Shown piece by piece: positions 1 to 64,000 of a stretch of 64,000 bases of DNA. The stretch comes from Proteus vulgaris. GTDB lineage: Bacteria; Pseudomonadota; Gammaproteobacteria; Enterobacterales; Enterobacteriaceae. The stretch covers positions 3,410,001 through 3,474,000 of the forward strand of contig NZ_CP137920.1 of assembly GCF_033708015.1 (NCBI RefSeq), in the 5' to 3' direction. The notes under the pieces were generated by a model. The model worked only from the letters and a program-made list of their open reading frames with translations. It had not been told where the DNA came from and did not search any database. Within the stretch, counting starts at the first letter, position 1, and every line of letters begins with the position of its first letter. The position numbers and the translations under genes are program-made.

Positions 1-344
1 GAAAAGGCGTCGCCACTGCATTTGGTGCTATTGCTGCCATTGGCTGGGATTTAAGTGGTCTTATCGCAGGAACGTGGTTACTCACCGTCTTACTGAGTGG
101 CTATTCATCGCTTGGTGCGATTATCAGCGCACTGCTTGCCCCTTTTTACGTCTGGTGGTTTAAACCAGAATTCACTTATCCCGTCGCGTTATTATCATGC
201 CTTGTACTTTACCGTCATCATGACAATATTCAACGTTTATGGCGTGGCCAAGAAAGTCGTATCTGGCATAAATTGAAGAAAAAAACCGAAAAAACAGAAA
301 AAGAGATCATTCAAGAAGCGAAAGAGCAAGAAAAAGAAGATTAA
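1..344 (+). CDS. plsY: Glycerol-3-phosphate acyltransferase PlsY, C-terminal part
   Basis: Only the last 113 residues are in the window; the reading frame enters at base 3 and stops at 342-344. PlsY is the inner-membrane enzyme that moves an acyl group from acyl-phosphate to glycerol-3-phosphate, the first step of phospholipid synthesis. The visible part starts with the glycine-rich KGVATAFG motif of the third conserved PlsY block, continues through two hydrophobic segments, and ends in a charged Lys/Glu tail that is longer than a minimal PlsY end. In E. coli plsY also lies close to tsaD, separated by the ttd tartrate genes, so the neighbourhood supports the call. Truncation is due only to the window edge. 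Confidence 0.92.
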
Positions 345-400
345 TCGCCTTTACCCCAAAGCTCAACTAGCTCTGATATAGGTTGGCAACTTTTAGGTAT

Positions 401-435
401 AAAACGCTCGATAAATCTCATCGAGCGTTTTATGG
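401..435 (+). terminator. Hairpin terminator after plsY
   Basis: Perfect 11-bp arms AAAACGCTCGA (401-411) and TCGAGCGTTTT (421-431) enclose a 9-base loop. The arms end in a short T run and the site is 57 bases past the plsY stop. Confidence 0.8.
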
Positions 436-586
436 TTTAATGATAAGTAAGATCATTTCTTTATTTGGTCAACAACGCCCAATTTAAAGTCAAGGGAATT
501 ATCGCGTTGACTTACTCGTTTTATTACATTCTCCAATTGTAGATTGGAAAAATATCCATCTTATTTAAAACGGATCAGTCAGAATA

Positions 587-622
587 AAAAAGCACCTATT
601 CAATTAATAGGTGTTTTTTCTC
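587..622. terminator. Second hairpin, probably bidirectional terminator
   Basis: Arms CACCTATT (593-600) and AATAGGTG (606-613) close a 5-base loop. The hairpin is flanked by an A run on the left and TTTTTT on the right, so it could stop transcription from either side. Confidence 0.65.
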
Positions 623-903
623 TTCAAAACAAATTGAACTAATCATCTCTAGTTTAAATTGCAATTAATAGTCAATTAAATAATATTCATAATAATATTA
701 CCTAAAATAAATATATCATTTTTATTAAAATAGAATTAATTATATAAGTTAATTAAAAAAAATAATTAATCTTAATTAATATCGTTCATTAAAAATCATA
801 AGAAAACATTATAGAAATCATAAAATTAAATACAAAATACAACTATTAGATTATATCAACCTCGAGTTTATTAAAAATAAATTACTTGAATATCTATCAA
901 CTT

Positions 904-925
904 ATGCCTATTAATTAATAGGCAT
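904..925. promoter_or_regulatory. Perfect 22-base palindrome ahead of the rraA-like gene
   Basis: The left arm ATGCCTATTAA (904-914) is followed directly by its exact reverse complement TTAATAGGCAT (915-925), 46 bases before the chosen start of the next gene. A CAAAAAAAC string follows. It could be a repressor operator or a leader hairpin; the absence of a loop favours a protein-binding site. This is inference only. Confidence 0.45.
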
Positions 926-971
926 CAAAAAAACAAAAATCATTTCAATATTCATTTTGTTGGAGCTACCC

Positions 972-1670
972 ATGCTTGCAAAAATAGATAAAAGTATTAT
1001 TGATTCAATAAAAAAAATGAAATTAAGCACATCAACACTCGTTGATATTCTTGATGGGTTAGGAAAAACAACGGTTTTAAACAGCCAATTAAAAATTATT
1101 AATAAAGAGGATTTTTATTCTGTTGCTCAGGCTTATACCGTTCAATGGAAATTAATAAGAAAACAGAAATCTATCTTAGAAAAACAGCCCTCAACTTGGG
1201 AGCAAGTAAGCCCTTTTCTCGTTCCTGAATTAACAGAGGCCAAAGGATTAATCTATATTGCCGGCGGCTATGAATTAATTACAGAGGCGGCTCTTGCGGG
1301 TGGAATGAGTTGTACTTATTTTGAGAAGCTCGGATTTGAAGCCGTTATTCTCGGAGGAGCTGTACGCGATAAAAATGAACTGATGGATTTAACAATACCC
1401 GTTATTGCCACTAATCTTACTCCCACAGATACACAAGGAGCCTACCTTGTGAGTGAGACCGGAACTCATTGCACAATTGAATATTCAACGATTTATAGTG
1501 GCGATCTCGTCGTTTCAGATCCTAATGGCACCGTAATTATTCCTCTAGATCTCATTGAGAGCGTACTACAAAAAGCAAAAAAAATTCATCGCATTGAAAG
1601 CAGTATGATAAAAAAAATCAAGCAAGGGGAACGCTTACCTGAGCTAATTAACACAACTGGTCGTATATAA
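972..1670 (+). CDS. RraA-like / HMG-aldolase-fold protein
   Basis: The 232-residue protein belongs to the RraA / dimethylmenaquinone-methyltransferase-like fold. That family includes the RNase E inhibitor RraA, 4-hydroxy-4-methyl-2-oxoglutarate aldolases and related oxaloacetate decarboxylases. Visible family signs are an N-terminal STLVDILDGLGK block (about 20-31), GGAVRD (128-133), whose Arg-Asp pair lies at the substrate/metal site, and GDLVVSDPNGTVIIP (177-191). Start: the longest frame opens with TTG at 957, but the ATG at 972 has GGAG six bases upstream and is preferred. It is the first gene of a tight set with a prephenate-decarboxylase-like gene, a cupin and a DAHP synthase. An aldolase or decarboxylase acting on a keto acid of that pathway is more likely than RNase E control, but this is inference. 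Confidence 0.8.
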   Translation: MLAKIDKSIIDSIKKMKLSTSTLVDILDGLGKTTVLNSQLKIINKEDFYSVAQAYTVQWKLIRKQKSILEKQPSTWEQVSPFLVPELTEAKGLIYIAGGYELITEAALAGGMSCTYFEKLGFEAVILGGAVRDKNELMDLTIPVIATNLTPTDTQGAYLVSETGTHCTIEYSTIYSGDLVVSDPNGTVIIPLDLIESVLQKAKKIHRIESSMIKKIKQGERLPELINTTGRI

Positions 1671-1685
1671 TTGAGGCATCATAAA

Positions 1686-2210
1686 ATGATAAATATTCAT
1701 ACATTAGGGCCTTCTGGAACAAACTGTGAAAAGGCTGCACACTACTGGTTAAATAAAAATAATCGACAAGGTAATATTATTCTTCACCCTACGCTAGAAA
1801 CAGCAGTGAAAGAAATGGATAACAGTTCAAATAGTGTTTTGTTAGGTTGTATTGTTTATCCCTATTTACATAATATCGTTTTTAGCAATCTTTCATTTAT
1901 CAAATTAACCGATTGCTTTGTTATGGACACCCATAATATGTTATTTGCCAGTCGATTTAATAATATTAATGAGATAAAAAAATTAGGCTCTCACCCTGCG
2001 CCTAAAGATCTATTTAAAAAAATAAAAGAACTCGATAATATAGAGAAGTTATTATTTAATTCAAATAGTGAAGCAGCTCTCCAATGTAGTTTAGGTAATG
2101 TTGATGGTTGTATTACAACTTTAAACGCAGCTGAAAAACACCATTTAAACATTCTCTCTGATTTTGGCCCTATTCCTATGGGGTTTTCAATTCATTCTAA
2201 ATTAATTTAA
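1686..2210 (+). CDS. BacA-like prephenate decarboxylase homologue
   Basis: The 174-residue protein carries the ligand-binding blocks of the prephenate dehydratase fold: TLGPSGT (6-12), SHPAP (102-106), NSNSEAA (125-131) and IPMGFSI (163-169). It ends where true dehydratases have their catalytic Thr-Arg-Phe (TRF) motif, which is missing here, and it has no ACT regulatory domain. The same layout, including TLGPEGT, SHPSP, NSTSQAA and IPMSWSL, is what I recall for Bacillus BacA. BacA decarboxylates prephenate without aromatisation to dihydro-hydroxyphenylpyruvate in bacilysin synthesis. Start: TTG at 1671 opens the frame, but the ATG at 1686 has GAGG nine bases upstream. The gene begins 15 bases after the rraA-like stop. 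Substrate is inferred from the family and from the neighbouring cupin and DAHP synthase. Confidence 0.75.
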   Translation: MINIHTLGPSGTNCEKAAHYWLNKNNRQGNIILHPTLETAVKEMDNSSNSVLLGCIVYPYLHNIVFSNLSFIKLTDCFVMDTHNMLFASRFNNINEIKKLGSHPAPKDLFKKIKELDNIEKLLFNSNSEAALQCSLGNVDGCITTLNAAEKHHLNILSDFGPIPMGFSIHSKLI

Positions 2211-2284
2211 TTCAGTTTTTTATTATAAAAAATTTATATTTAAATTAATTATTAACTTGTTTATTTAATAATGAGGCTATCAAT

Positions 2285-2683
2285 ATGAGTTTATATTTAT
2301 CTAATGAAATGATCTCTTACGATATGGATTTGAATAGAAATGAAGGTGAAGAAAGTAAAATCCAAGCTAAGTTTATTCATGGAACTGATTTTACAATTGC
2401 ATTTTGGACATTTAAACCTAATGCCGTTATCCCTGAGCATAAACACGAGCATGAGACTGCAACAACAATATTAAAGGGTTCACTCAAACTCACTGTTAAT
2501 GATCGCATCGTATATTTACATGCAGGTGACTCTTTTATTATTCCCTCTTGGGCGATTCATCACGCTATTGCACTAGAGCCTTCTGAAGTTATTGATGTGT
2601 ATACCCCAGTAAGAGAAGACTATGTCGCAAGACAAAATGGCATTATCAAAACCTATTTAGAGACCTCTCAACCACAAGAATAA
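2285..2683 (+). CDS. Small single-domain cupin
   Basis: The 132-residue protein is a single cupin barrel. Motif 1 carries HKHEHE (52-57) and motif 2 is GDSFIIPSWAIHH (81-93), giving a likely metal site of two histidines from HxH, a Glu and a C-terminal His. The start ATG has GAGG eight bases upstream. In bacilysin synthesis the partner of BacA is the double-cupin BacB, which isomerises the dihydro-hydroxyphenylpyruvate product. A one-domain cupin beside a BacA-like gene could do the same, but a generic dioxygenase or isomerase role cannot be excluded. It lies 74 bases after the BacA-like gene and 59 bases before the DAHP synthase. Confidence 0.78.
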   Translation: MSLYLSNEMISYDMDLNRNEGEESKIQAKFIHGTDFTIAFWTFKPNAVIPEHKHEHETATTILKGSLKLTVNDRIVYLHAGDSFIIPSWAIHHAIALEPSEVIDVYTPVREDYVARQNGIIKTYLETSQPQE

Positions 2684-2688
2684 GCGTG

Positions 2689-2717
2689 TAGCGAGGCTTA
2701 ATCCTCGCTTATCTTTT
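2689..2717 (+). terminator. Weak hairpin between cupin and DAHP synthase genes
   Basis: Arms AGCGAGG (2690-2696) and CCTCGCT (2703-2709) enclose a 6-base loop and are followed by a broken T tract. It may reduce rather than stop read-through into the next gene. Confidence 0.45.
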
Positions 2718-2742
2718 CTCGTTAGTTATAGGAGTACTCGCA

Positions 2743-4155
2743 ATGCTTAGCACTTATGATATTGATGTTTTGACTGGACGTAATGATAAAGCACACCAAT
2801 TCGCTAACAATAAGCTATTAAATAATGTGGTTCCATTATCATGGCGACCTTCATCGTGGAAGGCATTACCGTCCAAACAACTACCAGAATATCCCGATAT
2901 TCATGCACTGACTTATTGCCAAGAAAAATTAAAAAACAGTCCACCGTTAGTTCTAGCATCAGAAATAAGAGAATTTAAAAATTTATTAAAACTAGTAGCG
3001 AAAGGAGAAGCTTTTCTCCTTCAGGGGGGGGATTGCGCAGAATCTTTTGATAATTGCCAATCAACTATTATTCGAGATTTAACCTTTACCTTGGCACAAA
3101 TGTCTGCATTGATAGAGCAATCAACCGGATTACCTGTGATAAAGTTGGCACGTATCGCGGGTCAATATGCCAAGCCTCGTAGCCAGCCTTTTGAAACACA
3201 AAACGGCTTAACCTTACCCAGCTATCGCGGTGAAATCATTAATGGTTTAGATTTCTCAACCAAAAGCAGAGAGCCTGAACCCTTAAGAATGATCACGGCT
3301 TATCATCATTCTGCGGTCACATTAAATTTGTTACGAGCAATGAATTGTACTCAATATGCGAGGCATAAAAACGCACTAGAGATTAAAACCTACCCAGGTT
3401 CAACAGAGCCAGCTCACTATTCTAATTTATTGGAGCAACTCTATCATTCTCAGCAATATATTATCAATAAATGTCCCGATACTTCCTCCTATTATATCAG
3501 CCATGAAGCATTACTTTTACATTATGAAGAGGCAATGAGCCGCCAAGATTCTGAAGATAATAAATGGTATAACTGCTCAGCGCACATGGTTTGGGTTGGA
3601 GAAAGAACAACCGATATTGATCACGCTCATATTGAATATCTTCGCGGGATAGAAAATCCTATTGGTATAAAATGTAGTTCAAGAATGTCAGGCGAAAAAC
3701 TTATTTCGCTTATTGATAGGCTAAATCCTGAAAATGAAGTAGGTAAAATCATTTTAATTGTACGAATGGGAAAAGATGCCATTCATTCTCATCTACCTGA
3801 ATTGGTTAAAGCCATACAACATCATCATCGTTCTGTTATCTGGCTTATTGATCCTATGCATGGCAATACACAGTCTACAAGCGCAGGTATCAAGACTCGC
3901 CATTTTCCTGATATTGCCTCAGAAACTCGTGCTTTTATTCATATTCTTCATGATATGGGGATTCAGGCAGGAGGAATACATTTAGAAATGACAGGACAGG
4001 AAGTCACGGAATGCACAGGTGGATTACAACAAATTAATCCTACAGACTTAAGTCATGGGTACCAAACGTTATGTGATCCTCGACTTAATCGAACACAATC
4101 ATTAGAACTTGCTTTTCTTGTAGGACAACACTGGACAACAATGTCTTATAGCTAA
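2743..4155 (+). CDS. Class II (plant/phenazine-type) DAHP synthase
   Basis: The 470-residue enzyme would condense phosphoenolpyruvate and erythrose-4-phosphate into DAHP, the entry to the shikimate pathway. Class II signs are GGDCAESF (95-102), RIAGQYAKPRS (137-147), a GERTTDIDHAH block near 285, DPMHGNT, GGIHLEMTGQEVTECTGG and CDPRLN near the end. The length suits the class. SD GGAG lies eight bases before the ATG. Enterobacteria normally use class I AroF/G/H; an extra class II enzyme beside secondary-metabolism genes usually supplies that pathway free of feedback control (general knowledge, for example phenazine PhzC). Odd point: a run of eight G at 3024-3031 encodes the first Gly-Gly of GGDCAESF and is preceded by an 8-bp hairpin at 3002-3021. 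Confidence 0.9.
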   Translation: MLSTYDIDVLTGRNDKAHQFANNKLLNNVVPLSWRPSSWKALPSKQLPEYPDIHALTYCQEKLKNSPPLVLASEIREFKNLLKLVAKGEAFLLQGGDCAESFDNCQSTIIRDLTFTLAQMSALIEQSTGLPVIKLARIAGQYAKPRSQPFETQNGLTLPSYRGEIINGLDFSTKSREPEPLRMITAYHHSAVTLNLLRAMNCTQYARHKNALEIKTYPGSTEPAHYSNLLEQLYHSQQYIINKCPDTSSYYISHEALLLHYEEAMSRQDSEDNKWYNCSAHMVWVGERTTDIDHAHIEYLRGIENPIGIKCSSRMSGEKLISLIDRLNPENEVGKIILIVRMGKDAIHSHLPELVKAIQHHHRSVIWLIDPMHGNTQSTSAGIKTRHFPDIASETRAFIHILHDMGIQAGGIHLEMTGQEVTECTGGLQQINPTDLSHGYQTLCDPRLNRTQSLELAFLVGQHWTTMSYS

Positions 4156-4172
4156 CTCTAAAATAATGAGAT

Positions 4173-4212
4173 AAAAAAGCGCTTTGATAACATACCAAAG
4201 CGCTCCATCTTT
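4173..4212. terminator. Terminator shared by DAHP synthase and tsaD
   Basis: Arms AGCGCTTTG (4178-4186) and CAAAGCGCT (4196-4204) enclose a 9-base loop. Six A at 4173-4178 give a U run for leftward tsaD transcription; rightward the tail is weaker (CCATCTTT). Confidence 0.8.
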
Positions 4213-4235
4213 GAATTATTTTTAGCTTATTACGA

Positions 4236-5255
4236 TTAACGTGTTAATGCAGGTAATTCCGCTAAAGGCCAACGTGGTCTTACTGTCACACTTAACGGGC
4301 CTTCAGTACCGCCTTTAAAGCGGATCATGCCTGCTAGTGCAATCATTGCACCATTATCAGTACACAATTCAGGGCGCGCATAAAAAACTTCACCGTCTAA
4401 TTGTTTCATTACGGTTTCCATTTTTGCACGCAATGTACGGTTAGCACTGACACCTCCCGCCATCACTAAACGTTTAAAACCAGTTTGTTCTAACGCTCTA
4501 CGACATTTTATCGCCAGCGTATCAACAACCGCATCTTCAAATGCACGAGCAATATCCGCGCGAGTTTGGTCTGAATCATCATTTTGACGGATAGTATTCG
4601 CCGCAAAAGTTTTTAAACCTGAGAAACTAAAATCAAGTCCAGGTCTGTCGGTCATTGGACGAGGAAAAACAAAGCGACCTTCTGTACCTTGTTGTGCCAT
4701 TTTCGATAATACTGGACCGCCAGGGTAATCTAATCCCAACAATTTTGCCGTTTTATCAAAAGCTTCACCAGCAGCATCATCAATAGATTCACCTAATAAG
4801 GTGTATTCGCCAATTCCCGTCACACTAATTAACTGTGTATGCCCACCAGAAACCAGAAGTGCGACAAATGGAAATTCAGGTGTTTTCTCTTCAAGCATAG
4901 GTGCCAATAAATGGCCTTCCATATGGTGAACAGGGATCGCAGGAACATCCCACGCAAAAGCTAATGAACGTCCAATAGTTGCGCCTACAAGCAACGCGCC
5001 AACAAGACCAGGGCCAGCGGTATAAGCAACCGCATCAATATCTTGTGCCGTAAGATTTGCTTCTTTTAGTGCCGCTTGAATAAGCGGTACTGTTTTACGG
5101 ATATGATCCCGTGAAGCAAGCTCAGGAACGACACCACCATAATCAGCGTGCAGTTTAATTTGGCTATAAAGTTGATTCGCTAATAGACCGGCTTTATCAT
5201 CGTAAATTGCGATACCGGTTTCATCGCAAGATGTTTCAATACCTAAAACTCGCAT
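4236..5255 (-). CDS. tsaD: tRNA N6-adenosine threonylcarbamoyltransferase TsaD
   Basis: The 339-residue protein transfers threonylcarbamoyl from TC-AMP to A37 of ANN-decoding tRNAs, in complex with TsaB and TsaE. It begins with the Kae1/YgjD signature [10 protein letters not shown] (5-14), has the metal-binding histidines H111 and H115 in HHMEGH, and the nucleotide-binding VSGGHTQL and [10 protein letters not shown] blocks. The length is typical. It is divergent from rpsU with a 342-base gap, the same arrangement as in E. coli. Confidence 0.97.
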
Positions 5256-5494
5256 GACGCTTCCAAATTCTTCTTCGCGGACCCGCGTAATAAATCAATT
5301 GTACCATTATTTCGATGATTTTATACGCCTTCAACACATCTTTTACATACCAGCATGTGACAAATTCCTTTTTCTGTTCTATAATTATCCACCTATTTTA
5401 AATGATTTAAATGTGTGGTTAGCGATTTTCGCTTTTCGTGTTCTCCCCAAAAAGACACAAAAGTGAGAGTTTGCGTTTCAATTTTGTGCATCTC

Positions 5495-5524
5495 TTTACA
5501 AAGTGCCCTGCTTTGAAGTAAAAT
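5495..5524 (+). promoter_or_regulatory. Promoter of the rpsU-dnaG-rpoD operon
   Basis: TTTACA (5495-5500) and TAAAAT (5519-5524) are spaced by 18 bases, about 70 bases before the rpsU start. The rest of the 5256-5597 gap shows no other clear signal. Confidence 0.6.
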
Positions 5525-5585
5525 TCCGCACCATTTTAAATGTCGGCTGGCTAAAATAATGCCAGCGCAAACCGATTTCTATTGA

Positions 5586-5813
<228 letters not shown>

Positions 5814-5865
5814 TATTTTGCGGCTTATACCGCAACGTATGCAGACACTGTAGTCGCAGTTAAAG

Positions 5866-5896
5866 GCCGTGCTTTCTTCTGAGAGCGCGGCTTATT
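5866..5896 (+). terminator. Internal partial terminator between rpsU and dnaG
   Basis: Arms GCCGTGCT (5866-5873) and AGCGCGGC (5884-5891) pair with one G-U and a 10-base loop. The position matches the internal T1 terminator known in E. coli, which lowers dnaG expression relative to rpsU. A smaller hairpin TTGCGG/CCGCAA lies at 5818-5835. Confidence 0.6.
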
Positions 5897-5925
5897 CTCG
5901 TTCAACAACAGGCGTAAAAGGGCTT

Positions 5926-7674
5926 ATGGCTGGACGAATTCCACGTTCATTTATTAATGATTTGCTAGCTCGAACCGATATCATCGATCTTATCGACGCT
6001 CGCGTGCCGTTAAAAAAACAAGGCAAAAATCATTCAGCGTGTTGTCCGTTTCATAATGAAAAAACGCCCTCTTTCACAGTAAATAGCGACAAACAGTTTT
6101 ACCACTGTTTTGGTTGCGGTGCGCATGGCAATGCTATTGATTTTTTGATGAATTACGACAGGCTCGATTTTGTCGAAACCATTGAAGAGTTAGCAGCAAT
6201 GCATGGGTTAGAAGTTCCTTATGAATCAGGAACCGGCAGTAGCCCTATTGAACGACATATAAGACAAAATCTCTATCAAGTGATGGAGAAATTGAATCAG
6301 TATTATAGTAGTGCTCTTAATAAACCTGATGCACAGGAAGCAAGAAACTACCTTGCGCATCGTGGGCTGAGTGAAGATATTATTACCCGCTTTTCTATTG
6401 GATTTGTACCAACAGGTTGGGATAACGTCCTAAAACGTTTTGGTCAAAATGCCGATAATAAAGCCTTACTTATTGAAGCGGGTATGGTAATAACGAACGA
6501 TAATGGTCGCACTTATGATCGTTTTCGCCAACGAGTCATGTTTCCTATCCGAGATAGACGTGGTCGTGTTATTGCCTTTGGTGGACGCGTTTTAGGTGAT
6601 GATTTACCTAAATACTTAAACTCCCCAGAAACAGAGATATTCCATAAGGGACGTCAACTTTACGGACTTTATGAAGCGCAACAATCTAATAATAACGTCA
6701 CAAAGCTATTAGTTGTTGAAGGTTATATGGATGTTGTGGCATTAGCGCAGTTTGGTATTGATTATGCCGTTGCCTCATTAGGAACCTCCACCACAGCAGA
6801 ACATATCCAGTTGCTCTTTCGGACAACGGATAACATTATTTGCTGCTATGATGGAGATAGAGCTGGACGTGATGCCGCATGGCGAGCATTAGAAACCGCC
6901 CTTCCTTTTTTAAATGATGGCCGCTCTTTACGTTTTATGTTTTTACCCGAAGGTGATGATCCCGATTCATTGGTTCGTCGTGAAGGTAAAGAGGCTTTTG
7001 AAAAACGTATGGAACAAGCGCATTCATTATCAGAATTTTTATTTGATTCGCTCGTTCCTCAAGTGGATCTGAGTACTCAAGAAGGCAATGGGAAGCTATA
7101 TAGTTTAGCCAGACCATTAATAGATAAGATCCCAAGTGAAACTTTACGTCTATATTTATTAAGAGAGCTTGGAAGCTTAACGGGAAATCCCGATATTGAG
7201 CAGATGGATCGTTTATTTGGTAGAGCGCCGGTTAACCACGAATTATCGTATCAACCGACAAAATTGCGCACAACACCAATGCGTATATTGATTGCCCTGC
7301 TGATACAAAATCCAGAATTCTCTAAATTAGTGCCCCCTCTTGAGGGATTAAATACAGAAAAAATTGCAGGTCTATCACTTTTTATTGAATTAGTTTCTGT
7401 TTGCCAAGCACAACCCGGTCTGAATACAGGACAGATTATCGAACTCTATCGAGAGAATAAATTCGGTAAACAGCTTGAAAAATTGGCAATGTGGAACGAT
7501 ATAGATATAGATGAGATCGCAGAGAAAACCTTTACAGACACGTTAGATCATCTTTTTTTAACTGCAATGGACGAACGTTTAAACGCGCTTATTGCGAAAG
7601 AGAGAACAGAAGGTCTGACGCAAGATGAACGCGAAGAAGTCCAATTGATAATACAGGCACGCGTTAAAAAGTAA
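5926..7674 (+). CDS. dnaG: DNA primase
   Basis: The 582-residue primase makes RNA primers for replication and docks on DnaB helicase through its C-terminal domain. The CHC2 zinc finger uses C40, H43 and the FGCG cysteines near 61 and 64. The TOPRIM core carries VVEGYMDVVAL (about 265) and DGDRAGRDA (about 310). Start: an in-frame GTG lies at 5869, but the ATG at 5926 gives the conserved N-terminus MAGRIPRSFINDLLARTD. The SD (AAGGG) is only about three bases away, which fits the known poor translation of dnaG in this operon. Confidence 0.97.
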   Translation: MAGRIPRSFINDLLARTDIIDLIDARVPLKKQGKNHSACCPFHNEKTPSFTVNSDKQFYHCFGCGAHGNAIDFLMNYDRLDFVETIEELAAMHGLEVPYESGTGSSPIERHIRQNLYQVMEKLNQYYSSALNKPDAQEARNYLAHRGLSEDIITRFSIGFVPTGWDNVLKRFGQNADNKALLIEAGMVITNDNGRTYDRFRQRVMFPIRDRRGRVIAFGGRVLGDDLPKYLNSPETEIFHKGRQLYGLYEAQQSNNNVTKLLVVEGYMDVVALAQFGIDYAVASLGTSTTAEHIQLLFRTTDNIICCYDGDRAGRDAAWRALETALPFLNDGRSLRFMFLPEGDDPDSLVRREGKEAFEKRMEQAHSLSEFLFDSLVPQVDLSTQEGNGKLYSLARPLIDKIPSETLRLYLLRELGSLTGNPDIEQMDRLFGRAPVNHELSYQPTKLRTTPMRILIALLIQNPEFSKLVPPLEGLNTEKIAGLSLFIELVSVCQAQPGLNTGQIIELYRENKFGKQLEKLAMWNDIDIDEIAEKTFTDTLDHLFLTAMDERLNALIAKERTEGLTQDEREEVQLIIQARVKK

Positions 7675-7860
7675 ACACAGAATTAAGATTAAAAACACGG
7701 CTTAATTGCCGCTATCGGTAGGTACTAAAAACCTACATTTGCTACGCTGAGGGGATCGTAGCAATCGACAATGAAAATGCCCCTCCGTAGTTATTGTTGG
7801 CTAAACAGTTATCGCCGACCGACACCAACCCAAATTACTTTGAAGTGTGGATACCGTCTT

Positions 7861-9717
7861 ATGGAGCAAAACCCGCAGTCACAGCTGAAGCTACTTGTTA
7901 CTAAAGGTAAGGAGCAAGGCTACCTGACCTATGCTGAGGTCAATGACCATCTGCCGGAAGATATCGTCGATTCAGATCAAATCGAAGACATCATCCAGAT
8001 GATTAACGACATGGGCATTCAGGTTATGGAAGAAGCACCTGACGCCGATGATCTGATGCTGGCAGAAAATTCAAATGATACTGATGATGATGCTGCAGAA
8101 GCCGCCGCTCAGGTACTTTCTAGTGTAGAATCTGAGATTGGCCGTACAACCGACCCAGTACGTATGTATATGCGCGAAATGGGTACTGTTGAACTGCTCA
8201 CCCGGGAAGGTGAAATTGATATCGCAAAACGCATTGAAGATGGTATTAACCAAGTTCAATGCTCTGTTGCAGAATATCCTGAAGCAATTACTTATCTTCT
8301 TGAACAGTACGATCGCGTTGAAGCTGGCGAAGCACGTCTTTCAGACTTAATTACTGCATTTATTGACCCTAATGCCGAAGAAATGGCAGAAAGTGAAGAT
8401 GTCAACTTAGACAAAGATGATGATGAAGTTGACAACAGCGCTGAAGACGAAGATGAAGACGAAGATGAAGATGGCGACAATGACAGCGATAGCGATGATG
8501 ATAACAGCATCGATCCTGAATTAGCGCGTCAGAAATTTACCGAGCTTCGTGAGCAATACGAAAAAACTCGCCAAACAATTAAGGCGAAAGGTCGTAACCA
8601 CAAAGATACAGAGCTTGAAATCTTATTGTTATCTGAAATTTTCAAACAGTTCCGTTTAGTACCAAAACAGTTTGATTATTTGGTTAACAATATGCGTGAG
8701 ATGATGGACAGAGTCCGTGCTCAAGAGCGTCACATCATGCGTCTTTGTGTTGATCAAGTTAAAATGCCAAAGAAAAACTTCATTACACTGTTTACAGGTA
8801 ACGAAACCAATGACACATGGTTCACTGCTGCTCGTGCAATGAACAAACCTTGGTCTGAAAAGCTGGCAGGTATTGAAGAAGAAGTACAACGCAGTCTACA
8901 AAAACTGCAACAAATTGAAGTTGAAACTGGACTGACAATCGAACAGGTTAAAGATATTAACCGTCGTATGTCTATCGGTGAAGCAAAAGCACGTCGTGCG
9001 AAAAAAGAGATGGTCGAAGCAAACTTACGTCTCGTTATCTCTATCGCGAAAAAATATACCAACCGTGGCTTACAGTTCCTTGACCTAATACAGGAAGGGA
9101 ATATCGGTCTAATGAAAGCGGTTGATAAATTTGAATACCGTCGTGGTTATAAGTTCTCAACTTATGCAACATGGTGGATCCGTCAGGCCATTACTCGTTC
9201 AATCGCTGATCAGGCGCGTACAATTCGTATCCCTGTTCACATGATCGAAACGATTAATAAACTGAACCGTATCTCTCGTCAAATGTTGCAAGAGATGGGA
9301 CGTGAGCCTTCACCAGAAGAGCTAGCAGAACGCATGCTGATGCCTGAAGACAAGATCCGTAAGGTACTAAAAATTGCTAAAGAACCAATCTCCATGGAAA
9401 CCCCAATCGGTGACGATGAAGATTCACATTTAGGTGATTTTATCGAGGATACAACGCTCGAATTACCTCTCGATTCTGCAACATCAGAAAGCTTACGTTC
9501 AGCAACTCACGAAGTGTTAGCGGGTTTAACATTACGTGAAGCGAAAGTTCTGCGTATGCGTTTTGGTATCGATATGAATACCGACCATACCTTGGAAGAA
9601 GTGGGTAAACAGTTTGATGTTACCCGTGAACGTATTCGTCAGATTGAAGCGAAGGCACTGCGTAAATTACGCCACCCAAGCCGTTCTGAAGTGTTACGTA
9701 GCTTCCTTGATGAGTAA
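7861..9717 (+). CDS. rpoD: RNA polymerase primary sigma factor RpoD (sigma-70)
   Basis: The 618-residue protein is nearly identical to E. coli sigma-70 in regions 1.1, 1.2, 2, 3 and 4. Region 2.3-2.4 has the tryptophan-rich [12 protein letters not shown], and region 4.2 has [20 protein letters not shown] near the C-terminus. A very acidic stretch (Asp/Glu repeats, about 190-225) replaces the equivalent acidic part of the non-conserved region. The ATG at 7861 starts [12 protein letters not shown] as in E. coli; the longer frame from 7771 has no support. It closes the rpsU operon, 186 bases after dnaG. Confidence 0.98.
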
Positions 9718-9747
9718 TCAACTTACTTTTCAATAAAAGTTATATTA

Positions 9748-9777
9748 AACGCCTGTGGTATCACAGGCGTTTTTTTA
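9748..9777 (+). terminator. Terminator of the rpsU-dnaG-rpoD operon
   Basis: Ten-bp perfect arms AACGCCTGTG (9748-9757) and CACAGGCGTT (9762-9771) with a 4-base loop run into TTTTTT. Confidence 0.95.
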
Positions 9778-9993
9778 TGGAATTTCAATACAGTATCGGC
9801 AATCGACTTAATCTACGATAGATTTCATCTACACCTATTTATAAAAAATAGCCTTATTATTTATATTATTGTACCTGTACGTCCGCTTCTCCATACAAAC
9901 ATTAAACTATGTTATTGATATCACAGTTATTCTCTATTTTATTTTTTTATTGTTTAGATTGAACAGAATTTGCGCATACAGTCATTCAAAGGC

Positions 9994-10022
9994 TAGACCT
10001 CACGCCAAATGGCACGTATAAT
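9994..10022 (+). promoter_or_regulatory. Promoter of the ileX tRNA
   Basis: A perfect TATAAT (10017-10022) lies 17 bases after TAGACC (9994-9999) and 12 bases before the tRNA. The rest of 9778-9993 is plain AT-rich spacer. Confidence 0.75.
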
Positions 10023-10034
10023 CTCACTCCATCA

Positions 10035-10111
10035 GGCCCCTTAGCTCAGTTGGTTAGAGCAGTCGACTCATAATCGATTGGTCACTGGTTCAAGTCCAGT
10101 AGGGGCCACCA
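10035..10111 (+). tRNA. ileX: tRNA-Ile2 (CAU anticodon, lysidine-modified)
   Basis: The 77-base cloverleaf has acceptor arms GGCCCCT / AGGGGCC, discriminator A and encoded CCA. The anticodon is CAT at 10069-10071. A CAU tRNA could be Met, but the whole sequence matches E. coli ileX, which also sits just after rpoD. There TilS converts C34 to lysidine so that the tRNA reads AUA. Confidence 0.93.
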
Positions 10112-10136
10112 AATTTAGCTATTAAATCAGCGCATT

Positions 10137-10165
10137 AAGCCACTTCTTAGCAAGTGGCTTTTTTG
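10137..10165 (+). terminator. Terminator after ileX
   Basis: Nine-bp arms AAGCCACTT (10137-10145) and AAGTGGCTT (10152-10160) are followed by a T run. Confidence 0.92.
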
Positions 10166-11112
10166 TTTCTATGGACAAAGCTGAATGTTGCGCTATTTTT
10201 CTAATTATCCACTATAACCTTCTATAAAACCCCTACTCCACATTTTGATATCACTCATCCATCTTTGTTGTTCAATATCCTCAATATCAATTTATATAAA
10301 ATGATAGCTGTATTTAAGGTATCTGTATTTAAGAAGCCTGTATCGAATTCACCCTTTACAAGAAAAGTGATATCTCTTTTTACATTTATACTTTTATAAC
10401 CATATTAGAACATCTGAATTGGAATTTCTGAATTAGAATATCTAAATCTTTTTTTGATTTATTCAATTCTGAGATGATAAAGCGAAATGGTAAATCACAG
10501 AAGAAATAAATCCCTTGTTTTATCAATTCTAAATTTTCATAAATTTATTTTAGATAAAAAATCGAATTTTGAGTTATAGATAATATCTAATAATGCCTAG
10601 AATCATAAAAAAAACTCAATATAAAATAAATCATAAAAAGAAAACTTCATAAAAAACCAATTGTTAAATTCAATTAACTTTTATTTAAAACAAACTTCAC
10701 TTACTAGTTTATAGTGTAAATAATTAAAAATAAAAAAAAGTAAACTTATTTTTTTACAAAAATAAATTACAAGTTAATTGTGTATTTTTCATAATATTTA
10801 CTCGTTATTATATTTTTATAAAAAACTAAAAAAACAAATAAAATGAGTATTTGAGCATTTTTAAAATAATGCAACCACATGTTATATTTATATAATATAA
10901 AAAACATATTTAAACGACAATCTAATAGAGAACAACAATTAATGACTTAAATAGAAAAGAAATAAATTAATATACACTTATTGAGTGTTTTGTTTTTAAT
11001 GAAATATTACAATCACCCAATTTTCAGTGTCTTGATTTTATAAAACATCTCGAGTAACTTATTTAGTCAAGAACGTAATGAAGGAAATTATTTTATTGTG
11101 TTCATTAAAAAT

Positions 11113-11142
11113 GACTAGACATAAAACGACTAGACATAAAAC
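11113..11142. repeat. Tandem 15-base repeat, two copies
   Basis: GACTAGACATAAAAC occurs twice back to back (11113-11127 and 11128-11142), about 550 bases before the pilin gene. It could be a duplicated regulator site or a simple slippage duplication. Confidence 0.7.
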
Positions 11143-11397
11143 AATATAAATAGGTAAATAGGCCATGTGATTTCTATAATAAATGTGATATTAGACTTTT
11201 TCATAAAATGATTGGAAAAGAAAAAATAGAGTTCGTAAAAAACGTTTCATGAGTTAATGACTGATGACAAGTAAAAACTGGCTGAGTTATTAAATACCCA
11301 AAAAAAACAAACGTTTAGATAAAAATGTAATGTTTTAATATTACAGCCAATATACTCGTTATTATACTTAATATCCTAAACGTCTCTATTGATGAAT

Positions 11398-11431
11398 TTA
11401 TCAAAAATGTATATTTAGATATTTTTGATAA
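11398..11431. promoter_or_regulatory. Inverted repeat upstream of fimbrial operon 1
   Basis: Arms TTATCAAAAAT (11398-11408) and ATTTTTGATAA (11421-11431) are exact, with a 12-base spacer, about 260 bases before the pilin start. It is a candidate regulator-binding site or leader structure. Confidence 0.45.
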
Positions 11432-11691
11432 GAACATCTGAAACTAATAATTTCCTTAATCCTTTTATTTAAATAAATATTACATACTAAATAAGTTTTA
11501 TTTTCATATTAAGCTAAAAACTTATTCCATTAGCATTTACCTTAATGGGTAAACATAATATTCCTTTATTTAAAATTAAAAGGAAAATTATGCTTATCTT
11601 ATTATGGAGATAAGATGCTTATGTCCATCATTCTTTAAAGTGTTCATCCGTTAAAGTTAATAAGATGTTATTTATATTATAGAGGAAAAGT

Positions 11692-12243
11692 ATGAAAAAG
11701 GTTATTCTTGCTACTTTAATTACTACTGCCGTAGCTTTAAGTTCGTCAGCATTTGCTGCTGGTGGACAAGGTCAAGGTTCTGGTCAAGTTAAATTCCACG
11801 GTTATATTATTGATGCTCCATGCTCAATAGAATCAGATAATCCAATCGAAGTTGATTTCGGTCAAATATCTCGTAAAGCACTGACCGCGAATAATAACAC
11901 CGGTGAAAGTCATGTTAGAACATTTAGCATTGAATTAGCTGACTGTGATATTTCTGACTTAACTGAAAAACAAGTTACTACTACATTTAGCTTCACTGAT
12001 GCAGGTCAAGATACCAACTTAGTTGGATTTGATGGTAAAGAAGCAATGGGTGCTGGTATTGTAATTACTTCTGGTAACAACAAAGTATTGAACAACGTTG
12101 CCACTAAACCACACAAATTAACTACTGGTCCTAACTCTCTACAATTCGCTTCTTATGTGAAAGGTCTAGGTGGTGCAGCTGATGACGCTATTAAAGTCGG
12201 TGAATTCTACGCAACCGCTAACTTTACTTTAGCATACCAATAA
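11692..12243 (+). CDS. Fimbrial operon 1 major pilin (MrpA/PmfA type)
   Basis: The 183-residue chaperone-usher pilin has a signal peptide cut after AFA (about residue 22). It then carries a donor-strand region, the pilin Cys pair (C40 in DAPC and C86 in ELADC) and the terminal TLAYQ beta-strand with penultimate tyrosine used by the periplasmic chaperone. AGAGGAAAAG precedes the ATG. It is first in a seven-gene operon and is followed at once by a strong hairpin, both typical of the most abundant subunit. Confidence 0.9.
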   Translation: MKKVILATLITTAVALSSSAFAAGGQGQGSGQVKFHGYIIDAPCSIESDNPIEVDFGQISRKALTANNNTGESHVRTFSIELADCDISDLTEKQVTTTFSFTDAGQDTNLVGFDGKEAMGAGIVITSGNNKVLNNVATKPHKLTTGPNSLQFASYVKGLGGAADDAIKVGEFYATANFTLAYQ

Positions 12244-12250
12244 GAAATAG

Positions 12251-12282
12251 CAGGTCAGTTTTATATTAATAAAACTGACCTG
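12251..12282 (+). terminator. Strong hairpin after the operon 1 major pilin gene
   Basis: Thirteen-bp perfect arms CAGGTCAGTTTTA (12251-12263) and TAAAACTGACCTG (12270-12282) with a 6-base loop begin eight bases after the stop. There is no real T run, so a role in 3' stability of pilin mRNA or partial termination is more likely than full termination. Confidence 0.75.
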
Positions 12283-12303
12283 TTCTGCTAATTGGAACTA
12301 TTA

Positions 12304-12828
12304 ATGAAAAAATGGATATCTCTTTTATCATTATTATTAGTCACTTCATATACGTATTCGTCCACAGAACCAGGACATGGTCGAGTCGATATGAGGGGGA
12401 CTATAGTTGAGACACCCTGCTTAATTGATACAGGAAGTGAGGATCAATCAATAAATTTAGGTATTATTCCTATTTCATATATGTCTCAATATGGCGCATC
12501 ACCAGAAAAAACATTTTCAATTAAATTGATAGATTGTCAGTTAGTGTCAACAGAAAAAGAAAACTTTCTGTGGGAAAGTTTCGATGTAACTTTTGATGGT
12601 GCTAATAATGGTAATTATTATACCGTCAATGGAGATGCAAAAGGCGTTGTTTTACAAATAAAAGATACCCGTGAGCAATTAGCTATACCAGGGAAGAGTA
12701 TGGATAAAATACAAATCTCACCTGGGGATATGCTTTTAAATTATAAATTAAGACTTATTACTGATGGCTCAGATATAAAAGCTGGTGATTTTCATACTAT
12801 TATTATTTATAGAATCAGTTATTACTAA
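12304..12828 (+). CDS. Fimbrial operon 1 minor subunit or anchor (MrpB-like position)
   Basis: The 174-residue secreted pilin-fold protein has a signal peptide of about 20 residues, one early Cys in ETPC and a second in LIDC, and a C-terminal aromatic-rich strand ending RISYY. The frame opens at TTG 12292, but the ATG at 12304 follows GGAA. Its place directly after the major pilin and before the usher matches mrpB, whose product is a candidate terminator or anchor. Function is inferred from position. Confidence 0.78.
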   Translation: MKKWISLLSLLLVTSYTYSSTEPGHGRVDMRGTIVETPCLIDTGSEDQSINLGIIPISYMSQYGASPEKTFSIKLIDCQLVSTEKENFLWESFDVTFDGANNGNYYTVNGDAKGVVLQIKDTREQLAIPGKSMDKIQISPGDMLLNYKLRLITDGSDIKAGDFHTIIIYRISYY

Positions 12829-12851
12829 TTCTAATTATTCGGATAATCATA

Positions 12852-15362
12852 ATGTTATTATTGAAAATAAAAAATGTATTAGTAAGGAAACTGATCATAA
12901 TAAGTGCCTTTTTTATTTTTAATCCGGCATATTCAAACGCATTTGAATTTAGTGCAAATATGTTTAATTTAGAAGATGGCGAAAATATTGATGTCACTCA
13001 GTTTTCTAAATCAGGGTATATTCTACCAGGAACCTACACATTAAAAATTCAGCTTAACGAAAATGTTATTGCTGAACAACCAATCACTTTTTATGCTGAT
13101 GAATCTCGAGAAACAGGTAGCTCAGTCTGTTTATCACCAGAACAAGTTTCATTATTAGCCCTAAAACCAGAAATACTGAAACAAACCACTTGGCTAAATG
13201 ATGGAAGTTGCCTTGATTGGAGTTCACTCTCTGGTGCAACTTATACGGGTGATCTTAGTACATTGACATTACATATTAGTATGCCTCAAGCCTATATTGA
13301 ATATTCAGATGCAACATGGGAGCCCGCTTCACGTTGGGATGAAGGTATCTCTGGACTTATATTTGACTACAATATAAATGCTAAAACACATAGACCCCAT
13401 AAGTCAGGAAATAATACATATTCGTTAAATAGTAATGGTGTTGCTGGTATTAACTTAGGTGTTTGGCGTGTTCGTGGTGATTGGCAAGGACGTTTAAACC
13501 ATGATACAGGCTCTCAAGATGCTGTAAATACAGATTTTAAGTGGAGCCGATTTTATGCTTATCGTGCAATTTCCCAGCTAAAAGCTAAATTAACGTTGGG
13601 AGAAGTTTATTTAGAATCAGATCTATTTGATACATTTAGATTTATTGGTGCGGTATTAGGTTCTGACTTATCTATGTTACCACCCAATTTACGTGGGTAT
13701 GCTCCAGAGGTTAATGGTGTCGCACAGACCAGTGCTCAAGTCATTATTTCGCAACAAGGACGAATTATTTATCAGACTCAAGTTGCCGCCGGACCTTTTA
13801 GCATTCAAGATTTAAGTAGTGCAGTTAGTGGTACTTTAGACGTTAGAGTTGAAGAGCAAGATGGACGTGTTCAAGAGTATCAAGTTAATACTGCAACAAT
13901 CCCTTATCTCACTCGTCCTGGACAAGTGAGATATAAAGTCGGTTTTGGACGCCCAGCAGATATGGATCACCGAGTTAATGGGGATGTATTTGCCACTGGT
14001 GAGTTCTCATGGGGGGTAACAAACGGCTGGTCATTATTTGCAGGTAGTATTAATAGCCAAAATTATAATGCGTTTTCTGTTGGTTTTGGACGTGATTTAC
14101 TTGTATTGGGTGCACTGTCATTTGATGTAACTCAATCTATTGCTAAGCTTTATAATGGTGGTGACAAGGATAAGTACCAAGGTCGTTCATATCGAATCAG
14201 TTATTCGAAAAGGTTTGATGATATAGATAGCCAAATACAATTTGCTGGATACCGTTTTTCTGAACGTGATTTTATGAGCATGTCTCAATTTTTAGATGCT
14301 CAACAAAATAATGGTGTTCGGGATAATCACCAAAAAGAATTATATACCGTTACACTAAGTAAAAACTTTAGAGATTATCGACTTTCAACAGGTTTAAATT
14401 ATCGTTACCAAACATATTGGAATCAGCCTGACCAAAACCGTTATGATTTCACTGCAATAAAATATTTTGATATCGGTAATTATAAAAATTTATCTTTATC
14501 ATTAAGTCTCTTTAAAAATAAAAGTAATTGGGGTAATGACCAAGGTGCTTATGTAAGTATGACCATGCCTTGGGGAACTGGTGGTAATTTAAGTTATAGT
14601 TCAAACATTGATAATGATAATAATATTTCAAATAGCGTTGGCTTCTTCAATCGCATTGATGACAACACTTCATATAGAATAAGTGCGGGTAATCAACGTA
14701 AAGGTGCTCTTGCTAATGCTTATATTTATCATGAAATGAATAATGCTAAGTTAAGTGCGACTGCAGATTATGTTCATAATCAATATACGGCATTTGGTTT
14801 GAATATGCAGGGTGGTTTGACTATGACAATGAATGGTGGGGCCATACATAGAAGTAGTTTACCTGGTGGTACACGTCTGTTAGTTGATACCGATGGTGTT
14901 GCAAATATCCCAGTTCAAGGATATAGCACTCCTGTCTATACAAATGCTTTCGGCAAGGCCGTCTTACCTGAAGTGAATAGTTATTATAAAAATAAAATTA
15001 AAATTGATATTAATAACCTTCCTGAGAATGCTGAGGTTAATGACAACGTATTATTAGCAACGTTGACTGAAGGTGCTATTGGTTATCGTAAATTTGAAGT
15101 TAATTCAGGTATGAAATTAATGGTTGTTATTAGATTAAGTGATGGAAGTTATCCTCCTTTTGCAGCTCAAATAACGAATTCAAAAGATAGAAATACCGGC
15201 ATCGTAGGTGAATTTGGTAATGCTTATATAACAGGTATTAATCCAAATGAATCAATGACTGTTAGCTGGGATGGAAATAAAAAATGCCAAATTAATTTCC
15301 CTGATAAAATAGAAAACAATGGCCAATCTTTAATACTAGTATGTTCCGATGTTATGGAATAA
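12852..15362 (+). CDS. Fimbrial operon 1 outer-membrane usher
   Basis: The 836-residue usher has a signal peptide, an N-terminal chaperone-binding domain starting FEFSANMFNLEDG (about 31-43), and a 24-strand barrel with plug in the middle (LPPNLRGYAPEVNG near 270). Two C-terminal domains follow, ending with a Cys pair (CQINFPD and LVCSD). It takes chaperone-subunit complexes and threads the growing pilus through the outer membrane. It starts 23 bases after the minor subunit stop. Confidence 0.95.
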   Translation: MLLLKIKNVLVRKLIIISAFFIFNPAYSNAFEFSANMFNLEDGENIDVTQFSKSGYILPGTYTLKIQLNENVIAEQPITFYADESRETGSSVCLSPEQVSLLALKPEILKQTTWLNDGSCLDWSSLSGATYTGDLSTLTLHISMPQAYIEYSDATWEPASRWDEGISGLIFDYNINAKTHRPHKSGNNTYSLNSNGVAGINLGVWRVRGDWQGRLNHDTGSQDAVNTDFKWSRFYAYRAISQLKAKLTLGEVYLESDLFDTFRFIGAVLGSDLSMLPPNLRGYAPEVNGVAQTSAQVIISQQGRIIYQTQVAAGPFSIQDLSSAVSGTLDVRVEEQDGRVQEYQVNTATIPYLTRPGQVRYKVGFGRPADMDHRVNGDVFATGEFSWGVTNGWSLFAGSINSQNYNAFSVGFGRDLLVLGALSFDVTQSIAKLYNGGDKDKYQGRSYRISYSKRFDDIDSQIQFAGYRFSERDFMSMSQFLDAQQNNGVRDNHQKELYTVTLSKNFRDYRLSTGLNYRYQTYWNQPDQNRYDFTAIKYFDIGNYKNLSLSLSLFKNKSNWGNDQGAYVSMTMPWGTGGNLSYSSNIDNDNNISNSVGFFNRIDDNTSYRISAGNQRKGALANAYIYHEMNNAKLSATADYVHNQYTAFGLNMQGGLTMTMNGGAIHRSSLPGGTRLLVDTDGVANIPVQGYSTPVYTNAFGKAVLPEVNSYYKNKIKIDINNLPENAEVNDNVLLATLTEGAIGYRKFEVNSGMKLMVVIRLSDGSYPPFAAQITNSKDRNTGIVGEFGNAYITGINPNESMTVSWDGNKKCQINFPDKIENNGQSLILVCSDVME

Positions 15363-15388
15363 AAATTAATTCTAATAGAGCTGACGTT

Positions 15389-16129
15389 ATGACTATTCTA
15401 AATAAAAATTTTTGTATCGGGTTATTATGTGTTATTTCCACGAGTGCACAAGCAGCACTTTCCTTAGACCGTACACGAGTGATATTTGAAGGAGATAAAA
15501 AATCTGTTTCTTTAAATGTTGCAAATACAAGTGAAAAACTACCTTATCTTGCTCAAGCGTGGATAGAAAATGATAAGGGCGTTAAAATTCAGTCGCCATT
15601 TGTTGTTGTTCCTCCTGTACAGCGAGTTGAACCTGGAAAACCGACGCAAGTTAAAATAGAAGCTATTAATGTCTTACAAGCATTACCTCAAGACAGAGAA
15701 AGTATATTTTATTTTAATCTAAGAGAGATCCCACCTAAGAGTGAAAAAGTTAATGTATTGCAACTAGCGTTACAAACTAAAATTAAGCTTTTCTATAGAC
15801 CAGAAAAGTTAATTATGAGTGGAACGGATATTATTAATAATCCATGGCAAGAAAAAGTAGTGCTACAAGAAAATGGTAGTAACTACACTGTTGAAAATCC
15901 AACTCCATATTATGTCACTATTGTTAATATGGCAAAGGATGAAAAAAGTAAAACAGATCCTAATTTCAATCCAATCATGTTAGCGCCATTTGGTAAAGAT
16001 ACTATAAATGTTAATCCATCAGTATTAGGTTCTAAACCTGTGATTACGTATATTAATGATTATGGTGGACGTTCTCATGTATCTTTTTCTTGTGTAAGCA
16101 ATAAATGCGCTGTAAAAGAAAAAGGCTAA
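15389..16129 (+). CDS. Fimbrial operon 1 periplasmic chaperone
   Basis: The 246-residue PapD-type chaperone has a signal peptide ending SAQA. It carries LSLDRTRVIFEG, the family start with the cleft Arg, the PYLAQAWIEN strand, the FYFNLREIPP signature and a second-cleft lysine in LALQTKIKLFYRP. Start: the frame is open from 15341 inside the usher end, but the ATG at 15389 gives the proper signal peptide. A C-terminal Cys pair (SCVSNKC) is seen, as in MrpD-like chaperones. Confidence 0.93.
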   Translation: MTILNKNFCIGLLCVISTSAQAALSLDRTRVIFEGDKKSVSLNVANTSEKLPYLAQAWIENDKGVKIQSPFVVVPPVQRVEPGKPTQVKIEAINVLQALPQDRESIFYFNLREIPPKSEKVNVLQLALQTKIKLFYRPEKLIMSGTDIINNPWQEKVVLQENGSNYTVENPTPYYVTIVNMAKDEKSKTDPNFNPIMLAPFGKDTINVNPSVLGSKPVITYINDYGGRSHVSFSCVSNKCAVKEKG

Positions 16130-16131
16130 TG

Positions 16132-16758
16132 ATGAAACTATCAAATTTTATTTTGTATAAAGTTGTTGGATTAGTTGTTTTTTCTTTATCTTTAAATGCA
16201 ATGGCACAAAAAGATCCCAATCAAACGCTATTCCGACCATACACTAGTACTGAAGGTATTGATGGTGCTAAAGGGCAACTTTATGTTTATGGCTCTCTTG
16301 TTGAAAGTCCTTGCAAATTGGCAATGACATCTAAATATCAAGAAATTGATTTAGGTATTATTGGTACTGCTGAACTTCAAAATATTGGGAAAGTGGGTAA
16401 ATCAATACCTTTTTCTATTGAACTAATAGATTGTATTAGAACACCAGCAAGTGCAACAAATAAAAAGCTGGATACTTCTTTTTGGAGTCATATTCAACCA
16501 TCTGTTAAAATAAAATTTTATGCCAAAACAGTTCCTTTTTACCCTAATCTAGTTTCTGTTACTGGCGCAGAAGGTTTTGGTTTATCTATTCTTGATAAAG
16601 ATAAGAAGACAATATCGTTGAATGAATATACGACACCTGAGATTTTGCAGCCTGGTCAAAATATTTTGACTTACAATTTAGCGCCTGTACGAATCTCTCA
16701 AGATTTAAAAGCGAGCAACTATACAGCGATTATTTACTTTTTACTATCTTATGAATAG
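16132..16758 (+). CDS. Fimbrial operon 1 minor pilin
   Basis: The 208-residue secreted subunit has a signal peptide ending NAMA. An N-terminal stretch follows, then the pilin core with Cys in ESPC and LIDC and a C-terminal FLLSYE strand. Two adjacent ATG codons (16129, overlapping the chaperone stop, and 16132) follow AAAGG; 16132 has the better spacing. Its position after the chaperone suggests an adaptor such as MrpE or MrpF. Confidence 0.78.
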   Translation: MKLSNFILYKVVGLVVFSLSLNAMAQKDPNQTLFRPYTSTEGIDGAKGQLYVYGSLVESPCKLAMTSKYQEIDLGIIGTAELQNIGKVGKSIPFSIELIDCIRTPASATNKKLDTSFWSHIQPSVKIKFYAKTVPFYPNLVSVTGAEGFGLSILDKDKKTISLNEYTTPEILQPGQNILTYNLAPVRISQDLKASNYTAIIYFLLSYE

Positions 16759-16769
16759 AGATATTTATT

Positions 16770-17318
16770 ATGAAAATGATAAAAGAAATAATTTTAATAA
16801 TATTTGTTCTTATTTTTATACCTAATATTTCCTATTCTGCTTCTTCAGGAATAAATCAGACCAGCATCTATATTCATGGTTCAATATTAAACGCGCCTTG
16901 TAAAATAAGAAATAAGATTATAGATGTAGAATTTGGCGAAATTATTGGCAAATATCTTTATATACACGATAGAACACGTAGTATCCCTTTTTCTATTGAA
17001 TTAGATGATTGTAAAACTTATATAGCCAATTCTGTTATTGTTACTTTTACTGGGAAGCCTTCTTCCGGTGAGGGACTAGGTGGTTTTCTTGCATTGGATA
17101 GCAGTAGTGTCGCCTCTGGGGTAGGGGTTGGTATAGAAACAGATAGTGGAAAATTTTTACCCCTAAACCAAAGTACAAAGGCTATGGGCTTAATTAGTGG
17201 CTATAACGTTTTAGCTTTTAAAGCCTTTGTTAAAGGTGATGATAGAGTATTAAGAGATAAGTCACTCGGTTTTGGTGAGTTTTTGGCGACAGCGACATTC
17301 GTATTGGAATATCCATAA
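16770..17318 (+). CDS. Fimbrial operon 1 minor pilin
   Basis: The 182-residue secreted pilin-like subunit has a hydrophobic signal peptide (about 23 residues), Cys in NAPC and LDDC, a glycine-rich middle and a terminal FVLEYP strand. It starts 11 bases after the previous gene and stops 11 bases before the adhesin gene. It is likely an adaptor joining shaft and tip, as MrpG, by position only. Confidence 0.78.
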   Translation: MKMIKEIILIIFVLIFIPNISYSASSGINQTSIYIHGSILNAPCKIRNKIIDVEFGEIIGKYLYIHDRTRSIPFSIELDDCKTYIANSVIVTFTGKPSSGEGLGGFLALDSSSVASGVGVGIETDSGKFLPLNQSTKAMGLISGYNVLAFKAFVKGDDRVLRDKSLGFGEFLATATFVLEYP

Positions 17319-17329
17319 GGTCATATATT

Positions 17330-18190
17330 ATGAGAAAGTTACTTGTATTTCTATTATTTTTTCCTATGCTATCTTTTGCTAACAATGCTTGGTATGTAAG
17401 TATTCCTAAATATAGAATTAATCCAAGTGCTCCAGAAACTAAACAGTTCGAATATACTTCAGTTTTATATTTAAGTGAAGAAGGTTTAAAATCAAAAGAA
17501 CCTTTAAATGCTAATTGTTCGAGAGGGTGTTGGGTAGGCGTAAACACGCAGACTTTATCTCGTGGTCCTGGTGATGAGCGTTATCTAGATCCAGAACAAG
17601 AAAATATTTATTTTAGAGGTAGAACTGTTGGTGACGCTTTAACAGCAATGTATGAGCGTTTGGGTTCCTACTATTATGTAAACCAAGCAACAGCACCAAA
17701 TAGAATAGGTGAAGGTATCGTGTGGTGTGGAGCAATTGGTATATCTACATCAGGTGCTGATATGTCATATAAAATAATGTCTGGGGGCGAGTGCAGTAGT
17801 CTACCTAATCCGCCTGATGTAGAATGTTCTTTAGAAACCGCTGGTATTGATTTGGATCACCGCGAACTCGTTGCAGATGAAGCTGAAGGAAATACGGTGT
17901 CTGGTGATTTTATCATTCGTTGCAACCAAAATGCTCAGATGTATTTATCGTTAATGAGTCCTAATGAAGAAAATAGTAATCCTAATATAGGTACTAGAGT
18001 AAGATTAAAAGAAAATGAACTATATAGCTTACTCACTATTAATGATAAACCCGCTGTAAATAGGACTCTGTTCAATCTATCTGCTAAGGATAACAGATTT
18101 ACGGTTACATCTACTCTTTTCACTCCTACAGGTCAAGTAGAGCCTGGACCATTCTCAGCTTTTGCTTATGTTATTATGTCGTATGTATAA
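17330..18190 (+). CDS. Fimbrial operon 1 tip adhesin
   Basis: The 286-residue protein has an 18-residue signal peptide. An N-terminal lectin-like domain follows with its own cysteines (NCSRGC, VWCG, GGECSS), then a C-terminal pilin domain from about 163 (VECSLET to YVIMSYV). This two-domain plan and the last position in the operon mark a tip adhesin. The receptor domain lacks the NHxH histidine motif of MrpH, so its ligand should differ. AAGG precedes the ATG. Confidence 0.8.
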   Translation: MRKLLVFLLFFPMLSFANNAWYVSIPKYRINPSAPETKQFEYTSVLYLSEEGLKSKEPLNANCSRGCWVGVNTQTLSRGPGDERYLDPEQENIYFRGRTVGDALTAMYERLGSYYYVNQATAPNRIGEGIVWCGAIGISTSGADMSYKIMSGGECSSLPNPPDVECSLETAGIDLDHRELVADEAEGNTVSGDFIIRCNQNAQMYLSLMSPNEENSNPNIGTRVRLKENELYSLLTINDKPAVNRTLFNLSAKDNRFTVTSTLFTPTGQVEPGPFSAFAYVIMSYV

Positions 18191-18210
18191 AATTTTATAC
18201 ATGCATCTCG

Positions 18211-18266
18211 AGTGAGTTGTTGTGTAAAAGTGGTTTGTTTAAACTTTTATACAAAACTCACTTTTT
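18211..18266 (+). terminator. Terminator of fimbrial operon 1
   Basis: A long, slightly bulged hairpin (about 20 pairs; AGTGAGTT near 18211 with AACTCACT ending 18261) leads into TTTTT. Confidence 0.8.
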
Positions 18267-18344
18267 AAAGACCGACCTTTTTATCTGATATACCGCATAT
18301 TTTTATTTCTCACTATCAACAGATCTCCCATACTGATAGAACAA

Positions 18345-18386
18345 AAAGGAAAAAGCTCACTCTACTATCTCGAGCAAAGTGAGCTT
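18345..18386 (-). terminator. Terminator of the chemotaxis receptor gene
   Basis: Arms AAGCTCACT (18353-18361) and AGTGAGCTT (18378-18386) are followed, in the leftward direction, by a U-rich tail from the A run at 18342-18354. Confidence 0.75.
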
Positions 18387-18423
18387 ATTTTACTATACGA
18401 TATTGAGTGACTAATTTGACTTA

Positions 18424-19953
18424 TTAGTTTTGTTCTTTAACCTTAAAGATTGATACTTTATCTGTTAAGTTTTGTGCTTTCTCATCTAAAATCATTGTCG
18501 AAGTTGCACCTTGTTCAACTAATGCCGCATTTTGCTGAACAACAGAATCCATTTGGTTAATGGCTACTGCGATCTGTTCAATACCCACTTTTTGCTCTTC
18601 TGATGCAATACTAATACCCTGCATAATATCGCTGACTTTAGTAATAGAAGAAACGATCTCTTGCATATGTTCCCCCGTTTTATTAACCAACTCTCTACCA
18701 TGCGCAACATCCGCAACAGATTCTCTGATAATTTGGTTAATTTCACGCGCCGCATCTGCACTTCTTGCAGCTAGATTTCTCACTTCTGTTGCAACAACCG
18801 TAAATCCACGGCCTTGCTCACCTGCACGCGCCGCTTCAACGGCTGCATTTAACGCCAGAATATTCGTTTGGCTTGCGATGTTATTAACCACATCATTGAT
18901 TTCAGCAACTTTTAATGTTCCTATCTCGATTTTCTTCATCGAGTTAATTGCATCATTCATAATGTTAGAACCATCAATCGCTAAATCGCGTGTCTCTGCA
19001 GTAATGGAGTTTGCTAAAATCGCATTATCAGTATTATTCACCACTGCTATTTTTATCTCTTCCATACTTGCGGCTGTTTGTTGCAGAGCACTTGCTTGCT
19101 CCTCTGTACGAGAAGAGAGATCTTGGTTACCAGAAGCAATTTCTGCTGAACCTTTTTTGATCTCTAGTGCTTCTTCTTTAACAAGTTGAATCGTTGATGT
19201 TAGCGCCGTTTGCATATCCCCCACATTAGAGAATAAAGTGCCAAACTCATCATTTCGTTTCTTAGGCAGTGTGAAACTTAAATCACCCTCTCCCACTTTC
19301 TGCAAAATAGCTGACAGCGTATTCAAATTAAAGATAAACGTTTTATTTACCCAGCGAATGACAATATAAAGAAGCACCAGAATGATCCCCAACGCAATGA
19401 TAGTCGTATAAAGTGACAACTGCACCATCCAAGCTTGCTGTGCTTTAATATCATCATTTACACCTTTAGTGATGATAAGATATTCATCAAAAAGATCAGA
19501 TAACCGATTGAAGTCACTGGAAAGGTTTGATTCTGTATAATCTAGCGTATCAATAGGTGCAATAAGTTCATCTAGAAGATAATAGAATAATACGGATAGT
19601 TGTTCTGAATTACGTTGAGCATCAGGGCTTATCTTCTTCACACCGACCCAATGTGTAATCGTTGCTTTTGATTTTTCTGCAAGCTCTTTCGCTTCAGCAA
19701 CCAGTGATTTAATTGTTTCTTGCTTGTTCTCATCCGTCATCGTTTTCAACAACATGAGGTAGTTAACGTGAGAACGAATCGTCGCTAATTCATACCTTGC
19801 TTCTTGAACACTATTCAATCTGGTATTCAAGGAATCCAATGATGCGAAGTTTTCTTGCATTCTATAAATAAAAAACGACGACAATACAGATGATAATAAG
19901 AAAATGGCTAACAGTATGATAGAACCTACTTTAGCTGATCTTTCAATACTCAT
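18424..19953 (-). CDS. Methyl-accepting chemotaxis protein
   Basis: The 509-residue transducer has two membrane segments (about 10-32 and 185-207) around a four-helix-type periplasmic sensor domain of about 150 residues. A HAMP domain and the cytoplasmic signalling hairpin with tip QTNILALNAAVEAARAGEQGRGF follow. It lacks a C-terminal NWETF-type CheR tether. It would relay an unknown ligand to CheA. Start: the frame opens at TTG 19986; the ATG at 19953 begins MSIERSAKVG and fits MCP N-termini. It has a sigma-28 promoter (19997-20023). Confidence 0.92.
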   Translation of the reverse strand: MSIERSAKVGSIILLAIFLLSSVLSSFFIYRMQENFASLDSLNTRLNSVQEARYELATIRSHVNYLMLLKTMTDENKQETIKSLVAEAKELAEKSKATITHWVGVKKISPDAQRNSEQLSVLFYYLLDELIAPIDTLDYTESNLSSDFNRLSDLFDEYLIITKGVNDDIKAQQAWMVQLSLYTTIIALGIILVLLYIVIRWVNKTFIFNLNTLSAILQKVGEGDLSFTLPKKRNDEFGTLFSNVGDMQTALTSTIQLVKEEALEIKKGSAEIASGNQDLSSRTEEQASALQQTAASMEEIKIAVVNNTDNAILANSITAETRDLAIDGSNIMNDAINSMKKIEIGTLKVAEINDVVNNIASQTNILALNAAVEAARAGEQGRGFTVVATEVRNLAARSADAAREINQIIRESVADVAHGRELVNKTGEHMQEIVSSITKVSDIMQGISIASEEQKVGIEQIAVAINQMDSVVQQNAALVEQGATSTMILDEKAQNLTDKVSIFKVKEQN

Positions 19954-19996
19954 GAAATAATCTACCCCGGCAATAAAATAATACAAATGTACTCAT

Positions 19997-20023
19997 TTAT
20001 CGGCACGAAATAGATTTTATTTA
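19997..20023 (-). promoter_or_regulatory. Sigma-28 (FliA) flagellar promoter of the MCP gene
   Basis: Read leftward, TAAATAAA (20023-20016), 11 bases, then GCCGATAA (20004-19997). The -10 box is a perfect FliA consensus and the -35 keeps TAAA. It lies 44 bases before the ATG. Confidence 0.85.
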
Positions 20024-21077
20024 CTTATTAATCAGAATTATCGATACAAACACTTATTACAATTCTCAATCAATGATGCTAATTAGTTTTTTACTCTATT
20101 TTCAAACTCTTAATGCAGATCATATACCATAATGAAATAGTATTTCAGTGTTATTAATTGGCTTGTTGCGAGGGGTTGATTTTGATTAAAAAGAAAAATG
20201 GGTAAAAAATTTAAGTTCACCACAACACAATAAACACGGTTTAGAAATTAAAAAATCTTAAGTATTTTTACGGTTTAATGCATAAATTTGAAGTAAATAG
20301 TTTAAGAAAAAGCTATAAATTGAGTATAAATACCTAGCATACTATTAACAAAAAACTATTATCATTAAAATGAATAAAATAAGGACTCTATTTATATATC
20401 TACGCTCTTATAGTAAGAAACCAGCAAGACTAGAAAATAAGCTAACCATCATTACAACTAATACTTAAAGTTAAACTCACGTTCTTAGTATAGGCCAATC
20501 AAACGCTTTCCTTTTTAATATCTCTCCAAAAATGATTGTGTTAGATCAATTTTTACCTTTTCCTCCATTAAGTTAAAAATAGGGTTAAACATTTTATTTA
20601 GAAAGACACATAATCTATTTTCATCATATTACCCAAGTTTTAATTTTATTCAGAGGATTCTTACCCCTCATATTTTTCACAGATACTCATAATGCGTGTA
20701 AATCTATTTAATTACAATAAGTAACCCTTTCATATAATTCATCTTATAAAGATTAAAAATGAAACATAAAATGACATATGGCTCATCAAACCCTATTTTC
20801 CACCCAAAGAAAAATCATATAATGATTATCAAAATTAGTTATCAGTTTCATTAAATTACTTAACGTATTGATATACTTATCACTTACTAAAAGTTAAGTA
20901 TAACCTTACAATAATTACTCTCTCAATAGGTGAAACCTATTATAAATAGTAATCGCATAGGGTAAATCATTTTTACGCAATAATTGATGTGTAATATAGT
21001 TATTTAAACTTAAATGACTAATTTTAATATGTGATAACTTCTATATATATTAGACCTCATGTTATTGGAATTAACTT
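20024..21077. other. 1-kb gene-free AT-rich region before the mrpJ-like gene
   Basis: No convincing frame. Only a short hairpin AATAGGT/ACCTATT (20925-20941) is noted. It probably contains the control region of the mrpJ-like gene and fimbrial operon 2. Confidence 0.55.
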
Positions 21078-21377
21078 ATGAACGATCTAGACACTAAAGT
21101 AGGTTTTTTTTTTAAGAAGGCTAGAAAAGAGAAAAAATTATCAGGTCGTGAACTGGCAAAAATAATCTCTGTCAGCCAACAACAAATATCCCGTTATGAA
21201 AACGGTAAAAATAGCATGTCTCTTACCTTAATAAATAAGTTACTTATTATTTTTGATAAGACATGGGATGATTTGAATCGTGAAGTAATAAGCACTTATA
21301 ACCAAAAAGGAACAAGCTTACAATCTAAAAAAAAGGATTATAAATGTAATGCAAGTGTTATTAGTCAGCTAAATTAA
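21078..21377 (+). CDS. MrpJ-like HTH regulator of fimbriae and motility
   Basis: The 99-residue protein has a Cro/C1-type helix-turn-helix (about 16-70). Its recognition helix SVSQQQISRYENG is the MrpJ-family signature. In Proteus mirabilis MrpJ and its paralogues, encoded in fimbrial operons, repress flagellar genes through flhDC so that adherent cells do not swarm (established for that family). Here the gene lies 313 bases ahead of a pilin gene and is followed by a perfect 16-bp hairpin. The Lys-rich tail is not conserved in my memory of MrpJ. Confidence 0.85.
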   Translation: MNDLDTKVGFFFKKARKEKKLSGRELAKIISVSQQQISRYENGKNSMSLTLINKLLIIFDKTWDDLNREVISTYNQKGTSLQSKKKDYKCNASVISQLN

Positions 21378-21422
21378 AAAACATTTAACACACTCGCATA
21401 AAGGCTACGACAAATAATTAAC

Positions 21423-21460
21423 CATGAAAATAAAACATTTCATTATGTTTTATTTTCATG
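21423..21460 (+). terminator. Perfect 16-bp hairpin after the mrpJ-like gene
   Basis: Arms 21423-21438 (CATGAAAATAAAACAT) and 21445-21460 are exact complements with a 6-base loop. It lies 45 bases after the stop. It has no pure T run but the right arm is T-rich; it is likely a terminator or attenuator. Confidence 0.65.
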
Positions 21461-21536
21461 AGCCATTATCTTTATAAAATAGAGGTATTAGCAACAGACA
21501 AACTATTACTTTGCATAAAAATAAAACTTATTAGGA

Positions 21537-21568
21537 AAATAAAAAATACTTATTAAGTATTTTTATTT
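21537..21568. promoter_or_regulatory. Second long AT-rich hairpin before pilin gene 2
   Basis: Arms of about 14 bp (AAATA...TACTT and AAGTA...TATTT) with one bulged A and a 3-base loop. On either strand the outer arm gives a T-rich tail. Confidence 0.5.
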
Positions 21569-21610
21569 GCCATGGATTGCCTTTATTTATTTTCACAGTA
21601 ATAGCATGTA

Positions 21611-21652
21611 AATAAATCACTAAATATTAATTTAGATATTTAGTGATTTATT
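21611..21652. promoter_or_regulatory. Third perfect hairpin (17-bp arms) just before pilin gene 2
   Basis: Left arm AATAAATCACTAAATAT (21611-21627) and its exact complement (21636-21652) enclose an 8-base loop, ending 38 bases before the pilin ATG. It should lie in the leader RNA or overlap the promoter. Confidence 0.55.
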
Positions 21653-21690
21653 AAAATGTAATTATCTAATATAAAACAAAGGAATTTAGA

Positions 21691-22254
21691 ATGAAAAAAT
21701 CGATCATTGGTGCATCATTAGCAATGGCATTTGGTCTGATGGCGGGTAATGCAATCGCTGCTGATAATACAGGTACTATTACTTTTAATGGTGAATTAAC
21801 AGATACAACGTGTAAAGTTGATATCGAAGGCCAAGGTCCTGATGCGACAATTACACTACCAACAGTCAGTACCAATGTTTTACAAAATGCAGGTGATGTA
21901 ACTGGACGTACTGCATTTAATATGAACTTATCTGATTGTAAAGTCGGTGAAAAAGGTCATAGCACTGTTTCTGCCTTCTTTGAAACTGGAGCCACTGTAG
22001 ACCAAGCAACAGGTCGTCTGAACAACATGGATGTTGCTGCAACAGGTGCAAAAGAAGTTCAATTACAACTGTTAGATGGTGCTAACTTCGAGGCAATTAA
22101 AGTAGGTAATACATCTCAAGTAAATGATACGACTTACTACACAATTACTGATGATAAAGCCACTCTCCCATACGCTGTTGAATACTACGCTATCGGTAAA
22201 ACTGAAGCGGGTAAAGTAACAAGTAGCGTTGTTTATACTCTGCAGTATAAATAA
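21691..22254 (+). CDS. Fimbrial operon 2 major pilin
   Basis: The 187-residue pilin has a signal peptide ending NAIA (about residue 23). Cys in DTTC and LSDC form the pilin disulphide, and the terminal strand is YTLQYK. It resembles the FimA/SfaA-like, Thr/Gly-rich pilins more than MrpA. AAAGGAATTTAGA precedes the ATG. It is first of four genes (pilin, chaperone, usher, tip). Confidence 0.9.
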   Translation: MKKSIIGASLAMAFGLMAGNAIAADNTGTITFNGELTDTTCKVDIEGQGPDATITLPTVSTNVLQNAGDVTGRTAFNMNLSDCKVGEKGHSTVSAFFETGATVDQATGRLNNMDVAATGAKEVQLQLLDGANFEAIKVGNTSQVNDTTYYTITDDKATLPYAVEYYAIGKTEAGKVTSSVVYTLQYK

Positions 22255-22261
22255 TCAAAAT

Positions 22262-22297
22262 AAACAGAGGGGAGCGCCTCCTCTCTGTTTGCTTTTT
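22262..22297 (+). terminator. Hairpin after the operon 2 major pilin gene
   Basis: Thirteen-bp arms (22262-22274 and 22278-22290, one G-U pair) with a 3-base loop are followed by GCTTTTT. It sits seven bases after the stop, as in operon 1, and probably sets the pilin-to-assembly-gene ratio. Confidence 0.75.
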
Positions 22298-22318
22298 ATT
22301 AATGGAATAAAGATAAAT

Positions 22319-23038
22319 ATGATAACCACTAAATTAATTAAAAGCTTTTTTATTAGTTTATTATTAATCATTCCAACATGGGTAAACGCTGGTGTTATTA
22401 TTAGTGGCACTCGTGTTATTTATAATGAAAATGAAAAAGAAGTCACAGTAAAAATTAGTAATGAAGGGAAAGTACCTGTATTAATTCAAAACTGGATTGA
22501 TACTGGTAATGTTGATGCAAAACCTGAAACTATTCAAGTTCCGTTTGTATTAACGCCCCCCGTATTTCGTATTGAACCAGAAAAATCACAATCATTAAGA
22601 ATTCGTTTTACAGGTGCCACAGTATTACCAAAAGATAAAGAATCTATTTATTGGTTAAATGTATTAGAAATACCACCAAATGCGAATACAGAAGTAGATA
22701 ATAAATTACAAATTGCTTATCGCTCTAGAATAAAACTATTTTATCGCCCTGATGCACTAAAAGATAAAATAGGGGCAATAAATGCCGCAGAAAATCTTCA
22801 ATTTTCAATTACTGGTAACAAGTTAAAAGCAATTAATAATTCACCTTACTTTGTTTCACTCGTTTCTATCACGCTTGCAGATAATGAGAAAAACCCAATT
22901 GATGGTGAAGTCGTTCCTCCATTAGGTCAACACGAATTTACGCTCCCCAATGGCGTGTCGGCAAAATTAGGTAGCAAGATTGCTTATCGTTATGTGAATG
23001 ATTGGGGTGCAATGAAAATAGTGGAAACAAAACTCTAG
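22319..23038 (+). CDS. Fimbrial operon 2 periplasmic chaperone
   Basis: The 239-residue PapD-like chaperone has a signal peptide ending VNA. The GTRVIYNENEKEV strand carries the cleft Arg, and IYWLNVLEIPP and YRSRIKLFYRP are chaperone signatures. The frame is open from 22229, but the ATG at 22319 is the one followed by a signal peptide. The SD is weak. No C-terminal Cys pair is present, unlike the operon 1 chaperone. Confidence 0.92.
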   Translation: MITTKLIKSFFISLLLIIPTWVNAGVIISGTRVIYNENEKEVTVKISNEGKVPVLIQNWIDTGNVDAKPETIQVPFVLTPPVFRIEPEKSQSLRIRFTGATVLPKDKESIYWLNVLEIPPNANTEVDNKLQIAYRSRIKLFYRPDALKDKIGAINAAENLQFSITGNKLKAINNSPYFVSLVSITLADNEKNPIDGEVVPPLGQHEFTLPNGVSAKLGSKIAYRYVNDWGAMKIVETKL

Positions 23039-23076
23039 CACTCTCAATACTTCATAAAACACATGGGAATATTCAA

Positions 23077-25728
23077 ATGAGCAGTTATATTTTAAAAACT
23101 ATTATAATATCTGCCAGTGCGACTTTATTTTTAGTAACACCTTATACTTATGCAGAAAATATAACAGAGATTGAAAATAATAAATGGCTATCTAATGGCA
23201 CACCTGTGTTATCGAACAATACGCCACCTTTATTACAAAATAGCGCTGTCTCATCAACAGAAAAGAGTGAGTCTTCTCATGCAAATGGAAATGGAAATGG
23301 TGCACTCTCATTTAATCCTATTTTTATGAATACTGCTCAAGGTGAGATTGATATTAGTCGCTTTAATAAAGAAAATACTTTCTTGCCAGGTACATGGAAT
23401 GTTGAAATCTATGTTAATAGCCAATTTATGGCAAGAATGCCCGTTACCTTTAAAGATATGCCAAATGGTCAAGTATCACCTTGCTTAACTAAAGATATTA
23501 TCAGTCTGGTGGGCTTTAAAAGTGATAAAATTCTCCCGCAACTAAAAAGTGCATTAGAACAGCATGAATGTATTGCATTAGCCGAGCTTGTCCCCTCAAC
23601 GGAAGTCAACTATGACCATTCAGTCCAACGTTTAACGATTAATACACCACAGGCTCTTGTTGGCTATAAACCTCGTGGTTATGTGAGCCCATCACTTTGG
23701 GAACGAGGTATAAATGCGCTATTAGTGAGCTATAACGCAAACTATTTTATGTCTCGCAATAATGGCACTAATGACAAATCAGCTTTCGTTGGTGTTAATA
23801 GCAACCTTAATTTAGGGACATGGAGTTTCCATCACACTGGGAACTATTCATGGAATGAACAAAATGGTCATGACTACACATCAACTTATAATTATTTGCA
23901 ACGCATTATCACCACAATAAAAGGTGTGGTTCAAGTTGGTGATGTTCTTACGACAGGACAACTTTTTGATTCTCAACCACTAAGAGGTATTCAGCTTTTT
24001 AGTGATGAGAAAATGCTGCCTGACTCACAACGCGGCTTTGCGCCGACAATCCGTGGGGTCGCAAAATCCAATGCACGAGTCATTATTCGTCAAGATGGAC
24101 GAGTGATCCATGAAATTGCCGTGCCACCGGGTCCATTTGAAATTGATGATCTTTATCCATCAGGATATGGCGGTAACTTGGATGTCACCATCCAAGAATC
24201 TGACGGCTCGCAACAGAATTTCAGAGTCTATTACGCTTCCGTTGTCCAGTTACTGCGCCCTGGACAACATAACTATACAGTGGCAGCGGGTCATTTAAAT
24301 TCATCAGCAGTTGATTATGATCCAACATTATATCAAGCCACTTATCGCCGTGGATTAACTAACCTGATAACAGGGTATGCGGGTATACAGAGTACAGGTG
24401 CTGATTATTACGCCCTTCAAGCTGGTTTTGCATTAAGCACCCCATTAGGGGCATTTTCTGCTGACATCACTCAAGCCCGTTTGCACTTGAATACAACGCC
24501 ATCAAAAGTGAATAGCGGACAAAGTTATCAAATCAGTTACAGTAAATTTATTCAAGACACAAATAGTAACCTGACGATTGCTGCTTATAAATTTAATACC
24601 GAAAAATTCTACGATTATAGCGCTGCTGTTCAAGCAATAAATGAAGAACGTAACGGTCGAAGTATCAATAATATTTGGCGTCCAAAAAGCCGCTTTAATG
24701 TCACAATTGATCAAGGTTTACCTGAAGGTTGGGGAACATTCTATGTCAGTGGATTTACGCAAAACTACTGGAATAATGATACCACCGATTTGCAATACCA
24801 ACTGGGTTATAACAACCGTTGGAAGCGTCTCTCTTATGGCTTAAACGTCGGTCAAGCTCGTAATGCGGAAGGTAAAAAAGAGACATCTTTTGAATTGAAC
24901 TTTATTTTACCACTCTACGATTTAAGTGTAGATCATATGCCAACCTTAACCGCCGCCTTAACACGTAATGGACGAGGTGATGTCGGTGAGCGTATCGGGA
25001 TCTCAGGCTCTGCCGGTGAAAATAACCGTTATAACTATGGCATAACTGCAATGAATACTCACCATGGTGTTGGCTCAAGTATGACCTTAAACGGTAGTGC
25101 AAAAACTAACTATACCAACTTAACGGCTAACTATGGTTTAGGTGAGCATTATCAGAATGGTTCGATTGGTGCTAGCGGTTCATTAATCGGCTGGTCTGGT
25201 GGTGTGGTTGCAACCCCTTATCAAGGTAATACTTTTGCCGTGGTTGAAGCAGATGGCGCCAAAGGTGCGAAAGTCAGTGGTTATCCGGGGATTGAAATCG
25301 ATGGCTTTGGTCATGCTGCCGTGCCTTATTTAACCCCATATCAAATGAATGACATCACGATTAACCCGAAAGGCATGTCAAATAATATCGAGCTACAAAA
25401 TACACAAGCCCGTATTGCACCATTTGAAGGTGCGATCACGAAGGTAGAATTTAAAACCAATGCAGGTATCCCTCTGTTAATTACAATTCAACGTGATAAC
25501 GGCGCTATTCCATTTGGTAGTGTCGCTTACGATGAGCAGAACAATGAAGTAGGTAGCATAGGTCAGGGAGGACTTCTCTACGCTCGCGTTGAAAAAGCAT
25601 CTGGTCGTTTAACCGTGAAATGGGGGCCAGGTGAAATACAGCAATGTAGCATTAACTATAGTGCGCCAGCACAAGATAAAGATAACCCAAGTAGTTTTGT
25701 TCAATTAACTCGTGTCTGTGGAGAATAA
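23077..25728 (+). CDS. Fimbrial operon 2 outer-membrane usher
   Basis: The 883-residue usher has a signal peptide cut near YAEN. The N-terminal domain begins LSFNPIFMNTAQGEIDISRF near residue 75; LPDSQRGFAPTIRGVA marks the plug/barrel, and a C-terminal Cys pair lies in QQCSINY and TRVCGE. It is longer than the other two ushers here because of a Ser/Asn-rich insert of about 50 residues between signal peptide and N-domain. Start at 23077 (ATG after GGGAA) rather than 23002. Confidence 0.94.
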   Translation: MSSYILKTIIISASATLFLVTPYTYAENITEIENNKWLSNGTPVLSNNTPPLLQNSAVSSTEKSESSHANGNGNGALSFNPIFMNTAQGEIDISRFNKENTFLPGTWNVEIYVNSQFMARMPVTFKDMPNGQVSPCLTKDIISLVGFKSDKILPQLKSALEQHECIALAELVPSTEVNYDHSVQRLTINTPQALVGYKPRGYVSPSLWERGINALLVSYNANYFMSRNNGTNDKSAFVGVNSNLNLGTWSFHHTGNYSWNEQNGHDYTSTYNYLQRIITTIKGVVQVGDVLTTGQLFDSQPLRGIQLFSDEKMLPDSQRGFAPTIRGVAKSNARVIIRQDGRVIHEIAVPPGPFEIDDLYPSGYGGNLDVTIQESDGSQQNFRVYYASVVQLLRPGQHNYTVAAGHLNSSAVDYDPTLYQATYRRGLTNLITGYAGIQSTGADYYALQAGFALSTPLGAFSADITQARLHLNTTPSKVNSGQSYQISYSKFIQDTNSNLTIAAYKFNTEKFYDYSAAVQAINEERNGRSINNIWRPKSRFNVTIDQGLPEGWGTFYVSGFTQNYWNNDTTDLQYQLGYNNRWKRLSYGLNVGQARNAEGKKETSFELNFILPLYDLSVDHMPTLTAALTRNGRGDVGERIGISGSAGENNRYNYGITAMNTHHGVGSSMTLNGSAKTNYTNLTANYGLGEHYQNGSIGASGSLIGWSGGVVATPYQGNTFAVVEADGAKGAKVSGYPGIEIDGFGHAAVPYLTPYQMNDITINPKGMSNNIELQNTQARIAPFEGAITKVEFKTNAGIPLLITIQRDNGAIPFGSVAYDEQNNEVGSIGQGGLLYARVEKASGRLTVKWGPGEIQQCSINYSAPAQDKDNPSSFVQLTRVCGE

Positions 25729-25731
25729 AGT

Positions 25732-26892
25732 ATGAAGCCGATTATTAAAAACTCATTAGCCTTAATGCTTCTACTTTTTCCTGCTGCAGAGGCCATGGCA
25801 AAACCTGATGTCAAATGTATAATGGATAATCCTGCATTTAATCGCTCGATGATAATAAACGGTACTATTTTTGTTGGACCTGATATGCCAATAGGTTCCA
25901 TTGTTTATCAAGGACAGATAGATTATGCAAACAAAGCACTAAATTATAGGTGTCTTGGTGATTTTTCAGAAGATCCAAATAGAGTAATCCAGTTTATGGA
26001 AAGACAAGAGTTAAAAATACTAAGCACGACTGGGACACCGGTAACCAGTGCGGGTATTCCAGCGAATGTTTTTAGAACAAATAATCCAGGTTTAGGTATT
26101 GTATTTTTCGCAAGCCGAAATAGAGAGAATACATTACCACTTGGCATTCCTAAATTATCTTGGGAAGGACAACGAGAACTTAATGGAAATCGAAAAGCAA
26201 TGCAATATTTTGCTGCACCACAATTACACTATTCAATAATTAAAATTGGTCCAATTCAACCGGGTGTTTTTGATCTAACTAACATTGCACATATGCAACT
26301 TGATGTTAATTATCCCGATAAAAACAAAGTTGATGCGCCAGAATTTCCCTTTGTTTCTTCATATATAGATATTACAGGCTCCATAACAGTGGCATCTTCA
26401 AGTTGTAAAACGCAAGATTACACGGTAGAACTTGGTTCACATAAAACAGCCACACTTACTGCCAAAGGCAGTTCAACCAAATGGATAAACTCCGATATTA
26501 TATTAACCAATTGTCCTGCCTTTAGAGGTTATTACTCAGGGGATAAAGGTAACGTATACACAAGTGAAGCGGGTCAACATTTTCCAGATCGCGATCCTAA
26601 CGAACTAAAAGTGACCATTAAACCCGTAAACCCACCAATTATTGAGTACCCAGGCACTTTTGAGGTAAACGATGTACCTGGTGCGGCTAAAGGTGTGGGG
26701 ATACAGCTAGCTTATGGCACGACTGGCGAAGATTTTGTTAAATTTAATACGCCAACCGCTTTTACACAACCCATTACGGAAAAAGCAGGAACGGTCAATA
26801 TTCCATTGCGCGCGCGCTATATCCGTGTTGATGATCGCTTATCCGCCGGTGCTGCCAATGGCGCTGCAACCTTTATGATTGAATATTATTAA
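25732..26892 (+). CDS. Fimbrial operon 2 tip protein / adhesin
   Basis: The 386-residue secreted protein has a signal peptide ending AMA. An N-terminal domain with few Cys is followed from about 215 by a pilin-like domain (ITGSITVASSSC to FMIEYY). The two-domain plan, the size and the last place in a pilin-chaperone-usher operon mark the tip adhesin. I do not recognise the receptor domain. It starts three bases after the usher stop. Confidence 0.78.
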   Translation: MKPIIKNSLALMLLLFPAAEAMAKPDVKCIMDNPAFNRSMIINGTIFVGPDMPIGSIVYQGQIDYANKALNYRCLGDFSEDPNRVIQFMERQELKILSTTGTPVTSAGIPANVFRTNNPGLGIVFFASRNRENTLPLGIPKLSWEGQRELNGNRKAMQYFAAPQLHYSIIKIGPIQPGVFDLTNIAHMQLDVNYPDKNKVDAPEFPFVSSYIDITGSITVASSSCKTQDYTVELGSHKTATLTAKGSSTKWINSDIILTNCPAFRGYYSGDKGNVYTSEAGQHFPDRDPNELKVTIKPVNPPIIEYPGTFEVNDVPGAAKGVGIQLAYGTTGEDFVKFNTPTAFTQPITEKAGTVNIPLRARYIRVDDRLSAGAANGAATFMIEYY

Positions 26893-26925
26893 CCCCTTAT
26901 TCTGTTTGCCAACAGTATAAAGTCT

Positions 26926-26958
26926 CCCCCTTAGCCTAAACACTAAGGGGCTTTTTTA
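26926..26958 (+). terminator. Terminator of fimbrial operon 2
   Basis: Arms CCCCTTAG (26927-26934) and CTAAGGGG (26943-26950) are followed by CTTTTTT. Confidence 0.93.
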
Positions 26959-27105
26959 TAGTTTATTGTTCTATTTCCTATCAAGAAAGAGTAAAAATCA
27001 TTATTTATCAATAGATAAGCCTCCCTCTATCTCATTTTTAGAACAATGATATAATAAGTAAAATATATTTCTCAAACTCTGATGATTTACGGAGCCTTAC
27101 CCTGT

Positions 27106-27792
27106 ATGCAACCCCAATTTGAAAACGCGAAAAACACCGTAAAAACGTTATCAGTGTTTGATTTTGATGGCACACTCACCTATCACGATAGCTTTATTCC
27201 ATTTTTAAAATTCGCTTTTGGTAAACGTAAGTTCTCACGCCGTTTAATTAAAATGGTATTACCAACATTGCGTTGTTTTAGACGCAAACTCACCCGTGAT
27301 GAATTAAAAGAAGTGCTGATCAAAACTTTTTTAACCAATATTGACGAGCAGTGGTTAAAAGAAAAAGCAGAACAATTTTGTCAGCTTTACTGGACTAAAT
27401 TAATGCGCCCTGCTGGCTTATTCGCTGTTGCAGAAGAAGTCAATAGCAATGCTGAAGTGACGATTTGCTCTGCATCACCTGCGATGGTGTTACAACCTTT
27501 TGCAAAGCGATTAGGGATTAAGTTAATAGGAACAACACTTGAAGTTGTTGATGGAAAGCTGACAGGAAAAATTATTGGTAATAACTGCCGTTGTGGTGAA
27601 AAAATAAAACGGCTAGAAGCCGTCTATGGAGACTTAACACAATACCATTTAAGAGCATGGGGAGACTCTCGTGGCGATCATGAATTACTTTTTGCTGCGC
27701 AAGATCCTCATTGGCGCCACTTTCATACAGGTCGTCGTAAAACGAAAGGTTCACCAATCAAAGTCACCACAAAAAAGAGTCTTAATGACTGA
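27106..27792 (+). CDS. HAD-superfamily subclass IB phosphatase-like protein
   Basis: The 228-residue protein has the HAD catalytic loop FDFDGTLT near residue 16-23, the ICSASP motif II, a lysine in the GEKIKRL block and GDSRGDHELL motif IV. Helical cap residues lie between the first and second motifs, as in SerB/PgpC-like enzymes. The substrate is unknown. Start: ATG at 27082 has no SD, while ATG at 27106 follows GGAG (11 bases). It is monocistronic and convergent with the ter operon. Confidence 0.82.
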   Translation: MQPQFENAKNTVKTLSVFDFDGTLTYHDSFIPFLKFAFGKRKFSRRLIKMVLPTLRCFRRKLTRDELKEVLIKTFLTNIDEQWLKEKAEQFCQLYWTKLMRPAGLFAVAEEVNSNAEVTICSASPAMVLQPFAKRLGIKLIGTTLEVVDGKLTGKIIGNNCRCGEKIKRLEAVYGDLTQYHLRAWGDSRGDHELLFAAQDPHWRHFHTGRRKTKGSPIKVTTKKSLND

Positions 27793-27814
27793 TTATTTTC
27801 TTATCAAGATAAAA

Positions 27815-27845
27815 TAAATAGCCCCCGCAGAAGCGAGGGCTAAAT
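27815..27845. terminator. Terminator between the HAD gene and terE
   Basis: Nine-base arms AGCCCCCGC (27820-27828) and GCGAGGGCT (27833-27841), one mismatch, with loop AGAA. AT-rich flanks give a U-rich tail leftward. Confidence 0.7.
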
Positions 27846-27851
27846 AGGATC

Positions 27852-28427
27852 TTAGATATTTACGCCGTGTTGTGCGGCTAACGCACCTAAACCGCCTGCA
27901 AAACCTTGACCCACAGCTTTGAATTTCCACTCTGTACCATGGCGATATAACTCACCAAAGATCATTGCTGTTTCTGTTGATGCATCTTCAGAAAGATCAA
28001 AGCGTGCAATTTCAGTGTTATTGTCGTTGTTATAAACGCGCATAAAACTGTTGCTGACCATACCAAAGTTTTGTTTACGGTTTTCTGCATCATAAATAGT
28101 GACTGCGAATACCAGTTTTTTCACTTCAGCAGGGACTTTTGATAAAGTGATTTTGACTTGCTCATCATCACCATCGCCTTCCCCAGTACGGTTATCTCCT
28201 TGGTGTTCAACGCTTCCACATTGACTCACTTTGTTATTAAAGAAGATAAAACTGGCGTCTGAAAGTACTTTTCCATCTTCACCAACCATGAATACTGACG
28301 CATCTAAGTCAAACTCTGCGCCATCTGTCACGCGGGCATCCCATCCTAGACCAACCATAGCAACCGACATTGTTGGTGCTTCTTTAGTCAGAGAAACATT
28401 ACCACCTTTAACGAGGGAAACTGCCAT
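27852..28427 (-). CDS. terE: Tellurium resistance protein TerE (TerD family)
   Basis: The 191-residue TerD-domain protein starts [18 protein letters not shown]. It has the calcium-site pattern [11 protein letters not shown] near 40-50 and [14 protein letters not shown] near 79-92. TerD-family proteins bind Ca2+ and associate with TerC at the membrane in a stress-response complex that gives tellurite, phage and colicin resistance. It is last in terZABCDE; order and similarity to the plasmid TerE favour E over D. Confidence 0.92.
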
Positions 28428-28506
28428 ATCAAAGCTCCTACTTTATTGAATAAACTGGCAATCACATCTTATGACTGCCAGTGGTTAGTATTTTACCAAT
28501 CAGTTA

Positions 28507-29085
28507 TCAAGAGGCATTAATACCGTATTGAGCACAAACTGAGCCTAAGCCTCCCGCGTAACCTTGACCTACGGCACGGAACTTCCACTCTGTACCATGG
28601 CGATATAACTCACCAAATAACATTGCAGTTTCCGTTGAGGCATCTTCCGTTAAGTCATAACGAGCGACTTCGATTTGGTTGTCGTCATTAACTAAACGAA
28701 TAAATGCACCTGATACTTGACCAAAGCTTTGGCGGCGTGCTTGCGCATCATGGATAGTGACAACGAAGATAACCTTATCGACATCATTTGGGATCATGTC
28801 TAATTTGATTTTCAACGCTTCATCATCACCATCGCCTTCACCTGTACGGTTATCACCGGTGTGAACAACTGAGCCATCAGCAGATCTTAAATTGTTATAA
28901 AAAATGAAATCGGCATCGCTACGCACTTTTCCATTTGCTGCTAACAGAAATACAGACGCATCTAAGTCAAAATCTTGACCATCTGTAGAACGGGCATCCC
29001 AACCAAGTCCGACAAGGACGTTTTTCATCGTTGGGGCTGCTTTGCTCAGAGAGACATTACCACCTTTAGAAAGAGAAACGCTCAT
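28507..29085 (-). CDS. terD: Tellurium resistance protein TerD
   Basis: The 192-residue paralogue of TerE starts [18 protein letters not shown], with [10 protein letters not shown] and [14 protein letters not shown] carrying the paired Ca2+-binding acidic residues, and ends in [19 protein letters not shown]. It is separated from terE by 79 bases and from terC by 53, and should be co-transcribed. Confidence 0.95.
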
Positions 29086-29138
29086 TTTATAACCTCTTTA
29101 GTTTTGTTTTTAATATTCTGATTTTTCAAGAATATTTA

Positions 29139-30179
29139 TTAATTTGTCTTACCTTCATCATCTTTTTTCTCTGGGAATACAAAGCTTGCAATAATCCCCA
29201 GAGCAAGAACACCTAGCACAACAAATAAGCTAGTTGTCGCGGAGATGCTGTATCCATGTTGCCAGATATGATCTGTTGCATTTAAACCCAATTTGGCAGC
29301 AATAAAGAACAACAACACAATAACCGCTTTTTCAAGGTAAACCAGATACTGTTTTAACGCTTCTAACACAAAGTAGAGCGTACGTAAGCCTAAGATTGCG
29401 AACATCATTGCACTATAAACGATGAGGGGTTCACGGCTTACTGCGATAATAGCGGGAACCGAGTCGAAAGCAAACATCACATCGGAAAGCTCTACAACCG
29501 CCACACACAGCATAAGTGGGGTTGCATATAACGCTGCTTTTGTACCACGACCGATAGTAATTTCTTTGTTTTCTGGTTTAGCTAATTCAGCATCGACTTC
29601 TTTTTGTGTTAATACAAAAGCGTGCCCTGTGATTTTTGGCCATATAGGGAAAAATCGTTTAACTAATCGATACGCAAGATGTTGTGAATAGTCTTCAATT
29701 TCTTCACTATCATCACCGCTTTTCAGCATCATCACTGCCGTCCAGGCAACGATTAAGGCAAATACTATCTCAACATATGGTCCTAAACTTAACAGTCCTG
29801 TACCGATGGCAACAAAGATCCCGCGGAAAACGATAGCACCGATGATCCCCCAATAAAGAACGCGGTGACGGAAGCGGTCAGGTACAGCAAACCAAGAGAA
29901 AATCGCCATCATGACAAACAAGTTATCAACAGAAAGCACTTTCTCTAATGCATAACCTGTTACGAATAAGCTCGCAACTTCTGCACCATGGTGAACATAA
30001 AGGAATCCTGCGAATGCCATTGCAATGGCAACCCAGAATATAGACCAAAATATGGCATTCTTTAACGTTATCGGCTTATCTGCGCGATGCATAAATAAGT
30101 CGATAAAAATAGCGCCAATCGCAAGTACAACAAAGACAATGACAGTTTCTGTCGGAAAACCAATATGTGTGGATACCAT
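29139..30179 (-). CDS. terC: Tellurium resistance membrane protein TerC
   Basis: The 346-residue integral membrane protein has about nine hydrophobic helices. It carries TerC/Alx signature residues such as EKVLSVDNLFVMMAIF (near 83-98) and the second acidic helix ELSDVMFAFDSVPAI (near 226). TerC is the inner-membrane hub on which TerB and the TerD-type proteins assemble; the related Alx/MntP-like proteins move Mn2+. The gene is central in the operon. Confidence 0.96.
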   Translation of the reverse strand: MVSTHIGFPTETVIVFVVLAIGAIFIDLFMHRADKPITLKNAIFWSIFWVAIAMAFAGFLYVHHGAEVASLFVTGYALEKVLSVDNLFVMMAIFSWFAVPDRFRHRVLYWGIIGAIVFRGIFVAIGTGLLSLGPYVEIVFALIVAWTAVMMLKSGDDSEEIEDYSQHLAYRLVKRFFPIWPKITGHAFVLTQKEVDAELAKPENKEITIGRGTKAALYATPLMLCVAVVELSDVMFAFDSVPAIIAVSREPLIVYSAMMFAILGLRTLYFVLEALKQYLVYLEKAVIVLLFFIAAKLGLNATDHIWQHGYSISATTSLFVVLGVLALGIIASFVFPEKKDDEGKTN

Positions 30180-30213
30180 AATAATTCCTGAACGGTTCCC
30201 TATATTAAATTAA

Positions 30214-30669
30214 TTACAAACCAAATTCTGCGGGCTCAAAGCCTAATGCAATGGCCATAGCACGCACAGCTTCTTTTTCATCATTGTCAAAATCACCATC
30301 ACTTTTCGCAACAGCAATACCGACACGAATAGCTAATTGCGCAGCTTCTGGCTGATCTTTCATTGCCAGAATATACTTCATGGTTTCGCCTTTACCGACT
30401 TCAGTATCGAACTCGAAACTCAAGATTAGCTTATTAAAGAATTCGATAACTTCAGAAGTATCAAAAACTTTAAGTTCATCCGATGCTTTTAAAAAACCGA
30501 GCATCTTCTGTTTTTCTTCAGAACTCACACCGTCACTGGCAATAGCGATACGTGCACAAACCGCAACAGTACCTTGCATAAATTTTTTGTTTTTAAAGCG
30601 ACCAACTTGCTTAGCTAACTCAGAACGCCCTGTATTAAAACCTTCTTTTAATTTGTTAAAAAAACTCAT
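30214..30669 (-). CDS. terB: Tellurium resistance protein TerB
   Basis: The 151-residue all-helical TerB protein begins MSFFNKLKEGFNTGRSELAK. It shows the two repeated acidic helix-loop motifs ASDGVSSEEK and KSDGDFDNDEK that bind metal. TerB contacts the cytoplasmic face of TerC. The longer frame to 30783 is rejected because it extends into the terA coding region and lacks similarity to TerB. Confidence 0.95.
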   Translation of the reverse strand: MSFFNKLKEGFNTGRSELAKQVGRFKNKKFMQGTVAVCARIAIASDGVSSEEKQKMLGFLKASDELKVFDTSEVIEFFNKLILSFEFDTEVGKGETMKYILAMKDQPEAAQLAIRVGIAVAKSDGDFDNDEKEAVRAMAIALGFEPAEFGL

Positions 30670-30694
30670 GGTATTTTTCCTTATATCAACTTGA

Positions 30695-31861
30695 TCACTT
30701 AGAACCCGCTGTCCAGCGAAATCCCCACCCGTAGGCATTATCCATATCACGGTGGCCTTTAAAAAACTCATTGAGACGTTCAACTTTTATTGATCCATTC
30801 TCATTAACTAGTCGGGCAATTGCACACATACCACGACCATTGTTGCCATCCGTTAAACGTGTCTCGATAGGTGGCTGATCAGGTACATGAATGGTCACTA
30901 CGCCATCCGTTTTGCTCCAATTTGGTACACCTTCATAAATAAACGCGAAGATCAGCACTTGCTTAATATTTTTCCATTCACGCCCATTCACAAAGATCCA
31001 TTCACCACCAGCAACATCTCCTGTACGATCATCGCCTTGCAATTCAACATAAGGAATACGATTGAAATCACCAAATCCGTTTCCTAATGCTTGAATAACT
31101 GACTTATGCCCTTGTTGAAGTTCAACAAATGCACCGATATCTAAATCGATACCTTTATTACCGCCAAACAGTCCACCTAATAATCCAGAGCTCCCACTTT
31201 TGCTCTCACGATGCCAATCAAGATTGATTCGAATTTTACCGAAGTCATCTTTCTTCGTTAGGCTGATTGCCGGTTTTTCTTTAGTTAAAGAGACCTTACT
31301 TAAGTTCACCGAACTTGGCGCGGGTGTTGGAACCGGTGCCGGTTTCGGTGCTGGTGCTGGCTCAGGATCTGCAATATCAACACCAAAGTGTTCAGCTAAT
31401 GGTTTTAAACCACCGTTAAATCCTTGCGCGATAAAACGAAACTTCCAACTACCATTACGACGATACAATTCACCTAAAATTAATGCTGCTTCAGGACGAC
31501 CGTTGATATCAACATTACCGTTCGCCACAACTTCGTTATTAGCATCAACTTGAATTGATAATCGTTGTAAATTTGCGATAGTTTGTCGACCTTCACAAGT
31601 CGCTGTAAACGCAATTTTTTCAACATCTGGGCGTAAACGCGTTAAATCCACAGTAAAAGAGGTGCTGTTTCCTGCTGTTGCATAAATAACGGTGCGATCA
31701 TCATTAGTTGTCTGTCCATAAAACACCATATCGGTGTCACCATTCACTTTACCTGTCGCATAAAGCCTAAAAGCAGATACATCAACAGGTGCACCTGATT
31801 GAATTCTAATGATTAGTGTTTGATTAGGAACAGGTAAATTCCCACCTGGAGTCATATTCAT
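30695..31861 (-). CDS. terA: Tellurium resistance protein TerA
   Basis: The 388-residue protein has an N-terminal TerD-like domain (about 1-160) and a Pro/Ala-rich linker (PAPAPKPAPVPTPAP, about 170-184). A second TerD-type domain follows with GLLGGLFGG and GDDRTGD. This tandem plan is the family norm. It overlaps the end of terZ by none and follows it directly (stop 31862, start 31861). Confidence 0.93.
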   Translation of the reverse strand: MNMTPGGNLPVPNQTLIIRIQSGAPVDVSAFRLYATGKVNGDTDMVFYGQTTNDDRTVIYATAGNSTSFTVDLTRLRPDVEKIAFTATCEGRQTIANLQRLSIQVDANNEVVANGNVDINGRPEAALILGELYRRNGSWKFRFIAQGFNGGLKPLAEHFGVDIADPEPAPAPKPAPVPTPAPSSVNLSKVSLTKEKPAISLTKKDDFGKIRINLDWHRESKSGSSGLLGGLFGGNKGIDLDIGAFVELQQGHKSVIQALGNGFGDFNRIPYVELQGDDRTGDVAGGEWIFVNGREWKNIKQVLIFAFIYEGVPNWSKTDGVVTIHVPDQPPIETRLTDGNNGRGMCAIARLVNENGSIKVERLNEFFKGHRDMDNAYGWGFRWTAGSK

Positions 31862-32446
31862 TTATCGCACCACCGTAGCCACAATATCAGGCATCATGTC
31901 GTTAATAACACGACCTTTACAAGGCGCACCAAACGCAGTGAAATCCCATTGACCATGATTACGTTGTAAAGAAGCAATCACGATACCTGTATGAGAGCCT
32001 TGCTCTGTTAAGGTATAACGCACCAGCTCTTTATTTGTTGCTTTATCAACAACTCGGCAGAATGCGTTTTCAACTTCATTAAATGTTTGCCCACGGAAAC
32101 TATTTACTGTGAATACCAAGTATTCAACATTTTTTGGTAAACGATCTAAATCAACGAAAATTGTCTCATCATCGCCATCACCGTCACCCGTTAAGTTATC
32201 ACCAGAGTGAATAACTGACTGACAACTTGATTTTAATTTTCTAAACCAAATGGTATCGATTTGATTACCACTTGCGTCAAGTAATACGCAGCTTGCATCT
32301 AAATCAATAGAACCACCACCACCAAAAAGACCGCCTAATAATCCTTTTTTCTTAATCGGATCCCAGCCCAAACCAAACATTAAATGGCTCAGTGTAGGTG
32401 CTTGTTTACTGAGAGAAACTGTTTGATTCTTGCTTAATGAAACCAT
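31862..32446 (-). CDS. terZ: Tellurium resistance protein TerZ
   Basis: The 194-residue TerD-family protein starts MVSLSKNQTVSLSKQAP. It carries the extra GLLGGLFGGGG loop typical of TerZ, IDLDASCVLLD and GDNLTGDGDGDDE. It is the first gene of the leftward terZABCDE operon, facing the shared control region 32447-32770. Confidence 0.95.
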   Translation of the reverse strand: MVSLSKNQTVSLSKQAPTLSHLMFGLGWDPIKKKGLLGGLFGGGGSIDLDASCVLLDASGNQIDTIWFRKLKSSCQSVIHSGDNLTGDGDGDDETIFVDLDRLPKNVEYLVFTVNSFRGQTFNEVENAFCRVVDKATNKELVRYTLTEQGSHTGIVIASLQRNHGQWDFTAFGAPCKGRVINDMMPDIVATVVR

Positions 32447-32503
32447 AATTAAATTCCTTCAGAGGTAGAGTGAAACAATAACGCCATTTGTGATTAATTC
32501 CAT

Positions 32504-32730
32504 ATCATGAAAATCATCATATCATGATGAAGTACATGAGCAAGACTATTTTTCTTACTTAAACTTAAAGTTTTGTCAATTCATTGATATATATCTCATT
32601 TTTATTGCAATAAAATGTTAAAAACATAAGATAATCATAATAATAACCGGCACAATCATCTGATTTTAAAATTAACCAAAATAAATCATATTATGATTGA
32701 CACTAATCTTCGAAATCTTCATGATTATAG
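32504..32730. promoter_or_regulatory. Shared control region of terZ and the ATP-grasp operon, with ATCAT/ATGAT palindromes
   Basis: The 324-base divergent gap holds three related sites. They are a 7-3-7 palindrome TCATCAT-ATC-ATGATGA (32514-32530) beside a further ATCATGA (32504-32510), a 7-1-7 palindrome AATCATA-T-TATGATT (32684-32698), and CATGATTAT (32720-32728). The second overlaps a TTGACA box (32697-32702) and the third falls at the matching -10 position (CATGAT, 17-base spacer) for the rightward operon. TerW is the natural candidate to bind them; that is inference. Confidence 0.6.
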
Positions 32731-32770
32731 GACTTGAACTCTACACTTTTATTTCACGGTATACAGCGTA

Positions 32771-33838
32771 ATGAACAATACGATTTGGTTTATGGAAGGT
32801 TTATCATCACAACGCGATATTATTCAAGGTGTTAAAGACTTTGCAAAACAACAGCACCAAGAAATTGTTGTGCTCGCATCTCATCGTCATACTCGAAATG
32901 AGATTTTATCGCTTGCAGATGGGGCTTTTTATGAACCTCATGAAGAGACATTACGCTTACAATTTATCTCGGATGTTGTAAAACAACATCACGTCAATGC
33001 CATTCATACTGGTCGTAATAGCACATGGTTTGAATTACACCGTCAAGAAATTGAGTCTTTTGGGGTAAAATTAACCACTGGGGCCACACAACCTGAGCAG
33101 CTTCAATTAGCTGATAATAAAGTCGCCTTTGCACAAGCGATGGAAGAGTGTGGGCTTCCTGCAGTACCTTCTATCTGTATTGAATCTATTGATGAACTAG
33201 AAGCATACATAAAAGCGCCTCCTTTTGGTGAATTACCTTTATGTATCAAACCTGTAAAAGGGATTTATGGCATGGGTTTTTGGCGCTTTGATAATCAAAT
33301 TTCGGCAATGGCACTGTTTAATCACCCAGAGAATCGCCAAGTTAATCCTCAACAATATCTTGATGCATTAAAAACCGTGGAACATTTTGAACCTTTAGTC
33401 TTAATGCCTTATTTACCTGGTCCTGAATACTCTGTTGATATGGTGGTAGAACAAGGTGATGTTATTGCCGCTGTTGCTCGACGCAAAGAGGGCGCAATAC
33501 AACATCTAGAAATTTCAGGTGAGGCTTATGAATTAGGCAAAGCATGCGCAACAGCGATGAAAGCTGACGGGCTTGTGAATGTGCAAACTCGGCATAATCA
33601 TCAAGGACGCCCACTCTTACTTGAAATTAATATGCGCCCTTCTGGTGGTATTGGTTATACCCAACATTGTGGAATAAATCTTGCCGGTATTTTTGCTTTA
33701 CGCCAATTAGGATTAATGAGTATTGAAGAGGCTCAAGCCGAAAATAACCATTTTACACCAACAAAAATACGTGTAATCACCGATTCTATTGTTTTCAATT
33801 CAACGTTAACAAACGTAATCAGTACGGATAATAATTAA
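32771..33838 (+). CDS. Ter-associated ATP-grasp ligase
   Basis: The 355-residue ATP-grasp enzyme would join a carboxylate to an amine or thiol via an acyl phosphate. Visible blocks are the central lysine/glycine loop CIKPVKGIYGMGFW (about 157-170), the VLMPYLPGPEYSVDMVV strand, and the metal-binding LLEINMRPSGGIGYT (about 282-296). An N-terminal pre-ATP-grasp domain precedes these. It heads the biosynthetic module that was described computationally for Ter loci (ATP-grasp, two phosphoribosyltransferases, HAD, CitE-like), proposed to make a nucleoside-like metabolite. It stops two bases before the next ATG. Confidence 0.88.
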   Translation: MNNTIWFMEGLSSQRDIIQGVKDFAKQQHQEIVVLASHRHTRNEILSLADGAFYEPHEETLRLQFISDVVKQHHVNAIHTGRNSTWFELHRQEIESFGVKLTTGATQPEQLQLADNKVAFAQAMEECGLPAVPSICIESIDELEAYIKAPPFGELPLCIKPVKGIYGMGFWRFDNQISAMALFNHPENRQVNPQQYLDALKTVEHFEPLVLMPYLPGPEYSVDMVVEQGDVIAAVARRKEGAIQHLEISGEAYELGKACATAMKADGLVNVQTRHNHQGRPLLLEINMRPSGGIGYTQHCGINLAGIFALRQLGLMSIEEAQAENNHFTPTKIRVITDSIVFNSTLTNVISTDNN

Positions 33839-33840
33839 TA

Positions 33841-34989
33841 ATGAAAAATAGTATAAGTGACTCATCCATTTATCGTCGCCCTCTTTCTTGTGGCACATTA
33901 AGTGTGACACCAAATTGCTCTATTGAGTTACTTGATGAATTATTTGATATTGCAGAAAGACGCAACCCTAAGCGTGCATTTCTATTTGTCAGTAAAGTAT
34001 TAGGGCGTCATATCCCTGTTTCACCGAAAAAAATGCGTGAAACTTATCAAAAACTCGCTCGTCAATTTCCTGATCCACTTGAAGGCCCTGTTTTGTTTAT
34101 TGGTATGGCAGAAACCGCGGTAGGATTAGGTGCGGGTATTTTTGATGAAGTGAGGCATCGCTATCAACAGGCCATTTATCTAACATCAACACGCCATCCT
34201 GTTGATAACGGTGAGCTATTGTGTGAATTTAAAGAAAATCACAGTCATGCAACAGATCACTTGCTTTATTTGCCTAAAACAACAGAGCAACGCCAGTGGG
34301 TACTACAAGCAAAAACCGTTGTATTGATTGATGATGAAGCGACGACAGGTAATACCTTTATTAATCTGCTTTCCGCATTACGTGAAGAAGGTGGATTAAG
34401 CCATATTGAACAGGTTATCGCGGTAACCTTAACTGATTGGAGTGGTAATGCTATCGCTGACCGCTCCCCATTACCGATTAAAGCCCTCTCTTTAGTGCAA
34501 GGGAAATGGCAATGGGATGCCGATCCAAATGCACCTTTGCCGGTTATGCCGAATGTTAATATCACTGCATCAGGACAAGTTGCGATCACCGGTAAACAGA
34601 GCTGGGGACGATTAGGGATGACAACGCCCGCCTGCGATCTGGGTTTATCCATCAAAGCGTCTTTGGGTGAAAAGATCCTTGTTTTAGGATCGGGAGAATT
34701 TGTCTGGGAGCCGTTCTTACTCGCGGAACGCCTTGAAAAACAAGGTGCTATCGTAAAATATAGTTCGACAACGCGTTCACCGATTTCAACCAATTTTGCC
34801 ATTCAATCAGCGATTACATTTACTGATAATTATGGTTTAGGTATTCCTAATTTCGTCTATAACGTGGCACATCAACAATTTGATCGCATTTTACTTTGCT
34901 GTGAAACACCCGCCGAAAGTATTGATAGACAATTGATTGAAGCCCTCAATAAAGTTGCCCCTATTGTTGAGGTAATAAGTTATGACTAA
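33841..34989 (+). CDS. Phosphoribosyltransferase with C-terminal TRSP-type domain
   Basis: The 382-residue protein has an orotate-PRTase-like N-half with the PRPP-binding motif VVLIDDEATTGNT (about 160-172) and GMAETAVGLGAG near 90. The C-terminal half contains LVLGSGEFVWEPF and CCETPAES and fits the TRSP domain found with Ter phosphoribosyltransferases. It would attach or release a ribose-phosphate on the pathway metabolite. It overlaps the HAD gene by eight bases, which implies translational coupling. Confidence 0.82.
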   Translation: MKNSISDSSIYRRPLSCGTLSVTPNCSIELLDELFDIAERRNPKRAFLFVSKVLGRHIPVSPKKMRETYQKLARQFPDPLEGPVLFIGMAETAVGLGAGIFDEVRHRYQQAIYLTSTRHPVDNGELLCEFKENHSHATDHLLYLPKTTEQRQWVLQAKTVVLIDDEATTGNTFINLLSALREEGGLSHIEQVIAVTLTDWSGNAIADRSPLPIKALSLVQGKWQWDADPNAPLPVMPNVNITASGQVAITGKQSWGRLGMTTPACDLGLSIKASLGEKILVLGSGEFVWEPFLLAERLEKQGAIVKYSSTTRSPISTNFAIQSAITFTDNYGLGIPNFVYNVAHQQFDRILLCCETPAESIDRQLIEALNKVAPIVEVISYD

Positions 34990-35752
34990 GCCCGTTATTT
35001 TAACTGATCTCGATGACACCCTATTTCAAACACGTCGTAAGATGGTGGATGAATTAGCACTAGAACCCTATAAAACTGGCGCGCTAGATAGAAGCTTAGA
35101 ACCCCGTAGTTTTATGACCCAAGAACAAGCCATGCTTGTAGATTGGATGTTAGAGCACGCGGATTTAATCCCTGTTACTGCACGGGGAACAGAAGAGATT
35201 AGTCGCGTCACCATTCCTTTTCATTCTTGGGCGATCACCACACATGGTGCGGTGATATTAACCCCTGAAGGTCATGCTGATGCACAATGGAAACAGTGCA
35301 TCACTCAAAGCTTAGTACCCTATACACCGCGTTTGTTGACGCTACAACAATCAATTACGCAATTAATGGCGGAACGCAATATTGATGGTTGGGCTCGTAT
35401 TAACTATGAATACGATGATTTGCCTATTTATTTAGTCATGAAGCATAACGATAGCACCCGATTAGATGAACTGTATGCCATAGGTGATGAAATAGAAAAA
35501 ACATTCTCAACCGACGGTTTTTATATTCATCGCAACAGCAACAATATCGCTTGGTTACCTGAGCCTATCGAAAAAGGCAAAGCGGTTACCTATTTGCTTA
35601 ATAAATTAAACGCTGAGCGGGGTGTTTTCCCTGTGATTGGACTCGGTGACAGTCTAAGTGATCATCGCTTTATGAAATTATGCAGTTGGTATGGACTTCC
35701 TCGTCAAAGCCAATTTGCCGATGCGATCAATACAAAAATTTTTGGAGAATAA
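34982..35752 (+). CDS. Ter-associated HAD phosphatase
   Basis: The 256-residue HAD enzyme has motif I LTDLDDTLFQTR (6-17) and motif IV GLGDSLSDHRF (about 219-229), with a Cof-type cap between them. It probably removes a phosphate from an intermediate of the Ter biosynthetic module. The gene lies inside the five-gene set, overlapping the upstream gene and two bases from the next. Confidence 0.85.
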   Translation: MTKPVILTDLDDTLFQTRRKMVDELALEPYKTGALDRSLEPRSFMTQEQAMLVDWMLEHADLIPVTARGTEEISRVTIPFHSWAITTHGAVILTPEGHADAQWKQCITQSLVPYTPRLLTLQQSITQLMAERNIDGWARINYEYDDLPIYLVMKHNDSTRLDELYAIGDEIEKTFSTDGFYIHRNSNNIAWLPEPIEKGKAVTYLLNKLNAERGVFPVIGLGDSLSDHRFMKLCSWYGLPRQSQFADAINTKIFGE

Positions 35753-35754
35753 AC

Positions 35755-36831
35755 ATGATGGATCATAAGCCTTTTTCAGGCTCTTATGTATCAGGAGATG
35801 TCGATTTCCTACTTCAACCCGTTAATATCGAAATGACGCCTGTTGAGTTAAAAGAAGCGCTAATACAATCGGGTCAACGCCACTATTCTGACATGCTAAG
35901 TCAAGAGCCAGAGCCAACAACATGGCATTTAGATCTCTTTGAAAAAGCACTAGAAACAGGTGCGACACGCTTAGCAACCGAAGTTATCATGTTGGCTAAA
36001 TCACTGGTTGAACACTTTGGTGATACCCCAATTATCTTAACAAGCCTTGTTCGTGCAGGTGTTCCTTTAGGCGTTATGTTGCAACAAACATTGCGTAAAA
36101 TGGGGAAAACCTCTTACCACTACGGCATTAGTATTATTCGAGATAGAGGCATTGATAGTGAAGCGCTTTCATGGATAGAACAACACCACGGTACAGAAGG
36201 TATTGTGTTTGTTGATGGATGGACAGGCAAAGGCGCGATTACAGGTGAACTTATTCGTTCATTATCAGGACGAAAAGGCTATCCACCTCAACCTCGTCTT
36301 GTCGTCCTCGCGGATCCTTGTGGCTGTGCATGGTTAAGTGCCAGCGATGAAGATTGGCTTATCCCATTTGGGATCATGGGGGCACCTGTTTCCGGATTAA
36401 TTTCACGTTCAATTTGGACGGAAGAAGGCTTTCACGGGTTTGTGGATTGCCAACATTTAAAACAGTATGAATGCAGTCGTTACCTTGTTGATACGGTGGG
36501 AAAAATCGTTAATACATTAATCGATAACACTATTCCACTCGCCACATTTAAAGAACAACAATCAGACTTAAAAAAGCTAAGCGAAAACGTCGTTGGTTCA
36601 CTTGCAAACAAATATGATATTTCAAATATCAATCGTATAAAACCCGGTATTGCTGAAGCCACACGCGCTGTTTTACGCCGTGTACCTGACCATGTTCTTG
36701 TGAGAGAAATAACCGATCCTGATGTCGCTTTACTGGTTTATCTTGCACAAGAAAAAAATATTGCTGTTATTGAAGCAGGGCAAGCGCTTGGTCAATATCG
36801 TGCAGTGACTATCATTAAAAAGGTGAAATAA
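35755..36831 (+). CDS. StiP-type phosphoribosyltransferase/PELOTA-like protein
   Basis: The 358-residue protein carries a PRTase core (LTSLVRAGVPLGVMLQ, then VFVDGWTGKGAITGELI) and a C-terminal segment (about 285-358) that fits the PELOTA-like RNA-binding part of the family. Databases often label it 'cysteine protease StiP'. The frame is open from 35680, but ATG 35755 follows GGAG and only two bases separate it from the HAD stop. It is a member of the Ter biosynthetic module; its chemistry is not proven. Confidence 0.78.
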   Translation: MMDHKPFSGSYVSGDVDFLLQPVNIEMTPVELKEALIQSGQRHYSDMLSQEPEPTTWHLDLFEKALETGATRLATEVIMLAKSLVEHFGDTPIILTSLVRAGVPLGVMLQQTLRKMGKTSYHYGISIIRDRGIDSEALSWIEQHHGTEGIVFVDGWTGKGAITGELIRSLSGRKGYPPQPRLVVLADPCGCAWLSASDEDWLIPFGIMGAPVSGLISRSIWTEEGFHGFVDCQHLKQYECSRYLVDTVGKIVNTLIDNTIPLATFKEQQSDLKKLSENVVGSLANKYDISNINRIKPGIAEATRAVLRRVPDHVLVREITDPDVALLVYLAQEKNIAVIEAGQALGQYRAVTIIKKVK

Positions 36832-37775
36832 TGATTGAACGATTATCCCCATGGAATTTAGGGGCAACACTTTATATGCCCGCAACACGAACAGATATCG
36901 CCACAACGATTATCAACCAGAAAATCGAAGGGCTACGCTCTTTAATTATCTGCTTAGAAGATGCCGTGAGTGATGCTGATATTCCTGTTGCATTAGAAAA
37001 CTTGGCCGTATTATTAAATACTTTAGCAGAGCACAAAAAAAACAGTGATTGTAGCCATTGGCCACTGCTATTTATTCGCCCTCGCCACACTGAAATGGGT
37101 CAATGGATCACTGAAAATCTTGATGTCAGTGCCATTGATGGTCTTGTTTTGCCTAAGTTTACGCAAGCTTCTCTGCCTATTTGGTGGAATATTATTGAAA
37201 ACACGCATTTATGTATGATGCCAACACTTGAAACAGAAGAAGTGTTTGATGTTATTCAAATGACAGAGCTTGCAAACCACCTACTGGCTCACCCTTGCCA
37301 TAACAGAATTATTGCATTACGTATTGGTGGCAATGATTTAATGAATGTCATTTCTCTTAGACGAAACCGCCAATTAACACTTTATGATGGTCCAATGGGT
37401 TACGTGATAAAAATGTTAGTTGCTGTTTTTGGTGCTCGCCAATTTGCCCTCACAGCACCTGTTTGTGAGCATATTGATGATCATCACATTATGGATAAAG
37501 AGCTATCACTTGATATTGCTAATGGTCTTGTTGGTAAAACGGCCATTCATCCAAAGCAAATTCATAAGATTGAACAAGCACTTATGGTGTCTCAATCCGA
37601 TCATTCCGATGCATTACGTATTTTAAATTCAACACAAGCGGTCTTTAAATCACAAGGTGCAATGTGTGAACCTGCGACACATCGTCGCTGGGCATTAAGT
37701 ATTTTAACCAGAGCTAAAATTTATGGCATTATTCCTAACCAACAAAATAATGCTCAACGTTTTAATGCAACATAA
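36831..37775 (+). CDS. HpcH/HpaI aldolase - citrate lyase beta (CitE)-like protein
   Basis: The 314-residue TIM-barrel protein has the CitE-type substrate/metal motif LIICLEDAVSDAD (about 36-48), LPKFTQAS (about 105-112) and MPTLETEEVFDV. The late KTAIHPKQI motif (about 240) is typical of malyl-CoA/citryl-CoA lyases. It is the last gene of the module and its ATG overlaps the upstream stop (TAATG). Confidence 0.85.
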   Translation: MIERLSPWNLGATLYMPATRTDIATTIINQKIEGLRSLIICLEDAVSDADIPVALENLAVLLNTLAEHKKNSDCSHWPLLFIRPRHTEMGQWITENLDVSAIDGLVLPKFTQASLPIWWNIIENTHLCMMPTLETEEVFDVIQMTELANHLLAHPCHNRIIALRIGGNDLMNVISLRRNRQLTLYDGPMGYVIKMLVAVFGARQFALTAPVCEHIDDHHIMDKELSLDIANGLVGKTAIHPKQIHKIEQALMVSQSDHSDALRILNSTQAVFKSQGAMCEPATHRRWALSILTRAKIYGIIPNQQNNAQRFNAT

Positions 37776-37836
37776 AATACTTTATAACGGCTTGTAATCA
37801 ATATGGGAGGGAATAATTATCTTATATTGATTTTGA

Positions 37837-37885
37837 TTTATAAGTTTCTAGTTAAAGCGTGTTATCTTTAACTAGAACTTATAAA
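37837..37885. other. Long near-perfect hairpin after the CitE-like gene
   Basis: About 20 paired bases (37837-37857 with 37866-37885, one bulged T) and an 8-base loop. No clean T run follows. It could be a terminator, an RNA-stability element or a regulatory structure ahead of terW. Confidence 0.65.
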
Positions 37886-38060
37886 AATACATGTAAATAT
37901 TTTTATTTTAAACAGTACGTTTTTTTTATTTCAATTATTAATTTATACTACATTTAATAGGAAGCTTATTTTATTTATCCTTGTTAACAAAGAACAAGAA
38001 TAATAAAAATTATTGCTGAATATTTTAACACACAAATGACAAAATAAGTGGTAACTAAGC

Positions 38061-38552
38061 ATGCAATTAAGCACTCGTCAGATCAGAGTCTTTACACTGG
38101 CAATCCTTTTAAGCTCAGGGAAAAAGGTTCCAACCATTAAGATTATTTCTGCTCTTGAATGCTCAGAGCCTACATTAACTCGCGTATTAAAAGAGATAAG
38201 AGATTCTTATGGTGCTGAAATAAAATACAGTAAAGCTTCTCGTGCATATCAAATGACTGAACGAGGTCAACTCGATAGCAAGGCGTTACGTCGTATGCGT
38301 GAGGCATTATCCTCCAGTGAAGATATTCGCCACAATGGAATGACAAGCCGCGTTTATCTCGATAAAGATAAGAAGAAATCGGTGTCACTTTCATTAAAAA
38401 TGTCAGCATTACGCAAGATTGATAGATTATCTTATTTAAATAATTCCACGCGTAGTGAAGCTGTTGAATTATTAGTTGATCACTATATTGAAAATTTAAT
38501 TCAATCAACACTCGCTGAAATAGCTGAGAAAGAAAAAGAAAAAAAGAATTAA
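38061..38552 (+). CDS. terW: TerW DNA-binding regulator
   Basis: The 163-residue protein has an N-terminal winged-helix/HTH part (VPTIKIISALECSEPTLTRVLKEI, broken here at about 23-46). The C-terminal ribbon-helix-helix-like segment is KKSVSLSLKMSALRKIDRL with NSTRSEAVELLVD. TerW is the transcriptional regulator found with terY/terX in plasmid and island ter loci. It has its own gene between the biosynthetic module and terY. The ATCAT palindromes at 32504-32730 are its likely targets. Confidence 0.85.
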   Translation: MQLSTRQIRVFTLAILLSSGKKVPTIKIISALECSEPTLTRVLKEIRDSYGAEIKYSKASRAYQMTERGQLDSKALRRMREALSSSEDIRHNGMTSRVYLDKDKKKSVSLSLKMSALRKIDRLSYLNNSTRSEAVELLVDHYIENLIQSTLAEIAEKEKEKKN

Positions 38553-38569
38553 AATTTAAATAATAAAAA

Positions 38570-38602
38570 GTAACTTGATGCTTCGGCATCAAGTTATTTA
38601 TT
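38570..38602 (+). terminator. Terminator of terW
   Basis: Eleven-bp perfect arms TAACTTGATGC (38571-38581) and GCATCAAGTTA (38586-38596) with a TTCG tetraloop, then TTTATT. Confidence 0.85.
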
Positions 38603-39064
38603 AGAAAAATGAAATAACGACAAAAACATATAAAAATATTTATTTAAAAAGATCGTAATATATTTCCAATACCCTTATTTAATTTTAAATCAATTTAAAA
38701 ATAAAAAAAACAACAACACATTAATACTTTGAATTTATTGATTTTTATAATTATCGTTATTTGTGTCCAAAAAGTATTTATACTTAGTCATTATTAGTTG
38801 TTCATTTATTATCACTCTTTTTAAGACGGCCTATTTCTTTAATAAAAGAAAATCACCACATCACTCAATTTAAGGGTAATAAATAGGTTAATTTCTCTTT
38901 TATTTCACTTTTCATGCTATCTTCATTCAGATTAATAATATTGGACAATCATCACTGCGTTTTTTCGCTAATTTATTTAAACTAAGCATAATCTCAATTG
39001 AACACCTTCATGAGTCGGTTAGTATATTAATCGCTTATTTCTATCTCACTCACAGGATAAATGC
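38603..39064. other. Gene-free AT-rich spacer before terY
   Basis: About 460 bases without a coding frame. It should contain the terY promoter; I see no palindrome as clear as those upstream of terZ. Confidence 0.55.
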
Positions 39065-39703
39065 ATGAGAAGATTGCCAGTTTACCTTTTACTTGATACA
39101 TCGGGTTCCATGTATGGAGAACCCATTGCAGCAGTAAAAAATGGTGTTGAAATGCTCTTATCAACACTACGCCAAGATCCTTACGCATTAGAAACCGCTT
39201 ATATTTCTATCATCACCTTTGATTCCACTGCACAACAAGTTGTGCCACTCACTGATTTAATCAATTTTAAAGTACCTGATTTAGTCGCAAGTGGAACAAC
39301 AGCACTCGGTTCTGCGCTCACTTTAGTATCTAGTCGCATTGAAAAAGAAGTACAAAAAACCACGGCTGAAACTAAAGGCGATTGGCGTCCGCTGGTTTTT
39401 GTGATGACAGATGGCGCGCCTACTGACGATTGGAAAAAAGGCGTTGAGAAATTTAAAGCGGCACGTACTGGCGTTGTTATTGCTTGTGCGGCAGGACAAT
39501 CAGCACAAACTGATGTACTCAAAAATATCACTGAAATTGTATTGCAGCTAGATACGGCGGACGCCAACACGATTAAGTCTTTCTTTAAATGGGTTTCTGC
39601 CAGTATTTCTGTGGGGAGTCAAAAGGTCGATTTAACTAAGAAAGATATTAGCGATCTTGATGACTTACCACCGCCACCTCCTGAAGTTAACGTTGTGCTC
39701 TAA
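39065..39703 (+). CDS. terY: TerY-type von Willebrand factor A protein
   Basis: The 212-residue single VWA domain has the complete MIDAS metal site: DTSGS (11-15), the conserved Thr near 80 (GTTALGS) and TDGAPTD (about 115-121). It ends in a Pro-rich tail (PPPPPEV). TerY proteins are cytosolic and interact with TerX, kinase and phosphatase partners in the Ter signalling arm. It is the first of three VWA genes here. Confidence 0.92.
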   Translation: MRRLPVYLLLDTSGSMYGEPIAAVKNGVEMLLSTLRQDPYALETAYISIITFDSTAQQVVPLTDLINFKVPDLVASGTTALGSALTLVSSRIEKEVQKTTAETKGDWRPLVFVMTDGAPTDDWKKGVEKFKAARTGVVIACAAGQSAQTDVLKNITEIVLQLDTADANTIKSFFKWVSASISVGSQKVDLTKKDISDLDDLPPPPPEVNVVL

Positions 39704-39719
39704 ATAAAAAGGAATGAAT

Positions 39720-40361
39720 ATGTCTGTTAGTTTAAAAAAAGGACAAGGTGTTAGTTTAAAGAAAAATGAATATGACCTTTCCTCTGTCACTATCGGTTTA
39801 GGCTGGGATATCAACGAAGAAAAACGGGGATTCCTTGGCGGGCTTTTTGGTAAAAAAAACGAAGAATACGATTTAGATGTTATCGCCTTCTTATGTGGTA
39901 AAAACGGCAAAGTAAACGATTTGGGTAAAGTAGAAGGTGGACAACCTTCTCTCGTCAATGGCGATATTATTTTCTTTAATAGCCTACAACACAAATCAGG
40001 GCAAATTTGGTTAACGGGTGATAACCGAACAGGCGCAGGTGATGGAGACGATGAGCAGATCATCGTAAAATTAAACACACTTGATCCTAAATTTACCAAA
40101 ATTGTTTTTATTGTTCAGATTTACAATGGACGAGAACTACAACAACACTTTGGTAAAGTACAAAACGCCTTTATCCGCGCTGTCGATGCAAAAAATATCG
40201 AAATGGCTCGTTTTGATTTATCTGGAGGCGAAGCCTTCAACAATCAACGTTCAATGCTGTTTGCTGAATTAGTCAGAGAGGAAAATGGCTGGAAACTTAA
40301 CGCCATTGGTGAACCGTCAAGTTCAGATAGCTTTATTTCTTACTTAAAGGACTTCACTTAA
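39720..40361 (+). CDS. terX: TerX (TerD-family) protein
   Basis: The 213-residue TerD-domain protein starts MSVSLKKGQGVSLKK. It carries GFLGGLFGKK, EYDLDVIAFL and GDNRTGAGDGDDEQ Ca2+-site residues. It is lodged between two terY genes, the arrangement known for terX. ATG at 39714 is too close to AAAAAGG; ATG at 39720 has seven-base spacing and is chosen. Confidence 0.9.
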   Translation: MSVSLKKGQGVSLKKNEYDLSSVTIGLGWDINEEKRGFLGGLFGKKNEEYDLDVIAFLCGKNGKVNDLGKVEGGQPSLVNGDIIFFNSLQHKSGQIWLTGDNRTGAGDGDDEQIIVKLNTLDPKFTKIVFIVQIYNGRELQQHFGKVQNAFIRAVDAKNIEMARFDLSGGEAFNNQRSMLFAELVREENGWKLNAIGEPSSSDSFISYLKDFT

Positions 40362-40999
40362 TGAGAAGACTTCCTGTTTACTTGCTGATTGATACTTCAG
40401 GATCAATGAGAGGTGAATCTATTCATGCTGTTAACGTGGGGATCCAAACAATGCTCAATGCATTGAGACAAGATCCTTACGCATTAGAAAGCGTGCATAT
40501 CTCTATCATTACCTATGATAACGAGGCGCGTGAATTTATCCCATTAACGGCATTAGAAGATTTTCAATTTTCTGATATCACCGTACCTAGTTCTGGCGGT
40601 ACTTTTACAGGTGCTGCGCTAGAATGTTTAATCAAGTGTGTCGATCGTGATATCAGGCGTTCCGATGGTGACCAAAAAGGGGACTGGCGTCCTCTCGTCT
40701 TTTTAATGACTGATGGCACACCTTCTGATGCTTACGCCTACGGTGAAGCAATTAAAGAAGTGAAAAAACGTTCATTTGGTTCGATCATTGCTTGTGCTGT
40801 TGGACCTAAAGCCAAACATGATCATCTTAAAGAACTGACATCTCAAGTGGTCGCTTTAGAAACGCTAGACTCCAATGCTTTTTCTGGCTTTTTTAAATGG
40901 GTTTCTGCCAGCGTCGCTTCTGGCAGTTCAAGTGCTGGCGTGAATACAGATAAAGATACCCTACCGCCACCACCGCCTGAAATCCAACTGGTACTGTGA
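40361..40999 (+). CDS. terY: Second TerY-type VWA protein
   Basis: The 212-residue paralogue of the first TerY has MIDAS DTSGS (11-15), TFTGAAL and TDGTPSD (about 115-121), and a PPPPPEIQLVL tail almost identical to the first copy. Its ATG overlaps the terX stop (TAATG). Confidence 0.92.
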   Translation: MRRLPVYLLIDTSGSMRGESIHAVNVGIQTMLNALRQDPYALESVHISIITYDNEAREFIPLTALEDFQFSDITVPSSGGTFTGAALECLIKCVDRDIRRSDGDQKGDWRPLVFLMTDGTPSDAYAYGEAIKEVKKRSFGSIIACAVGPKAKHDHLKELTSQVVALETLDSNAFSGFFKWVSASVASGSSSAGVNTDKDTLPPPPPEIQLVL

Positions 41000-41004
41000 T
41001 CCCC

Positions 41005-41043
41005 AAAAGCAAAGCGCTCCAAAAGGCTTTGCTTTTATTTTAT
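41005..41043 (+). terminator. Terminator between terY2 and the third VWA gene
   Basis: Eleven-bp perfect arms AAAAGCAAAGC (41005-41015) and GCTTTGCTTTT (41026-41036) with a T-rich tail. It separates terY-terX-terY from the VWA/phosphatase/kinase set. Confidence 0.85.
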
Positions 41044-41104
41044 TCAGGCTTGGGTTTATCCATCACAATACATAACAGCTACGATAAAGTGATAAGGTAT
41101 AACA

Positions 41105-42145
41105 ATGAGAAGGCTACCCATTTTCTTTGTTTTAGATTGTTCAGAGTCGATGATAGGTGAAAACCTAAAAAAGATGAATGACGGTCTAACAACTATTATT
41201 AACGATCTCAGGCGAGATCCGCACGCCCTTGAAACCGCGTATGTCTCTGTTATCGCCTTTGCTGGCGTTGCAAAAACAATTGTTCCACTCACTGAAGTCA
41301 TCTCTTTTTACCCTCCTCAACTTCCTTTAGGAGGAGGCACTTCATTAGGCAGCGCATTACGAGAACTCTCTCACCAAATCGACACTCAAGTAAGAAAAAC
41401 CACGCTCGAGCAAAAAGGCGATTGGAAACCTGTCGTTTACCTTTTAACTGACGGCAGACCTACTGATGATTACGCGCAAGAGATCAAACGCTGGAAAGCT
41501 CACTATGCCAACAAAGTTAACTTAATTGCGATTGGATTAGGCTTAAGTGCAGACTTACATGTCCTATCGCAATTAACTGAAAATGTGCTGCTATTTACCG
41601 AAGCACAAGAAGGCGACTTTACACGTTTCATAAAATGGATAACGATGTCAGTGGTTTCTCATAGCCGAAGTGTTGGCGAAGAGCCACCGCCACTTTTAAG
41701 TCAAACAGAGCATATTGTTCGGCTTGCAAAAGATGATGTTGCTCGTGCTTATGATGAATCTTGTGTCACGTTTGTCGGACGTTGTAGTCACACTCGTTCA
41801 CCTTACTTAATGAAATATGAACGTCCTCCAATGAAAGCTTCAGGGCTTGATTTTAATCTCAACCTTAATGGCTTTAACTTAACGGGTTGCTACACCTTAA
41901 ATGAAGATTATTTCGCATGGAGTGACCTCAGCGCCACCGCATATCAAGTTAACACCAGCGAACTTCACGGTACACCTGGCTGCCCATATTGCGGTAATGC
42001 AACGGCTTTCGCCGTTTGCCAATGTGGTAAATTACTCTGTGTAAATGGTCCTGAAACCGTGATTTGCCCTTGGTGCGATAACAACATCACCTTTGGTGAT
42101 AACAGCAACCAATCTGACTTTGATGTTACACGAGGTAAAGGCTAA
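41105..42145 (+). CDS. VWA protein with C-terminal TerY-C zinc-ribbon domain
   Basis: The 346-residue protein has an N-terminal VWA with MIDAS DCSES (11-15) and TDGRPTDD (about 115-122). A linker and a C-terminal cysteine-rich module (about 285-330: CPYCG, CQCGKLLC, CPWC) follow and should bind zinc. This VWA plus TerY-C plan, followed by PP2C and kinase genes, is the signalling triad described for Ter loci. Its stop overlaps the ATG of the phosphatase gene. Confidence 0.9.
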   Translation: MRRLPIFFVLDCSESMIGENLKKMNDGLTTIINDLRRDPHALETAYVSVIAFAGVAKTIVPLTEVISFYPPQLPLGGGTSLGSALRELSHQIDTQVRKTTLEQKGDWKPVVYLLTDGRPTDDYAQEIKRWKAHYANKVNLIAIGLGLSADLHVLSQLTENVLLFTEAQEGDFTRFIKWITMSVVSHSRSVGEEPPPLLSQTEHIVRLAKDDVARAYDESCVTFVGRCSHTRSPYLMKYERPPMKASGLDFNLNLNGFNLTGCYTLNEDYFAWSDLSATAYQVNTSELHGTPGCPYCGNATAFAVCQCGKLLCVNGPETVICPWCDNNITFGDNSNQSDFDVTRGKG

Positions 42146-43641
42146 TGGATAAAAAAGCCCTACTCACAAAACTGATTATTGATGACACGTTAACACGACA
42201 TCGCATTCCGGTGCATGAAGAGCTCATTATTGCGCTATATGAAGACACAGAGATCGCTCAACACATTGATTTTATTATTAATAAAATCAATGCTAAAACG
42301 GCAGAAAAGATAACACCACAAGGCAAAGTACAACCTATTCTTCTGTTATTGCCACCCGCTCGTGATTTAGTCGCTGAAGAAATCTCATTACCCAAAGCGC
42401 ACTCATTAAAACCCGGTCAAATTCCAACCCACGCAACATCAATGCCAATAGAAAAACCGATTATTCATCCCCCTACTGCAAAAATTACCCTTTCTAATGC
42501 CAAAGTCGGTACAGCGTTCAATTCGACACTCAATATCGAGCTAAATACCCTCGAAATTGCCCAAATTGAAGCGGTTGATGTTCCTGAAGGACTTGGAATA
42601 ACCTTTGACCATGAAAGTCGTTGCTTAGTTGGTATGCCAACAAAAAGTGGTAATTTCACCTTGGTGATCCATTGGTCTGTTAATGCTATTCGCTATCAAA
42701 ATGAAGTCTTATTAATCATCAATCCAGATCCTCGTAGCTTATGGCAAATTAATGAACCTCCTGCTGATAGCCCTTATCCCAAAATACATATTGATAGCAA
42801 ACTGATCCTTGAAAAAGACATTCGTATTGCGGGTGCAAGCCGTCGCGGACGCTCTCATGAACATGCGGGTACCTTCCGTGATGATGATTTTTATATTCAC
42901 CACGATAACCAAAGCCAATGGAGTATTTTAATTGTTGCAGATGGTGCCGGCAGTGCTCGCTATTCTCGTGAAGGCTCACGCATTGCTATCAATACGGTAA
43001 GTCGCTATTTAAAATCACAGTTAAGCGTGGAAAATGGAACGGTTAAACCTCATCTTGAAGCCATTCATCAATGGAATGACAACAACGCAATTAATCAAGT
43101 AGGAAGCTTTTTCGCTCAACTCTTTCGTAATGCGGCGCAATTAGCGATTAATAATCTTAAAAATGAAGCCATTCATATTAATGAGCCTGTAAAGTCTTTT
43201 TCTACTACCTTATTAGCCACGGTTTCTTTACGTATCAATGATGAGTTATTTGCTGCCTCATTTTGGATGGGAGATGGTGCGATTGCTGCTTATGGTCCCG
43301 CAGGAAAAGTGCGTGTTTTAGGTATTCCTGATAGTGGTGAATATGCAGGACAAACCCGTTTTCTTGATGATAATGCCCTCAACGATGCAGAATTTAATCG
43401 ACGCATTATTATTGGCAAGTGGAAAGACATTTCACATCTTATTTTAATGACTGACGGGGTGTCCGATCCGGTATTTGAAACGGATAATGGCTTACAAGAT
43501 CCCAACAAATGGGCGGCACTTATTGATGAAATATCGCCTTGTTTAGCCTCTCCTGAAAATGCAGCTAATGCATTGGCTGAATGGCTGAATTTCTTTTCAG
43601 CAGGCAATCACGATGACCGCACTCTGGTTGTGGCTTGGTAA
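42145..43641 (+). CDS. PP2C-family protein phosphatase with N-terminal Ig-like domain
   Basis: The 498-residue protein has its catalytic PP2C domain in the second half. It shows VADGAGSARYSREGS (about 263-277) with the metal-binding Asp, FWMGDGAIA, LMTDGVSDP and a terminal NHDDRTLVV. Residues about 108-195 look like an immunoglobulin-like He_PIG domain (IGITFD-type strands, GMPTKSGNFTLVI), rare for a cytosolic phosphatase. It would reverse phosphorylation by the kinase encoded next. It is coupled to the VWA gene by TAATG. Confidence 0.87.
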   Translation: MDKKALLTKLIIDDTLTRHRIPVHEELIIALYEDTEIAQHIDFIINKINAKTAEKITPQGKVQPILLLLPPARDLVAEEISLPKAHSLKPGQIPTHATSMPIEKPIIHPPTAKITLSNAKVGTAFNSTLNIELNTLEIAQIEAVDVPEGLGITFDHESRCLVGMPTKSGNFTLVIHWSVNAIRYQNEVLLIINPDPRSLWQINEPPADSPYPKIHIDSKLILEKDIRIAGASRRGRSHEHAGTFRDDDFYIHHDNQSQWSILIVADGAGSARYSREGSRIAINTVSRYLKSQLSVENGTVKPHLEAIHQWNDNNAINQVGSFFAQLFRNAAQLAINNLKNEAIHINEPVKSFSTTLLATVSLRINDELFAASFWMGDGAIAAYGPAGKVRVLGIPDSGEYAGQTRFLDDNALNDAEFNRRIIIGKWKDISHLILMTDGVSDPVFETDNGLQDPNKWAALIDEISPCLASPENAANALAEWLNFFSAGNHDDRTLVVAW

Positions 43642-43668
43642 TCATAAAAGAGAGAATGGGTGAGTTTC

Positions 43669-45168
43669 ATGGCAGAGATCATTACCTGTACAACACAAAG
43701 TGGAAAAACAGTTCAGTACGTCAATGAGATTATTGGCTCTGGATCAATGAAAGATGTCTATTTTTCCCCTGACCGAACCTATGTTGTTGCCTTCTACAAA
43801 ACAAAACAGAATGCACAAGCCAAAGATAGAATCGATATGATAACAGGCTCTTATCGACATAATATCTTTGAACAAAGTGGTGGCGAATATTGGAAAAACC
43901 TCTTTTGCTGGCCAACGGATGTTGTCGAACATCAAGGCAAAATTGGTATTGTTGTGCCGACTTATCAATCCCACTTTTTCTTTAAATATGGCTCTAAAAA
44001 TAATGATTTTCTGGCGATAAAAGGCCGAGAAAAAGAAGGTAAATGGTTTGCAAGTGCGAATAACCAAAATAAATTTCTCGATCCTCGCGAAAGAGGTAAT
44101 CTACTAAATTACCTAAAAGTGTGTTTATTGCTTTCTCGTGCTGTACGCCGAATGCATGCGGCAGGCTTATGTCATAGTGATTTAAGCTATAAAAACGTTC
44201 TTATCGATCCTGAGCAAGGTCATGCCTGTGTGATTGATATTGACGGTTTAGTGGTTCCAGGGAAATACCCCCCTGATGTAGTAGGAACCCCTGATTTTAT
44301 TGCGCCAGAAGTGGTAAAAACCAGCCATTTACCAAAAGAAGATCCTAACCGTATCTTGCCAAGCATCACGACAGATAGACATGCACTTGCGGTATTAATC
44401 TACATGTATCTGTTTTATCGTCATCCTTTACGGGGCGGTAAAATTCACGATCTTGACGATGAAATGCGTGATGAAACACTCTCTATGGGTGAAAAAGCGT
44501 TATTTATTGAGCATCCAACCGATCGCAGTAATGCCGTAAAACTTAATCAGGTAAAACCGTCATCACTACCTTGGGCTGATCCTGAAAAGATCCCATACAC
44601 GATTATGGGACCTTACCTCACCCCTCTTTTTGAAAGAGCCTTTATTACAGGGTTACACGATCCATCACAACGTCCTACCGCTGATGAATGGGAGACGGCT
44701 TTAGTCAAAACAGTAGATTTAGTTCAGCCTTGTCAAAATAAAGATTGTGAACAACAATGGTATGTTTTTTCTGGGAAAACACAGCCCGTCTGCCCTTATT
44801 GTCACACACCTTATAAAGGCCAATTACCGATTTTAAATCTCTACTCTTCACGTAAAGCAGGTAGCTTTAGACCAGACGATCACCGCTTAATGGTTTGGAG
44901 TAATCAATCACTCTTTCCTTGGCATGTTAATCGTCTTATTGCCCCGAATGAACGTACGACTGATGAACAGAAAAAACGTGTCGGTTATTTTGTTTATCAC
45001 AATTCAACATGGTGGCTGGTTAATGAACGTATTGAGGGATTGATGGTATTGCCAGAAAAAAAACAGATAGCCATTGGCGATAAAATTGCCCTAACTGACG
45101 GATTACAATTTGTATTATCCACAGAAGAAGGCGGGCGACTAGTTGTGGTGCAATTAGTCTCAAATTAA
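43669..45168 (+). CDS. Ser/Thr-type protein kinase with C-terminal zinc ribbon
   Basis: The 499-residue kinase has a glycine-rich loop GSGSMKDVYF (about 23-32), a catalytic loop HSDLSYKNVLI (about 173-183) with Asp and Asn, and IDIDG in place of DFG. A Pro-rich activation region GTPDFIAPEV follows. After the kinase core there is a zinc-ribbon-like CQNKDC...CPYC segment (about 355-385) and a C-terminal beta-rich domain. It belongs to the YegI-like Ter kinases. GTG at 43660 or ATG at 43669 could start; ATG is chosen for its SD-like GGTGA. Confidence 0.85.
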   Translation: MAEIITCTTQSGKTVQYVNEIIGSGSMKDVYFSPDRTYVVAFYKTKQNAQAKDRIDMITGSYRHNIFEQSGGEYWKNLFCWPTDVVEHQGKIGIVVPTYQSHFFFKYGSKNNDFLAIKGREKEGKWFASANNQNKFLDPRERGNLLNYLKVCLLLSRAVRRMHAAGLCHSDLSYKNVLIDPEQGHACVIDIDGLVVPGKYPPDVVGTPDFIAPEVVKTSHLPKEDPNRILPSITTDRHALAVLIYMYLFYRHPLRGGKIHDLDDEMRDETLSMGEKALFIEHPTDRSNAVKLNQVKPSSLPWADPEKIPYTIMGPYLTPLFERAFITGLHDPSQRPTADEWETALVKTVDLVQPCQNKDCEQQWYVFSGKTQPVCPYCHTPYKGQLPILNLYSSRKAGSFRPDDHRLMVWSNQSLFPWHVNRLIAPNERTTDEQKKRVGYFVYHNSTWWLVNERIEGLMVLPEKKQIAIGDKIALTDGLQFVLSTEEGGRLVVVQLVSN

Positions 45169-45176
45169 CGATCATG

Positions 45177-45215
45177 AGAGAATAATCCACTTAATAAAGG
45201 ATTATTCTCTTTTTA
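45177..45215 (+). terminator. Terminator of the VWA/PP2C/kinase operon
   Basis: Twelve-bp perfect arms AGAGAATAATCC (45177-45188) and GGATTATTCTCT (45199-45210), then TTTTTATT. Confidence 0.95.
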
Positions 45216-45590
45216 TTAGTGAGATACTGTCGATTTAAAATCAACGACCGTAATTAAATCTTTTGCTGGATTTCCCGTTTCATAGCGCCACTGTTCTATC
45301 GCATGAATAAGTGATAAACCAAATACATCCGCGAAAAGTGAATCCAATATTCTGATATTTTGGACTCTGCCGTTTTCATCTACATCATATTTAGCCGTTA
45401 CACTCCCTTCAATATTATTAGCTTGCGCTTTTACTGGATAATGAGGTAATGACTGAGATAAAACTTTTGGTCTTATTTGCTCCGAGCTTATTTCTTGTTT
45501 ATTAATGTCGACTGGCGTTGATTTAGTCGCACACCCATTTAATAAAAAAGCAGTTAAAAACAAACCTGATATCAACAATATTTTTTTCAT
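45216..45590 (-). CDS. Lipoprotein with TonB C-terminal-like domain
   Basis: The 124-residue protein has a lipoprotein signal with lipobox LLNGC (Cys 19). The remainder (about 50-120) resembles the TonB C-terminal domain (YPVKAQANNIEGSVTAKYDV, then VQNIRILDS and IEQWRYE). With no transmembrane helix or Pro-rich arm it cannot act as a full TonB; such small 'energy transducer TonB' lipoproteins have unknown roles. The gene is a single unit, convergent with the kinase operon. Confidence 0.78.
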   Translation of the reverse strand: MKKILLISGLFLTAFLLNGCATKSTPVDINKQEISSEQIRPKVLSQSLPHYPVKAQANNIEGSVTAKYDVDENGRVQNIRILDSLFADVFGLSLIHAIEQWRYETGNPAKDLITVVDFKSTVSH

Positions 45591-45855
45591 TATTCTTCTT
45601 CAACAGTCTTCAACAATCATTTTAATCACGCTTATATCTTAACACTTCTGATAATCATTTTTATTTTCAAATATAAGTTTAATTAAGAAAAATTGTGAAA
45701 TTCATCATGCTTTCGTCATTTTTAACTAAAAGATAAATCACACTTTCTACTCTTACACGCCCAGCTATTCGCTAACGTTCAATATTGGATACCAAGATCC
45801 CAGTTTATTAAGCCCTAGTATTTACAATACCGCACAGTGATCAGTGGAGGGGCTA

Positions 45856-46824
45856 ATGAAAACTAAAAATAAAATCAATGTACTAGAACTTATTTCGCCA
45901 GAGATGAAGCAGGTTATGCAAATTTATGCAGATAATCCGCAACCTGCGCCAGAAAGTAATGACTACCCTTCTATGCGCCTTGCTTATAATCAAGATAGAC
46001 GTTATTGGAATGCTGATGCCCCCGAAATGTTTGGCATTCAAGATATTTCGGTCAGTACCTCTTATGGAAAAGTATTAACGCGTCTTTATCACCCCAAAGA
46101 AAAAACACCCGCAACACTCTATTATCTTCATGGTGGCGGCTTTATTTTAGGGAATTTAGATACCCACGATCGTATTATGCGTTTACTTGCGTCTTATACT
46201 GGTTGTGCTGTGATTGGTATTGATTACTCGCTATCACCAGAAGCGCATTATCCACAAGCGATTGATGAATCGGCACAAGTTTGCCAGTTTTATTATCAAC
46301 ATGCAGACCATTACGGCATTAACACTCAACACATTGGTTTTGCAGGTGATTCTGCGGGAGCCATGTTATCGCTGGCTACTGTATTATGGCTACGCGATAA
46401 ACAAATTCACTGTGGTAATATCAGTGCCGCGTTGCTTTGGTATGGATTATATGGCTTACGCGATTCCACCAGCCGTCGGCTTTATGGGGGGGAATGGGAT
46501 GGATTACGCCAACAAGATCTCGAAGAATATGACAATGCGTATTTAACTGCGCTGGGTAGTCGTGATGCACCTTATTATTGCTTATTTAATAACGATTTAA
46601 CGCAAGATATTCCACCTTGCTTTATCGCCAGCGCGCAATACGACCCTCTTATTGATGATAGTGTCACACTATTCAAAACGTTAGAAGCCCATCAATTAGC
46701 TTGTGAATATAAAATGTATCCAGGCACATTACATGCCTTTTTACACTATTCACGTATGATGAAAGTGGCAGATGACGCCATTCGAGATGGCGCTAACTAC
46801 TTTGTAAAACAACTGACGTTATAA
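45856..46824 (+). CDS. aes: Acetyl esterase Aes
   Basis: The 322-residue alpha/beta-hydrolase of the hormone-sensitive-lipase family has the oxyanion motif [12 protein letters not shown] (about 90-101) and the nucleophile elbow GFAGDSAGA with the catalytic Ser near 166. The late GTLHAFLHY holds the catalytic His. The sequence follows E. coli Aes closely, including [13 protein letters not shown]. Aes hydrolyses short acyl esters and can inhibit MalT. The frame opens at GTG 45844; ATG 45856, after GGAGGGG, aligns with the E. coli start. Confidence 0.95.
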
Positions 46825-46835
46825 AAAACGACTTT

Positions 46836-47549
46836 TTAAAACTCAAGATTACGAATAAAACGATAATCCGCAGACGCCTCTTTAAGTCGATACAAACTTG
46901 CAGGGCGTCCTCTCTCTGCCCGTTTTTCGCCAGTATCAATCAATAAATCTGCTTGCTCAATGCGTCGTCTAAATGATTTTTTCTGGATCGCTTTACCTAT
47001 CAGAATTTCATGAACATGTTGTAACTCTGGCAAGGTAAATACTTCTGGCAATGCAAATCCGGGAACAATTGAATAGAGTGATTTTTGCTTTAATCGCTCT
47101 CTGGCTTGTGAAATTAATTCTTGATGATCAAAAGCTAAGTGTTGTTGTGCCACTTTATCAATCGGACACCACACGACTGAATCGACAGTATCAATATGTG
47201 TTTCACACACTTGATGAGCAATCAACGCGGTATAACAGACCGTCACAGACCAGCCTCTTGCATCACGCTGATTATTTCCCACTGAACAGAGTTGCTCAAT
47301 ATAAGGGGGGATCACACCCGTTTTCTCTTTTAATTTTCTTAGCACAGTATCTTCAAGGCATTTGTCCTGTTCTTCATCGACAAAACCTCCTGGTAAACCC
47401 CATTTTCCTTTTTCAGGATGCTCCCCTCTTTTCACCAACAATACTTTTAACTGCTCTTCGTGATAAGTAAACAGTACAGCATCAACGGTGATCAGTGGAG
47501 ATAGGAAATCACGGCGGTTATAACTGGCTAAAAAATCTTGTTCATTCAT
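46836..47549 (-). CDS. NrtR-type regulator: Nudix domain plus winged helix
   Basis: The 237-residue protein has an N-terminal Nudix-fold domain (about 15-150) and a C-terminal winged-helix domain (about 165-235; FRRRIEQADLLIDTGEKRAERGRPASLYRL). The Nudix box (about 55-79) is degenerate: RKLKEKTG replaces the catalytic RExxEExG. It should therefore sense rather than cut a nucleotide. NrtR proteins repress NAD-metabolism genes and release DNA on ADP-ribose (established for the family). The gene faces an SPFH/NAD-kinase-like operon across operator-like palindromes. The start is moved from 47618 to the ATG at 47549, giving MNEQDFLASYNRRDFLSP. Confidence 0.88.
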   Translation of the reverse strand: MNEQDFLASYNRRDFLSPLITVDAVLFTYHEEQLKVLLVKRGEHPEKGKWGLPGGFVDEEQDKCLEDTVLRKLKEKTGVIPPYIEQLCSVGNNQRDARGWSVTVCYTALIAHQVCETHIDTVDSVVWCPIDKVAQQHLAFDHQELISQARERLKQKSLYSIVPGFALPEVFTLPELQHVHEILIGKAIQKKSFRRRIEQADLLIDTGEKRAERGRPASLYRLKEASADYRFIRNLEF

Positions 47550-47612
47550 GATGTAAGCTTTATTAGAAAACGATGAAACTATTTTAAGCCTAAACCACAA
47601 AAAATCAAATTT

Positions 47613-47685
47613 TGTCATAAAGACACTAAATCAGTTGACAAGCATAGTGTCTATAAGACACAATCCAATTATTGTCATAAGGACA
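47613..47685. promoter_or_regulatory. Three NrtR-type operators around the SPFH-operon promoter
   Basis: Three copies of TGTC-N5-GACA stand in a row: TGTCATAAAGACA (47613-47625), TGTCTATAAGACA (47648-47660) and TGTCATAAGGACA (47673-47685). Each is flanked by CTAA or TAG as in known NrtR boxes. The middle copy lies between TTGACA (47635-47640) and CACAAT (47659-47664), so binding would block the rightward promoter. Confidence 0.8.
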
Positions 47686-47702
47686 CTAATTGGAGAAAGA
47701 CT

Positions 47703-48722
47703 ATGTTTAACTTAAATTACTTTAAAGCTGATTCATCAACATTCATTATTAAATCGGTAAACGGCAAAATTCGCCAGCAAGGTAAAGGTTTAAGTTTTTG
47801 GTATAACTCAGCCACAACCTCTATTGCGGCATTACCTTTAAATGCGCAAGAAGCGCCTTTTATTTTTAACTTCCAAACCTCAGACTTTCAGGGATTACGT
47901 ATTCAAGGACAAATTTCATTTCAGATAAAAGCGCCTGAAAAAGCGGCAGAAGTACTCAACTTCAACTTGAGCAAAAACGGCAAATCTTATGCGTCAGAAG
48001 ATCCACTCAAGCTCAGTGATCGTGTTGTACGTATTGCACAAACCTTAATTCAAGCAAAGATCCAAAGTACACCACTGAGAGAAGCATTATTACTGAGTCA
48101 ATCATTAGTTTCTTTGGTAATGAAACAATTAATTGAACATCCCTCATTAGAGGCATTAGGTATTGCGATTTTAGATGTCTCTATTGCGGCAATCACGCCA
48201 TCGCCAGAAACCTTAAAGGCTCTCGAAGCGGAAGCGAGAGAATCCTTACTGAAAGAAGCCGATGATGCCATTTATGCACGTCGTAAATTCTCAGTAGAAC
48301 AAGAGCGCACGATTAAAGAGGCTGAATTAGAAACCGATTTATCGGTTCAACGTAAACGCCAAGAAATTGAAGAAGCACGTTTAGAAAATGAACGGACATT
48401 ATTACGCGAGCAAGCGGAAATTGAAAAAGAGCGCCTTGAAGCGAAGGTTAATGCCGAAGCAAAACGCAAAGAACTGGTCGCGTTAAGTGCAGAAAATCAG
48501 CGAACACAATCAGAAGCCGATGCTTATGCTATTGAAGCGACTATGCGTGCTTATCGTGAATTACCGGTTGAAAACCTAAAAGCCATGGCACTAGCAAAAA
48601 TGGACTCACAACAATTAATGGCAATGGCATTTGAAACCTTAGCGCTGAATTCAGGAAAAATTGGTGAACTGAACATCACTCCTGATTTATTTAGCCAATT
48701 TATGAAAAAAGGGAATAAATAA
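47703..48722 (+). CDS. SPFH/band-7 domain protein
   Basis: The 339-residue protein has an SPFH domain over about residues 10-180 and a long charged coiled coil (about 180-270, rich in Glu/Lys/Arg with EQERTIKEAELETD-type heptads). A conserved C-terminal SPFH tail (MALAKMDSQQLMAMAFETLA) follows. No transmembrane helix or signal peptide is visible, unlike stomatin or HflK. Such proteins form oligomeric scaffolds. The gene follows the NrtR-type operators and is translationally coupled (TAATG) to the NAD-kinase-like gene. Confidence 0.85.
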   Translation: MFNLNYFKADSSTFIIKSVNGKIRQQGKGLSFWYNSATTSIAALPLNAQEAPFIFNFQTSDFQGLRIQGQISFQIKAPEKAAEVLNFNLSKNGKSYASEDPLKLSDRVVRIAQTLIQAKIQSTPLREALLLSQSLVSLVMKQLIEHPSLEALGIAILDVSIAAITPSPETLKALEAEARESLLKEADDAIYARRKFSVEQERTIKEAELETDLSVQRKRQEIEEARLENERTLLREQAEIEKERLEAKVNAEAKRKELVALSAENQRTQSEADAYAIEATMRAYRELPVENLKAMALAKMDSQQLMAMAFETLALNSGKIGELNITPDLFSQFMKKGNK

Positions 48723-49666
48723 TGCAACGTAACGAAGATTTTCGTTTTGTGCTAGTGATGAGAAAAAGTCGCTTACAAGAATTAATTGAGCGCTTTAATA
48801 CGTGGTCACAAGCCAAATTCTATTTAGAACACAACAATGTTGAGGTAAAGGATTACCTCAATGAACACAATTTATATCAAAAGCAGCTCACAGAAGCTGA
48901 GCTGATTTTAAAATCATTAGGACGTTTTCAGCTCTTAGAAAGAAGTTTATTGCCTAGCTATCAATTCTCACCTCACGATATTGTAGTGGTGATCGGTCAA
49001 GACGGGCTTGTTGCCAATACGCTGAAATATCTTAATGGACAGCCTATTATTGCCATAAACCCAGATCCATCACGATGGGATGGTAAATTATTGCCTTTCG
49101 AAATGGGACAATTAAAAGAGATAGTCATTAATACCATTAATCAAAAAATGCCCTTTAAAACAGTTACTTTTGCACAAGTAACAACCAATGATGGTCAATC
49201 ATTATTAGCGGTTAATGACGTATTTATAGGCCCAAAAAGCCATACTTCTGCACGATATATTTTACAATGGCATGGTGCTCAAGAAGCACAATCTTCATCA
49301 GGAATCATTGTATCAACAGGATTGGGATCGACAGGGTGGTTTCAATCTATTCTTGCTGGCGCAATGGCAATTACAGGAGAAGCCTCGCACCCTCTGTTAC
49401 AAGGTTTTAGTTGGAGCGACCGAAAATTACAGTTTAGTGTAAGAGAGCCGTTTCCAAGCAAAACGACAGGTGTCGCTCTCACTTTTGGTACTATTGAACC
49501 AGATTCACCGTTGCAATTAGAATCTTTGATGCCAGAAAATGGCGTGATTTTCTCTGATGGCATCGAAGATGACTATTTACAATTTAATGCAGGTTGCATT
49601 GCCCACATTGGTATTGCTGACATACAAGGTCAATTAATTAGCCCAAAAGGACGTCAGCGTATTTAA
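48722..49666 (+). CDS. NAD-kinase-like protein
   Basis: The 314-residue protein keeps landmarks of the NAD kinase fold. VVVIGQDGLVANTLKYL (about 88-104) stands where NAD kinases have GGDGT, LAVNDVFIG (162-170) matches the conserved Asn-Glu/Asp motif, and IIVSTGLGSTGW (195-206) matches TPTGSTAY. GQDGL in place of GGDGT and an N-terminal extension of about 80 residues set it apart from housekeeping NadK. It may phosphorylate or merely sense NAD. Its place behind an NrtR-like regulator supports an NAD link. Confidence 0.78.
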   Translation: MQRNEDFRFVLVMRKSRLQELIERFNTWSQAKFYLEHNNVEVKDYLNEHNLYQKQLTEAELILKSLGRFQLLERSLLPSYQFSPHDIVVVIGQDGLVANTLKYLNGQPIIAINPDPSRWDGKLLPFEMGQLKEIVINTINQKMPFKTVTFAQVTTNDGQSLLAVNDVFIGPKSHTSARYILQWHGAQEAQSSSGIIVSTGLGSTGWFQSILAGAMAITGEASHPLLQGFSWSDRKLQFSVREPFPSKTTGVALTFGTIEPDSPLQLESLMPENGVIFSDGIEDDYLQFNAGCIAHIGIADIQGQLISPKGRQRI

Positions 49667-49668
49667 AT

Positions 49669-50304
<636 letters not shown>

Positions 50305-50315
50305 CTAAAACAGTC

Positions 50316-50368
50316 TTGACAATCTATCACTGATAGAGATATTTTACACCATCTCTATCACCGATAGA
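50316..50368. promoter_or_regulatory. tetA promoter with two tet operators
   Basis: Operator 1 is TCTATCA-C-TGATAGA (50323-50337, perfect). Operator 2 is TCTATCA-C-CGATAGA (50354-50368, one mismatch). A TTGACA box (50316-50321) with TATTTT 18 bases later (50340-50345) straddles operator 1. TetR bound here shuts both genes until tetracycline-Mg enters. Confidence 0.9.
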
Positions 50369-50382
50369 TTTTTAGGATCTCA

Positions 50383-51597
50383 ATGAATAAATCAATTATT
50401 ATCATACTGCTGATCACCGTATTCGATGCCATAGGTATCGGACTTATCATGCCAGTACTCCCTACGCTATTAAATGAATTTGTTAGTGAAAATTCACTGG
50501 CGACCCATTACGGTGTGCTATTAGCACTCTATGCGACTATGCAGGTTATTTTTGCACCTCTATTAGGACGACTGTCTGATAAATATGGCAGAAAACCGAT
50601 CTTACTGTTTTCACTTTTAGGTGCCGCTCTTGACTACCTTTTAATGGCATGCTCAACCACACTTTGGATGCTTTATATTGGTCGCATTCTCGCAGGTATC
50701 ACGGGTGCAACAGGTGCCGTATGTGCATCTGCTATGAGCGATGTGACTCCCACTAAAAATCGAACTCGCTATTTTGGTTTTTTAGGGGGGGCTTTTGGTA
50801 TTGGTCTTATTATTGGTCCAATGCTGGGAGGATTATTAGGTGAAATTAGTGCACACACACCGTTTATCTTTGCAGCCCTTTCGCACTCGGTATTATTAAT
50901 ACTCTCTTTGTGCTTTTTCCGTGAAACACAAAAAAGAGAAACACTTGTTACAAATAGCACATCGAAGCACCAAACAGCATCAAATTCAGTTACCCGCTTT
51001 ATTAAGAAAAGCCTCTATTTTTGGCTGGTAACCTATTTTATTATCCAACTTATTGGTCAAATTCCTGCCACTATCTGGGTGCTGTTTACACAATACCGCT
51101 TTGATTGGAACACAACCTCTGTCGGCATGTCCTTGGCTGCTCTGGGTGTATTACATATTTTCTTTCAAGCCGTTGTCGCCGGAAAGTTAGCGCAAAAATG
51201 GGGTGAAAAAACAACCATTATGATCAGTATGTCGATTGATATGATCGGCTGTTTATTATTAGCATGGATAAGCCAAGTTTGGGTGATCTTGCCAGCATTA
51301 ATTTGCTTAGCGGCTGGAGGAATGGGGCAACCTGCTTTACAAGGTTATTTATCGAAAGCCGTCGATGATAATGCCCAAGGGAAGCTGCAAGGCACACTTG
51401 TAAGCTTAACCAATATGACGGGAATTATTGGGCCACTCTTATTTGCCATTATTTATCGTTATAGTATCGCTTATTGGGATGGCCTGTTATGGTTGATAGG
51501 ATCTGTACTTTATGGCGTATTATTAATCAGCGCCTATCTTCATCAAAAACGCAATAATAGCGATCTGAATTTAGCATTATCTAAGCATAATCATTAA
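50383..51597 (+). CDS. tet(J): Tetracycline efflux MFS transporter, Tet(J)-like
   Basis: The 404-residue, twelve-helix major facilitator exports tetracycline-Mg in exchange for protons. The TetA signs are FDAIGIGLIMPVLP (14-27) with the helix 1 Asp, motif A GRLSDKYGRKP (62-72), and the GITGATGAVCASAMSDVT helix 4. TetA in enterobacteria has many classes; Tet(J) is the chromosomal class I know from Proteus, so that class is chosen by context and not by alignment. It runs divergently from tetR. Confidence 0.88.
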   Translation: MNKSIIIILLITVFDAIGIGLIMPVLPTLLNEFVSENSLATHYGVLLALYATMQVIFAPLLGRLSDKYGRKPILLFSLLGAALDYLLMACSTTLWMLYIGRILAGITGATGAVCASAMSDVTPTKNRTRYFGFLGGAFGIGLIIGPMLGGLLGEISAHTPFIFAALSHSVLLILSLCFFRETQKRETLVTNSTSKHQTASNSVTRFIKKSLYFWLVTYFIIQLIGQIPATIWVLFTQYRFDWNTTSVGMSLAALGVLHIFFQAVVAGKLAQKWGEKTTIMISMSIDMIGCLLLAWISQVWVILPALICLAAGGMGQPALQGYLSKAVDDNAQGKLQGTLVSLTNMTGIIGPLLFAIIYRYSIAYWDGLLWLIGSVLYGVLLISAYLHQKRNNSDLNLALSKHNH

Positions 51598-51608
51598 AAA
51601 GAGGTGCT

Positions 51609-51953
51609 TTACTTAAAATAGGGGATCCCGACTTCGCATCGTGTGTTATTAAATACCGCAATAAAATCGGCATCAATACAATAAGTTTCAAAATTTGCTT
51701 TTGCGATTTCTTGATCGTGTTGATAGTCCAACAAAAGAAAAAAAGACTTTATTTCTGATACATGCTCCAGACAACAATCTGAAGGAAAAAATTGAAGATC
51801 AAGACAAGCATCCATGTTTGCTTGATCTTCGATTGCCGTTATTAACATCCGTTGTTCTAACGCTATATTATCTCGATGCCATCCTTGAGCAATCCAACCC
51901 AAACTAAACGCCAGTAGTGCAATCCATGCATATAACGCTTGAGTGTTGAACAT
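51609..51953 (-). CDS. Unrecognised small membrane-anchored protein next to a holin-like gene
   Basis: The 114-residue protein has one N-terminal transmembrane helix (about 6-25) and a charged exported domain with five cysteines (two adjacent, DCCLEH). Placed directly after a holin-like gene, with a topology like an inner-membrane spanin, it could be a lysis accessory protein; it lacks the long coiled coil of typical Rz. I do not recognise the family. It is convergent with tetA. Confidence 0.6.
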   Translation of the reverse strand: MFNTQALYAWIALLAFSLGWIAQGWHRDNIALEQRMLITAIEDQANMDACLDLQFFPSDCCLEHVSEIKSFFLLLDYQHDQEIAKANFETYCIDADFIAVFNNTRCEVGIPYFK

Positions 51954-52027
51954 GACCTAACTCCTTAGTCATTCGAGACAAAACTGACTTTATCGATTTT
52001 TATTATGATGAAAACATGTTGCACTTT

Positions 52028-52330
52028 TTACTTAGTATCATCTTTTTCTTTCCCTGAAAAAAGTTGATTACCTCGTTTACGTAACCAGATTTCGACTAAC
52101 TGATAACCCACAATACCGAGCGCTGAGCCGATCCCCATAACTGCGACAGAATCAATTCCAGGCCATAAAATAAGCAGTGCGCCAGCAACAACAGAAACCG
52201 CAGAGCCTAAAATAATTTTGCCGATAAACAATCTTAATGTTATTGTCTCATTCGCAACGAGCATCTTCCCTAATGCAATAAAAGCGCCCACTATCACTAA
52301 TAATATCAATGTGCTGTCATATTCATCCAT
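52028..52330 (-). CDS. Phage holin-like membrane protein
   Basis: The 100-residue protein has three hydrophobic helices (about 8-25, 33-62 and 64-85) after a short acidic N-terminus (MDEYDS), and a basic/charged C-terminus. This fits class III/LydA-type phage holins, which open the inner membrane for endolysin. No endolysin gene is seen nearby. It is co-directional with the unknown gene 75 bases downstream. Confidence 0.65.
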   Translation of the reverse strand: MDEYDSTLILLVIVGAFIALGKMLVANETITLRLFIGKIILGSAVSVVAGALLILWPGIDSVAVMGIGSALGIVGYQLVEIWLRKRGNQLFSGKEKDDTK

Positions 52331-52909
52331 GAATACACCTCATCTCTGATCACTTTTTCTTTAACCGCAAAAAGAACCCTCACCTCCTAATATTTATCAG
52401 ATAATCTGTAAGACTTAGTAGTAAACCACGACCCTGTGTAACTGAATAAATTCCCGATTGAGGTAACGCCAGTTCCTTTTATTTCAATTATGTGCAATAT
52501 CCATTTGCAATAAACAACAGGCGATCCAGTTATATTACTACCAACTTTCTTGTTAACTTGTAATAGATATCTTCGTCTATTGTTTTTCTACCCACTCCGT
52601 CAATCAACAAAAAAATAATAAACAATAAATTCAATATGTTGCTTATCTTTGTATGATTTAACGTGAAGCTATTATCTACAAAGTTTGTATTTCAAGCTAG
52701 TGTTCTTGTTCGGTTAACATCGGTTATCAAGCCTTAACCGACCATAACCGAACTATTGATATCATTCAAAACAAATAAACTTGTTTTAAGCATCTTTAAA
52801 CAACCTTAAAACAAAGATTTATATAAAAAAACAATAAATAGGCTGGTTATAATACAAATTTAAGCTAATATAGAGGGTATCTATGAGTCTTTAGTAAAGA
52901 GAAAATGAT
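52331..52909. other. Gene-free spacer between holin-like and Ogr-like genes
   Basis: No coding frame is seen. It holds the nested CGGTTA hairpin at 52708-52753 and a smaller AAAACAA/TTGTTTT hairpin at 52768-52787. It is probably the divergent control region. Confidence 0.55.
52708..52753. promoter_or_regulatory. Nested inverted repeat with four CGGTTA units
   Basis: Outer arms GTTCGGTTA (52708-52716) / TAACCGAAC (52745-52753) and inner arms TCGGTTA (52720-52726) / TAACCGA (52735-52741) make one interrupted hairpin with an 8-base loop. It could equally be two operators for a dimeric regulator. Confidence 0.6.
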
Positions 52910-53170
52910 ATGCGTGTCTTAACTATTTTTTGTCCTGAATGTGGTGAAAAAGCGCTTATAAAGAAAAGTAATCGTAAACACAAAGAGTTATCCGATCTCT
53001 ATTGTGCTTGTCGTGATCCTGAATGCGGGCATACCTTTGTTTTAAACCTCACGTTTAGCCACACCCTTATGCCAAGTGCAAAAAACAAAGAAACATTGTT
53101 ATTAGATGTCATTAAAAATCTTTCTCCAGAACAACGAGAGAAAGCACTTACACTTTTGCAAAACATATAG
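52910..53170 (+). CDS. Ogr/Delta-like zinc-finger protein
   Basis: The 86-residue protein begins MRVLTIFCPECGEKALIKKS. It has the CPEC ... CRDPEC(G)H cysteine pattern of the P2 Ogr / P4 Delta late-gene activators (Cys at about 8, 11, 34 and 39), and the HTFVLNLTFSHTL strand that follows in that family. Ogr recruits RNA polymerase to phage late promoters. No tail or capsid genes are near, so this is a remnant or domesticated regulator. It is divergent from the holin-like gene. Confidence 0.85.
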   Translation: MRVLTIFCPECGEKALIKKSNRKHKELSDLYCACRDPECGHTFVLNLTFSHTLMPSAKNKETLLLDVIKNLSPEQREKALTLLQNI

Positions 53171-53443
53171 CCATCCCGAACAGACACGCTTTTTTTCATT
53201 TATTTTTATGATCTTGCTCCCATTCTGGCAGGTTATTTGACTAACCTATTCTTATAGAAAGATAAATGATGTAGATTCATTTTTAAGCTAAATAAAAATA
53301 ATTCTTATGTTTTAAATAAAACAAACACCGCTTATTGATGCCGTGTTTGCCAATCCTCTAATCAATAATTTGTCAGCCCCCCAAACCAGAAACCCTATTT
53401 CTGATTTGAAGACGAAACACAAATTTCAAATGGAGCATTTAAG

Positions 53444-54508
53444 ATGAAAAAGCTGATTAATCGAGTTGATGATGTGTTATCTGAACAACTACAAGGCTTT
53501 GCAAAAGCCCATCCTGAAATCAAACTTCATCCCTCCTCTTTTTATGTCACGCGAAAAGATGCTCCCGTAAAAGGTAAAGTTGCTCTATTGTCTGGCGGTG
53601 GTAGCGGGCATGAACCGATGCATGCGGGTTTTGTGGGTAAAGGAATGCTTGATGGCGCATGTCCAGGTGAAATATTTACGTCACCCACACCGGATAAAAT
53701 GTATGACTGCGCCAAAGCGATTGATAGTGGTGAAGGCGTTTTAATGATCGTGAAAAATTATACGGGTGATGTGCTTAACTTTGAAACCGCAACAGAACTG
53801 CTTCATGACGATGGTATCAAAATCGCCACGGTATTAGTTGATGATGATGTGGCAGTAAAAGATAGCTTATATACCGCAGGACGCCGTGGTGTTGCTAATA
53901 CTGTTTTGATAGAAAAACTACTGGGTGCAGCAGCTGAAAGAGGTGATCCTCTTGATGAACTAGTGACATTAGGTCATTACATTAATAACAATGGTTTTTC
54001 TATCGGTATTGCCTTGGAAGCCTGTACGGTGCCAGCAGCAGGAAAACCGTCGTTCACTTTACCTGAAAATGAAATGGAGTTCGGTGTAGGTATTCACGGT
54101 GAACCGGGTATTAACCGCCGTAAATTTATTTCTCTCAATGATACTGTTGATGCCATGTTTAATACCTTAATTGAAAATGGTCATTATCAACGAGTGATCC
54201 GCAATTGGGATCGTGAAAACGGCACTTGGATTGATGAAGAGCAGGAAAAACAGCCTTTAAAATCTGGCGATCGCGTCATTGTTTTAGTTAATAACCTGGG
54301 TGCTACACCACAATCTGAACTTTATGGTGTTTATAACCGTTTAACTCAATGCTGTGAAAAATTTGGCTTAACCATCGAACGTTCTTTAATTGGCGCTTAT
54401 TGTACTTCACTCGATATGTCAGGGATCTCCATTACCCTACTCAAAGTGGATGATGAATTGCTCTCTTTATGGGATGCCCCAGTGAATACACCCGCAATGG
54501 TGAAATAA
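53444..54508 (+). CDS. dhaK: Dihydroxyacetone kinase subunit DhaK
   Basis: The 354-residue substrate-binding subunit forms a hemiaminal between dihydroxyacetone and His218, visible here in VGIHGEPG. The N-terminal SGGGSGHEPMHAGFVG (about 47-62) is the family signature. With DhaL and the phosphoryl carrier DhaM it makes dihydroxyacetone phosphate using PEP through the PTS. A SD-like GGAG lies before the ATG. No dhaR regulator is adjacent. Confidence 0.97.
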   Translation: MKKLINRVDDVLSEQLQGFAKAHPEIKLHPSSFYVTRKDAPVKGKVALLSGGGSGHEPMHAGFVGKGMLDGACPGEIFTSPTPDKMYDCAKAIDSGEGVLMIVKNYTGDVLNFETATELLHDDGIKIATVLVDDDVAVKDSLYTAGRRGVANTVLIEKLLGAAAERGDPLDELVTLGHYINNNGFSIGIALEACTVPAAGKPSFTLPENEMEFGVGIHGEPGINRRKFISLNDTVDAMFNTLIENGHYQRVIRNWDRENGTWIDEEQEKQPLKSGDRVIVLVNNLGATPQSELYGVYNRLTQCCEKFGLTIERSLIGAYCTSLDMSGISITLLKVDDELLSLWDAPVNTPAMVK

Positions 54509-54538
54509 GTTATTCATAAAAATAAAAAGGAACAAATT

Positions 54539-55171
54539 ATGGCATTAACTCAAGCACAAATTATTCTTTGGTTACAACAATGTGCACAGCTGTTTGAACA
54601 AAACAGCGATTATTTAACGGATTTAGATCGTGAAATTGGTGATGCCGACCACGGTTTAAATATGAACCGTGGCTTTAGAAAAGTGCAGGAAAAATTACCT
54701 GAATTTGAAGGACAAGATATTGGCACAATCCTCAAAACCACAGGCATGACATTACTCTCCAATATTGGCGGAGCAAGTGGTCCTCTATTTGGTACCTTTT
54801 TTATTCGTGCAGCCAAACCTACGGCTTCATTACAAAACCTAGAACTTAATCAACTTGTTGAAATGATAACAGAAGGTGTAGAAGGCATTGTAAGTCGAGG
54901 AAAAGCAGAACCCAATGACAAAACTATGTGTGATGTTTGGTGGCCTGTGGTTGAATCATTAAAACACGCTAATGAACAAAACCTTTCTATCAAAGAAGCC
55001 CTCACCCAAGCACAAGTTGTCGCGGAAAAAGCGGCTGAAAATACCATTCCGATGCAAGCGAGGAAAGGACGAGCAAGCTACTTAGGTGAGCGCAGTATCG
55101 GACATAAAGATCCTGGCAGTGCTTCTGTGGTACTGATGATACAAGCCCTTGCAAATAGTGTTAATGCATAA
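54539..55171 (+). CDS. dhaL: Dihydroxyacetone kinase subunit DhaL (ADP-binding)
   Basis: The 210-residue subunit holds ADP as a fixed coenzyme. DREIGDADHGLNMNRG (about 25-40) provides the aspartates that bind two Mg2+, and GGASGPLFGTFF and ARKGRASYLGERS are family motifs. It lies 30 bases after dhaK with AAAAAGGAAC as SD. Confidence 0.97.
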   Translation: MALTQAQIILWLQQCAQLFEQNSDYLTDLDREIGDADHGLNMNRGFRKVQEKLPEFEGQDIGTILKTTGMTLLSNIGGASGPLFGTFFIRAAKPTASLQNLELNQLVEMITEGVEGIVSRGKAEPNDKTMCDVWWPVVESLKHANEQNLSIKEALTQAQVVAEKAAENTIPMQARKGRASYLGERSIGHKDPGSASVVLMIQALANSVNA

Positions 55172-55199
55172 CTGACCAAGCAACCAATAAAGGTCTACC

Positions 55200-56648
55200 A
55201 TGATAAATATTGTTATTGTTTCTCATAGTAAACATCTCGCTGATGGTGTGGCAGAACTTGCCAGTCAGATGCTTAATCCAACGCATTGCCAACTTGCTGT
55301 TGCCGCAGGTGTCAATGATGAAGAGCATGCGATTGGTACGGATGCCGTTAAAATTATGACGGCAATAGAATCGCTTTCACAAGCACAATCTATTGTTGTG
55401 ATGATGGATTTAGGGAGTGCAATATTAAGTGCAGAAACGGCGATTGAGTTACTTGATCCAGAACTTGCTGAGAAAGTCACCCTCTGCTCAGCGCCTTTAG
55501 TTGAAGGTACGCTTGCAGCCGTTGTGGCCGCATCTTCCGGGGCATCTCTAGAAAAAGTGATTGAGGAAGCTTCAAATTCTTTATATCCAAAGAAGATCCA
55601 ACTCGGTGAAAATTTCGTTCAACCTAAAAACGATATTAATGCCCCTGTTAAAATTCACGGCAAAGAGGCAAGTTGGATAGTACGTAATCCCCATGGTTTA
55701 CACGTAAGACCCGCCGCAACTTTAGTTGAGGTTCTTTCTGCTTTTCAAGCTGATTATCAATTAGTTAAAGGGGATAGACGTATTAATCCGCTCAGTTTAA
55801 ATCAGCTTTCATTAATACAAATTCATCAAGGTGATGAGATAACACTCATTGCCTCGGGTGAACAAGAAGATGAGGCGATTGCGGCTTTTCTTGAACTTGC
55901 TCGAAATGGCTTTGGTGAAGAGTTACCTTCAGATTCTAATACCATTACATTAAAAGGTCATTTAACCCCAGTATCTCAAGTTAAAGCACCGGCTTTTATT
56001 TGGCATGAAATAGAACTCTCTCCCCTCGAAGATTTATCAAAACCGATTAATATTGATGCTGAAATTGGCAAATTTAATTTTGCAATAAAAAGTACACTAA
56101 AAGCACTCAAACAGAGTGCCAATAAAGCTAGCCAAAAATTAGGTGAGCATATTGGCGCTATTTTTAACGGCCATATCATGATGTTAGATGATGATGAGTT
56201 AATAACAAGCGTGATTGATCGTATCAAAGAAGAGAAAATCAGCGCCCAGCAAAGTTGGTCGGATGAAATGCAAGAAAGAACACAGTTGTATTGTGCACTT
56301 ACCGATCCCTATTTACGCGCGCGTGAACTCGATCTTCGTGATCTGCGTAATCAAGTGCTTTATCATTTACAAGATAAAACTCGCCCAAGTTTTGTCCCTT
56401 CACAACCCGCTATTTTGGTCGCAAAAGAGCTTTTTCCTTCTACATTAATTCAACTAATTGATAGTCAATTGGTCGGTATTGTTTTAGCAAAAGGGGATAG
56501 TCACTCTCACAGCGCCATTATCGCGGCTGAAATGCGCTTACCTATGTTAGTTAATTTAGGTTCTGCGGTATTAAAAGTCACTGAATCCCAAAAATTAACA
56601 TTAGATACCAATAAGGGCGAATTAGTGATTGAACCGATAACGCGATAA
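55200..56648 (+). CDS. dhaM: PTS-dependent DHA phosphotransferase subunit DhaM
   Basis: The 482-residue three-domain carrier passes phosphate from EI/HPr to the ADP on DhaL. Domains in order: a mannose-type EIIA with phospho-His9 (VIVSHSKHLADG), an HPr-like domain with His about 168 in NPHGLHVRP, and an EI N-terminal-like domain with His437 in SHSHSAIIAAEM. This is the E. coli DhaM plan, slightly longer. It is the last gene of dhaKLM. Confidence 0.96.
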   Translation: MINIVIVSHSKHLADGVAELASQMLNPTHCQLAVAAGVNDEEHAIGTDAVKIMTAIESLSQAQSIVVMMDLGSAILSAETAIELLDPELAEKVTLCSAPLVEGTLAAVVAASSGASLEKVIEEASNSLYPKKIQLGENFVQPKNDINAPVKIHGKEASWIVRNPHGLHVRPAATLVEVLSAFQADYQLVKGDRRINPLSLNQLSLIQIHQGDEITLIASGEQEDEAIAAFLELARNGFGEELPSDSNTITLKGHLTPVSQVKAPAFIWHEIELSPLEDLSKPINIDAEIGKFNFAIKSTLKALKQSANKASQKLGEHIGAIFNGHIMMLDDDELITSVIDRIKEEKISAQQSWSDEMQERTQLYCALTDPYLRARELDLRDLRNQVLYHLQDKTRPSFVPSQPAILVAKELFPSTLIQLIDSQLVGIVLAKGDSHSHSAIIAAEMRLPMLVNLGSAVLKVTESQKLTLDTNKGELVIEPITR

Positions 56649-56671
56649 ACTTCGTTTCAAATTAACCACAT

Positions 56672-56702
56672 AAAAAAAACCCGCACAATAATGTGCGGGT
56701 AA
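56672..56702. terminator. Terminator between dhaM and fimbrial operon 3
   Basis: Nine-bp arms ACCCGCACA (56679-56687) and TGTGCGGGT (56692-56700) with loop ATAA. Eight A at 56672-56679 give a strong U run for the leftward fimbrial operon; rightward there is no U run. Confidence 0.88.
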
Positions 56703-56752
56703 GTCAACGAAAAACGCTATCGATAATAGGTCATTATTGACTCTTATAATTA

Positions 56753-57589
56753 TTAGGGTATTGATAATACCAATGTCGTAGTACCGCTAAAGTTACCTAA
56801 TGAAGGTGTTCCAAAGGTTTGAAGTTTCGAGGTAATATCAACAGTCATATATTGATTTTGTATTGCATTAACTTCAGTGCCAATCGATGCAGGAGAGCCA
56901 TTTAAGGTTAAAAATGAGCGGATACTTCTATCTGGATTAAGATCTAAATAATGATCAACTTGTGCACTTGATATTCTGACTGGCATATCGGTATTACAAG
57001 TAAAAGAAAATTGCCGTGTCACTTCATGATTATTAACTTGTGCCACATCAAGCACGCCATGAGACAAGGTTAAATTATCACTGACAAATGCACATTTTCC
57101 TGCTGGAGGGGGGGCTATACCACAAACACCATTAGGAACAAGCTTGCCACTCCCTCCTCCTGCACTCGTTGTTAAAAAGAAGCCTATACATTCGTCTGTT
57201 TTCACCGACCCAGCATGCTGACTATAACCAACATAAGGAAAAGATAAACCACATTGATTAACCAAATAATCAACTACCGCTTTTTCATTCGGTAGATCGG
57301 CAATATTTTCACGACAACGCCAAGGCGCCCTATCGGCAACACCACCTGTGTCTTTCCCTTTATGTAGATGGTTTATTTGTATATAACACCGTGCTCTTCC
57401 AGGAAGCACTAAAGCACATGGGTTAGGGTACGTTTCAGTCGCGTGCCAATATTCCATGACAAAATGATAACGTGTTTCAGGCTTTGTAATAGAAGTAATA
57501 TAAGAAAAATAGCCTGCGGCTTGCACATTAATAAGAGAACAACTCCATAACACAATGAATAACTTTAAAAGTTGCTGTATTTTTTTCAT
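56753..57589 (-). CDS. Fimbrial operon 3 tip adhesin, MrpH-like
   Basis: The 278-residue secreted protein has a signal peptide ending VQA. An N-terminal receptor domain follows with GYFSYITSIT (26-35), NHLH (73-76), QH (124-125), DECIGFF and NGVCGIAPPPAGKC, then a C-terminal pilin domain. P. mirabilis MrpH binds zinc through two His of an NHxH motif and a third His before ECxGxF, which it needs for adhesion and biofilm. The same three histidines appear as H74, H76 and H125 (alignment from memory). A run of seven C (seven G on the plus strand, about 57108-57114) encodes part of APPP. Confidence 0.87.
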   Translation of the reverse strand: MKKIQQLLKLFIVLWSCSLINVQAAGYFSYITSITKPETRYHFVMEYWHATETYPNPCALVLPGRARCYIQINHLHKGKDTGGVADRAPWRCRENIADLPNEKAVVDYLVNQCGLSFPYVGYSQHAGSVKTDECIGFFLTTSAGGGSGKLVPNGVCGIAPPPAGKCAFVSDNLTLSHGVLDVAQVNNHEVTRQFSFTCNTDMPVRISSAQVDHYLDLNPDRSIRSFLTLNGSPASIGTEVNAIQNQYMTVDITSKLQTFGTPSLGNFSGTTTLVLSIP

Positions 57590-57595
57590 TATCTT

Positions 57596-58132
57596 TTACT
57601 CATATTTCAAAGAAAACACGGCAGTCGCAGAGAAGTGCCCCGGTTTAATTGATTTGTCTGCAATAGCTTTTGCTGTTGCTTGTAAATAAGCAATAAAGTT
57701 AAGCTCAAAAATGCCATTATTAGGAATATTATATAAGCTGGTGTAATCCCCTAATTTAACAGGGACACCTTCTTTAGTCGTAATTTTTATTCCTAAGTCA
57801 GGATTATTAGCGCTATCATCTAATGCTAATAAGCCAGCAAGTTCATTATGAGTTTGCCCTTCAAACTTAATTTTTACTTGCTTAGCAATAGAGATATCAC
57901 ACTCTGATAAAATAATTTTGAAATCCTTTTTCTCGAATTCAAAATAACTTTTATAAATATCATCCAAGCGAATTTCATCAAATACCACATTGACTTGAGC
58001 ATTTTCGGGTAATACTTTACAGGGCGCGATAATTAATGAACCAAAGATATTAAGATTTTCAGCTGCAAAAACAGAAGAAGAAAATAATAAACAACCACCA
58101 ATAAGACAAGCAGATAACATTGATTTATTCAT
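57596..58132 (-). CDS. Fimbrial operon 3 minor pilin (MrpG-like position)
   Basis: The 178-residue secreted pilin has a signal peptide ending VFA, Cys in IAPC and LSEC, and the terminal strand FSLKYE. It starts at the last base of the upstream gene's stop codon and lies six bases before the adhesin gene, so the genes are coupled. Likely an adaptor near the tip; named by position. Confidence 0.8.
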   Translation of the reverse strand: MNKSMLSACLIGGCLLFSSSVFAAENLNIFGSLIIAPCKVLPENAQVNVVFDEIRLDDIYKSYFEFEKKDFKIILSECDISIAKQVKIKFEGQTHNELAGLLALDDSANNPDLGIKITTKEGVPVKLGDYTSLYNIPNNGIFELNFIAYLQATAKAIADKSIKPGHFSATAVFSLKYE

Positions 58133-58623
58133 TATTGGTACTCCACAAATAAAGTGCCGCCTGCAGTGAAATTACCGGGTGCCAATTCACTATTTTCTTT
58201 TTTCACTAATACTGCCCAAATTTTTTCAGGGTTATTCAAATTAACCGAGTATTTTTTATTTAAATCAATAATAGAATCGCCCATCATAAATTTTACAGCT
58301 AATTCATTAATATTGGTTCTCAGGCCATTAGGATCGAAGCTACTTTTACTTCCATCAATCGATAAATACATATTCCAGTTATTTAAATTTTCTTCACACG
58401 TAATTTGGTAATTAATTTCTCTTTTTTGGTCATAATCTTTGATTGTTTTTATCGCCACAGGACCAAAATTCACCTCAATCATATTGCCATCATTCACTTT
58501 ACAAGGTGGTGGTGTTAATAAATTACCTTTAATCAGTACTTGTGCTTCATTATCTTTTGCCAAACTAAGTGAAGATGATATTGAAAATAAAAATAACATG
58601 ATGAGGAATGGATAATAATGCAT
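58132..58623 (-). CDS. Fimbrial operon 3 minor pilin (MrpF-like position)
   Basis: The 163-residue secreted pilin has a signal peptide ending LSLA, Cys in PPPC and ITC, and the terminal strand LFVEYQ. The frame is open to 58806 inside the upstream gene, but the ATG at 58623 follows GAGG and gives the signal peptide. It is paralogous to the next gene upstream (shared PPCKVNDG / RPCKIND, IWAVLVKK / LYAVLVKK). Confidence 0.82.
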   Translation of the reverse strand: MHYYPFLIMLFLFSISSSLSLAKDNEAQVLIKGNLLTPPPCKVNDGNMIEVNFGPVAIKTIKDYDQKREINYQITCEENLNNWNMYLSIDGSKSSFDPNGLRTNINELAVKFMMGDSIIDLNKKYSVNLNNPEKIWAVLVKKENSELAPGNFTAGGTLFVEYQ

Positions 58624-58639
58624 ATTGTTTATTCCTCTG

Positions 58640-59125
58640 TTAATTGTAATAAACCTGCATGGTTGCAGTTGCATTAAAAGTGCCCGTTGGTAGTGCCGAG
58701 CCACTTTTTTTAACGAGTACAGCATAAAGCGCGGGGGGTGTTTCATATTTAAATTGGAACGAATTTCCCATATAAATATTGTTATCTTCAGCTTTAAAGA
58801 GCACACCTAAGTTAGTTACACTTGTTTTTAGGTAACGAGTGTCAAATCCTGCATTATCGCCTGTGAATTTTATCGACATATTGGGATTACCTGTTGTTTT
58901 ACAATCCAAGGTGTAATCCATTTTTTGTTTATAATTTTCATTTTCTATTCTTGTGGTCATCACATCATTAAAATTCACTTCGATAGGTTTACCATCGTTA
59001 ATCTTGCAAGGACGTGACTCTACACTCCCGCTCACCGTGACTTTTAAAAAACCAGAAACGGCCCATGCAGAAGGAGAAAGAAAACTCATACAAAAAAACA
59101 GTATTACACCTCGGAATATAAGCAT
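58640..59125 (-). CDS. Fimbrial operon 3 minor pilin (MrpE-like position)
   Basis: The 161-residue secreted pilin has a signal peptide ending AWA, Cys in SRPC and LDC, a YAVLVKKSGSALPTG block and the end MQVYYN. It resembles the neighbouring MrpF-position gene and probably arose with it by duplication. It lies five bases after the chaperone gene. Confidence 0.82.
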   Translation of the reverse strand: MLIFRGVILFFCMSFLSPSAWAVSGFLKVTVSGSVESRPCKINDGKPIEVNFNDVMTTRIENENYKQKMDYTLDCKTTGNPNMSIKFTGDNAGFDTRYLKTSVTNLGVLFKAEDNNIYMGNSFQFKYETPPALYAVLVKKSGSALPTGTFNATATMQVYYN

Positions 59126-59130
59126 AATGA

Positions 59131-59877
59131 TTACGCCTTCTTATCTTTGATATTGGCTGAACAAATATTTCCACGGCATTGGAAAGTAAGTTCAACCAAA
59201 CCGCCAAAATCATTGAGATATTCAATTGCTGGCGCTGCGCCTAAATCACCGACTTCTGTACCTAATGTACGTTGACCAAAAGGTTCAATCATCACCGCCT
59301 CAAACCCCTTAACCTCAGTATTATTTTTTCTCACTTTGGTGATAGTCAGATAATAAGGTGAAGGATTTTTCACATTGTAATGTCCGCCCTGTTTTTCAAT
59401 CACAATGTCTTTTTCCATTGGATTAGCCTCTAAACGGCTAGGTACAACAATGCTCTTTGGTCGATAAAACATCTTAATTTTTGTCTGTAATGCAATTTGC
59501 AAAACATTGGGAGAATCACTACGAGGAGGAATTTCACGCACATTAAGATAATAAATACTTTCTCGATCAGTCGGTAACATATTCGTTGCTGGCAATGCTT
59601 GTATTTTTATTTGGCTTTTGTTTCCAGCTTCAATGCGTTGAACTGGCGGTGTTACCACAAAAGGAGAATTAATCTTTTCATCATGGCTATTTTCAAGCCA
59701 AGACTGTGCTAGGTAAGGTTTAGATTGATTTTCATTTTCTAAAATCATACTGACTGAGCGCTCACCTTCATTATATAAAACACGAGTTCTATCTAATGCG
59801 ATAGCGGAATAAGCGGATTGAGAAAAAAGGCAAAGTGTAACAATAGCGCCCAATGTTCTTATGTTGATATATTTCAT
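59131..59877 (-). CDS. Fimbrial operon 3 periplasmic chaperone (MrpD-like)
   Basis: The 248-residue PapD-type chaperone has a signal peptide ending AYS. IALDRTRVLYNEGERSVSM carries the cleft Arg, and IYYLNVREIPP, LALQTKIKMFYRP (spelled IALQTKIKMF here) and a C-terminal Cys pair (FQCRGNIC) follow. It is close in plan to the operon 1 chaperone. ATG at 59886 is also possible, but 59877 keeps the GGTGA SD at a proper distance. Confidence 0.93.
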   Translation of the reverse strand: MKYINIRTLGAIVTLCLFSQSAYSAIALDRTRVLYNEGERSVSMILENENQSKPYLAQSWLENSHDEKINSPFVVTPPVQRIEAGNKSQIKIQALPATNMLPTDRESIYYLNVREIPPRSDSPNVLQIALQTKIKMFYRPKSIVVPSRLEANPMEKDIVIEKQGGHYNVKNPSPYYLTITKVRKNNTEVKGFEAVMIEPFGQRTLGTEVGDLGAAPAIEYLNDFGGLVELTFQCRGNICSANIKDKKA

Positions 59878-59903
59878 TTCATTCACCGTTGACTTAAATT
59901 TAA

Positions 59904-62399
59904 TTACTTACAAGGAAGCAATAACATATTGCTTAAATTATTTTCTAGCACTTGAGGTAATTGAAATTGGCAAGTTTCACCATTCCACGCAAGGTCTAAC
60001 GTTTCACCTGCTTTTACACCTGATAAATACACAAAACCGTCATCTGAAATAATGCCGACTTCTAATTTGTCTTTGTTATAAACACTAGCACCAAAAGGAG
60101 GATGTTTATTATTTTCCGTGGTGATCACCGCTAAAACTTTTTCACCTTCAACCACATTAAATTTGCGATAACCAATCGCTCCTTCGGTTAACGTGGCATA
60201 TTGCGATGATTGAACAGCATCGGCTTTCTCAGGAAGATTATTAATATCAATTGTGATATTGCTACGAGAATAATTTTGTACGCCCATTAAAACCGCTTTA
60301 CCGTGACGGTTGGTTTCAATCGGGGTGAGTCCCGTTCTAATGGGAATATCTTGAACATTATTGGTATCAACCAATATGCGTGAATTGCCCATTGAGGTCA
60401 CACGGTGGAATGCACCGCCTTCTGGCGTGACGGTTATTCCGCCCATCAATTGCATTGATAAGGCACTTTGATTGCTCTCAGTATAGGTTCCACTCGTGGT
60501 AAGCTTGGCTAAATTGCCATCATAATTATAGAACCCAGAGAGATTAACTTTATTGCTATCCCAAGTTCCTGCTGAAAGATTATAAGTACTACGATCATTT
60601 AAGCGCTCATAATAGTTAACACTGTTGTTTGTATTATGACGATTAAACGATCCCGAATAACTAATATTGGCATCATTACGCTCAAGTGGCACCCCCAATG
60701 ACACATACACCCCTTCATCATTGTTATAACTAGATTCCACTTTATAAGCTGACAAATTAATCGAAAGATTTTTAAAATCAGCCCAATCAAAATAACTTGA
60801 AACCGTAAAGCTGTAGTTATCTGTTGAAGGGCGATTCCAATAGGTTTGGCGAGAATAGTTTAAATAGGTATTAATATTATAATTAGGGAACGCCGTACCA
60901 AATACCGCAGTATAAAGTTCTTTACCACTATCGATCTCAAGTCCTCGATAACGCCCATCTAAAAACTGCGTCATACTTAAGTAATCACGTTGAGAAAAGC
61001 GATAACCTGCAAACGTTATCTGACTATTTATTTCATCAAATTGTTTTGAATAGGTCACATTATAAGACGTACCAGATAAGGTTTTATCATCAAAGTTACT
61101 GCCCATTTCAGCGCGTGAAGCGGAAATATTAAAAGAGAGCACCCCAAATGGGGCCAAGTCTTGCCCTAAACCTAAAGCGATATTTTGATATTCCGTTGAT
61201 GCCAATAATCCACCATAAAGCGTGGTGTTATTCGCCGCCCCCCATGAAAATGATCCTAATGAAAATGCGGGACCTTCTGTATCATGTTCATTTTTAGTGG
61301 GTTTACCCATTACCAATTTGTATAAAAACTGTCCTGGTCGAGTCAGTGTTCCTAAACGTGAGGTTTCCATTTTAAATCGTTGAACAGAGCCGTCTTGTTC
61401 TTCAATAGAAACATCTAAGGTACCGCCCCCGAATGTATTGACATCTTGAATACGAAACGGCCCTGGAGTGACTTCATTTTGGTAAACAATACGCCCATCT
61501 TGGCGAACAACTACCGTAGCATTTGTTCTCGCCACGCCAGCTATCTCCGGTGCGTAGCCTTGTAAGCGAGGTGGGATCATTGCATTATCGCTTTCTAAAG
61601 AAGCGCCCAAATAACGGAAACTATCAAAAAGTTCAGAGGATAAATATTGTTCACCTAACGTAAGTTTTGCACCTAAAGAACGAATAGCACGAAAGACATA
61701 AAGCTGATTCCAGCGCCATGATTTCTCATCACTATTTAAATTCCCGCCAGACGCTTGCCAGTCAGAACGAAAACGCCATGCCCCCATATTAATGCCCATA
61801 ATACCGGTAATATTGGTGCCAGTTTCGGTGCCTTTACCATTATGTTCATAGCGAATTAGACGGTTATTCATATTGTAATCAACAAAAAAACCAGCAATGC
61901 CATCATCCCAACGAGAAGGCGGATCCCAACTCGGATCTTGATACTCCATAAAGGCTTGAGGAATACTGATATTGAGAATGCCGGTATAGAGATCACCTAC
62001 TGCATTCATATTAGGAACTGAACGGAAATCAAGACACTGAATATTATTCGTTGTTAGCCAAGTGACTTTTTTTTCCCATTCAGGCTTTAAACCCAAAAGA
62101 GGATAAACATCTGGAGTAATACAAGGAATAGAGAGTTCTGCGTTGTAATCTGGTGCAAAAAAGAGTATCGGTTCTTCGTTTCTTACTCTTTGTTTATTAA
62201 CGTCTGTGACCAATAAATGAGAGCCAGGCTGAATATAGTTTGCATAAGAAAATTTTGTAAAATCGGTATTTTCAATACCTTTATCTGTTAAGAAGTCGGT
62301 ATTAAAATCGACTGCTTCTTCTGCAGAAACAGGTAACGAAAAAGGGAAAAAGAATAAAAGCATTACTTTTGTGATCGTATTTATTTTCATGCTTTTCAT
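59904..62399 (-). CDS. Fimbrial operon 3 outer-membrane usher (MrpC-like)
   Basis: The 831-residue usher has a signal peptide ending VSA. The N-terminal domain is VDFNTDFLTDKG (about 30-41), the plug/barrel region has IPPRLQGYAPEIAGVA, and the C-terminal domains hold a Cys pair (ETCQFQL and LLPCK). It is clearly paralogous to the operon 1 usher (shared SRWDDGIAGFFVDYN / SRWDEGISGLIFDYN), whereas the operon 2 usher is more distant. Confidence 0.95.
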   Translation of the reverse strand: MKSMKINTITKVMLLFFFPFSLPVSAEEAVDFNTDFLTDKGIENTDFTKFSYANYIQPGSHLLVTDVNKQRVRNEEPILFFAPDYNAELSIPCITPDVYPLLGLKPEWEKKVTWLTTNNIQCLDFRSVPNMNAVGDLYTGILNISIPQAFMEYQDPSWDPPSRWDDGIAGFFVDYNMNNRLIRYEHNGKGTETGTNITGIMGINMGAWRFRSDWQASGGNLNSDEKSWRWNQLYVFRAIRSLGAKLTLGEQYLSSELFDSFRYLGASLESDNAMIPPRLQGYAPEIAGVARTNATVVVRQDGRIVYQNEVTPGPFRIQDVNTFGGGTLDVSIEEQDGSVQRFKMETSRLGTLTRPGQFLYKLVMGKPTKNEHDTEGPAFSLGSFSWGAANNTTLYGGLLASTEYQNIALGLGQDLAPFGVLSFNISASRAEMGSNFDDKTLSGTSYNVTYSKQFDEINSQITFAGYRFSQRDYLSMTQFLDGRYRGLEIDSGKELYTAVFGTAFPNYNINTYLNYSRQTYWNRPSTDNYSFTVSSYFDWADFKNLSINLSAYKVESSYNNDEGVYVSLGVPLERNDANISYSGSFNRHNTNNSVNYYERLNDRSTYNLSAGTWDSNKVNLSGFYNYDGNLAKLTTSGTYTESNQSALSMQLMGGITVTPEGGAFHRVTSMGNSRILVDTNNVQDIPIRTGLTPIETNRHGKAVLMGVQNYSRSNITIDINNLPEKADAVQSSQYATLTEGAIGYRKFNVVEGEKVLAVITTENNKHPPFGASVYNKDKLEVGIISDDGFVYLSGVKAGETLDLAWNGETCQFQLPQVLENNLSNMLLLPCK

Positions 62400-62445
62400 T
62401 TTGCTATGCCATCCTCAGCATTATTAACAGAAGATAATATTGATG

Positions 62446-62475
62446 AGATGCATGGCGCCTAGACGCCACACATCT
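62446..62475 (-). terminator. Hairpin after the operon 3 major pilin gene
   Basis: In the leftward transcript the 12-base arms at 62475-62464 and 62457-62446 pair fully with two G-U pairs around a 6-base loop, 20 bases after the pilin stop. No T run. As in operons 1 and 2, it may stabilise pilin mRNA. Confidence 0.65.
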
Positions 62476-62495
62476 TATTAAATAAAAAACAACAA

Positions 62496-63062
62496 TTATT
62501 CGTAAATAACTTTGAAGTTAGCTACTGTGTCGAAAGAACCCGTTGTTGCTTTCTTATCATCTGCCTCATTACCTTTCACATAAGCGGCGAATTGCAGAGT
62601 AGTAACAGAACCATCACCATTACTTAAAGCATGACCTGTTGCTGGGAAACCTTGACCAAAAGTGATTGGGTTATTACCACGGTCAGTGATAACAATACCT
62701 GCGTTTTGCACTTTGCCACCTAGACCCAGTAATTCACCCGTATAACCGTCAAAACCACTTACAGTTGCGCCCGTAAATGACACTTTTGCAGTTTTATAAG
62801 TGTCAGTTGAACAGTTTTTCAGGACAATATCGAAGTTCTCGCTATTTGAGCGATATTTATCGCTAGTCAGTTCATGCAATGCGATTTCACCAAATTTAAC
62901 GGTTTGATCTAAACTTTTATCATCGATTGAACATGGAACATCATTAATAAAGCCAGTAAAACGCACTTTACCTTCACTACTTTCCACTGGATCAGCAGCT
63001 AAAGTAGGAGCAGCAACAACTAAAGATAACGCAACACCTAAAGCTAATTTAGTAAATTTCAT
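62496..63062 (-). CDS. Fimbrial operon 3 major pilin (MrpA-like)
   Basis: The 188-residue pilin has a signal peptide ending TLA. Cys in DVPC and LKNC form the pilin disulphide, and VRFTGFINDVPC, SENFDIVLKNC, GIVITDRG, LQFAAYVKG and the terminal FKVIYE follow MrpA closely. The frame is open to 63080, but the ATG at 63062 follows AAGGA with six-base spacing. It is the first gene of the leftward seven-gene operon. Confidence 0.92.
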   Translation of the reverse strand: MKFTKLALGVALSLVVAAPTLAADPVESSEGKVRFTGFINDVPCSIDDKSLDQTVKFGEIALHELTSDKYRSNSENFDIVLKNCSTDTYKTAKVSFTGATVSGFDGYTGELLGLGGKVQNAGIVITDRGNNPITFGQGFPATGHALSNGDGSVTTLQFAAYVKGNEADDKKATTGSFDTVANFKVIYE

Positions 63063-64000
63063 AAAATTTCCTTTATACACAATAAAGATATTGATATTTC
63101 TTGGTTTCTGACTAAATAAGCGATAGGTAATACAACCTCACCGCTTTTTTACAATTTAAAATTCACTGTTCCATTAATATTGATTTATAAAAATCAAATA
63201 GGGGATATCCTACAAATGCGTCCTTTGCATTCATATTAAAATTAATTTATGGAATAAATTAATCATATTCACTTTTTAACGTCATATTTAAATGTTTTAG
63301 AAATTAAATTCCTTAATTAATAAAAACATCTTAATTGGACATATAAATAAGTAATAAAATTTAATCAGAAAGTAAGAATAAAAAATTAAAGCAAAGAAAC
63401 GATTTAAATATTATTTCCTCACTTGTTTTGCAATAAAATACTCGCAAAAGGTGTAAGTTAAGTCAAAAGTCAAAAAATGATATTATTAGTAACAATCCAT
63501 GATAGTTACTAAATAAAACAATTCATTAAATGAGTAACTTAAGTATTTAAACCTAAAATTAAAGGTATGTTAGATATTATTACTTAATAAAAAATAAAAT
63601 TGTCATCATTAACACTTACAATGAGTAATAAAAATACAAAAACCAAGAAACCACTATTTCTTAGCTTTTTATATCAAAAAATAGTTTAATATAAATATCT
63701 TCATCTTTTTAAATAAACAAACACAACATATATACAAAACCACTTAGGATTTATCTCAATTAAAACTTTATATTATATTTTATTAATTAATTAAAAATTA
63801 GATTATCTAATTATGACAAAAATGTTTAAATATCATTTTTTCTATTCTTAATAAGAACTAAAATAAATCATAAATAAAGAGTCAAATAAGTTCATTTATA
63901 TTTTCCCATACTTAAAAATGACACATTCAATTAACAATGATAAAAACACTGTTTTATTTTCTTAATTTACTGATAACAAATAGCTTTATATTATTAATTT
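63063..64000. other. Gene-free AT-rich region upstream of fimbrial operon 3
   Basis: No coding frame is seen to the window edge. It contains the inverted repeat pair listed at 63097-63650. In mrp of P. mirabilis the recombinase gene mrpI lies beyond an invertible promoter at this position; here any such gene would be outside the window. Confidence 0.6.
63097..63650. repeat. Candidate invertible-element repeats
   Basis: TTTCTTGGTTT (63097-63107) and its exact inverse AAACCAAGAAA (63640-63650) bracket about 530 bases; pairing extends to 13 of 14 positions. The left copy is 35 bases before the pilin start. A match of this length could arise by chance in about 1 kb of AT-rich DNA, though it includes GG/CC. 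Confidence 0.35.

Follow-up and report, generated by a model that had tools for sequence, protein, structure and literature searches.

A TdaC-type gene cassette in the plsY-tsaD gap of Proteus vulgaris and its proposed diversion of prephenate

Gene content, setting and distribution

The gap between plsY and tsaD in the analysed stretch of Proteus vulgaris DNA (64,000 nucleotides, hereafter the window) is filled by a four-gene cassette encoding an RraA-fold protein, a prephenate dehydratase (PDT)-like protein, a cupin and a class II DAHP synthase. All of the open reading frames are intact and lie on the + strand. The features of the locus are as follows.

904 to 925, no strand: perfect 22-bp palindrome ATGCCTATTAATTAATAGGCAT, read in the sequence
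972 to 1670, + strand: RraA-fold protein, 232 aa from the ATG at 972
1686 to 2210, + strand: TdaC-type PDT-fold protein, 174 aa from the ATG at 1686; PF00800, 31.1 bits
2285 to 2683, + strand: single-domain cupin, 132 aa, with an HxHxHET motif; PF07883, 56.8 bits
2743 to 4155, + strand: class II DAHP synthase, 470 aa; PF01474, 562.2 bits
4176 to 4206, no strand: terminator-like hairpin, a stem of 14 pairs with a T run after it on the - strand

The initial annotation described four tightly spaced genes; the four intact genes are indeed present, and "tightly spaced" holds only loosely, since the intergenic gaps measure 15, 74 and 59 nt in order. For the RraA-fold gene a TTG lies upstream of the ATG, at 957. 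The palindrome precedes this first gene and is a possible operator; of 11 upstream regions, four (those of the window and of loci L012, L003 and L004) carry its 11-mer CTATTAATTAA, 48-64 nt ahead of the start of the RraA-fold gene, and the window has it nowhere else. The hairpin separates the DAHP synthase gene from tsaD, and a search of positions 300-4300 returned no RNA elements at E values up to 0.5.

The order RraA, PDT-like, cupin is kept in all ten loci found, which are spread over seven genera, and the DAHP synthase is present as well in eight of them; such recurrence is not expected by chance. The hosts are Proteus mirabilis, Providencia, Yersinia similis, Serratia, Buttiauxella, Aeromonas and Acinetobacter, with Morganella added from protein lists, which also place TdaC-type relatives of the PDT-like protein in Pseudomonas, Burkholderia, Trinickia and Streptomyces. 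Among 20 Proteus genomes the cassette fills the plsY-tsaD gap in two, and the gap is empty in 16 of the remaining 18, in agreement with the earlier proposal that this gap is a site of gene exchange; the accompanying statement that it holds the ttd genes in E. coli was borne out by the order plsY-ttdR-ttdA-ttdB-ttdT-tsaD in the one genome checked (CUWW06). The three- to four-gene cassette is a laterally moved unit of many gut and soil bacteria. At the DNA level (blastn), the cassette had no match in 5,426 E. coli genomes. Wide sampling of 394 genomes from the order and 369 from the class gave matches in five genomes each time, the genome of the window itself and four with weak matches, and no further strong member in either set; among the weak ones, L018 lies closer to BacA. 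A plasmid collection searched with the RraA-fold protein yielded two P. mirabilis records only. Carriage by phages was rejected, there being no match among 50,697 phage records. No description of the cassette was found in the open-licence literature searched.

The prephenate dehydratase-fold protein

The 174-aa protein matches PF00800 at 31.1 bits (cut-off 25.2), its sole Pfam match, with no ACT domain detected, and its C-terminus (...IPMGFSIHSKLI) lacks the TRF motif. It was first described as PDT-like without either feature, and Pfam and the alignment agree. In a joint alignment the columns of TRF read Ser-Ile-His in the window protein, and among the 90 TdaC-type rows the Thr column is Ser or Thr in 89 and the Phe column His in all, a column correspondence that depends on an alignment with a single PheA row. 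The same genome has a second, strong PDT match elsewhere, PheA-like, at 208 bits. On these grounds an ordinary prephenate dehydratase was rejected, and the sequence features indicate that the protein is not a normal member of that family. It could still be an aromatising or an unrelated dehydratase, with the cassette raising the supply of phenylpyruvate or phenylacetate; a phenylpyruvate supply role has been put forward for TdaC (PMC7497051), the near-constant Ser/Thr in the Thr column would suit it, and a DAHP synthase fits precursor supply. This reading is nevertheless improbable, as TRF and ACT are both missing, the genome already has its PheA-like match, and the RraA-fold protein and the cupin would be left unexplained.

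The closest named relative in the comparison is TdaC of the Phaeobacter tda cluster, with 44% identity over 171 residues, against 26-33% for the BacA-type proteins compared. The initial annotation had called the protein BacA-like and had proposed BacA, AerD, SalX and Plu3043 for comparison; the set used consisted of TdaC and BacA-type proteins, with Plu3043, AerD and SalX outside it, and within these two groups the protein is nearer to TdaC and is not a close relative of BacA. Ten residues (T12, N13, C14, E15, H103, N127, C134, C142, M165 and H170) are invariant in the 90 TdaC-type rows, TdaC included, a constancy that is partly one of choice because the rows were gathered by searching with the window protein itself or one of its annotated relatives. 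The shared invariant set, together with identity higher than to other groups, places the protein with the TdaC type.

In a quick tree the six BacA-type rows (one of BacA entered by hand, that of Streptomyces sp. Mg1 taken from a database record) form a separate clade with SH-aLRT 100, although the branches are very long (PheA 10, BacA-type stem 8.4) and the clade is drawn inside the TdaC-type rows at forks without support. Direct BacA orthology was rejected on the separate clade and the lower identity. BacA-type proteins of bacilysin synthesis resemble the window protein in being PDT-like without TRF, in E15 and M165 and in an aromatic residue at 167, and a cupin gene adjoins the BacA-type gene in Streptomyces sp. 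Mg1. They differ in that N13, C14, C134 and H170 are missing from their rows, and the aminotransferase, SDRs and exporter of that system are missing from the cassette. Because identity is low and these four residues are not shared, the chemistry may differ from that of BacA. A PDB sequence search with the protein gave chance-level matches only, and a search with the family profile gave 4lub only (E 0.15).

TdaC itself stands in a different setting: its neighbours encode LysR, GST, thioesterase and acyl-CoA dehydrogenase proteins, and the annotation of the 20.5 kb examined lists neither RraA nor a cupin nor a class II DAHP synthase. To our knowledge, no TdaC-type protein has a known activity. 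One report calls the role of TdaC in tropodithietic acid synthesis obscure (PMC7497051). The 174-aa protein is proposed to be a non-aromatising prephenate decarboxylase.

The partner proteins

The RraA-fold protein matches PF03737 at 57.2 bits, and its AlphaFold2 model (pLDDT 91.7) was compared with known structures by Foldseek; the best match is 3k4i, the HMG/CHA aldolase 3noj is matched at E 4e-14, and the model is closer to 3k4i, 5ir2, 5x15 and 3noj than to E. coli RraA. The predicted active-site set consists of G111-X20-R132-D133 and E209, of which R132, D133 and E209 align with R123, D124 and E199 of 3noj (positions counted by hand), the stretch carrying E209 being aligned with modest confidence. 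In alignment A2, all 48 rows agree in G111, R132 and D133, and 47 of them in E209. R132 and D133 supply the Arg-Asp pair that marks class II pyruvate aldolases with this fold, and E209 the second acidic ligand of the metal; the protein is predicted to be a class II (metal-dependent) pyruvate-enolate enzyme. It departs from HMG/CHA aldolase and the other RraA-fold aldolases of this class in having Gly, not Asp, at the opening of the X20-R-D motif, in scoring far below the LigK/HMG-CHA aldolase equivalog cut-off (35.7 against 304.5 bits) and in its PDT-fold partner. The fold is not always that of an aldolase, since FlDet is an RraA-fold dehydratase/decarboxylase (PMC8563752).

PF03737 covers RraA too, and the protein might accordingly be an RNase E regulator grouped with its neighbours by chance. 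With 14 bits against the RraA_entero cut-off of 241.25, a model nearer to the enzymes than to E. coli RraA and a gene order repeated in every locus found, an RNase E regulator was rejected and this explanation is extremely improbable. Because the protein retains the residues that bind metal and act in catalysis in class II pyruvate aldolases, it is more likely a pyruvate-enolate lyase that follows a non-aromatising decarboxylation than the regulator, and the 3noj alignment and A2 conservation support the earlier reading in so far as the active site of the RraA-fold partner is of an enzyme type.

The cupin (PF07883, one cupin stretch in 132 aa) has an HxHxHET motif that is the same in all 18 aligned rows and, in a single pair, aligns weakly (E 4e-5) with a BacB-like protein over residues 156-227 of the latter. 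BacB is a double cupin, and this single-domain protein lacks that architecture, the BacB-like partner of the BacA-type gene having 233 aa. Its third-ligand position is Thr, where the two top PDB matches and the BacB-like protein have Gln; the single cupin of the earlier assignment stands. An isomerase function is proposed.

The DAHP synthase is a full-length match to PF01474 (cut-off 27) with 5uxm as best PDB match (E 2e-133). It shares this full-length match with other class II DAHP synthases and differs from them in falling below the cut-off of the NCBIfam equivalog TIGR01358 (543.3 against 614.7 bits) and in being tied to a specialised cassette. Class II DAHP synthases occur in 7 of 60 relatives and, within Proteus, only in the two genomes of 20 that carry the cassette. 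A role in supplying flux is proposed.

The cassette might instead be catabolic, the same set of folds degrading an environmental cyclic keto acid with gain of pyruvate. In Serratia L007 it adjoins genes that we take to be 4-hydroxybenzoate/protocatechuate genes; RraA-fold aldolases also occur in aromatic catabolism (PMC5065237). The DAHP synthase in eight of the ten loci points to synthesis, and the cassette has no uptake gene, which makes a catabolic role very improbable.

Proposed pathway and its meaning

From the observed genes, their lateral movement and the folds and active-site residues of their products, a set of reactions and a product can be proposed in which the cassette is a self-contained, horizontally moved module diverting the shikimate pathway, a reading that we place just short of even. 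In the first step, the extra class II DAHP synthase would bring more flux into chorismate and prephenate. Prephenate would then be bound by the TdaC-type protein in a PDT-type cleft and, without TRF, undergo non-aromatising decarboxylation as in BacA, the step to which we give somewhat better than even credence. The cupin would move a ring double bond towards the exocyclic position. The RraA-fold protein would finally act on the pyruvyl side chain, D133 and E209 holding the metal and R132 stabilising the pyruvate enolate; in the simplest form, hydration and retro-aldol cleavage would release pyruvate and a C6 hydroxycyclohexenone-type product. That this last step is cleavage, not isomerisation, is a tentative suggestion on the doubtful side.

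The cassette may instead end at a C9 non-aromatic keto acid (of dihydro- or tetrahydro-hydroxyphenylpyruvate type), which host aminotransferases would turn into an amino acid, the enolate chemistry of the RraA-fold protein serving only to isomerise. This reading lies close to that of the initial annotation. BacA-type and some TdaC-type genes do cluster with aminotransferases or amino acid ligases, and the cupin has its weak BacB likeness; the conserved cassette has no aminotransferase, reductase, ligase or exporter, and the full pyruvate-aldolase residue set seems beyond the needs of an isomerase. A C9 product is possible and rather unlikely. A step missing from the cassette could, however, be provided by aminotransferases of the host, and in Serratia L007 the cassette is followed by what we read as an MFS-type frame.

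The cleavage scheme in its most specific form has prephenate losing its carboxylate and pyruvyl arm without aromatising, to give CO2, pyruvate and a reactive C6 compound of 4-hydroxycyclohex-2-enone type, with the TdaC-type protein as decarboxylase, the cupin as isomerase and the RraA-fold protein as hydratase-aldolase, and with TdaC itself such a decarboxylase. Taken whole, this is a speculative proposal that we judge unlikely. Were TdaC a decarboxylase of that kind, the supply of tropodithietic acid would need rethinking.

It seems that the cassette draws prephenate, an intermediate on the way to the aromatic amino acids, into a small molecule that is probably non-aromatic, by means of a close relative of TdaC, an enzyme from the synthesis of a marine antibiotic, tropodithietic acid. 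What TdaC-type proteins do is unsettled even for tropodithietic acid, whose synthesis has been studied well, and the cassette offers a compact system in which to test it. Should the RraA-fold protein prove to cleave a keto acid derived from prephenate, the shikimate pathway would gain a new branch, and the fold a new role.

Gene content of the cassette

The four tightly grouped genes that the initial annotation had described are all present and open, and each product falls within a Pfam family; no ACT (regulatory) domain was detected by Pfam in the four products. PDT-like here denotes prephenate dehydratase-like.

Features of the cassette and its upstream region
904-925, upstream of the cassette: perfect 22-bp palindrome, read in the sequence
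972-1670, + strand: RraA-fold gene, open frame, PF03737
1686-2210, + strand: PDT-like gene, open frame, PF00800 at 31.1 bits (a weak member)
2285-2683, + strand: cupin gene, open frame, PF07883
2743-4155, + strand: class II DAHP synthase gene, open frame, PF01474

The GC content of the cassette genes is 0.305-0.383 as against 0.373 for the whole window; the 627 bases upstream are AT-rich (GC 0.247), and a terminator-like hairpin precedes tsaD. The palindrome is a candidate operator. In four of 11 upstream regions (the window, Proteus mirabilis L012, and Providencia L003 and L004) its 11-mer, CTATTAATTAA, stands 48-64 nt upstream of the RraA start; the start taken for Providencia L006 in this count is not a true start. 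The 11-mer is found nowhere else in the 64-kb window.

The cupin carries an HxHxHET motif that is invariant in 18/18 aligned rows, with T at the final position, whereas Gln stands there in a BacB-like protein and in the two best matches from the PDB. The DAHP synthase is full length and scores under the NCBIfam equivalog cut-off; its closest structure is 5uxm, and the catalytic motifs QGGDCAE, GQYAKPRS, DPMHGNT and CDPRLN can be read in it.

The PDT-like protein and its TdaC-type relatives

The catalytic TRF motif of prephenate dehydratases is missing in all 90 aligned TdaC-type rows, among them TdaC itself, of the tropodithietic acid cluster (L016 10001-10489, a Phaeobacter inhibens plasmid). 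This speaks against a normal dehydratase, even if Ser/Thr is kept in the Thr column. A review calls the role of TdaC obscure and suggests phenylpyruvate supply (PMC7497051), a role that looks doubtful from the alignment. In a quick tree of 58 rows, including 35 hand-picked from 120 listed proteins, the window protein groups with relatives from Pseudomonas, Burkholderia and Trinickia in a set of 26 rows (support 97), and the six BacA-type rows form one clade with full support. The tree places this clade among the TdaC-type rows, through forks that lack support and with extremely long branches (PheA 10, BacA-type stem 8.4), so that the BacA-type proteins are claimed here as a separate clade and not as a sister group. 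In outline the earlier interpretation, of a putative prephenate decarboxylase cluster, holds, while BacA was wrongly taken as the closest relative and the product was overstated.

The neighbourhoods of other TdaC-type genes lean towards synthesis of unusual amino acids or small molecules. ATP-grasp genes accompany the TdaC-type gene in Staphylococcus xylosus (one ligase, with a DMT exporter), Pseudoalteromonas (three, with a transaminase and exporters) and Pantoea X85 (one, with EamA), and are lacking in the Serpentinimonas neighbourhood. Two ATP-grasp proteins score 62 and 57 bits against the alanine-anticapsin ligase model (cut-off 850), and other models score higher. The S. xylosus set (L014 9766-12507) lies on a mobilizable plasmid from fermented soybean, for which dipeptide antibiotic synthesis is possible. 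DUF6421 (PF19985), a putative partner enzyme, adjoins TdaC-type genes at three loci (L013, L015 and L025), two of which have ATP-grasp ligases. In L026 and L027, plasmids of Pantoea and P. aeruginosa, the BacA-type gene has for neighbours AMP-ligase-type, BCAT, carboxymuconolactone decarboxylase family, ornithine cyclodeaminase and LysE genes, and a related set in Streptomyces (L060) lies beside NRPS/PKS genes.

The RraA-fold protein and a proposed pathway

A word-based search gave 67 RraA-fold relatives. Some of them, from Streptomyces and Methylococcales, lie on contigs equal in size to those of TdaC-type matches (376,762 and 4,799), a hint that the two genes share a contig there. RraA-linked rows are scattered in the tree (the main cassette group and proteins P0056, P0057 and P0110; few other rows have context), a scatter that may point to repeated or ancient pairing of RraA with TdaC-type genes. 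The predicted model (pLDDT 91.7) matches 3k4i, 5ir2, 5x15 and the HMG/CHA aldolase 3noj. By hand count G111, R132, D133 and E209 fall on D102, R123, D124 and E199 of 3noj, with modest confidence at the E209 end; in an alignment of 48 rows (the window and 47 of the 67 relatives) the first three are constant in 48/48 and E209 in 47/48. In the aldolase, R123 stabilises the pyruvate enolate and Asp-124 and Glu-199 bind the metal, and most homologues carrying one of two motifs are likely class II pyruvate aldolases (PMC5065237). Another family member is a dehydratase/decarboxylase (PMC8563752), and the fold therefore performs more than one reaction.

BacA decarboxylates prephenate without aromatising it, after which BacB isomerises the product (PMC9147277). 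By analogy, the TdaC-type protein and the cupin would yield a keto acid whose exocyclic double bond is conjugated with the ketone of the pyruvyl group. Hydration at the ring carbon would turn this into a 4-hydroxy-2-oxo acid that bears a tertiary alcohol, a substrate of the type that HMG/CHA aldolase cleaves, and retro-aldol cleavage would then release pyruvate and 4-hydroxycyclohex-2-enone. A pyruvate-releasing cleavage fits the lack of an aminotransferase, ligase or exporter in the cassette, functions that host enzymes could nevertheless supply; in the Serratia locus (L007), by our own reading, an ATP-grasp-like frame precedes the cassette and an MFS-type frame follows it. The main rival is that the C9 keto acid is kept uncleaved.

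Gain and movement of the cassette

The PDT-like gene and the class II DAHP synthase gene occur in the same two of 20 Proteus genomes, where the cassette lies between plsY and tsaD; over all relatives searched the synthase is found in 7/60. In 16 of the 20, plsY and tsaD are adjacent, separated by roughly 85 to 123 bases (measured by hand from coordinates for four reversed loci), in one the gap is filled by other sequence with, by our reading, a LysR-type frame (G002, L057 1-1500), and in one the contig begins at the site (L041). In E. coli CUWW06 the site is occupied by ttdRABT. These differing contents bear out the earlier suggestion that the gap is a site of gene exchange.

A scan of named genome contigs, with patterns taken from the window protein and so able to find only close relatives, gave ten cassette loci: four in Providencia and one each in Proteus mirabilis, Buttiauxella, Yersinia similis, Serratia liquefaciens (MAG), Aeromonas tecta and Acinetobacter rudis. 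Two of these (L002 and L012) have identical PDT-like proteins and are thus not independent. An RraA match directly precedes and a cupin directly follows the PDT-like gene in 10/10, the match in Providencia heimbachae (L006 7404-7976) spanning residues 42-232 only, without the first 41 and with no in-frame start found. The DAHP synthase is found in 8/10; in Acinetobacter (L008) and Yersinia (L010), where it was not found, the next frame after the cupin is transposase-like, and there the contig ends. Frame changes in both the PDT-like and DAHP synthase matches of Providencia alcalifaciens BIGb0506 (L011 8001-10405) reflect either decay or sequencing errors. A 199-aa metagenome protein (P0042) fusing parts of the RraA-fold and PDT-like proteins is probably a deletion product.

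By our own reading of the unannotated flanking frames, the cassette has acs/actP beside it in all four Providencia loci; in Buttiauxella it lies between pepN and pncB, and in Yersinia it follows tad-type genes. On the same reading, other genes flank it in Aeromonas, Serratia and Acinetobacter. The cassette is a gained, moved unit, and its recurrence across six or more settings suggests that its genes suffice for function.
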